DNA from: Blattamonas nauphoetae | Taxonomy: Eukaryota; Preaxostyla; Oxymonadida | Length of the DNA stretch: 64,000 nucleotides | Assembly: GCA_033064195.1 (NCBI GenBank) | Contig: JARBJD010000006.1 | Location: forward strand, 712,146-776,145 | Direction of reading: 5' to 3' | Part shown: piece after piece, positions 1-64,000 of the stretch | How positions within the stretch are numbered: position 1 is the first letter of the stretch | How the letters are laid out: every line of letters begins with the position of its first letter | Translations under genes and position numbers: made by a program | The notes under the pieces: model-generated | Told to the model about the DNA's origin: nothing | Seen by the model: the letters and a program-made list of their open reading frames with translations, nothing else | Database searches by the model: none

Positions 1-2
1 TT

Positions 3-443
3 CTCGTCCCATTGGAGGAATATCTGCGGAATTGCTGCAAACGTCGCTTCTCATTCCTCGCTGGAAGTCAATCCTTTGGCTTTGTAGTTCTTATTCAAAA
101 TCTCCTCGACATATATCCGTATTATCTCCCAACAATGGATTTCGTCCTTAGTCTGCCAGTCGTTCTCACAATACCAAGTTGTCTCACCTTTCTCGAAAAT
201 GAGTTCATTATTCGGTATATTCTGATTCATACGTTCGACATCCCTGAAGAATGGAACAAACAAACCAAAAATCCTCGACAAGCAGGGATGAAACTTCTTC
301 TTTCATTGAGAATGGAAGGGTTTGATGATGCGACTGAACAACAACTCCAAAGCGACAAAGGAGAGTACTTTGGAAGCGACGTTGTTGATTATTCGATCAA
401 ATTGAACAACTTGCAGGGAAATAATATTGGACAACTTGAATAG
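3..443 (+). CDS. C-terminal end of an expanded paralogous family protein (partial)
   Basis: The frame is open from the window edge, so the gene starts upstream and the first TTG seen is not a start. The 146 visible residues align along their length with the C-terminal thirds of the two full genes at 15765-16838 and 19209-20282. Shared landmarks are a V-L-x-P-x-x-x-Y start, TMDFVLSLPV, then PSCLTFLEN, then a final acidic block ending in a W/Y..SI.x.NNL motif. The helical, leucine-rich pattern suggests an ARM/HEAT-like fold, but that is inference. I recognise the family as one seen many times in Blattamonas without an assigned function. This copy lies on the opposite strand to the other two. 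Confidence 0.75.
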   Translation, partial: LVPLEEYLRNCCKRRFSFLAGSQSFGFVVLIQNLLDIYPYYLPTMDFVLSLPVVLTIPSCLTFLENEFIIRYILIHTFDIPEEWNKQTKNPRQAGMKLLLSLRMEGFDDATEQQLQSDKGEYFGSDVVDYSIKLNNLQGNNIGQLE

Positions 444-709
444 AAGCAGAGAATCTCCAGCCATCCTCACCCACCTTCGATTCTCCTTTATTCTTGTCTC
501 ATTCGTTTCCATCGCCCCCACTCCCAATACAAGAGCACTCCACACAATACTTCTGTCCACAGAAAGTACGCAAGTGCTCTCGTTGGTAATATTCCTGAGT
601 CCGTTCGAGTTGGAGTGTGTTTTCTATCCATTTCCACCTTTCGTCTTTTCCATTCTCCTTTTTCCCCTCTTTCATCCACATTTCCTTTTCTCTCACATCT
701 CCTTCTCAG
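444..709. other. Pyrimidine-rich stretch, probable intron or 5' region
   Basis: No ATG occurs on the + strand here and the last 100 bases are strongly C/T-rich, ending in TTCTCAG at 709. That looks like the 3' part of an intron feeding the exon that begins at 710. I could not place the donor or the first exon. Confidence 0.35.
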
Positions 710-2129
710 TTCTCTGAAAAACTCCGAGGAACAATTGTTCAATTTGATGAAATCGCCAATCACTACTTCTCTCGCTTCTTTGTGAATGAAGATATTTGGC
801 TCAGATTTCAGGGAGGGTCATTTACGAAAACAAAGGACGGTTATTCCAACGAAGAGAAAGTTTGATAGATCCTCAAAAATCATTTCGGGCCGATCTGATC
901 GACCATTACTATGACGCACCGAGGAGTTTGACTTTTTCCGTTTTCATCATTAGCAGTTTAATGCACGGAAGCAACTCCAAACTTGGAAGGATTCTCTCGT
1001 CCATCAAACCATACAACTCGATGAACTGATCCTTCTTCAAGATCGAAAGAAAGAAGAGCTTCACTTCTATTTAGAGGATCTTCAGTTATCAGACAATGTC
1101 ATTTTTAAGATATCAACAGAGGCTACCCGAATCCAGGTAAGAATGGAAGAAGAACGGATTACTCATGCAATCACCAGTCTCAGAACCAGACGAGAAATGC
1201 TCCTCAACTACCTGTCCCTGCTTGCTCATGGAGCGATGATTCAGCCATCACCACAAGATGTCCAAGAAGCTGAGGACCTGGCCTTCGACGTCCGCAGGTT
1301 TTTGACTGAATTACTCACCGAAACGGATGACCTCGTCCACGACACATTTGTCGACGATTCGTGCGCAAATTCCTTGGCAGACTCCCTCTCCTTGATCCCA
1401 TCTGCAATTCAACAGGCGCTTCCTGAGTCAGAACCTTTCTATTATCAGGCATTCAGACGAAGGGACCTCCCTGAAACCTGCCCTCTACGATTCTTTCTTC
1501 CTCCATACACCATTCCATCCACGGTTCCTCTCTCTCTCATTCTTCCCCCTTTCAATTTGTATGCATTCGCCATCGAAAACTTCCTGAAATCCGCAGATTA
1601 CGACTCGTTTGTGGAATCTCCTTCATTTATGACGCCCCCGTTCCCTTTCAAGTTCAAACTGCGAGTTTGGCCAAAAGGATTAGCACAAGCGGACAGTCCA
1701 ACAGATATTGGTGCAGCTATCGTCCTTGAAGAGGGATTCAGCCGAAAAGTGGAGCAGTTTGCCAAAACCCTTAATCCTCTCAAGAAACAGAAATATGAAA
1801 CAGAAATCAACGTCATTCAGAAATTATACACGTTCGACCTTCGAATTGAGTTGTTGTCGGAATATCCTGAGAAAGCCAAGCAATCGATTCCATTCCCATT
1901 TCGGAAGGAGAAGACTCAGCAATGCAAAATTGGGAGAGAAACCGGATGGACTTCCTTTGTCAAGAAGGAGGATGTCGAAGATGGGAGATTCTTGTGGGTT
2001 GAATGCAAAGCAGCCAAATTTCTATTTGGTTGGAGATTCCCAAATTACAAGCGAATGGCAGAGGCGTATCATCTCAGTTTCCTCGAACGGAATCAGCACA
2101 TGCTTTCGGAAGATCATTCGATCAATTGA
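710..2129 (+). CDS. Coiled-coil protein with a possible MATH/TRAF-like C-terminal domain, 5' end unresolved
   Basis: Two exons are visible. The first (710-859) begins after a TTCTCAG acceptor and ends at a GTTTGA donor. The intron 860-956 (97 nt) ends in TTAGCAG. The second exon runs 957-2129 and is open well upstream of the first ATG at 1143, so 1143 is not the start. About 70 residues around the junction are charged and heptad-like (coiled coil). The C-terminal 150 residues carry FPFKFKLRVWPKG, a GWTSFVKKED block and FLWVECKA, which resemble the strands of MATH (TRAF-C) domains. That resemblance is from memory and needs a profile search. No in-frame ATG precedes 1143, so a small 5' exon must lie upstream or the gene is truncated. 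It ends 203 nt before the phosphatase gene. Confidence 0.5.
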
Positions 2130-2332
2130 TCTCACATACACATGCTTTTTTCACTTGCTCTTTCTCACTGTATCTCGCTGTCTTTCAAGTATCATTCTCT
2201 TTTCTTTGTTTCGTGATCTCTTTTCATTTCGGAAACACCTTTCGATCCTTTGATTTGAAGGCCAGAAGAGAGATAAATTTCATTTATTCTCGTTTTCTTC
2301 TCATTTGATGTCATTCTTGTGATCTATCGGTC

Positions 2333-5155
2333 ATGAGTCTGATAAGGACTCAATATTCACCAAACAGTTCCAACAATAAGATCAAAGTCGGAAATGAATC
2401 CCTCTTAAGCTGGACAAGGAGAAAGAAAAAAAAGCACTCTGATCACTTGACACCCAATTTAATGACCACGAAACACAGAGGATTTTATTGTCTGTTTGTT
2501 TTTGATGAGCCTGAAGTTATTCGGAACAAGAATTCAAGCTGGCATGATCGATATCGCGTGTTCGAGTCATCTCCAACTCTACCAATTTATGCCTCGAACG
2601 ACCTGACTAAGCCCCCATCATTCCCAACAAGACGAGAAGACTTTGGTCTTGTGGAAGTTTTACCAGACGAGACTCTGTCCAACTACAAACAAAGAGTGAT
2701 TGAAATAGTCAGAACTCAGCCGCTATGTCGACGAATGTGGCGCCGTTTCAATGATACACCCATTCCCTCCGTGTTCAAACAGTCGGATTTATTTGGCACA
2801 AGCACACCGATTGACATACCCGCTCTGTGCCCAACTTCACCAAACCCAAGACAAAACCCATCATCTTCTGGAACAAAGAATGAAGATTCGCTCGCTTCAT
2901 CATCGATGATGGGAATAAATGCCCCTATCTCTCACAGGAATGCTGTGTATTCACACTATCCCTTCGACCCGCTTCGGATCTTCCATCTTCTCCCAAAACC
3001 TGACGAGCCCCCTCTCAGCGAATTCGCCAGCACATTCTCTGATGCCAGCAAGTCTTCTAACACCGGCAAGTCCTCAGACATCAACAAATTGTTGGACACC
3101 AGCATGTCTTCCGACTTCAGCAACTCTTCAGTTTCCCAAGCGTCTCCGTCCGATAAATCTGCCATTGGACACCCAATGGAGCTTTTTTGTCGAATTCCCT
3201 CCCTCAAACTTGATGCTCACTCTTTCCACACTTATTCGGTGTCTATTTGTCAGACACCGTCCATCCTCCAACGACCATTCTCCAAACATCTGAATCCAAC
3301 GTATTCTCCGTCCGAAAGTCAGAATCAATACCCTCGTTATTATCAACCCATCAATACCCCAGCTTACCCATTCCATACTCCATATGCCAAACACTCAGCT
3401 CTTCCCATTCCTTATTCAAGCCCACTCACACCTGCTACTGACTATCACGGTACTCCAACATCATATTTTCTGAATTTACCGAAAGACCAACAACTCATCC
3501 AATCATTTATTGACTTAGACTCTCTAAACTCTGATCATCTCTGCTCTGCCATCCTCGATGAGATCCCATCTGGAAATCTTCCTGTTCTTCTCTTCCTCGT
3601 TCCTGCCCAGCTCCATCTCTATCCAATACACACCCCAGACACAACAAACGAGGACCAGACCATCCTTTCAGCGATGACACAACAAACACCGCGTCTTTCC
3701 ACCTCCCTTGCCTCACCCGTCCCAAAAGACAACTTGTTCAGCAGTGTGGCAGGAGTGCTCACGCAAGGCAGACGGATTGTGTCGCAGAGTGTGTTCTCCG
3801 CGACGGAAGACTGGCACTACATGCTGGACAAGCTCAACTCGATCATACGCCCTTCAATCGAGAGGGTTCAGGTGGGTTGGGATGACGCCCACCAACCCAT
3901 CGTCACGTTGGATCGGATGAATGGGTCAGGGGTCGATGTCCGAGCGTTCGTGATAGACCATACTTTCTGTGAGCTTGCTCGGTTGATGCGAAGACCAACC
4001 ATCGCCGACCTCCTAATTCGGTCATCCCCTCATTTGGTCGAACACATCAAAATCCATCCAAGGATCGAAACATTGACACTCAACGCAGACGTGAAAGCAC
4101 AGCTCATCCCGCGTCTCCTCCCGCCCAGCGACCAGAAGCTGAAATATCTGCGCCTCCTTCGAGTTGCTGCACATCTCAATCAGATCGCCCCGGCAAACGC
4201 GCGGAACTTCGCCCGTCTCTCCGCTGCTTCGCTTCTTCCGCAATACTCTTCGCATTTCGACATTCCTCTTCATTCACAAGACAAACTTCGGTTCGAAGAG
4301 TTCATCCAACACTTTCTTGATTTCTTCGTTCACATCATTCTCACCGAAGCGAAGAAACTCGCCGAGTTAGGAGAAGCCAACCAGATCAATGCTCTCATCG
4401 CCAGACTTTCCGTTCCCGATCAGTCTGTTTATGAACGCGCGCTTCTCACGGTCGCTCCAGCGATAGATGCGATTGCCGACTATGCACACACCACAATTCT
4501 AACGAAGCCGAAGACGGTGTCTGAGATTGTTCCGATGGTTGAGCTTCTTCCTTCGCAGCTTTCGGTTTGGGACGAATCGGGACTGAATGTGGAGCAAATC
4601 GAGATCGACCAAGACACGCTGGCGGCCGTCAACACCGAGGCCGAGATTTGGAGGAAAGAGAAAGAGAAACAGAGACAAGAAGAGGCGAAATCGATTGAAC
4701 AGATTCACGAAATCAGAGGGCCTGAAAGGGAGACCTTTGAAGAACGCCCGATGCCTCCACCATCACCCATCGACGTCTTGTCACCCATCAATTCCCCGAA
4801 ACTGAGAAAAGGCAAAAAATCGCCGATGAAGCCACCAGAATCTGTTGCTGATTTGAGAGCTCTCGATTCCGATCCAAATCATTCAATCGGTTCTATCATC
4901 GAGCCAAGGCAGGAGACAATTGAGTGTGCAGACGCGATTTCTAAAATCATTCATGATCCAAACAATCTGATGACCGAAGATGAGATCAGTGATGATCCGT
5001 ACAGACAGCTGAGAACTGACACGTCACCTGAAGAACCATTCAATCAGTCAGGTTTATTGGCTTCTTCCAACTATCTTCATCCTGATTCCAATCCTTCTCT
5101 GATCACCAGGCATCTGAGTAGTCCCATCAAAATAGGTAAAACTGGGATCAATTGA
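2333..5155 (+). pseudogene. N-terminal part of a very large Ser/Thr protein phosphatase gene, interrupted by a MITE
   Basis: From ATG 2333 a 924-residue frame runs to the MITE at 5107; the last 16 residues and the TGA stop come from inside the MITE. Subtracting the MITE plus one 8-bp target duplication (529 nt) moves the frame from phase 2 to phase 0 and reconnects it exactly to the frame at 5628-8963, which holds the phosphatase catalytic motifs. The two parts were therefore one gene for a protein of roughly 2000 residues. The N-terminal half has a basic KKKK patch, a long Ser/Pro-rich linker (about residues 170-460), a helical region (about 480-770) and an acidic tail. I see no named domain in it. 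Whether a transcript still skips the insertion cannot be told from sequence. Confidence 0.75.
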
Positions 5156-5627
5156 TGTCAGTGCCTAAATTTGGACTGAGATCAAATTTCAACTCTTTTC
5201 CTTTGAGATTTTCTCATTATCACTTCATTAATCATGTTCAATTCACTTCTTGTTTTCACATAATGCTCTTCAATATTTCAGACAGCTCTTATTTCCCAAA
5301 AACACGCACGATCACAATCACCAACACTTCTTTTTTCGATGTATTCCCTTCATTGACTTTAGTCAGTGAGAAAAAACCATCAAAGAAGACATAATAACGC
5401 ATTATCGACTTGTTTTAATAATTATTGTTGTAGAACAAACTGAAACAGCAGCACCCAAAGTTTGCATTTTCATGATCTATGAAGTGACCATTTTCCTTTT
5501 TACTTTTTTTTCCATTCAAATATCATATATAAGAAGACTTTTTTGAAATGAAAGAAACGAAATGGTATTGTAGGTATTTAGTGGGATCAGATCCGACTGG
5601 GATCACTGGGATCAAATCAGAAGCCTG
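5107..5627. mobile_element. 521-bp non-autonomous hAT-like MITE, copy 1
   Basis: The element starts CAGGCATCTGA and ends TCAGAAGCCTG, so its ends are imperfect inverted repeats (CAGGC[A/T]TCTGA). It is flanked on both sides by CTGATCAC, a perfect 8-bp target-site duplication (5099-5106 and 5628-5635). A second copy of exactly 521 bp lies at 46196-46716 with only a few visible substitutions and a different 8-bp duplication. Length, lack of coding content, terminal repeats and 8-bp duplications fit a hAT-type MITE. The insertion is inside the phosphatase reading frame and brings in a TGA. Confidence 0.92.
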
Positions 5628-8600
5628 CTGATCACTTCTCAACAACAAGAAGAGACCTCACACGACACACTCGTCTCAGTGCCACATCCAGCTGAGCCAG
5701 ACATCCCTCTCAACAGAGACGCATCGAATCTCCAACCTGTCTCCACACTCCAACTATTCCAGCCGGTTCTGACCCATCTCATCGATGTGTTGGATCGAAA
5801 AAAGCAACAAGTTTTGAACCACACCATCCCATTTCCAGTGTCGCAGATCACCGACCCGGATTTGGAAAAGCTTGGTGACGTTCTCATTGCTGGATACTTT
5901 GTGTTGAGAGAGCTGCAGCCGAGAAGCAGATTGTTCGCACCTGCCATCACTCGAGAACAGTTTCACTCACTCGACAGAATCATCAAGAAACTGATCAACA
6001 CATACCCCGTACTGAACGTTCTCACTCTGCACCAGCTGTATCTCATCTGGCTCAGACACAACGAAGAGATCGCGTTTGACACCAACAATCAGATTTGGGA
6101 GGAGAACAGACAGAGAGTCAGAGAATCTGTCAACGCGTGGTTTCGATATTGTTTAGTCAAACTTTCTGAAGAGAACAGAGAACACTTCAACCTGTGGCTA
6201 TCTCCGTCTCTCCAAATGACAACACTCCAACTCCTCTCGGACGATCCAGAAGTGCAACGATTGGACATGAATGAAACCACACTCCGCGATTATTTCATCG
6301 CCGATGTTGCTGCACATCTGTACACCCTCCTTCCATTCGACATCACCCCAACAGACATCGATGGCTTCATCGAAGAAGAAGAGGAGCGAGCACATGCCAA
6401 GCCAGGATCTGACCTTCAGTGCAAAGAGAAGGGCGATAATCTCCGAATGAAGCTGATGGTCTTGCAGATGCTTGCAGAATATGAAACTCGACTCTCACTT
6501 TTTGGAATGCATCTTCAACCAAAATTCCAAACAGAGAACTTTCCCAACCAGAATCTTCCCCAACACTCCCCCATCTCTGAAAACCACAACCCATGCCCAC
6601 TCTGGGATTTCGAGAGTGTCCAATCACTCATACAGAATCAGGAGGAAATACACACGGCTCAGGGACAGCTGATCCGTCGCCTCAGACGAACAATGGCCCT
6701 CCTCAATCTCTCCCCCTACGGCCCCATTCTTTCATCGGACGGATCTGAGAATTCGTCTGTCTCCTCTCTCCTCGTCCAAACTCCAACAAATCCCTTCACT
6801 GACAACATCATCACACCCGATCTGCTTCGATGGTGTGTTACTCGAAAGGCAGTTTGGCAGAATCACACCATCATGGAACGACACCAGCCACGCCACGCTC
6901 ACCTCGTCCCCTGCCACAGTCACTGCCACCCCGTCGCGAAGATTGTTGCGTCTGGTTTCCCAATCTACGCCACGTTCCACCATCACGACAGATACATCCC
7001 ATCTCTCACCCACAATCGAGACTGCCAAGAAATGAATTTGCCTGTTGAGCCTCGACCTCTCGTGCTCTCGGGAAAAACGCAAGTCCTCACACAGACGTAC
7101 TTTCTGTGCTCCTCTCCGACATCTCTGACGAATGGGATCTCAACGATCTTCGATCCACGTCGCTTTGTCTCCTTCCCCTCACACATTCACGGAGGAGCGA
7201 AATGGCTTCTCAACTTCGGCCTTCTCAGAAGCGAAGATTCCCGCTATGTCTCCCTCCCCGGAACACCCGAGGCAGTGCAGGCGATGACGCCGGACGATCT
7301 GCATGCCATCCGAATGCAACTCCAACTTCTCTCGAATGGATTTAGCCCTGGCCGTCTCTACGAGCTGGGCAGATTGAGAATCGATAAGAATCAGCAATAT
7401 AATCCCACCGATCTTGGATATCTTCTGTACAGAGACGGTCACATTATTCTCGAATCGATGGAATATATCCAGTTTGGCGCTACCATGATGTTCTTAAACG
7501 GGAGCACTTTTTCGCGTTTTCTCCTCCTCGCTCAGCAGCATTTCGGATTCTATGACTGGGGATACTGCAAACGCCCAGGGACGACTGATGGAGAGTACAG
7601 AGGTGTGGAGGAGATCACATTGGAGTGTGGAGACGTGACGCAGCTTCACCAACCATCCGACGTGGTGGGACAAGAGAGTGTGCGCGGGCTGTTTGTGGTG
7701 GGCGACATCCACGGCAACCTGAACGCCGCGTTGTGCTGTTGTGACGTGATTGACGTGATAGTCAAACAACCACCTGGACAAGCCGCCATCGTCTTCTGCG
7801 GCGACTACATCGACAGAGGCCCATATTCAGTCGAAGTGCTCGTCATCCTCCTTCTTTATCGAATGCGATATCCACAACACGTCTTCCTCGTGCATGGCAA
7901 TCACGAATCGAGCATGCTCAATCATCCGTATTCACAAACACAAAACGGAGTCAGCGTGACATCCACCTGGGATGGACTTTTCAACAAGATGTTTCCAACT
8001 CGAGAACACGGAGAGCATCCTTTCACGCGTCTCCTTCTCGACCTTTTCAAAGCAATGCCGTCGGCAGTTCTCTGCACACTCAGACACACATCCATTCAAA
8101 ATGAGACTCCAACAGTCGAGTCAAGACGAGTTCTGTGTCTGCATGGCGGACTAAGCAGCATCTTCCCCATCCCCAACCTCCAACAAATCATCAACCATCC
8201 CACCATCATGGACGACTCGTACGCTCCATCGGCTGAGATCACCCAAAAATTCCTCGCGCATTGGAATAGACGAACAGAACATTATTCTTTCCATTTCTCA
8301 GCCAGTAATACTGATCCGTCCGCGGCTGATGAACCGTGGCAAAAAAGGCCCCGATTCTCGCCTATCACCACACGTGCCTTCATGGCAGCGAATCGCATCG
8401 ATCTCATCTTGCGTGGACACGAATACCCGATGAATTCGGAAGGAACCACAGAATCACACGACGGAGCGATCATAACCAGCTTCGGGACGTTCGATTATTC
8501 ACCTTCGACATATCTGTATCATAAATATCAAGTTCCCGTCGAACTAGGTCGAATTGTGGATCCTCAGATGTTCTGGATGGATGACAATTATCGAGCGAGT

Positions 8601-8963
8601 AGTTGGAATGGGGCGATGCAGTGGCTTTCTCTGAAGAGACTCGGAACAACAGATCCAGACCCACTCTCACTGATTGTGAAAGCGAAGAAGGAAGCAGAAG
8701 AGCTTCATCAATCTCTCAGACAGAATCAACAGTTGACGGAAAGGATCAGCTCAGATACCTTCGAACGACAGATCAACAACCCAACAGCCAGCTTCACGTT
8801 CACTTCAACACACGCACGCGCCCAGAATGATATTCATCCTGTTCTTTCCAACGCAGATGGTGGAATGAACAGTGAACCAGATGCAATCACATCGTCAGCA
8901 ATCGTCTTCACGATGAAGACGATTCATTTTGATTCTATTGTCAAGATGTTGAGCCAAAAGTAA
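5628..8963 (+). pseudogene. Catalytic part of the PPP-family Ser/Thr protein phosphatase, downstream of the MITE
   Basis: The frame opens directly at the MITE boundary; no ATG is needed if it was originally continuous with 2333-5106. The metal-binding and catalytic PPP motifs occur in order: GDIHGN, GDYIDRG, GNHE, LHGG and RGHEYP, followed by a strand-rich FGTFDYS segment. These are the residues that bind the two metal ions and phosphate in PP1/PP2A/PP5-type enzymes, so this half looks catalytically intact. About 680 residues of helical, unassigned sequence precede the catalytic domain, far more than in simple PP2A enzymes. Likely role: dephosphorylating Ser/Thr proteins, with targeting by the long N-terminus. 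It could still be translated alone from an internal start, which would give a truncated but potentially active enzyme. Confidence 0.85.
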
Positions 8964-9496
8964 TTTTAAATCACATTTCTTGCAACTCGTCCTCAACCTT
9001 TCTTTTTCAAAGGTGAAGGCAGATGACAAGTTTAAGTCATGAATCAACACAGATTGAAGAATGAAATGTGGCAGATTGGAGGAGATTGTGGTCATTCCTA
9101 ATAAAAAGTGAAAGACGTTCTAAAGCAAAGATCAGAAGTTAAGTGGATCAAACCCTGCTTGTCTGCAAAATATGAACAGGAATACACACAAACATTGCGC
9201 TGGGTTGAGATTGCGATGTGAAAATGATAGAACCAATTGACAAACATTCTGCGATTGTTTGAAAAGTCAACAGGAAAGGCAGTTGCTGAAACAATGATAA
9301 AAGAAACAGACTGACTGAAGAGGGAGAGAAGATATGGATCAGAAGAACTTTTGCACACCTCCTATGGAGAGATGTACGAGAAGATGAGAGAGAAACAATC
9401 TTAAGAAGAAGAACAAGGACATACAGCCTTTGGAGAGATGAAAAAGAAGAAGAGATACACTCTGAACAAATCTGAAAAGAGACGAGAACACACATA
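8964..9496. other. Intergenic region, nothing recognised
   Basis: A leucine/serine-rich minus-strand frame crosses this stretch but has no recognisable pattern and overlaps the C-terminus of the coiled-coil gene. I see no RNA gene or repeat. Confidence 0.4.
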
Positions 9497-9997
9497 TCAC
9501 TGAATAGAGGGAGGACCATCAGAGAATACAGTGGAGATGAACACAATCTGAATAAAAGGAAGAAACACTCGATCTGGAAGATTAAGACCGCGACCTGAAA
9601 AGAAAGAAGACAAACGGCCCAGTCCGTACTTGATTCCTTTTCGGAGGCATTCATTCTCCATTTGAGTTTGCACTTCTTCGATTTGAGATCGAAGACTTGA
9701 TGTCGTTGAAGAGATGGACGAATTGGTTTGTTGAATTTGTTGTAGCTCGTTGGAGATCTGAGAGAGTTGAGAAGAAAGAGAAGAGATCAGGTTTTGATGG
9801 GAACTTTGGACTTCTTCATTTTTCTTCTTTTCGTTCTCGATTCTTGTTGTCAGTCCAGCGATGGTTTCATTCTGTTGATGAATGTGATTCGTCAGTTGTG
9901 ATATCAATTGGTCCTGTTGATCTACTCGATTTTGGAGTGTTTGTTTATGCTTTTTCAATTCATTCACGTCTGCCACAAGTTGTCGGAAATCCTCGTA
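9497..9997 (-). CDS. Coiled-coil protein, partial gene model
   Basis: About 100 residues are a clear coiled coil, rich in Q, N, E and K with hydrophobic heptads (for example LISQLTNHIHQQNETIAGL). A short basic and hydrophobic tail follows, ending at a TAG. The frame is open upstream of the first GTG and begins just after a CATAG acceptor-like site at 9998-9999, so at least one 5' exon is missing from the model. The C-terminal 40 residues are less convincing; an intron near a TTTTCAG|GTCGC site could replace them. Function unknown; a structural or tethering protein is the usual role for such sequences. Confidence 0.5.
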   Translation of the reverse strand, partial: YEDFRQLVADVNELKKHKQTLQNRVDQQDQLISQLTNHIHQQNETIAGLTTRIENEKKKNEEVQSSHQNLISSLSSQLSQISNELQQIQQTNSSISSTTSSLRSQIEEVQTQMENECLRKGIKYGLGRLSSFFSGRGLNLPDRVFLPFIQIVFISTVFSDGPPSIQ

Positions 9998-10003
9998 CTA
10001 TGT

Positions 10004-10363
10004 AGTTACAGAATTGAATGAAAAATCAGGAAACGAAAGAAGAGGACAGACAAAATCATGTGAAATAGCTGATGTCTCGATTTGTGTTCCGGGAGATTGA
10101 TCTGAGATCATGCAACTTTTTATTATGGCACGTGACGCGCAAAAATCCAACACTGTCTCGATTGGATCGATAGATTCTGATCAAATGGTCCGTCCAGAAT
10201 CCTCTCCTTTCCGATGTAGGATTCAAAAACAAACACACAGCTATGAGGACACATCAATTTTTCTCAAACTGCACCTCATTTATCCCTGCCAAAAATATAG
10301 TTCTAAATTGGAGTAAAATTTTATGAAAACTCATTAATCTGATTAAATGATTCAGGGTCGCAT
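10004..10363. other. Intergenic region with a possible short minus-strand exon
   Basis: A 43-codon minus-strand frame starting with ATG near 10250 reads plausibly but has no recognisable motif. I could not connect it to the coiled-coil gene. Nothing else is seen. Confidence 0.25.
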
Positions 10364-11520
10364 CTACAAAGATACCTTTTGACCCGAATTAACAGCTTCT
10401 ACTTGCATCAAGGCCTCCTCCCACGTGATCTGTTCCTCCCAAACCCGACATTGCACGCGATTGTGGGGGACGTCGAGATCAGGTCTGTAGTCCACGCCCA
10501 TAAAGTTTGCAATGTATTTCCCGACATTGTCGGCATAGAGCTGTGGGTTGGCCTTTTCTTCTTTCGACGGGATGTAGAGATCAAGGATGTGGTATTCTGC
10601 ACGATTGAAGAACTGGCATCCTGCTTCGAAGATGACTTGGGTAAAGCAAGGCGAGCACCAGCTGAGACAGTGGTATTTGTAAGGGTAGATCTGTGCAATG
10701 GGTCGGACTGGAACGCCTGCTACGAACGCTCCTTTATGGAACTTGGCGACACACGAACCGTTGGAGTTAGTGCCTTCTGGATACACCATAACAGCGTGTT
10801 CGTTCGGATCGGTCGAGTTCTGACGTTCGATGAGGGCTTCCACGGTGGATTTCGCCTTTCCTGATCCATTTCTGTTGTCTGTTGATGCAATTGCTCGCAT
10901 TTGCTTCAAAACAAAACCAAGAATAGGAGAGTCCATGAGCGCTCTGGTTGTGAGGACTGATGGTGTTCCAAGAAATGATGAGCCGATTATCCCGTCAAAC
11001 ATCGAATTATGGTTCGCCACCATTGTATAGTGCTCGTTAAAGTCGAATGGTGGTCGTTCCGGGTCTGCTTTCTGCCCTTTCTTTGGTTTTGTGTTGTCGA
11101 CCACTTTTGGGATTATGGCGAAAATTAAACATGTGAGAATAGCACTCGAACGAAGAATGAAACGGCCAAGAGCTCGCCGCCACTTTGGAGGGGGGTTATC
11201 CCAATTCTGTTTGAGAATGACATGACGTGATGAGAATGGGACATACCGAGTGGCCCAAGTAGGCGAGACGGAGGAAGATATACAGAAACACAAACAGCAA
11301 AAGGAAGAGGATAACACGAGCCAGAGCAATGAGAGGACCTGGAAAGATCCATCTCTTGAAAAAGCGGTACCATTTCTGTTGGGGGTGAAAGTGAAAGGAA
11401 AGAAACCGGTCCTGGGAGAGGGAGTGTGTAAAACTTTAATTGGGGATGGTGCAGAAGGCGTTGGTGGTTGATAGGGTGCGGATTTGCATACATGGAACAC
11501 AATAAATAGATCCAGCCCAT
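10364..11520 (-). CDS. Lysophospholipid acyltransferase (PlsC/LPCAT-like), three exons
   Basis: Exons are 11407-11520, 11247-11375 and 10364-11206. The introns are 11376-11406 (31 nt, GTTTCT..CAG) and 11207-11246 (40 nt, GTATGT..CAG). Splicing gives 361 residues starting MGWIYLLC. A strong membrane segment of about 25 residues (ALARVILFLLLFVFLYIFLR) is created only by splicing, which supports the model. The catalytic NHxSxxD box is present as NHNSMFD, followed by YPEGTNSNG (EGT box) and FHKGAF, the standard acyl-acceptor and glycerophosphate-binding motifs. The enzyme should transfer a fatty acyl group from acyl-CoA to a lysophospholipid at an internal membrane. The family is certain; the exact substrate is not. 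The C-terminus ends in a short polar tail without an obvious EF-hand. Confidence 0.9.
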
Positions 11521-11890
11521 ACTGTCGGAAAAGACTGAATAAGTTCAGTCTTGTCCTTCCAAAATGGATTCAATTAATGAAAAGTGGTTTCAAAAAACAA
11601 TGTAATGCTTAGAGAACGTGTCTGTTCAATTCTCAACGCACCCTTTTCCTATCATTGTTCGATGAAATGTTTCTGGTTCTTTTTCGGCTGGTTCAACTCT
11701 GTCGTCTTCAGTCGGAACCTGAATTCGAGGTCCATCACTTCGGAGGAGATTGAACACATGAGTTTTCTGCATTTTCGAGAAAGAACTCGGATAAATCAAA
11801 CGATATCCCATGATGGTGCAAATAGACTCTGAAGTAAGGAGAATGCAAGTTGCTATCTGATTTATATTGCTTTGAAAACGTGCGACGAGT
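11521..11890. other. Intergenic region
   Basis: This 370-nt gap lies between the 5' end of the acyltransferase gene and the 3' end of the ubiquitin-like frame. I see no gene, RNA or repeat in it. Confidence 0.4.
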
Positions 11891-12384
11891 TCATCTCAGT
11901 CGTAGGACAAGATGGAGTGTCGCTTCCTTCTGAATGTTGTAGTCTCGAAGAGTTTGATGATTCTGCAGTTGTTTACCAGCGAACATCATGCGTTGGTGAT
12001 CTGCTGGATGGTCGATTTTATCTTCAACCTGTTTCTTCACGTAATAAATCGTGTCCCCAGGACTCACTTCACAGGTGATCGTCCTGCCTATCAGAGTCGT
12101 GACAAAGATCTGGAAACTTTTTTCGTATGGTGGACAATAGTCGAGGATAAGAAGCGAGAAAGGTTGGATGTTTTGTTCTTTCCATGATTTTTCGAGGTCA
12201 AGTTGTCGATGATCTTCTGTTTCAAGGGTGTATGGTGTGGAAGGACTGAAAAAGAAAGGATGGACTTGCTCCATGATGACTGAGAGAGGGTCACTGCCAA
12301 GAAAATACGTATCAATGGGAACAATATCGTTGTGATAAAGCACAAGAAAAAGCGGATTCCCGATGACTTCCGGAAACGCTGTGA
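11891..12384 (-). pseudogene. Ubiquitin-like C-terminal segment lacking the diglycine, probably the tail of the kinase-UBL gene
   Basis: The last 75 residues follow ubiquitin along its length: [57 protein letters not shown], then a TGA stop. The terminal GG needed for conjugation is absent, so this is a fixed UBL domain and not a ubiquitin precursor. About 90 unassigned residues precede it. The frame is open upstream to the TA-flanked MITE at 12387, with no ATG. On the far side of the MITE the kinase gene ends in another UBL-like segment, so the two probably belonged to one gene. Removing the MITE plus one TA does not restore frame (473 nt), so an indel or an unresolved intron must also be present. 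Confidence 0.6.
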
Positions 12385-12386
12385 TA

Positions 12387-12857
12387 GTACCCGGACAAAC
12401 CCGTTAGAGCGGATAAACCCGTTAACCCTTCCAAAGGGACGAAACAGTCTCCCCTCTTCATCTTAATTCTCCTTCCACTTCACATTCATGCATTTCCTCA
12501 TTTTTTTTAAAACTAGAGTTCTTCATGAAAGAATGATTGTGAAATGCAAAGCGAAAAGTGAACGTTGTTTTTTGAACGAAGTTGAACAAATCTATTTCCG
12601 AGAACTAGAGGGATCATGTGTTGCGAGTCGAGCTTTTCATGGTCAGAATAACTTGCGCTGTGTCGTCGTTGACATTTCATCCATTTGAATAGACCCATTG
12701 TCTTTGATCCAATCTCTGAAAGAGTCACAATTCCTTCCAGAATTCTCACTAGGGTTTTCTTACAGGTACAACTGATGAGTCGTGTGAAAGAGATGATATA
12801 TGTGAAATGGGGGATGTTTTAACGGGTTTATCGGAGTTAACGGGTTTATCCGACCAC
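12387..12857. mobile_element. TA-flanked inverted-repeat MITE C (471 bp)
   Basis: The + strand left end reads GTACCCGGACAAACCCGTTA and the complement of the right end reads GTGGTCGGATAAACCCGTTA. Each arm holds a second GATAAACCCGTTAA about 18-20 nt further in. Both ends are flanked by TA (12385-12386 and 12858-12859), as for Tc1/mariner/pogo-type insertions. The interior has no convincing gene. The insertion separates a UBL-like segment from the ubiquitin-like tail. Confidence 0.75.
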
Positions 12858-14293
12858 TATGAGTTCAGTGTCGGGTGTGATTTCTTCTTCACCCAAAGTT
12901 TTCTTTGCGTCCAAGAACCGACGACCAACAGCAAAATGTTGCCCCAAATGAGAAATGTTCGCCAGATCTCCGATCAAGAAAGAAGGATGAAAAGGAACAG
13001 TGGTCTTTTCAAAAGTGAAATGTGGGCTGTACGAAGACTTTGTCCACCGGAAGACTGTCACCGTTAAGGGAGTGGCGGCGATAAGATGAAGATAGTTTGA
13101 GGCAAGTGACCACTTTTCCTCTTCTGACTCGAATCGAAAGTGGGTGAGGTCGTCGATTCGTTTTGTCAGTCTCTGATTGAGTGTGCCTCTCATTATAGAC
13201 AAAGGCGTCGCTGGTCCCAGCATTCTCTCGAAAAGGCATCCGTCAACAAGTTGAGAGGATTGGATCCGAAGGGAGGGGTCCTTGAGTTGAGAGGAGCGAA
13301 AAGGAGATAATTAATGAGGGGATAAGAAAAATGAAGAAGAAAACGTGATGGAGGACGAATAATGATGAAAAAAGTGAGCAGACTGTGTCTAAAAGTCGGA
13401 TCAGGACATCACGAATCTCAACTGGAATTGTCGAGGCTACTTTCGATCCTGTGAAGCAACTGATTTCACGAATCATCTTTGGTAGCGATGATCCCACAAA
13501 CAGAGGACGACCTGTCACCATTCGATGCAGAATAACACCAACAGACCACATGTCACTTTGAGGCGTTCCACGCATTTTATCGTCATCCAGTCGTTCTGGC
13601 GAGTTGTATTCGTATGTCCCGATCTCCCCTGCGGAATGTGATAACATCACTCCTTCCTCATCCGCTGCCCCCAAATCACCTGAGACGCCAGAAGGCGAAT
13701 TAGGGAAAAGTTACAATGAAGGCAATAGGAAATTACAAAATGAAAATGAAGAATAAAACAAACACAAAATCGCTCGATTGTCAACTGACAGAAGAACATT
13801 CTCCGGTTTCAGGTCGCCATGCGCGGTTGGGCCAGACGGATGAGTGTGCATGAACTTCAGCCCTTCCACAATGTCATTGCAGATCAACACCACAACCTGA
13901 ACATCATCACATTCACACAAAGAGATAACGAAGGGTGTGGAAGAGAAAATGAGGAAGAGGAGAGGAACAAACATCAAGAGGGATTCGCTCCCCTCGTTCT
14001 TCATATTCGCAAATCAAGTCCTTCAAATTCCGACTTCCGAGTTCCATGATGATTCCATGCCATGCCTCGGTTTCAATTGAATCATGAAAACCAACAATTC
14101 GAGGGTGAGAGAATCGCTTCATTTGTTCCACTTCACGACGAGCTCGCTTCTTGTCTATTTCCGTAATTGTCGGCAGAATTTTCAGAGCAAACTCCTTTTT
14201 GGTCTCCTGGTGTCGAATGTGAAGGACTCGACCAAATGCTCCCTCACTGATGGGCCGAACAAGTTCATCTGAACGAGATTGAGAAACAACCAC
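12858..14293 (-). CDS. Protein kinase followed by a ubiquitin-like domain, four visible exons, start unresolved
   Basis: Exons are 13973-14293, 13764-13896, 13384-13679 and 12858-13280. The introns are 13897-13972, 13680-13763 and 13281-13383, with GTTTGT, GTTTGT and GTCTGC donors and CAG/AAG acceptors. Splicing rebuilds a complete kinase domain: glycine loop SEGAFGRV, ATP lysine in FALKIL, catalytic HGDLKPEN (HGD in place of HRD), a DLG split exactly across an intron, SPER, the D-x-WSVGV helix and the closing DPSLRI. About 60 residues later the sequence resembles ubiquitin beta-strands (FAVGRRFLDAKKTL..ITPDTELIVV). Kinase followed by UBL recalls IKK/TBK1 architecture, but homology is not implied. 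The 5' end is uncertain: the first codon in frame is GTG, and a METTDESFIP exon with a GTAAAC donor lies just upstream at 14373 in another phase. Confidence 0.75.
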
Positions 14294-14514
14294 AATGTGA
14301 TCGACACAGAAATGATGACAAAAAGGAAGTGAACACAGTTTACTGGAATGAAAGATTCATCGGTTGTTTCCATCCAAATGTGATAAAGATCAGACCATCA
14401 GCATTTTTTGCGATTCGGTGAATGGTCTCGCCTTCTAAATGAGATGGAGGACGTGCGATGGACAATAAAACGAGGTATTCCAGTACTTATCGGACTGTAC
14501 ACTCTCCTTGCACG

Positions 14515-14940
14515 ATGCTGTTTCCTCTTCTGAGAGTGACAAACATTGAAAGAGAGGTGACAGAGCAGACAGCTCTCGATTGGACGAAACACATTTTTGT
14601 CGACTTGATGAACGAGATTGCTTGAGAGATGAAAGATGAGGAGATTGAGGAGATCAAAACCGGGTTCATGCACAACCTGCAGAAGAAGGCGGAAGATCTC
14701 AGGCAGGAAACCCGGCAACTCCAACACGAAGTGGAGACAGGGAAACTGACGGAAGATCTGAAGCGATTTGGAGTGGCTGCAAATGTTGCGAAGAGAGAAG
14801 TACAATCGTTGGACAATTTTGGGAAATTGGAAAATGCCGGAAAAAAGACAAACAAAATACGAACCTTTCCTCCAGCCCCAAATCATGTCATGTCACAGTA
14901 CGACCCTTCCATTCGTCGTGATGTTGAGAGTTCTCTGTGA
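14515..14940 (+). pseudogene. Coiled-coil protein gene with an in-frame TGA
   Basis: From ATG 14515 the frame reads 36 codons, meets TGA at 14623-14625, then continues from ATG 14629 for 103 codons to a natural stop. The peptide character is continuous across the TGA (VTEQTALDWTKHIFVDLMNE before; EEIEEIKTGFMHNLQ after), and the stop is one C-to-T change from an Arg CGA. The downstream part is a charged coiled coil with a basic Pro-containing tail. It may still be made as a 103-residue protein from 14629. No family recognised. Confidence 0.5.
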
Positions 14941-15390
14941 GAACGACAGACCATCAGCTGTTGATCCCACGCCGGAATACGTGTTGGACTGTCAATCCTA
15001 CCGACTCGGTCCCTCAATCAGATGTTTTTTGGATAGAGCGTGCTGATGACGAGATGGAGAAGAACGAGGCAGATGGGAGTACTCCGTTTTGTGGAAGGAA
15101 GTTGCTGTTGAGAGTTGACATCAATCGGCGTAAGAACGCGCAAGGGATCAACAAAGTTTCCAAATTATCAAAATTGTCCAACAACTGTACAGGAGTGGCT
15201 GGTGATGGCTTGAAAAGGAAGAGACGGAAGTGTGAAGTCCTCAAGTTGGAGGATCACTGTCCCATTCAGTGAAAGTGTCGGATGCAAAGAGATCAGCGCG
15301 TTCACTGGTCCCGAAATAGAATGTATCCCACCAGGAATGTTGAGATCTGAGACAGAAAGGAGGACGTCTTTGATGCTGATACTCCATTTT
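14941..15390. other. Unassigned region with short conflicting frames
   Basis: Short frames occur on both strands (for example 14937-15272 + and 15014-15244 -). None has a recognisable motif or a convincing start. It may be decayed coding sequence next to the family repeats. Confidence 0.25.
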
Positions 15391-15700
15391 CCTCAGCGAC
15401 GATCACAAGTGATTCCGAGAGACGGCAGAGGCCGCATGTAAGCAGGGGACATCGTGGGAAGATGGGAGCAGGGGAGGTCGAGGGGAGAGGGGAACAGGGG
15501 ACGTCGAGGGGAGATGGGAGCAGGGGACGTCGAGTGAGGGGGTTGGGAAGCGTGGTGCCAGAATAAATTGTGATGTGAATGCCTTCGTGATCTTCAGAGA
15601 ACGAAAAATGAGAATGGGGTATTTGTTGAGGAGACTGGCGAGAGAATCCCAATCGGTCCGGAAAGAATGAAGCGATGTCAGAGTCGACAAGAATCACAAG
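15391..15700. repeat. Decayed flanking repeat, copy 1, downstream of a family gene
   Basis: Segments of this stretch recur in the same order at 20664-21060. Examples are GAGACGGCAGAGGCC, CGAGTGAGGGGGTTGGGAAG and GATCTTCAGAGAACGAA. The block also has short GGGGACGTCGAGGGGAGA-like iterations. It lies just 3' of the minus-strand family gene, as the second copy does for its own neighbour. It looks like an old duplicated gene segment, with coding remnants best seen on the minus strand. Confidence 0.55.
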
Positions 15701-15764
15701 TAAAGTGTGTGTTGTTCAAAAGAAGTCAGAAACAGTGCGATATGTTCGCTGGTTCGATTCCATT

Positions 15765-16838
15765 TCATCCACGTCGCGGGAGGTTCATGCACAGCAGGTT
15801 GTTCCATCTGATCGATTGTTCAACAAGCCATCCTCCAAAAAAGGTGTTTTTGTCGTTTTGCAGCTTTTCCTCAATCACATCTTCGATCCCTTCCATTTTC
15901 AACATTATATGCACATCCTTCCATATCTGTCGCTCTTCTACCCGTGCGTCGTTCCATTCCAGTTGGGCATCGACCATTTCATCCAGAAAAAGCCAGATTG
16001 AGCGATCGTTTTCAAAGAATGTCAGACAGCTTGGAACTGAGAGAAAGACTGGCCTATTCAGGACGAAATCCATTGTCCATTGATGGCTTGGAGATATTTC
16101 GAGGACTCCTGCAAGGAGTGCCAGAAAATACATGCATAACACTCCATCGACGATCGAGAAGCGGTTCACACACAAATGGCAAATGTACTTCCCGGAAGGT
16201 GTGAGAACTTGTTGAAAAACTGTCTCGTGAACAGCTTGTTCTTCATTACCATCTTCAATTTCGAGTTGTGTGAGACAATCTGGAGTTGTGAGCCGGAGAG
16301 AACGAGTGATGCTTGAAAGGAGATTAGTGTGGATATCGACTGCTTCTGAGAATGAATGAGATTGTGGATTGAGGGCGGTGATGAGTTGAGGGAAAAGATC
16401 AGCTCTGACGAGGGCAAGTCGAACTTGGGGTGAACACCAATAGATCAGTTGGTTGAGTATCTCCATTGCTGCGGTGGTGATGATCTGACTGGGTGAGGAA
16501 ACAAGAACAACAATGCACCGCACGAAGTCTGACACGGATTCATCAGAGGATGATGCAAGGGTACTGAGAAAAGCATCGGCAGATTGTCGACCTTTCGGTT
16601 TCACAAATTCGAGAAACTTGATGGCTTTCGCTTCCAAAGAGGCATCAAGTGCAGGCTGAAACTTCAAAGTCACCACTAGAGATCGAAAGACAACAGCTAT
16701 TTCCTGCTCAGATTCAAGTCGACATTCATCCCAATTCAGGAAAGCAGAGCAGTCCATAGAAAAATCCGAATGAAGGGAGGACAAATCGGAGCGTCCTGTA
16801 CTTGAGGAGGTGTCATTTTTATCGGTAATTGTTGTCAT
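15765..16838 (-). CDS. Expanded paralogous family protein, member 1 (357 residues)
   Basis: I place the start at ATG 16838 (MTTITDKNDTSSS) and not at the further upstream codons, because the paralogue at 19209-20282 starts at the equivalent position and gives exactly the same length (357 residues). Conserved blocks are FSMDCSAFLN near residue 30, FQPALDASLEAKAIKFL, KGRQ[SP]ADAFL.TLASSSDES, DFVRCI.VL.SS.SQ.IT.AAM and the C-terminal TMDFVLN/SCLTFFEN region. The protein is all-helical in character with repeated Leu patterns, suggestive of ARM-type repeats. No catalytic motif is visible. The copies have clearly diverged, so this is an established tandem family and not a recent duplicate. Function unknown. 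Confidence 0.8.
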   Translation of the reverse strand: MTTITDKNDTSSSTGRSDLSSLHSDFSMDCSAFLNWDECRLESEQEIAVVFRSLVVTLKFQPALDASLEAKAIKFLEFVKPKGRQSADAFLSTLASSSDESVSDFVRCIVVLVSSPSQIITTAAMEILNQLIYWCSPQVRLALVRADLFPQLITALNPQSHSFSEAVDIHTNLLSSITRSLRLTTPDCLTQLEIEDGNEEQAVHETVFQQVLTPSGKYICHLCVNRFSIVDGVLCMYFLALLAGVLEISPSHQWTMDFVLNRPVFLSVPSCLTFFENDRSIWLFLDEMVDAQLEWNDARVEERQIWKDVHIMLKMEGIEDVIEEKLQNDKNTFFGGWLVEQSIRWNNLLCMNLPRRG

Positions 16839-17344
16839 TCTGGATGAGTATGTGAAAACAGCTCGGTATGGGTCACAACAAAGCCAGAAACAACAAGAGT
16901 GAAATGAGAGATTCAACCAAAAACAAGAACACAAATTAATTGACGAAGAACAACGAAGACTCAGACGATTCATGAATGAAGAGGGAGCGTTGGAACGTGA
17001 AGGAAAGAACGACTGGATTAGAACGTCGAAGAACAACGAATGAACGAGTGTGGCAGACAGGAATACAGAAGAAGAGATGGATGCGAATATGGTTGTGGTT
17101 CAGCATGTGTTTTCGTCCATCCTTGTAAATCCTTCCCTTCCATCGTTCTTTTGTGAAGTCAGTTTTCGAGTGATAAGTAAGGTGCAGAATGAGCCAGAGT
17201 GTGTACAGCAAGCAGAAAAGAGAGATGAGTCGGTCGAAGTTGGAGGGTGTCATCCTGGAAAGCTGAATAGTAAATATGGACATCAGACAGAGGAGCTAGC
17301 CACTCTTCACTGCCACTCCCTTCGCCCCCAGCTGTGGTCAAGGA

Positions 17345-18139
17345 TTAATAAAGATGGCGTGGATTGATTGTGGAGGTTGGAGTCGAGGCGAGTATTGCGT
17401 GCACTTCGAATGAACAACCGCCAGTACGTGCCACAACGAGTGCGGTGAGGGGAGAGGCAGATGGTAGTGGGATGGTGTGTGTGGAGCAGGGATTGAGAAC
17501 GGCCATGGACTGGGCGACGACAGCATCCGATTCTTCTGAATCGGCTTCGGAAGTGTCAGCTGATGAGCGAGGGAGATTCAGAATGCGTCGAAGGAGACGA
17601 AGTGGTTTAGGGGTTTGACGGGGACATTCGCGTTTCCAGGCCATCTCATCCCTTTCCATCACCTTTGTCACCAGCACGTTGTGCTGGTTTGCTGTCTCAG
17701 ATTCTTCGAAGCTGCCAGTGGTCGCAAAGAAGAGAGAGATCGATACTGTCGAATCAGTCATTTTCAAAATCAACAATCGCAACACAAAAGAGGCCAGTCG
17801 AGAATGTCCAAACAAACACGACAACTCGATCGTTTGTTGCTCCGTCGTTGCATCTTCCGAGTTCAATCAGTGGCAGATGCAACCCTCCTTCAAGCTCGGC
17901 ATGCAAAGCGACTTTCCATCGTTCCATCAAATCGAGTCGCTGATGGCTGCCTTCGTCATCAACAAAGTGTGCGTTTGCTTTGTGAGCGATACTGCACATC
18001 GTGTCCCCCAAACAGCATGTGAGTGTGCTGCTTCTTCAAGGCTCATTTTCTGGACACTTTCAGAGTCTTCACTTTCAGTCCCTGTGTCTGACTTGGCTGT
18101 GAGGGAGATGAGAGGAGACACAGTTCGAGAAAGGGACAA
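17345..18139 (-). pseudogene. Possible decayed minus-strand gene, unassigned
   Basis: Three overlapping minus-strand frames read like protein in sequence: 17927-18139, 17754-18011 (with LDLMERWKVALHAELEGGLHLPLIEL) and 17345-17866 (with VTKVMERDEMAWKRECPR). They do not join through obvious GT..AG introns, so frameshifts are more likely. The block ends 14 nt before MITE A. Its downstream neighbour contains a short membrane-like segment (about 17180-17230, minus strand). I do not recognise the protein. Confidence 0.3.
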
Positions 18140-18152
18140 TTTGGGGATAATA

Positions 18153-18747
18153 GATGTGTCATTAACCCGATTCTGTCAACAACCCGGAACATGGGGTTGA
18201 AACAAACCATATTGGTCAAACTAAGAAAAAAATAAAATTTTAAAATTTTCTCTCTTGGCGAATCGGAGAAAACCTCAAAAAACCTCGTTTAAGGCCCTTT
18301 TGGTAGTGTGTCCAAATCATATCTCCACAACCTGTGGACCAATTTTGATGAAATTTTCCACAGAAACGTTTTTTTCGAGAAAAGAATTTTTTGCAAAAAT
18401 TTTGAAAAAAAAATGTTGGGTATTTGGAAAGTTGCGAAAAAACGTTATTTTTCTCGACAAAAAATTTTTTGGGAAAAAAATTTTTCTTTTTTTTGTGAGT
18501 CTTTTTTCGATATATTTACGATAAAAACGCTTTTTATTTGGTTTAAAACGGATATCTGGTTGTGGAGATCTGAGCTGAAAAAGTTTGAAAAATGTGTGTG
18601 TTCCTGCTGTATACAGTGTTTTGAGGTTTTCTCCGATTCGCCTCGATAGAAAATTCTCAAATTTTATTTTTTTCTTAGTTTGACCAAAACGGTTCATTTC
18701 AACCCCAGGTTCCGGGTTGTTGACACGGACCGGGTTAATGACATATC
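18153..18747. mobile_element. TA-flanked inverted-repeat MITE A (595 bp)
   Basis: The ends GATGTGTCATTAACCCG (left) and GATATGTCATTAACCCG (right, complement) are flanked by TA at 18151-18152 and 18748-18749. The arms stay complementary for over 100 nt, including GGTCAAACTAAG and an A/T-rich run. A related core is found in MITE B (21482-22074), including ACAACCTGTG and GATGAAATTTTCCAC. Small frames inside are by-products of AT-rich repeats. Confidence 0.85.
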
Positions 18748-19059
18748 TATAAATCAGGAATGGGGTAGAATCGGACTGCACCGAGAGAGGTTGTGTTTGA
18801 GGTTTATCAGCACTTCTCCACTCGAAAAAGAGTCCACAGTGTCGTTCCGAAGAGTCGATAACGATGGTTGATGTGTGATTGATTCTGCGGTGCCATCTCA
18901 TGATTGGGGTGAACCAACAAGAGAAGACCATTTGAGAGAACAATCACCAAACAATCACGAGACACAAACTCCCACCAATCGCCACCATCCATCCATCGAC
19001 GCATTGCCTTCCAGAAACGAGCAGTGCGAGAGTTGTCACGAAGGTGATGATGGTGACGA

Positions 19060-19200
19060 CCATCGAGTGAGAATGGCGAGAGAGAATTCGAATTGTTCCG
19101 GCAAACCGTGAGGTGACGCCAGAGTCCACAAAGATCACACAAAAACAGTGTTTGTTGTCCAAAATACGTCAAAAACACTTCGAAAGAGTCGCAGGTTCTT
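19060..19200. repeat. Family-gene 3' flank repeat
   Basis: The stretch carrying GGCGAGAGAGAAT, TCCGGCAAA and GACGCCAGAGTCCACAAAGA is echoed at about 15635-15730, about 21000-21060 and about 22140-22215. In two of these places it precedes the stop codon of a minus-strand family gene, so it is the conserved 3' flank. The copy at 22140-22215 has no intact gene beside it, which points to a lost third member. Confidence 0.5.
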
Positions 19201-19208
19201 GTCTGTTT

Positions 19209-20282
19209 CTATTCCCGTTTCGGAAGGTTCATGCCAAGCAGGTTGTTCCATTCAATCGATTCGTCAACAATCCATCCTCCTTCGTTTCCATTTTTGTCGT
19301 TTCGCAGCTTTTCTTTAATCACATCTTCGAATCCCTCCATTCTCAACATTTTATGCACTGTCTTCCACATATGTCGCTGATCTCCCCATTTTTGGTTATA
19401 GTCCCGCTGGGCATTGATCATGAAATACAGAAAACAGAAGATTGAGTGTTCGTTTTCGAAGAATGTGAGACAACTCGTGATCATGAGAAGGACTGGCATA
19501 TTCAGTACAAAATCCATTGCCGGTAGGTAGTACGGACATATTGCGAGGATTCGGGAGAGGATTCGCAGAAAATTCTCGGATTGGTCACCATTGACGATCG
19601 AATAGCGGTTGACGCACAAATGCCAAATATACTTCTCGGAAGGAATGAGAACTTGCTTCAGAACCGTCTTGTGAACAGCTTGTAGTTCAGTCCCATCTTT
19701 AATTCTGAGTTCTCTGAGACCATCCGGAGTTGCGAGGTAGAGAGAATGGGTGATGCTGTGCATCAGATAGGTGTGGATATTGACAGCTTCGATGAACGAA
19801 AGTGACAGTGGATTGAGAGAGATGATGAGTTCAGGGATCAGATCAGCTTTGACGAGGGCAAGTCGGATTTTAACTGAACACCAATCGATTAGTGTGTAGA
19901 GCAGATCCATTGCTGCTGCGGTGATAGCCTGACTGGCAGAAGAAATAAGAACAGCAATGCACCGCACGAAGTCTGGCATGGATTCATCAGAGGATGATGC
20001 AAGGGTGCCGAGAAAAGCATCGGCTGGTTGCCTACCCTTCTGTGTCACAGATTTGAGAAACTTGATGGCTTTCGCTTCCAGAGAGGCATCAAGAGCTGGC
20101 TGGAACTTCAATGTTGCCACTAGAGACCGAAAGACAACGATCATTTCGTGAATTGATTCTAGTTTTTCTTCGTGCAAATTCAGGAAAGCAGAGCAATCCA
20201 TCGAAAATTCCGAATGAAAGGAGGACAAATCAGATCGAGTTGTATTTGAGGAGCTGTCTGTTTCCTTGTCAATCACTGTCAT
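19209..20282 (-). CDS. Expanded paralogous family protein, member 2 (357 residues)
   Basis: The start is ATG 20282 (MTVIDKETDSSSN), aligned with the start of member 1. Length is exactly 357 residues in both. The two share FSMDCSAFLN, FQPALDASLEAKAIKFL, ADAFLGTLASSSDES, PDFVRCIAVL and a C-terminal PTYLP/AMDFVLNMPV-type block, with frequent conservative replacements in between. It ends in TAG. No signal peptide, membrane segment or catalytic motif is visible; the helical leucine-rich pattern suggests a protein-interaction solenoid. Genes 1 and 2 are 2.4 kb apart in the same orientation with MITE A between them, so they are a dispersed tandem pair. Confidence 0.8.
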   Translation of the reverse strand: MTVIDKETDSSSNTTRSDLSSFHSEFSMDCSAFLNLHEEKLESIHEMIVVFRSLVATLKFQPALDASLEAKAIKFLKSVTQKGRQPADAFLGTLASSSDESMPDFVRCIAVLISSASQAITAAAMDLLYTLIDWCSVKIRLALVKADLIPELIISLNPLSLSFIEAVNIHTYLMHSITHSLYLATPDGLRELRIKDGTELQAVHKTVLKQVLIPSEKYIWHLCVNRYSIVNGDQSENFLRILSRILAICPYYLPAMDFVLNMPVLLMITSCLTFFENEHSIFCFLYFMINAQRDYNQKWGDQRHMWKTVHKMLRMEGFEDVIKEKLRNDKNGNEGGWIVDESIEWNNLLGMNLPKRE

Positions 20283-20663
20283 TTCGACAGTTTCATCATC
20301 AAATCGCTTGTTATGGGTGAGAAACAGGAATCGGTGAAAGAAAGAGAGTTTGATGAAATAGACGTCCAAAGGAAGAATAATAAACAACTAACGAAGACTG
20401 ACATCAGTTATGAATGAAGAAGTGAAATGGCGAGGAGAATTGAGATGAATACGTCTGATTTGTTGTTTCTCCTTGACATGTTGATTATTCCCTCGAATTG
20501 TTCCTTTCTACAACTCCGGACCAGTGTGACAGTGTGGGGGATACGCAAATCCATTGCAAGACGAAGGAAGGTAGACAGTCAGCGTTCGCAAGTTCTCATC
20601 CCTTCTCCTTCTTCCGAGAAGCCTTCCCGACGCTTCTCTTCCTGTGCATGTGTGTTCCAACCT

Positions 20664-21060
20664 CCTCAGCAGCGATCGTAAGCGATTCCAAGAGACGGCA
20701 GAGGCCACACAGAAGTCCTCCGTGAGGGAGAAGATGGGTGCAGGGGACATCGAGTGAGGGGGTTGGGAAGCCTGGTGCCAGGAAAAAATTGTGATGTGGA
20801 TGGAGAGTTGGAACTGAAGGGAGTCCATCGACAACCTTCTCAGTTGGAGGAGAGGGTATGATGGAATCTGAGATTGGGCTCTTCATCGCGACCACATTTG
20901 AAAGAATCGACGACAGCAGTGGTCATGTGAATGCCTTCACGATCTTCAGAGAACGAAGAAGGAGGATGTGGCATTTGGGGTGGAAGGTGAGTTTGGTGGC
21001 AATGGAGTGAGACTGGCGAGGGAGAAAACAGATCGCTCCGGCAAATGAAACCATGCAGTC
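20664..21060. repeat. Decayed flanking repeat, copy 2
   Basis: This is collinear with 15391-15700. The same short blocks appear in the same order but with extra sequence inserted between the CAGGGGACATCGAGTGAG part and the ATCTTCAGAGAACGAA part. The region from 20283 to 21480 holds no gene I can support beyond these remnants. Confidence 0.5.
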
Positions 21061-21481
21061 ATGGACAAAAGTTGTCGGCAGGAAAAATGACAAACTCTGG
21101 TCTGACGATTTGGGAAAGGAGTTCGATGCTGAAACTACACATGTGTGGAGGTGACATGACATCGACACGCATCGAGGTTAGTAGGCTGGTCTACAGTTAG
21201 TGGGTGAGAAATACGAACCATTCCACTGTAGACGTTTTTTTACGAATGTTTGCATTTTCTTGCGGAGGAGGCTGAGGATCTCGCTAATTTCGGTATCAAT
21301 GATCTCATCTCATCACCATCTCTCACTGTGTGAAAAATGGTCGATTGTGGTTGAGCACATATTTTTGTCACTTTTTTTCAGACTCTTCATTCTTCCGTAT
21401 CTCCATCACGAAACAACTGCTTGCTCTGATTTTCTCGCCACAATGATCTTTGTTGATGATGAAGTGTCTGACAATATAATA

Positions 21482-22074
21482 GTGGCGTCACCAATACGTT
21501 CCATGTCAACAATTCGTGCTTTTTTTCTGGAATGATCACTTTTGGTCAAACTAAGAAAAAAATAAAATTTTAGAATTTTCTTCCCACTGGATCCCAAAAA
21601 ATCCTCACAATAGCTCTTTTCAACCACTTTTTTCATGTGTTCTCGTCATAACTTCACAACCTGTGAACCGATTTTGATGAAATTTTCCACTGAAACGTTT
21701 GTTTGGTGAAATGAACATTTTGAAAAAAAATTGGAAAAAAAATCATGGGTATCTGGGACGATATGAAAAAAGGCTGTTTTTCGCCCAGAAAAATATCATG
21801 GGAAAAAATTTTTTATTTTTTTGAGTGTGTTTTATCGATATGTTTACGAAAATAATGCTTTTTCTTCGGTCTCAAACGGATGTCTGGATATGGAAAAATG
21901 ATCGTCGAAAGTTTGGAAAATGTGTGGCGTTTCGCTGTTTAACGTGTTTTGAGGTTTTCTCAGGATCCAGTGGGAAGAAAATTCTAAAATTTTATTTTTT
22001 TCTTAGTTTGACCAAAAGTGATAATTCCAGAAAAAAGCACGAATTGTTGACATCGAACGTATTGGTGACACCAC
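21482..22074. mobile_element. TA-flanked inverted-repeat MITE B (593 bp)
   Basis: The ends GTGGCGTCACCAATACG (left) and GTGGTGTCACCAATACG (right, complement) sit directly inside TA dinucleotides at 21480-21481 and 22075-22076. The arms remain complementary for more than 120 nt, through GGTCAAACTAAG to TCCCACTGGATCC. The core resembles MITE A, so the two are members of one family whose outer arms have diverged. No protein is encoded. Confidence 0.88.
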
Positions 22075-22435
22075 TATAAAAACCAAATTTCACCGCTCAG
22101 TGTTTCTGGACAGGAAAACCGAAAACTTTTGTCCATGACTGATGAGGTGATGCCAGAGTTAACAAAGATCGCACGCAATCAGTTGTTGCTGTCCAAAAGA
22201 AGCCGGAACCCTGCGTGTTTGAGCATGTTTGAGAATACACTTTGATTGTTTTCTATCAATGGAACAGAATGATCTCGACACAATGTCTCCGTTATTTCTC
22301 TTGTCGTTCGCCTTTCGATTGGTCATTTTTTTTCGAAAATTGATGAGATTTTTCAGAGAGCAGTCTTTGCACTTGAATCCCGTTTAGGGGACAGATCATC
22401 GGTAAATCATCCACTGTTTTAGCTTCCATGATTTT

Positions 22436-25400
22436 ATGACGTCCTCTCCGCAAAGTGCACTTCTTTCACTGTTTCTCGAAAACAATCCGACAGTTTGAGA
22501 TTCATTCGTGACTTATTCTTTCAGGAACTGATTCGTCTCTTCATTGAATTGGTGATGGCACAAATACTTGTGAAAACTGGCCTATCAGAATTTAGTCGGA
22601 TGAATATTGAAGATTTTGTTGTGACCCCACCATTTCATGTTGGAATAAGTGTGTAATTCACCTCCTGATTTTTGTCATTGTTTTCAGAGATTCATCCATC
22701 AGATTGGGACGCTGTTCGTAAAAGAATATCCAAACAATCTGTATTTTCCGTCAACTTGCTGGAATCTCCTTCACTGACATCTGTTCTGTGGGAATTATCA
22801 CGTGAAATGATTTCGATTGTACGTTCAGTGATCTCGGCAGAATCGACGGTTGATCCGACATGGCTCACCATGTCGCAGCATCTATACCATTTTATTCTCG
22901 CAATGATAGAGTTCTCAGAGCACAGTCCGTCGAGTTTGAAGAGTCTCCATCATCCTCTCTTCGTTTGTGGATTTCGGAATCTTGAAATTGCTATATTATC
23001 CAACACAACGCATTCGATTGGATTGCTCGATGATTTATCTGATGCTCGCCGATTCACACTCAGATTCGTCTCACCTGGACATCCTGACAACGATGGCCTT
23101 TTGAACGTGATTATCAACTCGATTCTCTCCTTTGACTCATCTGACCTATCCAACAATACCACTTCATCTCTTTCTCGTCACCATCCACACTCTCCTACTT
23201 ATATAACCATGACTGAATTCACATCATTCTTAGCTTCGTCTCCTCTGCGCATTCCACATTCAGTTTGATTTTCTCGTTTTTTCAGTTTTCTCAGTTGATT
23301 GTGAAATGGTTTGTGGAGCTTGTGCTACTACTGGCATTTGGACATTACTACACGTTGCGTGGAGCAACTTTGAGGATAGACGATATTGTGATTGATCGCT
23401 CTTTTTCTTTCCATATTCAATCAACCTCAGACGATCATCCTCTCCCTTTCCCCCCTCCTTCAACCTTCGCCTCTAATCTTCCCCTTCTGGTTTCATATTT
23501 CAGCGATTTCCTGGAATCTCTCCAATCGTGCGAACGACTCTTCCCTCCTCCTGACATCGACACCGAAGACATTCTGACCATCGTCACATTGACATCTGTG
23601 CGTCATCTCGTTCAGTGTGGACTTCTACGCTCCGAGGGACTGACCCAACAAGATCTACTCCAACACTTCCATCACCAACTCATCTTCTATCTGCAAAGTC
23701 GCCCGATCAACGATTCTTCTTTCTTCACCCGAAATGGAACTAATTCCGATCGAGTTAGGATCCTCCAAACTGACATTCCTCTTGACGACGTCTTTCAAAG
23801 CAGGATTCTTCCATTCATTGAGAGTCATCACCTCACCATCCCCTCACCCTCCTCGGCAATTGAAGCGCTGACGATCGTCTACCCTCGCTTGTTGGAGATA
23901 GGAGAGGCTTTTCAGAGAACTGCGGGTTCTCACATGTGGAGAAGATTTCTACGTCTGACGAAGGAACTGGCTAATCGGAAGAATGATTGCTCTGATTTGA
24001 TGTTCCTCTCACATCACATGTTCGTGTCACCTCTTCGAGAGATTCTGGAAGATGTTCAGAATCAGGGTGTGAACACACTGAACCCCGAATCTGACATCTC
24101 GTTGACTTGTTCGACTCGCTCATCGTCATCGTCTCTGACTCTTTCAGGTTTTTCTGTTCCGTTTGACATCGATCAACCATTCTTCACATCTATCAACGAA
24201 CGACCACCATCACCAACAAACTCAGCCATCTCATTCTTTGGATCGAAAAGTGAAAATGAGATTCGAACAGTGACTAATTCGGAGTCAACAGACACTGGAT
24301 CTTCGCAGTGGTTGAACACGACTCAATTGTCGTCTGAAGAGCGACTCTTCCTTGTGGAGACGATCCACACCATTCTGAGCAAGCAGACCTTTTCTGATCA
24401 AACACCTTCCACACTCTCATCTCGATCGTTGACCGTTCCCCACCTCCAACCACTCTCCCACTCCCCTCTCTTCTTCTCCTCTTCCATTTTTGACCTCGAC
24501 GACACATCTCTGACCGACTGTCTTGGCCAGCTTGCCAAACTCGCTCAATACGATCAGATATCAAATCATTGCGAGCTGTCTCAGTCATTCGTAGATGGTC
24601 TCGTGAGCTGTCTGGGATCGTCCAACAAGATTTTGTCCAATCGTGCTCGTCTCGTCATGACACGCCACTTTCCACTCTTCTTTCCCTTTCTTCTCTCTCA
24701 CGTCGATTCTCTTTCCAGGACTCTCTCCGAGGGCACTTCTGAAGAGAGAGCTTTCGCCATTCAGGTCATGGGACGAGCTATTGAAACAGGATTCACACCG
24801 AAATGGATATCTGAAGCCATCATTCACCAGATCTGTCAAACCAGCTATGTTGATCCACGACAGTTCATCGACGCACTCCTCATTCTGTCTGTTCAGCAAT
24901 CATTTCCATCTTTTCACCATCACTCCCCTACTCTCGTCGAGTCATTTGGAGTATTCGTTGATGCTTCAATGGATATGACGTCTCGTCTTTGGGAATCTCA
25001 TGCGAAGGAAGACACGTCTGAACCGTTTCTCCGCAACGCATGTCTCAGTCTGTTCGTGTATCACACATTCGCTTTCTCTCGTCGCCACAATCTGTCGTGT
25101 TTGGAAGAAGTTGTGGAACTTCTGCTTCATCCACACTTTTTCAGCTTTGAGCTCAAATTCCTGCACTATACATCGATTCTGTTTCTGCAGACCTTCCCTT
25201 TCGATTTATTGTTCGAGCGAATGATCCGATCTTGTCAATTTGCAGATGTTCTGCGTGGTCTTCACTGGTGGATCGACCATGTCGTATCACGTTCATTCCC
25301 TCTGCGTGATCTCTTCTCCACTCTCCATCCATTCTTCCTTCGCGGCTTCCACCAGATCCTTCTCCATCCTCCCCCTCCCTCCTCTTCTGAAGCACGTCAG

Positions 25401-26302
25401 TTGTCCGAATTATACAAAACCATTCAGGAACTTTTTGTGAGATTCGCAAAGTCTCCCTTCAATTCCCTCCTCCCGCATCTTTTTCCAGTCGAGAATCTCC
25501 TCACTATGCGCGCACAGCTTCTGACAGTCAATCTTTGGAGCGACAATTTGTTGATAGACGATCTGTTTGTGATCTCTTTCACCTCTTTCACTCCATTTGG
25601 TGAGTGTCATGCTCTTCGCTCGATCTTCGCAATACTCTGCCTGCCTGGCGTTCAATCGGAAGTTCAATCGATACTCGAACTGTTGGAGCATATCGCCGTT
25701 GTCTCGTCCCACTCCCTCCCTCTCCAGTTCGACAGCCCCCTTCTCGCCTTTGTTCAAACACTTCATCCTCTCATCAGTGCCTCTCGCGAAGAGATTCGTT
25801 GGTTCTTTGAGATTGTGAAAATATCACCTGCAAGAATTGGCCCCACTCCTCTCTGGACAGAGACCAACGCACTCGACACTGACAAATCCTTGATTGATCT
25901 GCATCACGCTCCTCACTTCATTTTGCAGTGGCTTCACCCCTTCCACTTGACGACCACTCTGAAGAATCTACTGTTTGCTGTTCTCGTTATTCATTGTCCT
26001 CTTCTTGTTTCAGGTCGCTCTCTCCTGTTCAGGTGTCGCTAGCCTTGCTGGCTCTCTCTCGAACCGTTGCTGCTTCCTCGAAAGCATGCCTTTGGTTGAT
26101 TTATTGCAATGCTGTTGATGTTGTAGTGGAGAGTGTGTCTCGCTCTCGCTTCTTGGAAGACTACGAACATGGCTGTACGATCATCTCTACACTTCTCCAA
26201 GCGAGTGTTCAGAATGCGAGAATCAATCAAATAGTCAGTTTCGACTTCTCTCACCTTCAAGTCGGATCGCGGCACGAAATCATCGGAGAGGCTCTGAACT
26301 GA
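22436..26302 (+). CDS. Large five-exon helical hypothetical protein (1240 residues)
   Basis: Exons are 22436-22492, 22525-22648, 22688-23262, 23295-25972 and 26014-26302. Introns are 32, 39, 32 and 41 nt long, with GTTTGA, GTGTGT, GTTTGA and GTTTGC donors and TTTCAG or CTCAG acceptors. Acceptor 3 could also be at 23285, which keeps frame and adds three residues. Phases agree throughout, giving 1241 codons from ATG to TGA. The protein is rich in amphipathic Leu/Phe helices with a Ser-rich central linker (about residues 520-640), suggesting an ARM/HEAT-type scaffold. I recognise no domain, catalytic motif, signal peptide or membrane span. It is intact, unlike most neighbours, which argues for a conserved role. 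Confidence 0.8.
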
Positions 26303-26376
26303 AACAAATGTCCGATTCTTTTTCAGCTGATTTAGGTTTTACACAATACTGCGAGCCTTAACGTCTGAAAGCTCGG

Positions 26377-26664
26377 TCATGTCTGATTCAAGGTGTGGAC
26401 TGATGCTGAATCGACGAAAAATTCCAAAGTTGGACGATGAAATCGACCCATTCGAAGGAGCACACCCAAAAGATTCATCAAAGCATCATTTCGACTATTT
26501 TCGAGGAAGTCTCGATTTGAGAGCAGTAACATCACACATTGAGAAGTGAAGCAGATCATTCCATTGTCGGTCACATTAGGTCTGACATCAAGGTCCTTGT
26601 TTAATGCACTAATTGTGTTAGATTCGATATTCAAGATCACCAGGAGAATGAAGTTAATTATCAT
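26377..26664 (-). pseudogene. Possible remnant of a family-type helical gene
   Basis: A 95-codon minus-strand frame contains LLSNRDFLENSRNDALMNLL and RPTLEFFVDSA. The latter is reminiscent of the PTMDFVLS block in the expanded family, but the rest does not align well. There is no flanking support. The remaining sequence between 26303 and 26757 shows nothing else. Confidence 0.25.
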
Positions 26665-26757
26665 TTGCTACGAATTTGTTCTTATCGTAAACGAAGCAAC
26701 ATATTGTGCGTACAAAGGGTCAGATCAAATTGTGTCGAACTTCAGAAAAACGATTGA

Positions 26758-28079
26758 ATGATACCATTTCTACTGCTGATTTGCCGCCTGGCGAAGACTG
26801 AAGAAGAACCATTGTATTCATTGCGTGTTCTACTTGATGATGCGAAAGTGAAGATTTCGAACAACGAAGACTCCTTCCTAACGGAATTGAAGGTTCCGAG
26901 CGGGCCATATGAGATTGGAAGCTATTTGTTTGAATCGTGTACACTACATCTCCGAGGAAACAAAACAAGAATCATGCATATAGAGGGAAGAAACGATGCA
27001 TCAAAACCAAAAATGAAAGTTGAAGGGAAGAATGGGATTGAAGGAGAAAGAGGGACTCAGATGATGTTTGTGTTGTGGAATAGCTCAGTGTCACTGTGCG
27101 ATATGTTCTTGGACAGCGGTGGGATGGGGACGAGTGTTGGAAGATTGTGGTCGTCGTGTATGTTGATTGTTGAGTGCAGGATGGTCTCGAACGCGGAAAC
27201 GTCGCCATTTGCGATTGTTGGAGGTAGGAGTGGAGTGGGGAGTTCAGTGTGTGTGATTAACAGTGTGCATGAATCGAGTGGATATGTAGTGCTTCTTCCA
27301 GTTGTGTGTGCGATGGAGAAGTGTTCGGATGAGGGCAGGAGTTCGAAGTTGGAGTGGTTGGATGGGAGTCGGGATGGGTGGGGAGAGAATGGAGGGATTT
27401 ATGTGTCTGGGAGTGGTGTTTCAGTGTGTGATGTTGATCTTGTCGTTGGAAGTGGACCGCTGTTTGGAGAGTGGAAAAGTAACTCGACTTGTTTAAGTTT
27501 GTCAGTTAGGTTGAATTGTCCGGTGTGGACTCGTTTTATTGGGAGCAGGATTTGGAACACGACGAGCAGCGGGTGCCTTCGAGATGGAGTGAGAGTGAGA
27601 TGTGGAGGATTGGGAGGATTTATGGGAGGGATTGTTGAAGGGATTGTAGGTTGTTCTGTTTGGAGTTGCACGAACCATCTGAGTGGAACAGCGATTGTAG
27701 GAATGGGTGATGGGGGATCAGTGTTGTCGCACAACACGTCGTTCACTGGCTGCCACACCCCCTCCTCGCCCAACGATGACGACACTCGACACAATCAACA
27801 CTTCAAAATACAAACCGTCCTATCAAATGCAACCACTCCCAATCATGTTTTCACACTCTGCACGTTCAAGCAATGCACTTCGAGTGAAAATGGAGGAGCG
27901 ATCTCCGCAGACAATGTGGATATCAACCTCAAAATTGAGAAATGCTCTTTCCACGCTTGCTCTTCTTCGTCCTACGTCGGAGGAGCAGTCTATATCTACA
28001 TTTCTTCATCATACTCATCCACCTTCTCTCTCACCTCATCTTCCTTCGTTAGTTGTTCTTCTGGTGAACGGGGAGGAAG
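26758..28079 (+). pseudogene. Right-handed beta-helix surface protein, 5' part, disrupted
   Basis: ATG 26758 is followed by a short hydrophobic leader (MIPFLLLICRL), consistent with secretion. Beyond residue 100 come irregular 20-25 residue rungs with G, S, C and V, such as GNKT, CSFHAC, ENGGAIS and YVGGAVYI. This pattern is typical of the right-handed beta-helix (Pmp-like) surface proteins abundant in oxymonads. The frame runs into the TIR element at 28080 and stops six nt into it. Subtracting the element and one 8-bp duplication (2924 nt) joins it in frame to 31004-31445. Codon composition shifts from GT-rich (27100-27700) to C-rich (27740 on), as repeat modules often do. Confidence 0.8.
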
Positions 28080-28226
28080 TAGGCATGGCTGACCGGCCAA
28101 AAGTGCCGGTCAGTGTCACCTCAGAATTCGTATAAGGGTCAGATCTCTCTTGATTTGTAAATTGCATGTTTTAATCAAGAATATGACAAAATTGCTGAGA
28201 TTCATGTTCAGATTAACTTCAAATTC

Positions 28227-29851
28227 GTGGTGAGAAGGCAACCCTCTTTGTATGTTTCTCTTTTTCGTCAGCCTCTCTTCACACTTCAGTTTTATGAGAA
28301 CAAGGAAGAGGAGGCTGTTTGTCATGCATTCTGCGACAAATATAATTTGCCAAACACTGTGTACTCCCATCTTGTTTCCCAAGTAACCGCAATGCATCAA
28401 CAATTCCTTCAAACTGAAGAAGAAGAAGAATCAGAATGGGAAGAGGAAGATGAGAGCTATGAAGAAGAGGAAGTTGAAGAAGACTCCGAATCTGATGCTC
28501 CTCTTCCTCAAAAGCCGCTCCAACAACCCGACGCTGGCGCAGACATCATCAATCCATTCACGCCACCACTGCCTCCAATCCCGACAAAATCGAACGACTG
28601 ACACGACAAGGAGAAGAAATCAGAGACAAGAGAGAACAAGCAGCGAGAGAAAAAGAGAAGAACGAAACTCCAAAAACAAAACAGATAACAGAAAAGGAAA
28701 AGACAAAGATTGTGAACAAACTGTATGAAGACGCCAAACGACGAAACTACGTACATTATAAGCAGCTTGCAGAACCGAGACATGTTGTGGAAGGAAGGGT
28801 GTATGGAGAAACCGACGATCAGCCGCCGCATTCCGAATGCACTTTCCATCCGACAATTCGCAAAAAGAGCCAAAATCTCACAAGTACTCGTCGAACACTT
28901 GCTGAAGAAGACGAGTCCGTTACCACGAGACTGTATAAAGACGCGATGAAGAGGAAGGAATCACAATCGGCCCTCGAAGAAGATACTCCACAATTCAAAG
29001 ATTCTTTACGAGGTTCATCACATGTTGGAGGAAGGACCATTCGAAGTGCACACTCTTCAGATCGGATGAACGACACCACACAAATCTCGCAGGAATTAAC
29101 TGAAAAGATGGAAAAAGAAATCGCACAACAGAAGTACCTTGAAGTAACCAAGAAAAATCGGAAAGAACGGTTGGACAACGAACACGACGAGAAGGAAGAG
29201 CCGAAAACAACATTTCGAAAGCGAATTGTGCTCCCTTCAGACGAAATATCACCAAAGAAAGTGACATTGGAACAAAACAGAATCGACTCTCTCACAGCTC
29301 GCCTTTATCGTGAATCTGAAACCATCGAGAAGCGAAGAATGGAGCGAGCGCGGGTTCTTGATCACGAAGCGAAGGAACAATCGAAAACAGCCCGCCCAGA
29401 CAAGAAATCACTTACGACTGTGGAACAGAAGCAACGGAAGCGGATTGATGAGGTGTTTCTTCATTTAGTTTCTGGATTACGAGAGTGGAAAAGTGAGAAT
29501 GTTGGATCCCCAAATTTACCCGATGATGGAGAAAACCACACCACCCCACAACAAAATCAAGAAACAGAAGCCCTTTTGAATGTGACAGAGCTTGGAGTGG
29601 TCATTTCTCTCTCCCAACCATCCGCCTCAATCAGAAAATGGAAAAACTTGAACAAACCGCATTTCGAAACAAGCGCACTCTCGCCCACCCTCCCAACTCG
29701 CATCGAGGATGCTTCAAGCCCATATTTCACAACTCAGAATCTCTCCACTCCAAAGACAGAGTTGTCCGTCCCTGAAAGTTCAGTCAGTTTGGTAAATGGT
29801 AACAGGTCCCACTTTTGTCATCAATGGGACGATCTTATTTCATTTCATTGA
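28227..29851 (+). pseudogene. Captured host-type gene inside the TIR element, frameshifted
   Basis: The coding trace starts as far up as about 28160 (reading EYDKIAEIHVQINF) with no ATG, so the 5' end is missing. It continues through FYENKEEEAVCHAFCDKYNL, an acidic E-rich stretch, a one-base frame change near 28580, and then a 380-residue charged region with RLYEDAKRR/RLYKDAMKR repeats and CTFHPTIRKKS. The order small folded N-domain, acidic linker, then RLY..A.KR / TF.P.I repeats resembles a family of protist cytoskeletal-type proteins that I know only by pattern. A likely separated C-terminal piece is at 30282-30431. No mobility function is suggested, so this looks like sequence capture by the element. 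Confidence 0.5.
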
Positions 29852-30155
29852 ATTGATTCTATGTAGACATAAAAATCTTCAAATACGAATGAAATGGAAC
29901 AAGAATCAATAATCTTCAGAGAAAGAATGAGATGGTCTCCGGTTTGTATCGTCATCCGAGATCTTGGAAGAACGAAGAATGGGGCCGACGGGCAAATCAG
30001 ACTAAGAAAGAATATTTAGATGTTATTATTCAGTTCTTTCAAGTCCTGTGGTCGTAAATCCTTGTTTTGAACGAAAGGAGCACTATTTGTGATGTCTGTG
30101 TAACCTGTCAGAATTGATCGTCCCATTGACGGAGAAAGTGGGACCTGTTACCATT
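29795..30155. mobile_element. Nested TA-flanked inverted-repeat MITE (361 bp)
   Basis: The left end AATGGTAACAGGTCCCAC matches the complement of the right end exactly over 18 nt. It continues with a CAATGGGACGATC block in both arms. TA flanks each side (29793-29794 and 30156-30157). The target itself is palindromic: CAGTCAGTTTG before, CAAACTGACTG after. It lies inside the larger 8-bp-duplication element, near the end of the captured gene. Confidence 0.75.
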
Positions 30156-30281
30156 TATCAAACTGACTGTTTCGAACCGTTCCCACAACAGTCTCCGCTG
30201 AGTGGAACAGGCAAAACATCATTTCTTTCGCTTGCATCATTAGATGCTGTTCACAGGATCCGAAATTCAATCACTTTCTAG

Positions 30282-30431
30282 ATAGAATTGGAAAGCCCGA
30301 AAGATGTTGATGCCGAACTGATTGAAAACGAAGAACCGCCTTTTGGACTGAGTTTTCACGTGTGGGAGGATGTAATCCATCATGTTGCGTTCGTTTTGGA
30401 GGAGAAGCTGCGATCTCGAGGTTTGAGATGA
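30282..30431 (+). pseudogene. Possible C-terminal fragment of the captured gene
   Basis: A 49-codon frame reads VDAELIENEEPPFGLSFHVW and ends in TGA. It continues upstream in frame past a TAG at 30279-30281 that is one C-to-T change from CAG. Charge and style match the captured gene. The link is inference. Confidence 0.3.
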
Positions 30432-31003
30432 GAAGGAAGGAGACAGAAAGTGTTTCAAAGATAAAGTGACATTTGGAGAGTCATATTCGTATTTTTCTTC
30501 ATTTTTGGACCTTTTCAGAAATCACTGAGAGAATTAGATGAACATTATCATGCCTAAATCGAGCGATCTCACGGTTGATTTGGTTCAAACAAAATTACAT
30601 TCTTTGACTCTTGGGAGACTTCAAAAACAATATAAGTCAAATTTCAAGAAATAATCCAAATATAACTTTCATATTGATGACATGTTTAAATAAAACGAAT
30701 TGATGTGTCCGGAATCTCAATCGATCAGATGCCCATTACTGTTTTTGAGATCGTTCCGGCAAGAAATGTCTTAAAATGTGAGTGAAACTGCTTCATTGAA
30801 GTGATAATGATTCAATAATGGTCAATTCGAGGTAATAATGTGAATAATCGTGTAATTGATTCGAATTTCGGTTTCTATAAAAGCCACCTCGGAGAAATGG
30901 TAAATCTCGATTATGGGTTCCGATATTTCTCCGGTCAGTGACCGTCAGTACTTTTCGATGAAAACTGACCGGTCAGTGCCGGTCAGCCATGCCTAGGAGG
31001 AAG

Positions 31004-31445
31004 CGTGGGCCTCTATTATCTCTCTACTGTTACCATTTCTGACTGTGTCTTCGTCAATTCAACAACTTCGAAATGGGGAGGCGCTTTGTACCTCTCATCA
31101 TGTAAGTTCAGTGCTCCAACTGGTCTCTCGAACAGTCTCTTCCAGGATTGCGAGCAAACGAGCACACCAAGTTTAGAATACGGCGGTGGAGCCGTCAGGA
31201 TGTACAGCTGCTCTTTTCAACAGTTGTCCTATGTCCAGCTCAGAGATTGCTCCTCTGCGAATGAACGTGGGCATGATATCTATCTCATCAACACATTGTT
31301 CGGCTCGGACTCGTTCTCGACTTGTGACTCCACATCGTCATCCACACATCGAGTGACGATTAGCACGACAGATTTTAGCAATCTCCTCGCCAACCCGGAA
31401 TTCGAAGCAAGAGTCAGATCAGGCATGTATTACCCCTGTAGGTAA
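31004..31445 (+). pseudogene. Right-handed beta-helix surface protein, 3' part after the insertion
   Basis: This continues the frame of 26758-28079 once the 2916-bp element and one GGAGGAAG are removed (GGS followed by VGLYYLSTVTISDC). The rungs WGGALYLSS, GGGAVRMYSC and ERGHDIYLIN carry the same G/S/aromatic beta-helix signature. The gene stops at 31445 just where a CCTGTAGG-containing dispersed repeat begins, so the natural C-terminus may also have been replaced. Confidence 0.75.
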
Positions 31446-31515
31446 AATGAACCCTGTAGGTAATCGGAACCCTGTAGGGTGTGAAGTGGGTCAATATTTT
31501 TGACATCATAGAAAA
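31434..31515. repeat. Dispersed CCTGTAGG repeat, copy 1
   Basis: Three CCCTGTAGG units precede GGGTCAATATTTTTGACATC. An inverted relative is at about 45085-45172. It may mark the end of an unrecognised mobile element that truncated the beta-helix gene. From 31516 to about 32040 I see no gene. Confidence 0.45.
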
Positions 31516-32040
31516 GTTCGAGCCCACATCGAAACCAACCGTTGCCATTCTTTTTTTCAACTTTTTCAATCTCTCTCTACTGACTCTTTCACACCTAAAA
31601 TAGCTGCTTCCGAGTGTTTTTTTTCAAAATCTTCCCACCAGAAGTCTAATCAGACTGAGAAAAAACAATTGATGGGATGATCTTAATGTAGTGGGCGATG
31701 TTCTCTCAACTATCGTCCTCACGACACCAGTTTTGTTTTTTTGAGAGAAAGTTTTGATGCTGAGATGTAACCAGAAGGAAATGATATCGATTCAATTAAG
31801 ATGGTTAGCAATCTTGAAGGAGAGAGTTGAAGTCAAGGATGAGAAATGAAAAGTAGCTTTGGAGTGTTGTAAAGGAGATTTGGGGTTGGTTGAGGGACAA
31901 GGGAGGTGGTTGGAGGACAAGAGATGTCAAAGGAAGTGATTGAAGGACGAGGGAGGATGAAGGGAGGTGCTTTAGAGACTAGAGAGGATAGTGGAGTGGA
32001 TTGGAGAGTCAAGGTGTTAGAGGGGGGCGAGGGAGGACAG

Positions 32041-33673
32041 TCGAGTCGAATGGAGAGAGTTCGAGGGCGATGGTGAGTGTTTGGTGGCGATGGAGGACGA
32101 TGGTGAGTGTTTGGTGGCGATGGAAGACGATGGTGAGTGTTTGATGGCGATGGAGGACGATGGTGAGTGTTTGGTGGCGATGGAAGACGATGGTGAGTGT
32201 TTGGTGGCGATGGAAGACGATGGTGAGTGTTTGATGGCGATGGAAGACGATGGTGAGTGTTTGGTGGCGTTGAAGGACGATGCGGAGTGTTTGGTGGCGA
32301 TGGAGGACGATGGTGAGTGTTTGGTGGCGATGGAAGACGATGGTGAGTGTTTGATGGCGATGGAGGACGATGGTGAGTGTTTGGTGGCGATGGAAGACGA
32401 TGGTGAGTGTTTGATGGCGATGGAGGACGATGGTGAGTGTTTGGTGGCGATGGAGGACGATGGTGAGTGTTTGGTGGCGATGGAAGACGATGGTGAGTGT
32501 TTGATGGCGATGGAGGACGATGGTGAGTGTTTGGTGGCGATGGAAGACGATGGTGAGTGTTTGATGGCGATGGAGGACGATGGTGAGTGTTTGGTGGCGA
32601 TGGAAGACGATGGTGAGTGTTTGGTGGCGATGGAAGACGATGGTGAGTGTTTGGTGGCGATGGAGGACGATGGTGAGTGTTTGGTGGCGATGGAAGACGA
32701 TGGTGAGTGTTTGGTGGCGATGGAGGACGATGAGGAGTGTTTGGTGGCGATGGAAGACGATGGTGAGTGTTTGGTGGCGATGGAAGACGATGAGGAGTGT
32801 TTGGTGGCGATGGAAGACGATGGTGAGTGTTTGGTGGCGATGGAAGACGATGGTGAGTGTTTGATGGCGATGGAGGACGATGGTGAGTGTTTGGTGGCGA
32901 TGGAAGACGATGGTGAGTGTTTGGTGGCGATGGAAGACGATGGTGAGTGTTTGGTGGCGATGGAGGACGATGGTGAGTGTTTGGTGGCGATGGAAGACGA
33001 TGGTGAGTGTTTGGTGGCGATGGAGGACGATGAGGTGTTTGGTGGCGATGGAAGACGATGGTGAGTGTTTGGTGGCGATGGAAGACGATGGTGAGTGTTT
33101 GGTGGCGTTGAAGGACGATGCGGAGTGTTTGGTGGCGATGGAAGACGATGGTGAGTGTTTGATGGCGATGGAGGACGATGGTGAGTGTTTGGTGGCGATG
33201 GAAGACGATGGTGAGTGTTTGGTGGCGTTGAAGGACGATGCGGAGTGTTTGGTGGCGATGGAGGACGATGGTGAGTGTTTGGTGGCGATGGAGGACGATG
33301 GTGAGTGTTTGGTGGCGATGGAAGACGATGGTGAGTGTTTGGTGGCGATGGAAGACGATGGTGAGTGTTTGGTGGCGATGGAAGACGATGGTGAGTGTTT
33401 GGTGGCGATGGAGGACGATGGTGAGTGTTTGGTGGCGATGGAAGACGATGGTGAGTGTTTGATGGCGATGGAGGACGATGGTGAGTGTTTGGTGGCGATG
33501 GAAGACGATGGTGAGTGTTTGGTGGCGATGGAAGACGATGGTGAGTGTTTGGTGGCGATGAAGGACGATGGTGAGTGTTTGGTGGCGATGGAAGACGATG
33601 GTGAGTGTTTGGTGGCGATGGAGGACGATGAGGAGTGTTTGGTGGCGATGGAAGACGATGAAGAGTGTTATGT
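32041..33673. repeat. 30-bp minisatellite, about 54 units
   Basis: The repeat unit is GGTGAGTGTTTGGTGGCGAT plus GGAAGACGAT, with variants GGAGGACGAT, TTGATGGCG, GATGAGGAG and a few GTTGAAGGACGATGCG units. One unit near 33030 is 2 bp shorter and shifts the frame of everything after it. Because 30 is a multiple of 3 and the unit lacks stops in several frames, long ORFs arise on both strands (MEDDGECLVA repeats on +, SIATKHSPSS on -). I treat it as a satellite. Confidence 0.9.
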
Positions 33674-33682
33674 GGCGATGGA

Positions 33683-34372
33683 GGGGAGCTGTGTGTATGG
33701 TTGAGGAGAGGAGGAGGGGAGCTGAGTGTATGGTTGAGGAGAGGAGGAGGGAAGCTGAGTGTATGGTTGAGGAGAGGAGGAGGGGAGCTGAGTGTATGGT
33801 TGAGGAGAGGAGGAGGGGAGCTGTGTGTATGGTTGAGGAGAGGAGGAGGGGAGCTGAGTGTATGGTTGAGGAGAGGAGGAGGGAAGCTGAGTGTATGGTT
33901 GAGGAGAGGAGGAGGGAAGCTGAGTGTATGGTTGAGGAGAGGAGGAGGGGAGCTGAGTGTATGGTTGAGGAGAGGAGGAGGGGAGCTGAGTGTATGGTTG
34001 AGGAGAGGAGGAGGGGAGCTGTGTGTATGGTTGAGGAGAGGAGGAGGGGAGCTGAGTGTATGGTTGAGGAGAGGAGGAGGGGAGCTGTGTGACTGGTTGA
34101 GGAGAGGAGGAGGGGAGCTGAGTGTATGGTTGAGGAGAGGAGGAGGGGAGCTGAGTGTATGGTTGAGGAGAGGAGGAGAGGAGCTGAGTGTATGGTTGAG
34201 GAGAGGAGGAGGGGAGCTGTGTGACTGGTTGAGGAGAGGAGGAGGGGAGCTGAGTGTATGGTTGAGGAGAGGAGGAGGGGAGCTGAGTGTATGGTTGAGG
34301 AGAGGAGGAGAGGAGCTGAGTGTATGGTTGAGGAGAGGAGGAGGGAAGCTATGTGACTGGTTGAGGAGGGGA
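33683..34372. repeat. 33-bp minisatellite, about 21 units
   Basis: The unit is GGAGCTGAGTGTATGGTTGA followed by GGAGAGGAGGAGG, with TGTGTGTATGG and TGTGTGACTGG variants. It directly follows the 30-bp array. A single minus-strand frame (32017-34461) stays open through both arrays and reads Pro/Ser/His-rich 10- and 11-residue repeats. There is no non-repetitive coding support at either end. Confidence 0.9.
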
Positions 34373-34679
34373 GCTGCGGGTTGAGTTGGTGCAGGGAGGA
34401 ATGGACTCCATCGCAAATGAGACCTGGAAGAAAAAGAAGTCACTAAGAAGGATTGGGACATATCGTTTTTCCTTCCACTTCCGAAATGTACTTGATGCTA
34501 TGATCCAAAGTCTCGTGGAGAAATTGAGTGAAGGTCAGACAACCTACAAGAAGAGAAGACAAGAAAGAGAATGATTGTTGGTGAAAGAGAAGAAATGTGA
34601 AAAATAAAAAAGGAATTGTCTAAAATAGAAATCAGTAATGAAAAATAAGTGTTTAAGTGTTGTCCTCACTCATTCCAAG

Positions 34680-34790
34680 TCCTGCTGTGAACCTAGTACC
34701 GGACACAGGGCCATTGATGGTACTAGGCTAGCCCTGTTCGGCCAATTGGCCTGGCAGGATAAGCCAGGTATGGAATGAGCGAGGTGGTAT
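34680..34790. other. Short structured region with nested hairpins
   Basis: The stems CCTAGTACC/GGTACTAGG and CCTGGC/GCCAGG are both enclosed by an outer CTCATTCCA/TGGAATGAG pair. It lies just 3' of the transposase-like gene and may be the sub-terminal structure of that element or a folded RNA. It is not a tRNA. Confidence 0.35.
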
Positions 34791-34795
34791 TGATT

Positions 34796-36997
34796 TTAAT
34801 AGTTATCAAAGGGTGAGGTGAAAAATGAATCAGAATGAAAAAGTATTGGAGAGCTTGGAGGAGAAAGAAGAATAGGAGAATTAGGAGAACAATGATTAAC
34901 AGTTGAATGAGGAGAGCAATGATGAAAAGAAGAATTCGAGAAAGAATGAATAAGTGGAGAATTAGGAGAAGAATGAAGAGAAGAAGAATTAGGGAAAGAA
35001 TCAATAATATGAGAATTAGGAGAAGTATCAATAATATCAGAAGTAGGAGAAGATGAAACTGAAGTTGTGAGAAAAGTATAACGAAAAGAGGTAATAGACT
35101 GAAGACCCGAACTCAACTCATTCTCGTCCCGCCTCTCCACTTCTTCCTTCTCATACACCTTCCGCTCCCTCTTATCCACTCCCCTCTTCTCATGAAAACG
35201 TAAGAGAAAATAAAAGGAAGATGAGTCAACACAAACTGGGGCACCGGTCAAAGACGAATCAGAACGTAAAAAACCAAGGTATTCTTTGAGACCGGTAATG
35301 ATGACTCGAAAGTAAGAATGACTGTCTGGGAAGACAGTATGCCTAAAAGTTAGAGAAAAGGTCACTATGGAAAAAGAGACATACTCGGGGAAGTAGTGAA
35401 AGGTATTGCTTTCACTACTGGGAAACTTTTCGAAATGCGAAGTGAAAAACTCACGAAGTTCATCCGAAGAGCGGATGGGGTGTTTGAGATGATGTGAAAC
35501 ACAATTCGTTAAAACTCCGAATTCGGAGTCGCAGCAGTTTTTACCATGCTGCTCAGCAAAGAAACAATATGAAACTTTCTTCTCTAAAAACAGAGGGTTT
35601 TCTGAAGAAAGGAAGTAACCGAGAACATACTGGTTCCTAAAATGAGGACCAGTATCAGAGAAAACAGTGATATGAATTTTGGAACTATAACAATCAAGAG
35701 CAAATAAATCAGAGAGACATTCTTGAACAAAACGGTGGTCGTGTGAAAGAACAGGGGAAATAAAGTTGTGATATGATTTAGTGATAACTGAATTCTGTGA
35801 GGTGAAACAAGTGATACATAAATGAGAAACTTGTGTCTGAGAATAAAAATCGTGTCCGATTTGGTCGTTTGCAAGAGGCAAACGCCAATTTTCTTTAAAA
35901 TCCATCACGATAACTAAAGAGTTATCGTCGATGTGTGAAGTGCAGTAAGTGTAATAATTTCTTTGTTTTTCTGCTATTTTTTTGTGATTTTCTATTGTTT
36001 TGAGTTCATTTTCTTCTTTTTGTGTGAGTTTTTTGCCAATGGCTTTTAATGTTTCTTGTTTTTTTTGTAGATATTTCCCTCGCTCACAAATCGAGCAAAG
36101 GTCTGTTCTTTTTTTTGGTTTTTGTAGAAATGTTTTTGTTTTGTTGCAAAATGAAGAATAGGACATTGTTGTTTTTCTGGTTTCGATGAGTTTTTTATGA
36201 AGGTCCTTCTTTGTGGTTAGGAGGAGCCTTGGTTCGACTTTATGTGAAGTTCGGGCTTGATTTTGAGATGGAGGAGGGATTTGTTGTGTTGACGATGAAA
36301 GACGAGGCACTCGTGGAGTATTTAGGAAATTGACGTCGTCGTCGTCGAGTGAGTCGAGAACTGATGGTTCTATTTGAGAGAGATTGAGATAATGAGAATG
36401 AAGAGACCATACTGGTTTTCTTCTGCTTTTTAATGCGTCTTGATTGGGATTCGCAGCTGGGAGATGTATTGTCCATGATGGCTTTCATCAGGACTTCATC
36501 TTCCTCTATGTTAATTTTCTGTTGGTGATGATGGAAAAGAAAAGGAAAATCAAACCTGTTTCGAGGCTGGTCTTTTGCGGGTTGGAGCTCTGGGTTTTCC
36601 ATTGATAGTGTCGAAGCGGGAGTGTGCGTAATAGAAGCCTCCCTCTTCGACACGGAAGCCGAAGGTTTGTGTTTCGCTGAGGCAACATACCTGCGAAACA
36701 CACTGCATCAACCTAACCTTGTCATCATTATTCCTCATTTCGTTGTACAAATGAGATAATGATGACAATAATGAAGTGAATTTTGCTAAAGTGAGAAAGA
36801 ATGAGAGAAAAGGAGAGCAAACTGTAATAATGAGCTTCGACTTTCCTTTTTACCTCCTGTAGGTCTCTCCGACTGGTAAGAGCTCGGATAAGAGGAGCCG
36901 CTGGGTCATCAGGGCAAAGTTTCGTTAATAGGTCAGCAATCTCTTTGCCGTATGTACTGATGGTTGAATCGGGTTGACGGTTGTTATCTTTTGACAT
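34796..36997 (-). CDS. DDE-type transposase-like protein, four exons (661 residues)
   Basis: Exons are 36854-36997, 36556-36717, 36413-36518 and 34796-36369. Introns are 136, 37, 43 nt with GTAAAA, GTTTGA and GTATGG donors and AAG/CAG/TAG acceptors; all phases agree from ATG 36997 to the stop. A CxxC pair (CSICERGK) precedes a core with MDFKENW, a second acidic motif FSDTGPHFRN and AEQHGKNCCDSEFG. This spacing matches an animal/protist transposon-derived family with DFxEN .. SDGxxxQYKN .. HGKGxxD motifs, known to me by pattern only. The C-terminus is a Ser/Pro-rich SSPNS repeat. All three acidic positions are kept, so it could be active. No terminal repeats were found between the flanking minisatellites. 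Confidence 0.7.
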
Positions 36998-37127
36998 AAC
37001 GAGAAATTGTGATGGGAATCTAAATTATCTACACAGTTGCAAAAAAAGTGTTGGGAGTTTTGGGAGAGGGGACAGCAATTGTCTGTGACGACCCACAAGT
37101 CGTTCATGGTCGAGTGTTCGACGTCTT

Positions 37128-37668
37128 GCTCCCCCAACTCATCCACAAATGACCTCTCCACTCCCCGAACTCATCCACAAATGACCTCTCCACTCCCCGA
37201 ACTCATCCACAAATGACCTCTCCACTCCCCGAACTCATCCACAAATGACCTCTCCACTCCCCGAACTCATCCACAAATGACCTCTCCACTCCCCGAACTC
37301 ATCCGCAAATGACCTCTCCACTCCCCGAACTCATCCGCAAATGACCTCTCCACTCCCCGAACTCATCCGCAAATGACCTCTCCACTCCCCGAACTCATCC
37401 ACAAATGACCTCTCCACTCCCCGAACTCATCCGCAAATGACCTCTCCACTCCCCGAACTCATCCGCAAATGACCTCTCCACTCCCCGAACTCATCCGCAA
37501 ATGACCTCTCCACTCCCCGAACTCATCCACAAATGACCTCTCCACTCCCCGAACTCATCCGCAAATGACCTCTCCACTCCCCGAACTCATCCGCAAATGA
37601 CCTCTCCACTCCCCGAACTCATCCGCAAATGACCTCTCCACTCCCCGAACTCATCCACAAATAACATC
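37128..37668. repeat. 32-bp minisatellite, about 16-17 units
   Basis: The unit is ACTCATCC[A/G]CAAATGACC plus TCTCCACTCCCCGA. CCA and CCG variants alternate in blocks, suggesting multi-unit expansion steps. The 32-bp length is not a multiple of 3, so it cannot be a coding repeat. It decays at both ends into related single units (CCCCCAACTCATC). Confidence 0.9.
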
Positions 37669-37869
37669 TCCTTTCCCCCATCCCATCACAACTGCCCTCC
37701 TCTACCCCCAACTCATCGCGATTTGACCTCTTGACCCCTCCAATCAACCTGAATATGCCCACTCATCCCCTCCAATCCACCTCGCATGACCCTCTCTTCA
37801 TTCACCACCATCCCTCTTTTTTTCACCGACAAACATCCCATTTCTGCCTACCATTTTGGTTGACCTCGC

Positions 37870-39000
37870 CAATTTATGTTCCACCAGCACTACAGCATCG
37901 CCGGCGAGCGCTCTCCTTCTCCCGTCCATCTCAACTTACCTACCCACCCTCCTCTACTAGAATCAGCCACCCTCAACACTCGCCTTGCAGATTCTCCTGT
38001 TTGTGATTTGAATGTCGCCAACCACTCCCAAACAGACAATCTCGACTCCATCGGACTCCACACTCTGCCAATTCTTCTCTAACAATCGAAAATATTCGTT
38101 TTTGAGCAGTCTTTTGACAAATCAATACATTGCCAGAAACCAATCACGCCTCACGATACAAAATACCATCAAACTCCTCGCCAAACTCTTTGCTGACTCT
38201 CGGATCGATCTCACCTCCGAAATGATTGACTAGATCTCTAATTCGCGTTTGTTATTTTCCTTCCTTCCCATTTTCACTCCGTTTCCTTCGTTCAGAAGAA
38301 GAACCAGTGGAAGAACACCTCATCTCACTCCATACATCAATTTCACAAACAAAAACTCCCCAAAAAGTCCATTCAGCCATTCAAACATTCGGAATTCCCC
38401 AAAGCGGTTTTATTTGGACTCACAAACTCTCAGTCACGCACAAACATCACTTGATCTTCACGTCATGATGTTCGAGAACTCTTTCGGCTTACATACACAA
38501 GAAGTGGTACAACTGCTCACATTTAAGCCATATGAGCTCCAACTCTTGTTTGAGTTAGTAGGCGAAGAACCATACCAAACCCATTCCACTCTCTTTCTGC
38601 ACACTCTTTATCAACCACTCGGAAGAAATTGTCAAACTATGTGGAGATTTCAGCACTACCATCTCATTTATCACCCACATTCTCACTCTCCGCATCAATA
38701 ACCCCTCGGATATCGTCGCAGAGTGTTCTTCAGTTGGTCAGATCACATTTTCCGAGTCTGTGCTCGAGCTGGGCAAAACTTACGAAGTATTCGAACAATT
38801 GGTACAACTAGTGGCTATCAATCAAGATCAGACAGCGTCAAGCTTCCTGTTCTTTCGTTCTCGCCTCACGCGGCCGTGTTGTGGTAGTGGTTCACTGGCC
38901 TTGACCCGAACCAGCTAATTCTTACAAAAACTGACCTACTAAACAACAACTCGTTCTTCTCCATCCTCCTCACCCAAATATCGCTTCGACCGGCGTTGGC
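37870..39000 (+). pseudogene. Decayed gene, several frames
   Basis: Protein-like segments follow one another in changing frames. Examples are SFLSSLLTNQYIARNQSR (about 38100), EEEPVEEHLISLHTSI (about 38300), MFENSFGLHTQEVVQLLTF (about 38470) and INNPSDIVAECSSVGQITF (about 38700). The last two look like consecutive parts of one helical protein separated by a frameshift near 38630. No family recognised. I see no GT..AG solution that rescues a single frame. Confidence 0.4.
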
Positions 39001-39762
39001 TCCGTCTATTGGCACACTTTTGGTCAGCCTGAGCAAGCTCCTTATGTTCACGGTTTTGCCTCTTTCTCTGGACTATTGTTCGAAAACAGATGGGAGGACT
39101 TCATCCGGGTGAACGAAGCGATCTTGGCTGTCGTCGAGCGAGTTCGACGAAGGACCAGACTTGATGGGTCGGAATTAGCCTTTCCACCCTTCGTTCGAGC
39201 CGACATCCTCTCTGAAGTCACCAGTACCCTTCTGAAAGTGATTGAAAAAAAGACAGGAGAATATACACACACACTTGTGTCAACGGCTATCCAATCATCT
39301 CTTACACTCGACATCCTCCCGGAGAAATATGAATCGCTCTTCGTACTATCTGTTCCGCTTCTGCAACGATCTATTTCGTTCCTCCTGCACCTTTGGGCCG
39401 TATTCACTTCGCTTGTCGAAAGGGAACCCACAACAGTTTCTTCGATCGTGTCATTGCTCAGATTTGTGTCTCTGCTTCAAATTTTGCATCTGACCTTGAC
39501 TGGAATCAAGTCGTTAGTCCACCTCTTCCACACTCTTCTCCATTCAAAGGATCCCCGCCCTTCACATCTCTTCCAGTTTCTTGTCTCTTTTCCGACGTGC
39601 CCAACATCAACCCGAAGCGGGTGTGGGTTTTTCGACCTCTCACACACTCTCCTCGACGGAAAGAAGGCGTTTCTGCACCCTGCCGTTTCTTTTGACTCGC
39701 TGCTCGCTGCCAACCCCAATCTCCCTCTTCTGCCCTTCTCCACTCTTCTGCAACGGAGATAG
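39000..39762 (+). pseudogene. Helical protein fragment, no start
   Basis: The frame is open upstream of 39076 to about 38950 (reading STGVGSVYWHTFGQPEQAPY) with no ATG, then runs to a TAG at 39760-39762. The content is amphipathic helix throughout (RWEDFIRVNEAILAVVERV). Style and position suggest continuity with 37870-39000. Beyond the stop, sequence-like coding continues to about 39990 across a TAG at 39893-39895 (FMDRCF, then IYLTNDDLYEQLEEKM), one transition from CAG. Function unknown. Confidence 0.4.
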
Positions 39763-40054
39763 GTGGACTGAGTGTGTGAGACGGGAGAGGTGGATTGGTG
39801 TGTTGTGTATGCTGTTTCTGCAGTTAGTGTTGTCGACCAGAAAGCGACGAGAGACAAGGAAGATCGTGAGTGCGTTTATGGATAGATGTTTTTAGATCTA
39901 TCTGACGAATGACGATTTGTATGAGCAGTTAGAAGAGAAGATGAGCGAAGAGAGACGAAATAGAAGCACAGAATTCCAAACCAGCCGCTGAACAAGCTGA
40001 TGACGACAACGAACCATTCCAATCTCATTCCTGACGGATGGAAATCCGGGCAGG

Positions 40055-40726
40055 ATGGAAGGAACCGATGTGATCATGGTTGAGGAGGGAGAAAGGGAGG
40101 AGGAGAAGGAAGAGGGAGAGACGAGTGGAGAGGGGGGAGAGGAAGTGAAAGAAGAGCCACAACAAGAAGAAGAAGGGGAGGGGATAATCGAAGAGTCTCA
40201 AACGAAGACTGAAGAGGAAATAGCGACAGGCAAAGGAGAAGCGGAGAAAGATCCACACCCTCAGGAAGGAGAAGAAGAACTAAAGACAGATGGTGGCGAA
40301 CCAGAAGCGAAGGAGGACGAATACGCAACTGCTCAACCAGACGAAACGGAACAAAATCAGGAACGTTCGTCTTCCCAACACACTCCCGAGTCTTCGCCTC
40401 TCTCCACAAAGCACACTCTCTCCTCTCCAATTCATACAGATACCTCACACCACACTCCTTGTCACTCCAACCAAAATGTCCCGTCTCCACCAGATTTCGA
40501 TGCTGAGTGGCACTTGTATTCGCATGTTTGGTATTGTGAACTCGCTGGTTGGAATGAAGACGGAGTGGGAAAGAGTGATGAACGAGGAAAAAAGGAGAGG
40601 AAGAAGGTCGTCGACAACTTGATGATCGACAGTCTCCTCTCGTTCATCCGAAAAGAGATGAAGACAAGAACTCTCAAGCTAGTCACTCTGAATCCCACTC
40701 GCATCGTCAACAACGCCAAATCTTAG
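40055..40726 (+). CDS. Acidic low-complexity protein, possibly part of the upstream decayed gene
   Basis: ATG 40055 opens a 223-codon frame. The first 85 residues are almost all E, G, K and Q; a Ser/Thr/His/Pro stretch follows, and the C-terminal 70 residues look folded (DAEWHLYSHVWYCELAGWNE, then a basic helix and LKLVTLNPTR). The folded end may be a domain of the gene that decays upstream. No family recognised. It could also be a coding trace of a dead gene. Confidence 0.35.
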   Translation: MEGTDVIMVEEGEREEEKEEGETSGEGGEEVKEEPQQEEEGEGIIEESQTKTEEEIATGKGEAEKDPHPQEGEEELKTDGGEPEAKEDEYATAQPDETEQNQERSSSQHTPESSPLSTKHTLSSPIHTDTSHHTPCHSNQNVPSPPDFDAEWHLYSHVWYCELAGWNEDGVGKSDERGKKERKKVVDNLMIDSLLSFIRKEMKTRTLKLVTLNPTRIVNNAKS

Positions 40727-40765
40727 CTGATCGTCGTCTTCTTCCCTCCTCTCAGCTCGACTGGC

Positions 40766-41389
40766 TTGGACGAGACGAAACAGGCACCAAACGTGTTCGA
40801 GATGTCAGTGGTTGGATTCGACGAGTTCAGCATCGAGCAACTGTTTGCCACAGCTGGCGAGAAATCAATGCTTTTGAACAGTCATCTGAAAACAACACGG
40901 ATGAGTGTGGGAGAAGAGGTGGAGGAAGAAGGTCTGGAGGAGAAGGGAGAACTACAGGCAAGCGAGAACAGATTGAGGATATTCCTTCAGATGAAGAGAG
41001 GAGAGGATACGATGGAGAGGTTTGACAGAAGAAGTATGGAGTGGAGGAAGGAAGGAAGAGAAGGAGAGGGAGGATCAACTTGTGCAACAGCTCAAACATA
41101 TCGAGCGAGCGAAGGCTCAGGCTCAAGCGAATTAGGAGCGAGAAGAAGCCAATCCATTCCCACCGAAACCGAAGGATCCAATCGAAAGGGCAAAGCGAGA
41201 GATTCTGAAAGTGAAGAGAGAGCGAGAGGAGAACCTGATGCAGAGATGGAGGAAGAAGAGAAGGAGAGGAAGAGACAGGAAATAGAGAGAAAGCAGCTAT
41301 CATATCTCCCCTTATGCACTGAATGGCAATGCGACTCGCCAACTGCAGCAACTGTGTCGCCTGCTCTAACGGACTCTCCATGCTGTTAA
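40766..41389 (+). pseudogene. Charged coiled-coil remnant
   Basis: The ORF at 40766-41389 is partly out of frame. From about 41060 the better reading is EDQLVQQLKHIERAKAQAQA, then a TAG (41133-41135, one transition from CAG), then PKDPIERAKREILKVKRERE. That is a normal coiled coil. Sequence from 41390 to 41930 holds short frames with no support. Confidence 0.35.
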
Positions 41390-41933
41390 ACTTCCTGGCA
41401 GCTTACCTTATCTCCTGTCATCCGCTCTTCCTCTCCACTGCTCTTCATCGTCCTCAGAGCAGAAAGTGAAGAACAATGAACTCCTCATCTTTCATCATCT
41501 GCAAGACGATAGCTTATCGTCCACAGTGACCAGTTCTGGTGAAGGAAATGATCGCAGAGTTCTCCATCGAAGTGCTGTCTCGGTTTCCAGTTCGTTCGTT
41601 CACAAGGACATGTCTGCTGATGGTTATTGGGAGGAGGATGGAAAGAACACAGCAATCGCGAACACCCTGCTCTTTTCATCTCTCTCGTTCGCAGAATCCC
41701 TCCAAATCACATAATGCTCCTTCTCCTCCTCGATGAATGACTTGATCCTTCTGGATAAACTCAGATCTGACGCTATCTTCGTTCTTTTCGTTTCTAGCGC
41801 ACATTCTTCTCTCCAAAAACTTCACCATCGATTGTTTTTCTCTCGATAGTTTTTCATACAATTAAATCAATGACAAAATTGACGAAATGAGCTGATAATT
41901 CCTGATCTCGTCTTCTCTTTCCTTCTTCCTTTT

Positions 41934-43490
41934 TCAATATAGTCGTCTCGTAATAGTGATGTACATAATACAACCTACACCACAGTCAATCAGAGAAGTC
42001 CAGTTGAAATGAAATGGTGGAGAAACATGATGGTCACCACTATTCCAATTAAAAAATGAAAAGTGTCCTTGTTCAGAACTCCCAAATTTGTGAAACCAGA
42101 AAGTAGCATTCACCAAGCAATGTAAAAGTGATCGTTGTGTGTTTATCTTTAGATGTTGTGGAGTTTGAGAAACGAAGGGAATCGATGAGCCTGGCTGAAT
42201 AATAGCGACAGAAACGGCGAGGTTGGGAAAGATGTATGTGAAAATGAGCAGGAGTGGTGTTTTGCCAATAAAAGAAGAATAGAGTTCACTTGACTTGAAT
42301 CTCATTCGACGACTGGACAACACTTGTCTGCGGTGGAGGCAAAGCAGAGGGTTTAATCGTTATGTAAAGTGACTGGTGGGCGGAGATAAGTTGGAAAGCG
42401 AGGAGGTTGAAGTGGGTGCCCGTCGATTGAAAGCAATGATGGAGAAACTGTCTGAGCAGCAAAATCGTTGCTAAACATGAGCCGAAACTCAGTTGAGGCC
42501 GAAGATGTAAATTGAACACGTTTCATCTGAGTATTTGATTGTCTTTTTGTAATACTCGCATCAAGAAGAGCCGTGTGGTTTTCAACAAAGAAACAGTGTG
42601 AGAGTGTGATTGAATGAGGAGGTATGAGTAAATGTAGACCAGTGATGATAGTCAGAGATAAGAGTGCTTGAAGTATGTAGGATTTCTCATTGTCTTCTCC
42701 GTGTACAATTTCAGCAGAAACCGTGGCGATGAACGGCTTGAACTCATCGTCCAGCAATTTCATTTTGTGAAGAACGCACAGCGTATTCGCTGCTGTCCTT
42801 TTACTGTCCTCATATGCCTTCCTCGTTCACGACTGTAAAATTCTTGGCAAACTTCCAAAATCTTCCATTTTGTCAAAAAACTGTGCGTGATTTGTTGTCA
42901 GGTATCCTCAGGACGCCAACAAGAATCATATTGTGCAACGTTGTGATGGATGCATGTGTGATGTCTATGTTAGGGTGTTCAAGCAAGCAGAGGAGGACAG
43001 GGAGAGTGGGTGGTTTGACGAGGTGAATCTTTTTGTCAGTCGTTCCTTGTGACAAGTCACATATCGCAACGAATGTTTCCTCAACAACACTATGCATGGA
43101 CGTCTTCAATTTTTCATTGATTGGCAACAGCATTTGGAGAGTCTTGATGTTCGAACACAACGGTGGCAACATCAACTGTACTGACAGAGCTTGTTTGACC
43201 TGGTTCGCTGGGCCAAGAGCATGACTTCGGTTCACTGATACATTCGGGCGTGATTGAGTGCGTTGTGGTGATGGGGCTGGGGTGGATCCTTGTGTCTTCT
43301 GTTTGGTCTTCGGTGCCGTAGTAGTTTTTGGTTTAGCCTGATTAGCAGCAGCTACTTTGGCTTTCGCTTTGGTCGGAGGTATTATCCATGAGTAGATGGA
43401 GGATGACACGGAGGATGAGAATGGATCGGCCCTCATGACGGAGGATAAGGATTCGATGACTCTGGATAGAATCAAGATACGTCTCTCCAC
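41934..43490 (-). pseudogene. ARM-repeat-like gene in pieces
   Basis: The 42873-43490 frame has a basic, Ala/Thr/Pro-rich stretch with AKAKVAAANQ, then helical repeat sequence (LLCLLEHPNIDITHASITTL). The 42353-42763 frame continues in the same style (LLDDEFKPFIATVSAEIV). It is open upstream to a TAANTLCVLHKM segment but does not join the first piece without a frameshift. The pattern of paired helices with conserved L, N and A recalls ARM repeats. 42286-42519 and 41934-42323 may be further broken exons. No function assigned. Confidence 0.4.
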
Positions 43491-43631
43491 AATAGTCTCG
43501 ACACCATGTCGGTCCAGTATTTAGCAAAAAGTATGGAACTCTCTGTAAGCACAGAATGGTAAAGACAATAGGATAAAGGTGTGGTGAATGAACACAGACG
43601 GCTAAAAATTGTCGGGAGGGTTGAGTGAGTC

Positions 43632-44486
43632 CTAATATTCCATTTCCTCGGCGGTGGTCTGGGCAATGATGTTCAAAATACGGGCAATGGGGACGGCATC
43701 TTGAAGAATGCCCATGTGGTCACAGTCACGGTATGTGTGGAACATAACGAGTGAGATGTCTCTCCACCAGCTGGGTGACTGCGAAGGACGAGAAAAGAGG
43801 GGAGAATAAGGCGAGGGAAGGTAGAGCGAGAAGAATGGCAAGATAAGGCACAGAGAGAGATGTAACGGAAATGAGACACACCGCTGAGTGAAACAGTCGG
43901 GATTGTGTTATCGCCATCCATGTAGTAATCAGAATGCGTGTCCGACGACCAGCGCGGATTGGTGGCGTTCAGAATCACACCAGCTGCAGTATTAACACCT
44001 AAGGACGACGAAGAAGAGCAGAAATGAAGGAAACACGAATGATGGGCAGGAAAGGCAAGATAAACGGAGAATGACGGAGAGAGCGTGGGAATGGCAGAAA
44101 TAGGAGTAACACAGACCAATCGAATACATCACGTGTGTCATCACCTTCGGTTGGACGAGAGGCCTGTCGGCGATGACCGGCTTGTCCTTCATTCAAAGCG
44201 AACTCACGTCCGAATCCGGATTTCTTCGTCTCGTTTGATTCTGTCCCCATTCCTAATTTGTCCCCGAATTGTCCCTCGCCACACATCCTCCCCAACTCTC
44301 ACACGAACCAAGACGAGAAAAGAAGAATGAAGAAAAGAAAGAATGAGAAAAATTGGAAACACACGGAAGCAGCGCACAGATCCTTCCGCTCGACATCGCC
44401 TGCTTCGGAAAGAGCCTTCGTGAGCGGGTTGAATGCTTGAGTCAGCTTGCCCAGTCTGTTGTCGAGATAATTGACGCCCGGCAGGA
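43632..44486 (-). pseudogene. LCAT/PDAT-like acyltransferase remnant lacking the nucleophile region
   Basis: Visible exons in order are about 44373-44486 (PGVNYLDNRLGKLTQAF..VERKDLCAAS), 44117-44192 (VIADRPLVQPKVMTHVMYSI), 43880-43998 (VNTAAGVILN..YYMDGDNTIPTVSLS) and 43632-43778 (FHTYRDCDHMGILQD to the stop). Introns 43999-44116 and 43779-43879 join in phase. The DGDxT[IV]P..SL and DHxGIL motifs match the catalytic Asp and His regions of lecithin:cholesterol / phospholipid:diacylglycerol acyltransferases. The expected roughly 150-200 residues with the GHSMGG serine are absent between the first two exons. I also cannot find an N-terminal oxyanion-hole segment. It is therefore an internally deleted gene, or one with exons I cannot see; an ATG-containing exon at about 44843-44875 may be its start. 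Confidence 0.55.
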
Positions 44487-44899
44487 ACAAGAAGGAGAAT
44501 GATGAAGAAGTTGGGAGGAATCGAAGATTTGGTAGGAGGAGGGAATGAAAAGTGAAAGACGATCAGAAAGATGAAAAGATAAGAGGGCAATTCACACCGA
44601 ATTATATCTCTCTTCTTTTCTCCACGGCCTGTGATCGGGGAAGCACTGAGTTTTTCACAGTTGAGAGAAGGTACGTTCGATGACGGTGGTTGAGCACTGG
44701 GAGGAGTGTTGACTGGGAAAGAGGGATAGATGAAAGGAAAAAGGAGCAAATATGCGAGAGATAAAAGGAAAAAGGTGACAAAACAACGGAGAAACCGAAT
44801 GTTTAAGATAGATGTGAGATGACAAAATAGAGAGAACATACTTTATCCAGAATACTGATGGCAATTTTATTCATGAGAACACTGCATTACACAGACAGT

Positions 44900-46195
44900 G
44901 AAGTCGTTAAACGTCCGTTTTAGTTAGCACTCAGAAATTATCACAGGATTATGGTTCGATCACACAATCTTTGTCAATAGAACAGTCTTGGAGATCAAAA
45001 CATCAAGAATCTCAATTAAGAAACATATACAATCTTAATTCGTGAAGGATTCACGGATTTCCGGAAATTGTCCTTTTTCGGTTGTGAACTATGATGTCGA
45101 AAATATTGACCCAAGTGGAAGCCTGTAGGTAATGAATGGAACCCTGTAGGGTGTTTTGGAACTCTGTAGGGTCTGACCGGAAACACTGTTCTCCACTCAT
45201 TTCGCTCCACAAAGCATGCTCGAGACCAACACAGGATTCACACTTCTTCGAAAGTGCCACTTTCCATCAAACACTGAATTTCTCTCTTTGATGACATTAT
45301 TCCTTTCATATTCTCATTTTTATGCATATCTTCATCATTTTTCAACTCCATATGTTTGTGAAAATCATTTTTGGTCGCGATACTTGATCAAGACCACAAC
45401 AACAAAAATGGAGATTGTCGACTTAAATGTACACAATTTAGACTATCTCTAGTTCGTTTAACATATATTAACCTTTTCTCTTTCTTTTCTCCTTTTGTTC
45501 AACACATTTGCGTGATACATCGTGAAAGATGCGTTTGATCAAAAGTTTGTGCGAAAACACGCAATTTCCTCCGAATCGATTTTCAAAAGAAATCATCGGT
45601 GGATGCAAGGCAAAGTGAAGTTTGTGATTCTCCATTATCCCCCCTCTCAGACAGGTTCTCTCGCACAAACTCGCTCGATTACAGTCGGTCGGAATGTTGA
45701 GGAATTTGTAACTCGTCATGTCAAACGTAAAACTGTAGAATTGCATTTTTCATCAAAAATGAAAAAAATGTCAAACCTCTGTCTGTCTCATGTGTCGACA
45801 TTCGATTATCTTTCAAAATTTCCATTCAAAATTCCATATCAAGATTTCTACATCATTGTTGAGCACATTCTTCAACTTTTTTCGTGATCGTGTGCTGAGA
45901 GAATGAGGAGAGTATTCGATTGGAAAAAAGAAGACAACAAAGGACGATACCGGAACAACTCAGAGAAGACATAGGGTGCTGGGCGCATTCAAGGGTCTCG
46001 TACAACCAGCTTGGGAAAAATGATGATCCAGTCGTGGAGGAAGAAAAGAGCGTATTTTCAAGGAATCAGAAAGCAGTGTACTATGCTTGATAAAAGAAGA
46101 CAGTAGAAGAGAAATATCATGAAATCAAACCTAAATTTTTGATAGAGAATCAGAGAAAACACATCGTTTGGAAATCCGAAGAGCAAACCCATCTG
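44900..46195. other. Sparse region with one weak ORF and a dispersed repeat
   Basis: At 45085-45172 lies an inverted relative of the CCTGTAGG repeat seen at 31434. A 121-codon + frame at 45522-45887 (MKDAFDQKFVRKH) has no homology I recognise and no supporting context. Nothing else is seen. Confidence 0.3.
45085..45172. repeat. Dispersed CCTGTAGG repeat, copy 2 (inverted)
   Basis: It carries ATGATGTCGAAAATATTGAC, then three [A/C]CTGTAGG units. The complement of copy 1 at 31434-31515 shows the same order: ATGATGTCAAAAATATTGAC followed by CCTACAGGG units. Confidence 0.45.
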
Positions 46196-46716
46196 CAGGC
46201 ATCTGAGTAGTCCCATCAAAATAGGTAAAACTGGGATCAATTGATGTCAGTGCCTAAATTTTGACTGAGATCAAATTTCAACTCTTTTCCTTTGAGATTT
46301 TCTCATTATCACTTCATTAATCATGTTCAATTCACTTCTTGTTTTCACATAATGCTCTTCAATATTTCAGACAGCTCTTATTTCCCAAAAACATGCACGA
46401 TCACAATCACCAACACTTCTTTTTTCGATGTATTCCCTTCATTGACTTTAGTCAGTGAGAAAAAACCATCAAAGAAGACATAATAACGCATTATCGACTT
46501 GTTTTTATAATTATTGTTGTATAACAAACTGAAACAGCAGCACCCAAAGTTTGCATTTTCATGATCTATGAAGTGACCATTTTCCTTTTTACTTTTTTTT
46601 CCATTCAAATATCATATATAAGAAGACTTTTTTGAAATGAAAGAAACGAAATGGTATTGTAGGTATTTAGTGGGATCAGATCCGACTGGGATCACTGGGA
46701 TCAAATCAGAAGCCTG
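46196..46716. mobile_element. 521-bp hAT-like MITE, copy 2
   Basis: It has exactly the same length and ends as the copy at 5107-5627, with about four visible substitutions. It is flanked by CCCATCTG on both sides (46188-46195 and 46717-46724), an 8-bp duplication different from that of copy 1. The independent duplication proves transposition and excludes a simple segmental duplication of the phosphatase gene end. Note that a gene-finder might call a short ORF inside both copies; it is element sequence. Confidence 0.93.
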
Positions 46717-46730
46717 CCCATCTGACTTTA

Positions 46731-47259
46731 CTCGACTCGATTCAAAATAGATTGTCCAAATTTCAAGAAGTCTGAGGGGAGCTTGTTGAACAGTGATACA
46801 TAGATTTGATGATGTTCAATTCGGTTCGCATATCCATTTTTGTCTCTCAAAGTTCCACCCACTTCGGTTTATCAACACGAGTGGAGACGACTTTCAACAG
46901 AATGAGAGATTTGCACTGATGTCTGGAAATAGTTTGTCTGCCGTTTGATTTCTTTGAAGTTGTACTTTCAAAGTTTGAGATGAAATCAGTGTCCGAATCG
47001 TACAGATTTCAGAAATTTACATTGTTGGTTGACAAAATTATTAAGACGGCAAACCAAATACTTCCGGACATCAGTGCAAATCTCTCATTCTGTTGAAAGT
47101 CGTCTCCACTCGTGTTGATAAACCGAAGTGGGTGGAACTTTGAGAGACAAAAATGGATATGCGAACCGAATTGAACATCATCAAATCTATGTATCACTGT
47201 TCAACAAGCTCCCCTCAGACTTCTTGAAATTTGGACAATCTATTTTGAATCGAGTCTAG
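46731..47259. mobile_element. Near-palindromic TA-flanked foldback element (529 bp)
   Basis: Two arms of about 214 nt (46731-46944 and 47046-47259) are complementary with few mismatches, separated by about 101 nt. Ends are CTCGACTCGATTC and, on the complement, CTAGACTCGATTC; each is flanked by TA (46729-46730 and 47260-47261). Immediately after it comes ATAGTGGCGTCAATAAG, the same start as MITE B, so another related end is attached. No coding content. Confidence 0.85.
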
Positions 47260-47261
47260 TA

Positions 47262-47695
47262 ATAGTGGCGTCAATAAGTCACGAAAATCAATAAGTCACG
47301 ATCTTCAAGGTGGACAATACTATCGTTCTTGTGATGATTTTCCTGAAGTGGTTAAGCTATTTGACACTATTGGACTTGAGAGAGAATTGAAGAAAGTGTG
47401 GGAATCCAATTCAGATCAATTTCGTCCAATCCGTATACCTTGATACCAGTGGTAAAACGAAAGAATATTAGACTGGATTTGCGAAAATCTGGCTCAGAAC
47501 TTTGAATTACCTCTCTCATCTTTGATCTAGTTAATGACCAGAAAATGGGGATGATCAACAGTCGAACAGTGTTGAAATCGATGATAACACACTTTAGATC
47601 ATTTTAAATAACCTCCCGCTGAGTTTTCTCAAAAATAATCTGGCCATCAAACTAATGGTCCACGGAGTGGGATGAAATTGCGAGCCCAACACGAA
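47262..47695. other. Non-coding stretch with a lone MITE-like terminus
   Basis: TA followed by GTGGCGTCAATAAGTC at 47263-47280 looks like one end of a TA-flanked MITE with no partner found. The rest shows no gene. Confidence 0.35.
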
Positions 47696-48926
47696 CACAC
47701 AAAACAAACATTCTATCAGCTTCGATTGACTTCCCAGACATTGTTAGCCCCTCTCCCTGCTTTCATACTCCTGGTGAACCTCTTCACTAATGCTCTCGAC
47801 TCCAACATACATTTGGGAATGAATCGTTGATGAGGAGGATCCAACTCCCTCGAATCCTCCTCCACCAGGTTCGCCCAGCACCTCGCCTTCCGCTTCCTCG
47901 CTGTTGTCCTCCACATTTCTCGCCGTCACTCCGTCCTGTTCACCTGTCATCAATTCATATTTCGCCATATCCACTTCACGACCACGTCACAAGCAGGTGT
48001 TCCATCAATCTGGTTATGTCAATAACAAAACGCGTACCGACACTCACCACAACAGTCTCCAACCTTCCAGACTGTTCCGTCAACGGTCTCATCAAATACC
48101 AAATTTGAATTCATCCCTCCTCTCACGATCAAGCCGTTATCACTCTATCCGAGTTTGTGGTCGAATGTGAGCCTAACTCCATCTTCATTCTGGGCGAAGG
48201 AATCTTCAAGTTGGCGTTTAAGCACGCGAATGCTGCTTACCAACAGTTCGTGTTCCTTCTCATGTATGTCCTGCGAAGAAAGGACGAGTGTTCACGGCAC
48301 ACATTCAATTGACGTTGTCACCTTCTTTGGACCTCTCACAGGCCTCTCATCGTGGTTCAGCGTGCCAGAACTGACAAAGGAGATTCGAGTGACTTCGACT
48401 TCAACAAGCCGTTCGCACTAGTTGTTGACTACAACTACAACACTCAATGCCAGTTTCTCAACCTAACAGCCGAATCAACATGCCGAATCGGTGGGGCCGT
48501 TTAAGCGTCATGTGGGGCAGTGAAGATCGCAGTATCTCTCATCAAAATCTACAGAGTGCAGGATGCCAACAATCGCTTTGCATATTCCATTTTTGAGAAA
48601 TACACCACACCGTCGTGCGGCGGTGGAGTCTAGATCCGAAACAATGACATAACTCTGCGAATCACAACAAAACCGGATGCGCAGCCACTCTGGCGACCTG
48701 TGTCGTTCACTGATGAATCACTATCACTCCAGTCATATTCATAGCCGAATAAACAAGGAAGCTGGTGGTTTGTCCCATCTCCATGGATGTGTGTCGACAA
48801 CAGCCACGAGGAGAAGCAGATAAATGACGTATATCGTTTGATCCCGGCAAAATTGCCCAGCGCCAACAAACGGAGGAGATTGAGGCTCTCAAAGAACAAC
48901 TTGAGTCCACGAAGAATGAACACGAG
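47696..48926 (+). repeat. 1231-bp tandem duplication, unit 1, containing pseudogene sequence
   Basis: Unit 1 and unit 2 (48927-50158) appear identical except for one extra A in unit 2 (GAAGAAAGGAC versus GAAGAAAAGGAC near 48271 and 49502). The unit holds coding traces in one direction: LSEFVVECEPNSIFILGEGI, DFDFNKPFALVVDYNYNTQC and a coiled-coil end RQQTEEIEALKEQLESTKNE. In-frame stops at 48106-48108 (TGA), 48502-48504 (TAA) and 48631-48633 (TAG), plus frame changes, show it was already dead before it was duplicated. Confidence 0.9.
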
Positions 48927-50158
48927 CACACAAAACAAACATTCTATCAGCTTCGATTGACTTCCCAGACATTGTTAGCCCCTCTCCCTGCTTTCATACT
49001 CCTGGTGAACCTCTTCACTAATGCTCTCGACTCCAACATACATTTGGGAATGAATCGTTGATGAGGAGGATCCAACTCCCTCGAATCCTCCTCCACCAGG
49101 TTCGCCCAGCACCTCGCCTTCCGCTTCCTCGCTGTTGTCCTCCACATTTCTCGCCGTCACTCCGTCCTGTTCACCTGTCATCAATTCATATTTCGCCATA
49201 TCCACTTCACGACCACGTCACAAGCAGGTGTTCCATCAATCTGGTTATGTCAATAACAAAACGCGTACCGACACTCACCACAACAGTCTCCAACCTTCCA
49301 GACTGTTCCGTCAACGGTCTCATCAAATACCAAATTTGAATTCATCCCTCCTCTCACGATCAAGCCGTTATCACTCTATCCGAGTTTGTGGTCGAATGTG
49401 AGCCTAACTCCATCTTCATTCTGGGCGAAGGAATCTTCAAGTTGGCGTTTAAGCACGCGAATGCTGCTTACCAACAGTTCGTGTTCCTTCTCATGTATGT
49501 CCTGCGAAGAAAAGGACGAGTGTTCACGGCACACATTCAATTGACGTTGTCACCTTCTTTGGACCTCTCACAGGCCTCTCATCGTGGTTCAGCGTGCCAG
49601 AACTGACAAAGGAGATTCGAGTGACTTCGACTTCAACAAGCCGTTCGCACTAGTTGTTGACTACAACTACAACACTCAATGCCAGTTTCTCAACCTAACA
49701 GCCGAATCAACATGCCGAATCGGTGGGGCCGTTTAAGCGTCATGTGGGGCAGTGAAGATCGCAGTATCTCTCATCAAAATCTACAGAGTGCAGGATGCCA
49801 ACAATCGCTTTGCATATTCCATTTTTGAGAAATACACCACACCGTCGTGCGGCGGTGGAGTCTAGATCCGAAACAATGACATAACTCTGCGAATCACAAC
49901 AAAACCGGATGCGCAGCCACTCTGGCGACCTGTGTCGTTCACTGATGAATCACTATCACTCCAGTCATATTCATAGCCGAATAAACAAGGAAGCTGGTGG
50001 TTTGTCCCATCTCCATGGATGTGTGTCGACAACAGCCACGAGGAGAAGCAGATAAATGACGTATATCGTTTGATCCCGGCAAAATTGCCCAGCGCCAACA
50101 AACGGAGGAGATTGAGGCTCTCAAAGAACAACTTGAGTCCACGAAGAATGAACACGAG
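48927..50158 (+). repeat. 1232-bp tandem duplication, unit 2
   Basis: Head-to-tail with unit 1. The junction CACGAG|CACACAAAAC has no element ends. Beyond the unit the coiled-coil trace continues (IQLKIAD, then VELEGELKIK in another frame) to about 50300, so unit 2 is the one still attached to the original 3' flank. Confidence 0.9.
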
Positions 50159-52687
50159 AAGATTCAGCTCAAAATTGCGGATTGTTGAGTTGGAGGGAGA
50201 GCTGAAGATCAAACGGAACTCGCAGTCTGATAAGCTCCAAACGAAAAAGCGAGAAGACGAGACACTCGCTCGCCGAAAGAGATGGTGCAATTCGAGAGAG
50301 CAGGTGAGTGCATCGAGGCAGGAGTTGTACTTAGCTCAACAAGTTAGGGGCACAGGAAGAGAGGGAGGGGACGCTAGACCGGCACTCAAACAAAAGCGGG
50401 CAAGCTCTCATCCTTGTCTCCCGCCTCTCTAGCAAATACATCGGGTGAAGAGCATCGTATAGTGTGACTGGACTTCTGCTGTAAGTGGAGAAGGTGCGAG
50501 TGTCGCATCATTCTCTTCTTCCACGTGGAGATTCCCCAGGATGAAGATGACAGCGCATTGCAATAACGAGTTGAACAGCCTGAGTCACTCATTGGTGACA
50601 TGGCACCGAACAACGAGACGGACAAAGTTACTTCAGTCAGAACGGATGATTGATCGATCCGAGTGTTCAACATGATCGTCAGCCTCACCCAACTCCCCAT
50701 CACCACCCCGCAATACATGATTAAAAAGGAGACCCGTCAATCAACAGCTATCTGCTGCCAGCCCACGTTTTGTGTCGTGTCTGTCGCTTCACATTCCGTC
50801 CTCGTCCGCCCACCACGTAGAGCTGATGCAGATACTGACTGAAGCCTTCATGCTCTCGCCGAAGCAGGCTAAGGAGAAGAGGACGGACCCGTCCAAACTA
50901 CCTCCAAGCGAGGCACGCAAACTCTTCACAACAACTGCCCATCTCAAGCAGGATCCGCCGTCGAGGGAGGAGGAGAATCATCATGTCACACCGAAACCAA
51001 TCACAGACAGAAGTGGGTTCGTCCATGTCTCGTCGTTTCCAGGACTGTTTGGACAGTCGAGTTTAATCGTGGAGTATACAGATTTGATCTCGGCTGTTCT
51101 TCCTGTCCAGGCCACTCCGTGGATTCAGTCCGATCCGCACTCTCCGCTCACAAGAATCGACATCTCCAGCACTCCGCCCACCCCTCACTAGCAGAAAGGC
51201 AGTTACAAACTCAACCTTTCAGCGCCCTCAAGGATCGACAGCGAACTCACCTCAACCTAACAACACATGTCGAAGCAGCGGTGGAAGACACACTCGTAGA
51301 CCTATCGGACAATACTTCCGCTCACCCTGTCTCGACCCACTCCCTCACATCACGCCAGATGCAACCAGAGTCAGCAGTCTGACTTGCTCTCCACATCAGC
51401 AGGGCACCCCCCTCGCTTCATGCTTCCACTCTCTTCCTCATTCCATCCTCCCTCCTCCCAAATCGGTTGTCACGGCCTGATCTGGTTTCTTTCTTCAAAA
51501 CTGAATCTGCTCGCTCGAGTCCACTCACAATTTCATCATGAAATCACGACATGCCAAACTCATTCAAAAGGCCGAAGTCAAGGATGGTTCTGTCAAAGGT
51601 GATACGGTCATTTACACGGATCTGGGGAACCTCATATGGACAATCTGCAACATCCTCTCCGTCCCCTCTCAACTTGTCACGCTTGTGGATTGCCACTTTT
51701 CCACTCAACTCCACTCAACCTGTTAGACTCTCGCTCAGCAAACATCGCTGGAGGAAAAGAACTGATATCTTCCCTCAGACTCACCGATGACAATTGAGTA
51801 TCAGCAATCTTTATTGTAATCTGGTCATCTGCATCTCGCACAGACACCGTCACAATGTTCCTGATGAATTCTGTTCTCCCCAGTTCCTCAACCTGATATG
51901 TTGCAACTAAGCGTCGGTCATTGTCAGTCTGTCTAATTTCACAACTCAAGCTCACTCGAAGAGGCTGAAAACGAAACTTTTGTGGTTTTGAGTCCACTCT
52001 TCAGGAGGAAACTGAGTCTTCATCTATCTCGCCCGACAAAGACTTCGGCGTGCCGATCGCGGAATGCTCCTTCTTCGGCACTCTGCCCAACTACGACGAG
52101 ATCCGCCCGCCCGACCTGTTCCGCTTCACAGGTCGTTCATCCCCGATTGGCAGGCCAGTTTCACTCCTCTACTTCGGCAACGCGTTCACTGCGGGCGACA
52201 TATATGTAAGGATGGGGTCATTCGACCACCCTTCGTGCGGACTGACCCTTCTCCCCTGCAACACTCTCGCGTTCGGCTTGGACATACTCCTCGAACTGAA
52301 CGTGTTGTCCGCAATCGAGATCGTTCCAGAGCCAATGACATCAACAAAGATAACTCCACCAAAAGCAGACGATCCGCACACAGACAATCTGCAACCCGAA
52401 ATCACAACTGAGATTGACACGGTTCCCGACACCATCGACCCAGCAGCGCTGCTTGAGAACCCAGTGAAATTGCTTCCCAGAATCGATTAAGACTGACCTT
52501 CTGTTAAGTCGTGGTGGGCAGATCGAAATGTCTAAATTATTGTTCGACATTGTCGAATCAAATCCAGAAACGAACAAAATGAGAGTCGGCAGTTGATCAG
52601 AAGAACCAGACATCACTGACTCCTCCATTCTCTCAACTTGGCCACTCAACAGTCGTTCATTTTGCCTCAGAAACGGATCAATCACAG
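50159..52687 (+). pseudogene. Pseudogene debris
   Basis: Short coding-like pieces occur without starts: a coiled-coil tail to about 50300; 50772-51191 (SPKQAKEKRTDPSKLPPSEA); and 52050-52490 (IRPPDLFRFTGRSSPIGRP..FGNAFTAGDIYVRMG). None is recognisable and the frames do not connect. The 52050-52490 piece has beta-strand character like the surface-protein repeats nearby. Confidence 0.35.
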
Positions 52688-53020
52688 ACATCATGACAGG
52701 AAAGAGTGGAAAAGGCACCATGAACTGCAAATGGACGTCGTATTTCTGTGCGATGCTCGGGTTTGGAATCACCCATCTGATAAAGAGATTCCTGTCTGGG
52801 AGCAATTCTCGCAGTCGATTGTGGAGATTGTTCCAAGCACGACAGCATCGGCGCTCTTCACAATAAAAAAATAAGAAGCTATAAGTGTCTGGACTCGATC
52901 TTCGTGCAATTGGGAAATGAGGATTGTTTGATTTGGAAGTGGGTGGAGATTCTCTGTTGTTTTGTGAAGTCAGCTGATCTCAGCGTAACAGCCAACAACG
53001 ACACCCGCTCCCTCCCCCTC
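52688..53020 (+). pseudogene. Internally deleted copy of the downstream beta-helix gene
   Basis: ATGACAGGAAAGAGTGGAA and the following CTGCAAATGGACGTCGT, CTGTGCGATGCTCGGGT, ATCACCCATCTGA, CCAAGCACGAC and CTCTTCACAATAAAA all recur in order at 55138-55430. The trailing GTCAGCTGATCTCAGCG and AACGACACCC match 56470-56510. Hundreds of bases between these blocks are missing, so this is a deletion derivative of the same gene. Confidence 0.7.
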
Positions 53021-53161
53021 CCAAACCCCGAGTGATCGTCTCATCCATCTTCATCCCCCAACCGGATCCCCACTTCATCTTCACCAGTGAGTACACGCTC
53101 CCTTCAATACAGAGTCAGAACAGGAAGAGGCGATTGAGGTGCACAGTATGTTGATTCATGT

Positions 53162-54500
53162 TTGGATTTACCCGTTCAACGTGATGATCTGCATGTCTCA
53201 GCGATGGACGAGGAGAAGAAGGATCTGTCGAAAATGACGGACATGGAACACTGCAGCATCGACAGCGCCATCAAAGACGACATTGACCTCCTCACGCCTC
53301 TCCTCCGCCGAAATCGAGCAGCTGCGGCTGATGTCGACCATCACTGCGCAGGCAGACGAGCATCGAGATTTTGTGGCCGACAACTCCGATTCCTTCAGCG
53401 GCCTCTTCACAGGCGGAGAGCCTGAGCACGACGTGTTCACCCTCTCGTCGATGGTCGCCTCTGTCAGCCAGGACAGCACTGTCTGTGTGTTTGACCTGAC
53501 CACGTTCACTGTGCTCTTCATCATCCCACCGCGCTACCCGCTCCGCCCCTCCGTTCACTTCTCCATCATATCTCTCGAGTGGAACGCTCTCGCCCATGTT
53601 TTAGTTGACTCGCATTCCACCGTCCCCGACTCGCCTCTTCCTATCCCGCCCACCGATTTTGGGGCCCACTGATGGCGTGTCCGTCTCTCGTCCCTTCCGA
53701 GCCGCCAGCTGACATCAGCTCGCAGCTGTTCATCGACGTGCCAACTCTACTTCCACAGACTTCGTCCAGCCATCGTCCTGTGTTGGTCGATGAGACTCTT
53801 CCCCCTTTCGACGATGCGTTCTTCTTTGGGTCTGACTTGTCTCATCTTTTCTGAATCATTGCTCGACGTACACCCCACCAGCAATCACCATCCGCTCTGT
53901 CTACTCGTCCCAACAACCTCCTTTCCTTTCACAGCGGAGTCGGAGATTGCGCTCGGCGACAACCCGAACTTGGCGAATCTGATTTCGCAGAAAAATGAAA
54001 TATTCCCAATCACGCACGAAGACCTGCCGATTGTGGATCATATTCTGTTGTGAACCCTGTCGCACGCAGCACGTTCACTGTGTCCCATGCTCTCAACTTT
54101 GCGTTGTCTCACCATGACCCTTCGGAAGTGTGTGAACAGAATCTCCAAAATGAAGGAGATGGAGCTGAGAGGAGGCCGACGAGGACGAGGAGGCAGCCGG
54201 GATAATGTCGCTGGATCCGCTGACAGATGGGATCAGTGTCTTCCTTCCGTGCGTTGAGGACATGGCGAAGATGATCAAGCGTCTCCTCCACCTCTCCCTC
54301 GACACGTGCATCGTCTTCTCGTACAATTTCGAACAGTCAGCTCCTTCGGTCGAAGTATCCAATGACCGCGTTCTGCAAATCGACACAACAACTCACAGCC
54401 GGCCTGCACAATGGCACGAGATGTTTGCAGATGGTGATGAAGCAAAGACAACAATTACCGAGATCGGAGAAGGCGTGAACATCGAGAAGACCTAAGTTGA
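53162..54500 (+). pseudogene. Unassigned coding debris
   Basis: Frames at 53283-53672 (SSAEIEQLRLMSTITAQADE, then FTGGEPEHDVFTLSSMVASV) and 54205-54495 (CVEDMAKMIKRLLHLSLDTC) look protein-like but are short, out of phase with each other and lack starts. No family recognised. Confidence 0.3.
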
Positions 54501-54638
54501 GATGACGGGGAGTCCTGCCTCGCACAGTATGGAATTGTGAAGAGTGATCAACCGAGAACAGAACACATCACTCACTGCAGAAGACCAACTCTTGTCAGAG
54601 ACCGATCACACAAATGAGAGATCACCAAATGATGACGT

Positions 54639-57600
54639 TTGTGGGCGAGGAAGAAAGGCAGAAATGGAAAACAAGGATGTTCTGAAGAAGTCACAGCACG
54701 AAATGGTGGAGTGGCGTGGATTGAGCTTGCTGGGGCGAACTGGATTCTTGTGAAGCACGAGAAGACATCAAAATTGGCCGCGTCGTTCACAAACTGTGTG
54801 GCAGTTGGAGGCAGTTCTGATACTTCATCCGACAGGAAAGGGAGGGGCACTGTTTGTGACTGGAACCTCGACTCACGCGACTCCCATCAGCCTCAACGAC
54901 CAGCCGCTTTACCACGCTCACTTCGAAGACAATCTGGCGGAGTCAGGAAATGACCTGTTCATCACGTCGGAACTGTTTGGATCAGTGCCGACTTCGAGTC
55001 TGGTGTCGTTTGGAGGCGGATCGTTCAGCTACGACCACCATGTGGCGATTGAAGGACGCTCGCCAGAGGACTCGGCGAAGATTGGTCTTCTGATCCCAAC
55101 GCCGATTGTGTCGGTGAACGGGTCAGTGTCTGAGCTGATGACGGGAAAGAGTGGAAGACGTTCCGACCTGCAAATGGACGTCGTCCTTCTGTGCGACGCT
55201 CGGGTATGGGATCACCCATCTGACGAAGAAATATTCGACTGGTGGTCAATTTTCCCGCAATCGATCCAGTTTGTTCACAACTTGACGTTCAATGAGACAG
55301 AAGTGGTTGTGAAGGATCAGGATGTGTCTGTGGTCGGAACGAAAGCGAAAACGCCCGCCGAAGCGACAGTTGCTCGATCGGAAATCGTGATTGTGCCGAG
55401 CACGACCGCGTCGTCACTCTTCACAATCAAAGAAAGTGCGAAGCTGTCTGTTTCTGGACTGGACCTCTGGCCGATTGCGAAGTGTGGGCTGTTCTGTGTG
55501 GAGTCGGGTGGGGAGAGTCTGAAGCTGTTTGATGTCGGGATTGTATGCTCGTTGGAGGAAGAATACTCGGAACCGCTGACGAAATCTGATGGAAGGCCGA
55601 TTGAGTTGTGCACATTCAACACAACGACGAGTGGAACAGCGCGGCTGGCGAATGCACTGATCCAGCTGGTGCATCCGTCTGGTGGTGCTGTTCCGTTGGC
55701 TGACTTCACGCTCTCCTCTGTCTCCTTCTCCGACTTCGAAACGACATCAGACCCGCTGGTCGTTGCCGACACAGATGGAAAGATTTCAGTTGTGGGAACG
55801 ACGTTCACGAGATGCTCGTGCTCGTCAGAGATCAAAGGAACGCTAGTTCGAGTGAAGACATCAGGGCTGGACACTTCGATCACTCGAAATATTTGGAGTG
55901 AGAGTTTCTCCGAAGACACAGAAGCAGGGTGGTTATATAGAGTGGATCGGTCTCTTGATTCGTCGGACGAACTGTCCGAGCTGTCCCTTCTTCTGTTTCT
56001 GGGTGTCGTCCCTTCAGGAACAGTTTTTGTGAGTGATTCTGTTCACTCCAGCCCGCACGTGAACTGTGGGTCGTCGAGTGTGAGCTGCTCGAGTTTAGAG
56101 TCTGGTGTTGCGTCGTCGTTGAAGTTTTCGATCTCCAGAATGAGTGTCTCTTGTGCGTGTGAAATGTCATCGCCGTTCACCGTATCGTCATCGTTCACGA
56201 TTGAATCGCAATTCAAAATCGACGCTTCATCTGCCGTTCTGTTGCTGTCGTCGCTTCAAATCGGAATTGATTGCACTTGCTCGTCTTCTGGCGTGTTTGT
56301 GGCGTCGAAGGGCACGCTGCATCTCTCGTCATCGAGAATCCGAAATGTGGAATTCACGCACGAAAGCGAGGGATCAGCCATCGTCCTCCACACAAGTGCC
56401 GGATTCTCAACAGACTCAGCCGACATCCTCAGTGGAATCTGGTCGAATGGGACAGGCTCGCACCTTTTTGTGAACTCAGCAGATCTCAGCCAGACAGCCG
56501 TCAACGACACACTTCTTCCTTTCAATTCGACGCTTTCTCTTCCAACGAACTCGCTGCTGTCTGAAATTGAGAAGAAACGGTTCTTCGGAAGAGAAGGATT
56601 GGAGGAGTGGTGTCTTTTGTATTTGTGGCATGCGCACACAAGTGGATCAGTTCACATCAACACAGCTGGGGAAGACCATTGGAATTGTGGAAGAGTGCAG
56701 CTGCCGTGCTGCTCGATTGTGGAATCTCAGGGAAAGCTGAAGGGCGAGCAGAATGGACTCTGACTCAGTCGACTGGAGCCTGTCTTTGGATTGAAGGAGA
56801 TGGACAACTGTCGATTGGGAAATCGAGCACGTCTGAACTGGTTCTGTCTGGGATCTCAATGAAGATTGGGCCGATGGCGGAAGGTTGATCTGGCGTTGTG
56901 ACGTTGATTGAGGGTGGATGGATGACATTGCCGATGTGTACGATTGGAGATGGGTTGACTGAAATTGGGATTTCGGTTGGTCGAGTGTGTGGAGGAGTCT
57001 GACGATTCATGGGACAAAATGAATCTTGTTTCATCAACCACTCCCTCTTCTCGACGGAGTCTGGGTCGCTGATTGTGGAAGGATCGTGCGCAATCACTCA
57101 TCCTGTCTCAGTGCGCTCGGCGCCACTTTTGTCGATCTCTGGTGGATCCGTGAGCCTGTACTCGACGACAATCCCGTCAATTGCACTATCATTGTTGAAT
57201 AGTTTGATTTCAGTCTCTAAAAGCGGATCGGTGAGTGTGTGCGACGTTGACTTTGACTCGATCGAGAATTCTGGTTCAGGAGCGGTGATTCACTTTTGTT
57301 CGTCTGGATCAGTTTGTCTGTCCAGAGTGACTCTGAATGGAAGCAAGTGTGTGTCGTCTGGAAGGGTCGGAGTCTGTTCATTTCTCGGTCGGATGGGTTC
57401 ACGTCGACGAACCTTCAGTTGAAAGACGTGTCTGTGACAAACCCCAGTTCGTGTGGGACGCACGAGATCTTGATTGAAGGGACGTCGCTGGAGTCAGCAG
57501 CTTGTGATGATTGTGGAGAACTGGTTCGAAAACGTGGAAAACACGTCTCTGAGTCATCCGATTGCGTATCTGTTATTTGGACACTCGACAGGCGCTGTTC

Positions 57601-58980
57601 ACATCAACTCAGAGTTCTGGGATCATTCGAATTGTGGAGCAGTGCAGCTGCCGTGCTCGTCTCGTCGTGACTCACTCCAAGCTGACCGAAGCAAATCAAA
57701 ACGTCCTTCTCGACTCAGATTCCTCCCTCTCCTCAACTCTACTCGCGAAATCGAGTGGCTCTGTGATCTCTTCTGCGTCTTCACCATTTGAAATCTCTTT
57801 GACGTCCTCCGCTCAATTCAGCGTTCAGACATCGACATCTCTGACTCTGTCGAGTCTCATCGTGTCTCTTCCTGATGTCATCACCCAAACGATCTTTCTT
57901 GTTTCGGACGGATGGCTCTCACTCTCCTCTCTCGACATTCTAACAACTGCAGCTTCGCCGTCTTCCTCGACACCTCTCTTCTCTGTCTCGTCTGGCTCTC
58001 TCACTCTGACAGACACAACCATGCTCTTCGATCATCGCTTCGAACTGGGATCGTCGATCCTGATTGAACAAAGCGGAGGAGAGGTGGAAATGACAGGCTG
58101 CGAAGTCGCGAAAGTCTCGAGGGCGGCGGGTGATGGAAGTGTGGTGCATTGCACACTCAGTTCAACGACCGACCGCCTCTGCATCGATGGAGGATCGTTC
58201 ACGTCGTGTTCGTCGGGTGGAAAGGGCGGAGTGATCTTTGTATCTTGCGCTGCTATTGTCCAATCTTCGAATCTTGTAATCAACTCGACTTTCGAAGATT
58301 ATTGTTCGTGTGGTTCGACAGAAACGGGAAGTTGGGTGTTTGTTGAAGGTCATTCACTCTCATCTCCAAGTCGAACTGGGCGACAACAATCGAGTCGCTC
58401 TCCACACCAACACACGATTCTCTTCTTTGGGGAACAGACCTTTCGGAGCAGTCGTTGTCTGATTATCGTTCAGTGAGTCTGCTCGCCTTCCTCGCAGAAT
58501 ACAACAGCAGCGCCATCTCAGTTGGATCAGGTGGAAAAGATGTGTCTGGCTGTGGTGACACAAATCGGAGATGTGTTGGGCTGGACTTGGCTCACTCGCA
58601 TCTCGACGGAGATGGAACCCACACACTCGTTGTCCACTCCGAATCATCGCTCGCCTCGTCCATCTCTCTCGGCCCTCACGACCTCACCATCTCTCCCTTT
58701 GATGATTCTGCTTTGGTTTCAGTTGGACCGAGTGGTGACTTCGTCGTTGGTCAATCTCTGCTCACTCTCACCAAACTTGGCTTTCAGAGTGACTCGAAAA
58801 CTCGTTCGTCGTCGCTGATCACAATCTCAGAATCAGGATCGGCAGACATCTCGCAGTGCTCGTTCTCATCCTTCGTCCTCTCCTCGTCTGCTCTGATCTC
58901 ACACTCTGCTGGCACTCTGAAGCTCCACTCGTCGATCAGCCGAAAAGAAGGAAATGGAGGAGTTGTTGAAAGCTCGAGAT
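54639..58980 (+). pseudogene. Long right-handed beta-helix (Pmp-like) surface protein gene, multiply frameshifted
   Basis: The coding trace covers more than 1400 codons in six consecutive frame changes: frame 0 to about 54830, frame 1 to about 56760, frame 0 to about 57365 with TGA at about 56886 and 57001, frame 2 to about 57500, frame 0 to about 57655, frame 1 to about 58430, then frame 0. Three modules each carry a signature CG..[LQV].C.S element after a GS.HI-type strand (for example AGEDHWNCGRVQLPCCS and FWDHSNCGAVQLPCSS), spaced by Ser/Leu-rich beta rungs (SVSGLDLWPI, TTDRLCIDGGSF). This is the usual build of oxymonad beta-helix surface proteins. The best uninterrupted stretch is 54796-56763 (655 codons). 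Confidence 0.75.
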
Positions 58981-58999
58981 TCAATGAAATCTCTATTGG

Positions 59000-60077
59000 G
59001 ACACTTTATACACTATTGTATCAGACTTCGATGAAATTATGGGTCGAAAAAATGGACATCTCCGAACATTCAGAGGAATCGCCTTCTAGTGAATGGGTTG
59101 ACCTTCCCCCGATCCTTCCCAAAAAGCGGGGAAAATCGTCACCCAAGAAATGCAAGCAGGAAATCAGAAAACGAGCAGAAAAGGCCCAGAAATTTGGGAC
59201 TATTCCAGGAAGAATGGGGCACCGCCCTACCTTGAAGTCGAAGAAGAGCTCGTTTTACTCAAAATGTTACTTACACTCGACAAACAAAACAAATGTGCGC
59301 TATATACAAAGGTGCGTGCGTACGTATGTTTTTCTCATCATGATCAATCCAGGCTTTCCACATCAAATCAAAAGACGATTCTTCCGGCAAGAAGTACAAT
59401 TACCTTCGCCTGGATGGGTATATCTCTTCCTTGAAAGACATACGTCTTTAAAGCCCATCACGCCTCACTCAGTGGATTTAGCTCGGTACACGGCTTCGAC
59501 CCGGCAAAACCTAGTCCCTTGGCTCAGCAAACTACACACTTTACTACTCAAACATAAATATGAATGGGATCTAATTCTGCAGTGCGACGAAACAAGCCTT
59601 CAATCGAAAAATTACAGACCAGGGAAGTGCATTGGGTCTACCGACCGTGGACAACATTATGTAATCCAAACGAAACCAATGACAAAGATGACAGCTCTTT
59701 TCACTGTCGCGGCGTCGGGACGGAAGTTCAAAACTCATTTGCTTTTCCACAATGAATATCCACTGCCACGAATAGCCAATAGCCTGGGAGAAACAGTGAC
59801 CGTCCACCACACAAGGAAAGGCTGGATGGAGTCATCAATCTTCTTCGACCTTTGGAGGGACGAACTCATTCCGGAAATCTCAACAGTCCGAGGCATGCTG
59901 CGAGATTTCCGGAAGCGACAGATTGAAACAGACCCAACTTTGGGGCAACTACAGGACACAGATCTTCGGGCTCTATTGATATGCGACGGACATACATCAA
60001 GAAATAACCTGGAATGGGTCTCGCTGCTTGCCCAACACAAGATTGATGTGATTCTCCTCCCGTCAGTAGTGGTATAA
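59000..60077 (+). pseudogene. pogo/Tigger-like DDE transposase, truncated and fused in frame to the beta-helix remnant
   Basis: Within the frame 58455-60077, surface-protein sequence gives way near 58990 to a basic N-terminus with KKRGKSSPKK. A CENP-B-like segment follows, partly in another frame (APPYLEVEEELVLLKMLL, then GWVYLFLERHTSLKPITP). The DDE_1 core is LILQCDETSLQ (first Asp), the MTALFTVAASG strand, KGWMESSIFFDLW and LLICDGHTSR (second Asp). The sequence stops at 60077 before the third acidic residue, where a TAGTGG junction begins, so it cannot be active. pogo/Tigger enzymes insert at TA, the same target used by the MITEs in this window. Confidence 0.7.
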
Positions 60078-60347
60078 GCGAAATGGGAACCAAACTGGCA
60101 TAGGTGATACTCCTAGGAGAATTGGAACGAGAAATCAATTTGAATCTCAAAGCCAATTGAATTTTTTTAATATGACTCATTCTAATTTCCATCTCACTTA
60201 CTACTGAAATATTGACATTTCAGAGTTGTCAATATTTGGCTGTAAATTCGAAAATAAAAGCGAAAAAATGACCTCGTTTTGAAGCGTCTTTTTTGAAGCA
60301 AATTTTGAGTACTTTTAGAAAACAACGTCGATTTCTTTTTTTATTCA
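60078..60347. other. Left edge of an AT-rich block
   Basis: The base composition becomes AT-rich after about 60130. The junction TAGTGGTATAAGCG at 60067 resembles the MITE termini but no matching partner was found. No gene seen. Confidence 0.3.
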
Positions 60348-60366
60348 ATTTTTTAATTTGTATAAA
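60348..60366 (+). promoter_or_regulatory. Shared upstream motif, copy 1
   Basis: ATTTTTTAATTTGTA followed by TAAA, then ATG. The same 15 nt at the same distance precedes two other ORFs in this block. Confidence 0.75.
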
Positions 60367-60960
60367 ATGAGCAGCGTCTTGACACCAACACAACTACTGG
60401 AAATTTTGGACAAAGAAGATTTGAAAATGAAATCACCTCCAACTCTCAATCGACAAGGAACAACATATCTCACAGGAAGCACTTTCGAATACTATCTCGA
60501 AGAGAAACCAGATGAAACTTATCAAGTGTACGTCAATAGTTTCGTCAAAGGATACAGACCACATCTGAATCGCCAGAAATATCTTCGACCAGCAAATCGT
60601 TGTACAAAAGAGAAGCTTATTGAATCAATGAAAAATGAGAATTGTGAACTCATTTCTGAATACACTCATTCAAGTACTCCAGTAACGTATCGACATGACG
60701 GAATTGAATGGATAGTGATCCCATCAAAATGGATGAAAGGATTCAGAACTCATCAGAACAAACGAAAAAGATACACACAATCGTTTGTTGAAAATGAATT
60801 GAAAAAAGAGAATTGTGAACTCATTGGAACATACACAAAGGTACTTGAGCCATTCAAATATCGTGATTTACGAACAAAGAATGAGTTTTACGTTCGCTTG
60901 GACAATTGGTTGTATTTTGGAGACCGTCCTCACTTGAGAAAGTACCATGATAGGTCATGA
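60367..60960 (+). CDS. Repeat-domain protein of a probable viral/Polinton-like element (197 residues)
   Basis: ATG 60367 sits 4 nt after the shared motif, which decides the start. The protein has two clear copies and one weak N-terminal copy of a roughly 45-residue unit: [E]NCELI..Y....P..Y, a beta-hairpin-like stretch with W, then R[PT]H..[KR]. The last two units align with the two units of the protein at 62656. The consensus resembles repeats with a G-x-RPH/CPxC end known from large DNA viruses and their relatives, but the paired cysteines are mostly missing here. It is probably a small nucleic-acid- or structure-binding protein; the role is unknown. AT-rich codon use (K, N, E, Y) differs from the GC-richer neighbours. 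Confidence 0.7.
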   Translation: MSSVLTPTQLLEILDKEDLKMKSPPTLNRQGTTYLTGSTFEYYLEEKPDETYQVYVNSFVKGYRPHLNRQKYLRPANRCTKEKLIESMKNENCELISEYTHSSTPVTYRHDGIEWIVIPSKWMKGFRTHQNKRKRYTQSFVENELKKENCELIGTYTKVLEPFKYRDLRTKNEFYVRLDNWLYFGDRPHLRKYHDRS

Positions 60961-62636
60961 AAACACTGAAAATCTATTTTTGACCACAAATCAGTCGAAT
61001 CCAATGTGAGAACCATTTCGAAAAATTCTGCAAAAAATTCTAAAATCTCGGGGACACTGTCGGTCATCGATCAAGACAATCCTGATGAAAATCGGTTGAG
61101 AATTCGTCGAACTGTGTACCGAACTTTGGTCCAAAAAGTGACCAAAAAAGTCGATGTTCGGATTTCGCCACTATGAACCGCTTTATGGCTCAAATTGTGT
61201 TCAAACACGTTTGATTGTGACGGAAATCATTTTGAAAGGTAGGATTTTCGATAAAAACCACTTTTGAAAAAAAGTTTGATCCGACCCATTGAGGATTTTT
61301 ACGAGTCGAAATTTTCGAGATGAGGTATGGACCCTGTCTTCCATCATCTTTCGCTCAGGAATCGTCCTCTTATGGTGCCTTTTTGTGTTAGATTGGATAA
61401 GAACGCCTTCTGGCGACTTTAGGTATGAACCTTTTCACGTCACGATCCTTCGGACACTTTTTTGCCAATTTTCATTTTTCGTGTTAGATCTTTTGAATTC
61501 TTCGCATTCACGTCCTAGCGACGCTTTTTTGAGATTTCCTGTTTTCCCACTTCATTAGTTCTCTTTTTTTGCACACATCTTTGATTCACCACATTTTCGC
61601 CAACTTTTCACTCATATCGCTTTTGTCTCACGTTTTTACATATCATCCTCTCTTTCTCACCTTCCGAGGAGGGAGTGGCTGAAATTTTTAACACTTTTGT
61701 TCAGTACTTTTTCCTTAATCTTGGTTTTACGTGTTTTTCCCCATATCTTGTCCGCACGTTTGTCTTAACAAAAACTCGTTTCAATACATTTCATCACTCA
61801 TCTTTCTTGTTCCATTTCACCACTTATCCGTTCATAAGACTCTCTCATTTACCTCATTTCACAACCAATTTTTCCGTCGTTCACACCTCACGCGCACATC
61901 ATTATGTTCAGTTTTTCATTGATTTTTTCACTGAATTGGATAAAAAGAAGGTGAAACAACCAACAACGAAACGGGTAAGAATCATATCAGATGGTGAAAT
62001 GGCGATCGTCAAAAACGGTGTGAAATGTGACACCAATAGTGACAATGTCGCTTGTGTTCTCGGTTTTATGTCTTAAAAACAACGAAAATGATTCAAAAAT
62101 GTACGTGATATGATGAAGATTACGGAAAAATACCGAGATATGAAGTGAGCCGTTGAATGGCGGATCTCTGCAAAAGTCCGGAAAACTCAGTAAACGAGAA
62201 TTAGTGTGAACTTACAGAGAAAAAGTTTCAGAGAAAGAAACATGAATGAAGTGGTTAAAAAGGATAATCAATGAGAAAATGAAGACAGAAGTGAGGCCAA
62301 AAATGAAAACATATCGAGTGAAAATGAAGTGAAAGTTTTATCAAAACCGAGTGAAACAGAGCTGAAAAAAGAAGAAAAGGAGAGTGGCATACTCGTTTTT
62401 ACGTAAATGTACCGAGATCTGATGACGATCCTGAAACTCCGCATAACTCTGTAAACGTTCGGAAAATCCAAAAAACGAAGCATACGATCATGATCTCCAA
62501 CTTCAGGAGATTCCGAAACGCGAAGAATCAGAACGAAACTATCACTTGTGAGAAATGAGTGATCGAACCCATTGATCCTCGATCTGAGTGACAAAATCCA
62601 AAACTGAGAAAACAACGAATGAAAATCTAATTCTGA
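60961..62636. other. AT-rich spacer with no supported gene
   Basis: Frames at 61289-61558 and 61675-62076 (+) and 62268-62615 (-) are dominated by F/S/L from T-rich DNA. None has the shared upstream motif. The 61940-62076 tail (KKVKQPTTKRVRIISDG) reads better but is short. I would not call a gene. Confidence 0.4.
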
Positions 62637-62655
62637 ATTTTTTAATTTGTATTAA
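62637..62655 (+). promoter_or_regulatory. Shared upstream motif, copy 2
   Basis: ATTTTTTAATTTGTA followed by TTAA, then ATG at 62656. Confidence 0.75.
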
Positions 62656-63045
62656 ATGAATCCAACTGCGATGTACAAGGAAAGACGTCGAGTATGTTCA
62701 GAACAAGCATTAATTGAATCAATGAGAGAAGAGAACTGTACGCTGGTCTCTGAGTATGTCAGAAATAATGTGCCGGTGACGTATGTTCATGAGGGAGTTG
62801 AATGGAGAATAAAACCAAAGTTGTGGAATCAAGGAAACAGACCTCACATTGCGAAACGTCGACACTATACTCAATCATTCGTTGAAAATGAACTGAAGAA
62901 ATACAATTGTGAACTCGTCGGTGAGTACACAAAAGTTCTGGTTCCATTCACATATCGAGAGATTGGCGGAAGTGAAGTGTTCAGAATTAGACTTGATTCC
63001 TGGCTAAAGGCACCGAAAAAGCCCCATCAGAGAAAACAAAAATAA
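62656..63045 (+). CDS. Paralogue of the 60367 repeat-domain protein (129 residues)
   Basis: ATG 62656 follows the shared motif directly. The two units ENCTLVSEYVRNNVPVTY..RPH and YNCELVGEYTKVLVPFTY..KPH match the last two units of the 197-residue protein. Conserved strings include RRHYTQSFVENELKK versus KRYTQSFVENELKK and EYTKVL/TYTKVL. It lacks the N-terminal unit. Both genes share orientation and motif, so they are duplicates within one element. Function unknown; basic C-terminus (HQRKQK). Confidence 0.7.
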   Translation: MNPTAMYKERRRVCSEQALIESMREENCTLVSEYVRNNVPVTYVHEGVEWRIKPKLWNQGNRPHIAKRRHYTQSFVENELKKYNCELVGEYTKVLVPFTYREIGGSEVFRIRLDSWLKAPKKPHQRKQK

Positions 63046-63069
63046 ACGCTCAACTTTTTTTATTTTCGG

Positions 63070-63088
63070 ATTTTTTAATTTGTAGTAA
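63070..63088 (+). promoter_or_regulatory. Shared upstream motif, copy 3
   Basis: ATTTTTTAATTTGTA followed by GTAA, then ATG at 63089; only 25 nt after the previous stop codon, so the genes are tightly packed. Confidence 0.75.
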
Positions 63089-64000
63089 ATGGCGGCGACA
63101 CTGAAATTTGTCACAGACAGCATCACGAAAATAAGAGAACTATTTCCGAACACCACCTTTGAATTCAAGGATGAACATGGCTATGATCGAACATATAATC
63201 CAAACATTAGAAACTACCAACATCATCGTGCATATCTCCTGTCAATGCTCAAGAATCCAGATCTCCATTTTGAAGGAGAGATAAGGAATATTACCAACTA
63301 TCAGATTGATGATTTTATTCACAAACTGGAAGAGCACAATTACAATGTAATGATGAATGAAGAAGACAGCAAAGCAAGAATGCAAATCATGAAAGAAAAT
63401 CCAAGAGTGAACAAAGATGAACTGAAAAAGCAAGTGTTCAAGATGACGTGGAAACTGAAATCAATTGAAGAGAAGCTGATGGATCATTGGATGAAGAATC
63501 TGTTGATCATTCAGAAGAAAAATGAACAGATGGAAAAAAGAGAAGTGCAGACATTTGATGTATTCAATGAATGTATACTATTAGCTGAACCACGTGACAA
63601 AGCAGCATTCAATGAATGTCTCATGAATGCACGAAGGAAGTTCAAAAAGAATGAAGTCGAGAAGGTTGAAGATAATGGAAAACCATATCAGTTGTACTTC
63701 CACAATCACCTGAAAAATGTTGAGGAAATCACAACCTTCATCAAAGCAGTGTTCGACAAAGAGAAGGATCATCCATTCAAGATTAGTATTGACTTTGGAA
63801 AGATCATCGAAAGAAAGGACAAAGATGAGACAACGTACAAAGACTTCAGACCAGAATTAGAGAACACATCAAAAAAGTTTCCCAACAGTGATCAGAAGTT
63901 CAGGAGACATCAATGAGTATTCTAAATATGCAATCAATCTGATCAAAGAATCTCAGGAGAGAACACTGATGGATACTAAGACAATGTACATTGCATTCCA
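63089..64000 (+). CDS. Start of a larger element-encoded protein, possibly a protein-primed DNA polymerase, with a frame change
   Basis: ATG 63089 opens 275 codons to a TGA at 63916. The sequence then reads convincingly in another frame to the window end (GDINEYSKYAINLIKESQER, then LMDTKTMYIAF). The change falls near a run of six A followed by G (about 63867-63873), suggesting an indel or a ribosomal frameshift. The N-terminus is charged and helical. A block with FKISIDFGKIIE, then TYKDFRPELEN, then a DI..Y segment resembles the region just before the exonuclease domain in protein-primed family B polymerases of Polintons and adenovirus-like elements. That resemblance is weak and from memory; no polymerase catalytic motif lies inside the window. 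Confidence 0.5.

Follow-up and report, generated by a model that had tools for sequence, protein, structure and literature searches.

A 2916-nt element at positions 28080–30995 of the window (the whole stretch of DNA analysed, 64,000 nucleotides, C556:712146–776145 of Blattamonas nauphoetae) is very probably a Pack-TYPE DNA transposon, a non-autonomous element that carries a captured gene, and the superfamily is most likely hAT. The element combines inverted repeats and target-site duplications with an interior of cellular origin whose parent lies elsewhere in the genome, and no transposase of its own was recognized. Its relatives have fixed short ends, 8-bp duplications, near-identical copies at separate sites and swappable interiors. 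The initial annotation had compared the insertion to Pack-type transduplication, a reading now strengthened by the shared ends, the exchangeable interiors and the donor-like genes of four classes.

The window element and its donor gene

The features of the window copy are collected in table 1. The terminal repeats had been described as identical over 17 nt; their arms are indeed perfect, and their true length is 18 nt. The right end contains CCGGTCAG subterminal repeats. Together with one 8-nt duplication the element accounts for 2924 nt. Removal of these nucleotides rejoins the flanks into a single 587-aa open reading frame (ORF), as had been noted along with the duplications themselves; with the element present, the host-gene frame ends at amino acid 444. 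The label 'surface protein' or 'beta-helix' given to the interrupted gene finds no counterpart in Pfam, where positions 26758–28089 matched no family at E ≤ 1. Three short CCCTGTAGG repeats lie at the stop of this gene (31429–31480). Further downstream, long tandem arrays with periods of 30 (53.9 copies), 33 (21 copies) and 32 (18.5 copies) occupy 32068–34373 and 37129–37717, and an 868-codon minus-strand frame spans the first of these regions.

Table 1. Features of the element, its host gene and its cargo (positions in the window).
Feature	Position	Strand	Remarks
Host gene, 5' part	26758..28079	+	interrupted; no Pfam match
Left target-site duplication	28072..28079	.	GGAGGAAG, exact
Left terminal inverted repeat	28080..28097	+	18 bp, perfect
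Left end common to 14 class representatives	28080..28147	+	class medians 66–71 bp; single pairs 40–292 bp
ATG in terminal repeat	28085..28135	+	16 open codons (MADRPKVPVSVTSEFV), then stop
Captured cellular DNA	28211..30648	+	matches BLNAU_5211 locus; split by nested element; lacks donor start codon
Counterpart of modelled donor intron	28250..28289	+	40 nt (GTATGT...TTCAG); 42 nt in donor
Deletion junction	28588..28592		46 bp lost versus donor; 5-bp microhomology AATCG; frame shifted
Deletion junction	28741..28747		108 bp lost versus donor; 7-bp microhomology
Deletion junction	29073..29079		174 bp lost versus donor; ~7-bp microhomology
Nested element	29781..30169	.	389 bp; 54-nt imperfect inverted ends (91%); 2-bp TT duplication
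Junction	30418..30420		1069 bp of donor missing; clear microhomology absent
Right end common to 14 class representatives	30878..30995	-	class medians 106–118 bp; single pairs 95–284 bp
Right terminal inverted repeat	30978..30995	-	18 bp
Right target-site duplication	30996..31003	.	GGAGGAAG, exact
Host gene, 3' part	31004..31445	+	in frame with 5' part after excision of insert and one duplication

A parent gene for the cargo, which the initial annotation presupposed, is present on contig C190. The window cargo matches this locus in five blocks at 92–97% and one 164-bp block at 88%. The locus contains a 1104-aa ORF corresponding to the public protein BLNAU_5211 (99% over 100% of its length), and no terminal repeat was found at up to three mismatches in the 3694 bp read there (L032). 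The captured stretch begins past the start codon of the donor, in agreement with the 5' truncation originally described, and extends beyond its stop codon. The start codon and approximately 1 kb of donor sequence are absent from the window copy; the extra 1069 bp are mostly 3' coding sequence. Some 3 kb downstream, at C190:79312–79844, a second stretch of 534 bp matches part of the cargo at 91% and may be an incomplete duplicate of the donor gene.

The payload had also been called frameshifted. Its frame is indeed broken, and three features account for the break: donor segments have been deleted, the modelled intron has been kept, and a 389-bp element is nested in the cargo. This nested element, which was missing from the earlier description, is also missing from another copy of the class (L074), whose empty site reveals the TT duplication; at least 13 further places in the genome match it. 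The window copy would have landed in the host gene and the 389-bp element in the window copy, in either order. Three of the deletions can be dated relative to capture: a copy on C195 is collinear with the donor across the 46-, 108- and 174-bp segments, which were therefore lost after capture. The C195 copy also has the 1069-bp gap, plus one of about 47 bp that is peculiar to it.

Intron content was compared between parent and copy. The public donor model omits 14 residues that are present in the open frame, and the corresponding 42 nt are intron-like and apparently constitute an intron. Because this modelled intron persists in the element, the window cargo was probably captured from DNA rather than RNA, subject to the intron model.

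A family with common ends and exchangeable interiors

The genome searched (B. nauphoetae, 88.3 Mb in 837 contigs) contains 274 copies of the 17-base end (133 + 141), against none (0 + 0) for a reversed-pattern control, so that other elements with the same ends, anticipated in the initial annotation, do exist. One sequence type of right end occurs 53 times. A shorter right-end pattern gives 186 matches, which include decayed or internal ends since the outer 11 bases were not demanded. The sample studied comprises 40 stretches: 35 with opposite-facing ends, chosen by eye among the first 100 of the 274 end sites, and five window-class places. Perfect 8-bp duplications flank 34 of the 39 sampled element pairs with both exact ends, or 35 of 40 if the window copy is included; this count leaves out L043, whose right end lies beyond the stretch, and L075, one end of which lacks its first two bases. 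Perfect duplications are absent from L049, L054, L064, L068 and L071, with 7 bases common to the flanks of L054 and L071.

The perfect duplications comprise 34 distinct sequences. An assembly artefact or ordinary segmental duplication could produce repeated copies, and some contigs do duplicate each other; against 34 different perfect duplications and 274 ends, however, such an origin has next to no probability. One such pair of contigs holds L077 (C548) and L078 (C696), two versions of an element that are 99.2% identical and whose duplications are reverse complements of each other. On these two grounds the pair is probably one insertion on two duplicated or allelic contigs.

The 42 element sequences fall into 19 similarity groups, eight of which have at least two copies in what is a partial sample. 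By-eye merging of versions that differ by nested inserts reduces the groups to approximately 14 content classes. Class representatives share little beyond their ends (table 1), where single class pairs have up to 292 bp (left) and 284 bp (right) in common at lower identity, and close to which CTGACCGG/CCGGTCAG repeats lie. Internal stretches are common to some class pairs (for example L060 with the L039 class and L057 with L047). No empty or transposase-bearing copy was recognized among those fetched, all of which measure at least 1.67 kb.

The window class has at least seven copies at 99–100%, and pieces of older copies match at approximately 83–98%. This conservation is what would be expected if the payload were the transposon's own gene and the C190 copy a host gene derived from it. 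Such a descent is nevertheless very improbable: the roughly 14 classes carry largely different interiors between the same ends, and the C190 gene has 1069 bp extra and a start codon, with the terminal repeat absent from the stretch read.

Further captured genes support the transduplication reading; with the window class included, a clear cellular donor is present for four of the five classes searched in full. The SUF class (L040, L047, L066 and others) carries fragments of a SUF-type desulfurase gene and encodes the domains SUFBD_core and Aminotran_5. Its donor, C833:161584–162727, matches at 97% over 1144 bp, and the donor frame runs past both edges where the element diverges. From these two domains and a name given in passages of PMC10703272, we infer its identity with the SufDSU gene of oxymonads. 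The Kelch class (L060) has a donor on C756, matched in four blocks at 84–93%, and the kinase class (L056) has a donor-like locus at C13:216512–216952 (92% over 441 bp). The L051 class (~26 copies) yielded as a possible donor match only 137 bp at 89% to the Kelch donor, plus a 73% match on C428. Six further classes were each represented by one 300-base piece, with 40 of 68 candidates scored. Five of these pieces have diverged matches elsewhere at 72–87%; L053 gave no match beyond its own copies in the 300 bases tried and the 40 of 68 candidates scored. As for family ends near the donors, two exact 17-mer end sites on C13 both lie more than 150 kb from the kinase donor, and the listed right ends on C190 are likewise more than 150 kb from theirs. 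One right-end type, the only type compared, is absent near the C756 and C833 donors.

Two gaps in the Kelch cargo were considered as introns. That reading was ruled out for the 157-bp gap, where the donor (L083) is open Kelch-like coding sequence, and is unsupported for the 90-bp gap, where the donor (L084) is open in one frame per strand. Clean gaps of this kind can be mistaken for spliced introns and would then point to processed mRNA, rather than genomic DNA, as the source of cargo. An mRNA source has very little probability, however, given the modelled intron kept in the element, the copying beyond the donor's stop codon and the open coding at the 157-bp gap; in addition, of the four gaps in the window class, three have microhomology at their edges and fall within continuous donor coding sequence.

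The SUF-class copy L047 (C19:134479–138045) is 3567 bp long, approximately 1.4 kb longer than L040 and L066, and has sequence in common with the L057 class as well as an extra right-end-like motif; this mixed content suggests that fusion between elements of separate classes may occur. On C147, an element of a second family (L071:244–4353; 4110 bp) is inserted in the right end of a copy of the window class, with ends TAGGCATGGGCAGYGGTCGGTC and duplication GTCAGTTT; its 481-aa ORF, the only long ORF tested, matched no Pfam family. An end related to this second type occurs at position 2765 of L030. Nested elements in L064 (1109–4773; 3665 bp) and L061 (1188–4190; 3003 bp) have 8-bp duplications and CAGGGCTTTCC or CAGGCTT ends, so that several hAT-like families may coexist.

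Superfamily and mechanism of transfer

Short ends of hAT elements start T/C-A-A/G-N-G, and hAT duplications are biased to nTnnnnAn. The ends of the present family start TAGGC (5'-TA) and match this start consensus. Among the 34 distinct duplications, T2 or A7 is found at 31 of 68 positions (one-sided p = 0.0009 versus 27%). Mutator-like elements and Pack-MULEs, which have 9–11-bp duplications and usually long ends, were rejected on the 8-bp duplications and 18-bp ends. The length of the duplications also fits hAT, whose target duplication is 8 nt (PMC8903248). Merlin needs 5'-GG ends (PMC8101967) and was rejected on the 5'-TA ends of the family. From ends and duplications, rather than from a transposase, we infer that the family most likely belongs to hAT.

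The PF05699 hAT dimerization domain occurs at 61 places in the genome. Neither these places nor the relatives of a hAT-like ORF on C195 were seen between the family ends listed, in a comparison by eye for which two of the end lists comprised 100 places each. Seven hAT ORFs from five loci, used as queries against the 42 element sequences, gave a best E value of 0.076. Pfam found no transposase domain in 18 element ORFs, a scan that covered classes other than L052. The early remark that no transposase is visible in the window copy thus extends to every copy examined, none of which contained a recognizable one. Two possible sources within the family were rejected: the insert of L049 (419-aa ORF) matched no Pfam family and is missing from other young copies of its class, and L063, considered as a deleted autonomous copy, has no hAT similarity inside it. 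L063 had drawn attention because a 300-base piece of it has a match on C179, where a hAT domain lies roughly 1.5 kb away.

Mobilization by another superfamily that makes 8-bp duplications, such as KDZ or P, would leave the same architecture. It is unlikely, though by no means negligible: no transposase was found between family ends and 8-bp duplications are also made outside hAT, but the TAGGC start, the end length of 18 bp and the T2/A7 bias agree with hAT, hAT domains are abundant in the genome, and the 5'-GG ends of Merlin, as described in passages of PMC8101967, are not seen. The ORFs of hAT type nearest to family ends adjoin two right ends, both outside the elements: one on C195, 438 bp away, and a match on C268, about 124 bp away. 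The C195 ORF, which we take to be hAT-like from its motifs and from relatives that fall close to PF05699 places on some contigs (for example C63, C83, C90 and C438), matched no Pfam family. It is a candidate for the trans-acting partner. The ORF at C195:25261–26136 forms a pair with C54:98882–99751, at 92% protein identity.

The proposed mechanism has three steps. (i) A transposase supplied in trans would move the DNA between family ends by cut-and-paste. (ii) New interiors would be copied at the DNA level from cellular genes, by template switching while an element is being repaired or replicated. (iii) Captured interiors would shrink by microhomology deletions as copies spread. Passages of PMC8277862 propose template switching in repair or replication for animal Pack-TIRs, and capture during repair or replication is discussed for Ds in parts of PMC3260210.

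Gene models, known systems and significance

The left terminal repeat contains an ATG, and all 42 left ends read encode MADRPKVPVSVT or a close variant from it. Seven public B. nauphoetae proteins match cargo, five of the window class and two of the SUF class, the latter both named 'putative Cysteine desulfurase'; six of the seven were placed, on C147, C13, C548, C9, C824 and C81. Four of them (P0122, P0123, P0124 and P0002), from copies other than the window copy, have MADRPKVP as their first residues, which is what the left terminal repeat encodes from its ATG. Public models for two unrelated cargos, BLNAU_5211-derived and SUF-derived, join terminal-repeat residues to captured coding sequence. 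P0126 (BLNAU_11305, locus L075) begins in flanking DNA and continues across the terminal repeat into cargo, and is a possible host–transposon chimera. P0125 starts within cargo, and P0003 with residues absent from L047. The public predictions mixed ab initio and transcript evidence (PMC10703272, in part), and terminal-repeat starts in such combined models may or may not be real. Past the first 12 codons the terminal-repeat frame differs between copies, and in many of them a stop follows immediately. This speaks against a conserved leader, and splicing would be required. Cargo coding sense runs away from the terminal-repeat ATG in all five classes probed, but these probes were hand-picked (Pfam hits, the window cargo and one long ORF) and are too few for a conclusion. 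That the left terminal repeat doubles as a start exon, making the family an expressed exon-shuffling machine, is possible but doubtful. If true, any sense-oriented captured fragment would give a chimeric protein with a transposon-encoded leader, SUF iron–sulfur chimeras included, and such exon shuffling would operate in a eukaryote without mitochondria.

Pack-TYPE elements are known in plants, and include the Pack-hAT elements of maize and rice (PMC8903248). According to passages of that source, these resemble the present family in being non-autonomous, with inverted ends, an 8-nt duplication, captured coding DNA and multicopy clusters; they differ in their hosts, which are plants, whereas the present host is a metamonad protist in which none of the fetched copies was recognized as empty or transposase-bearing. 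Maize Ds2 and Ds-l4 have hAT ends, variable filler DNA and an intron kept in a captured fragment, and the capture is ascribed to DNA repair (PMC3260210). The passages seen there report gene fragments in two Ds2 and nine Ds-l4 of 903 Ds-related elements and call this rare for hAT, in contrast to the clear donors for four of five fully searched classes in B. nauphoetae. Animal Pack-TIRs, for example the frog hAT-N8_XT, likewise carry captured sequence within terminal inverted repeats, with breakpoint microhomology and multicopy spread with distinct duplications (PMC8277862). The parts of that study available describe four multicopy cases in reference genomes and the Ssk-FB4 family, compared with eight multicopy groups of 19 in the partial sample here. 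Outside plants, animals and fungi, giant non-autonomous families of the brown alga Ectocarpus have been called analogous to Pack-MULEs and carry genes without transposase homology between transposon ends; they differ in being described as giant, and cellular donors go unnamed in the passages at hand (PMC12477816). Transduplication exists in fungi (PMC3538342, PMC6710886), and a paper on Mutator-like elements of Trichomonas cites Pack-MULEs, in passages that do not treat capture (PMC2725143). In a literature search that covered few subscription papers, neither Pack-TYPE nor transduplicating elements turned up for oxymonads or any other metamonads, in line with what the initial annotation had supposed for oxymonads.

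Some cargo copies of the family are annotated as real genes in the public set. The published annotation counts 25,221 genes, and according to the passages seen its masking was limited to repeats of known families (PMC10703272). Given this masking and the seven cargo-matching proteins, counts of gene families and of Fe–S assembly enzymes should be cleaned of cargo. Gene capture by cut-and-paste transposons, for which the record is rich in plants and sparser in animals, now extends to an oxymonad. Pieces of cellular genes look like the normal state of the B. nauphoetae family, which offers a direct route for the shuffling of coding DNA in an amitochondriate eukaryote.
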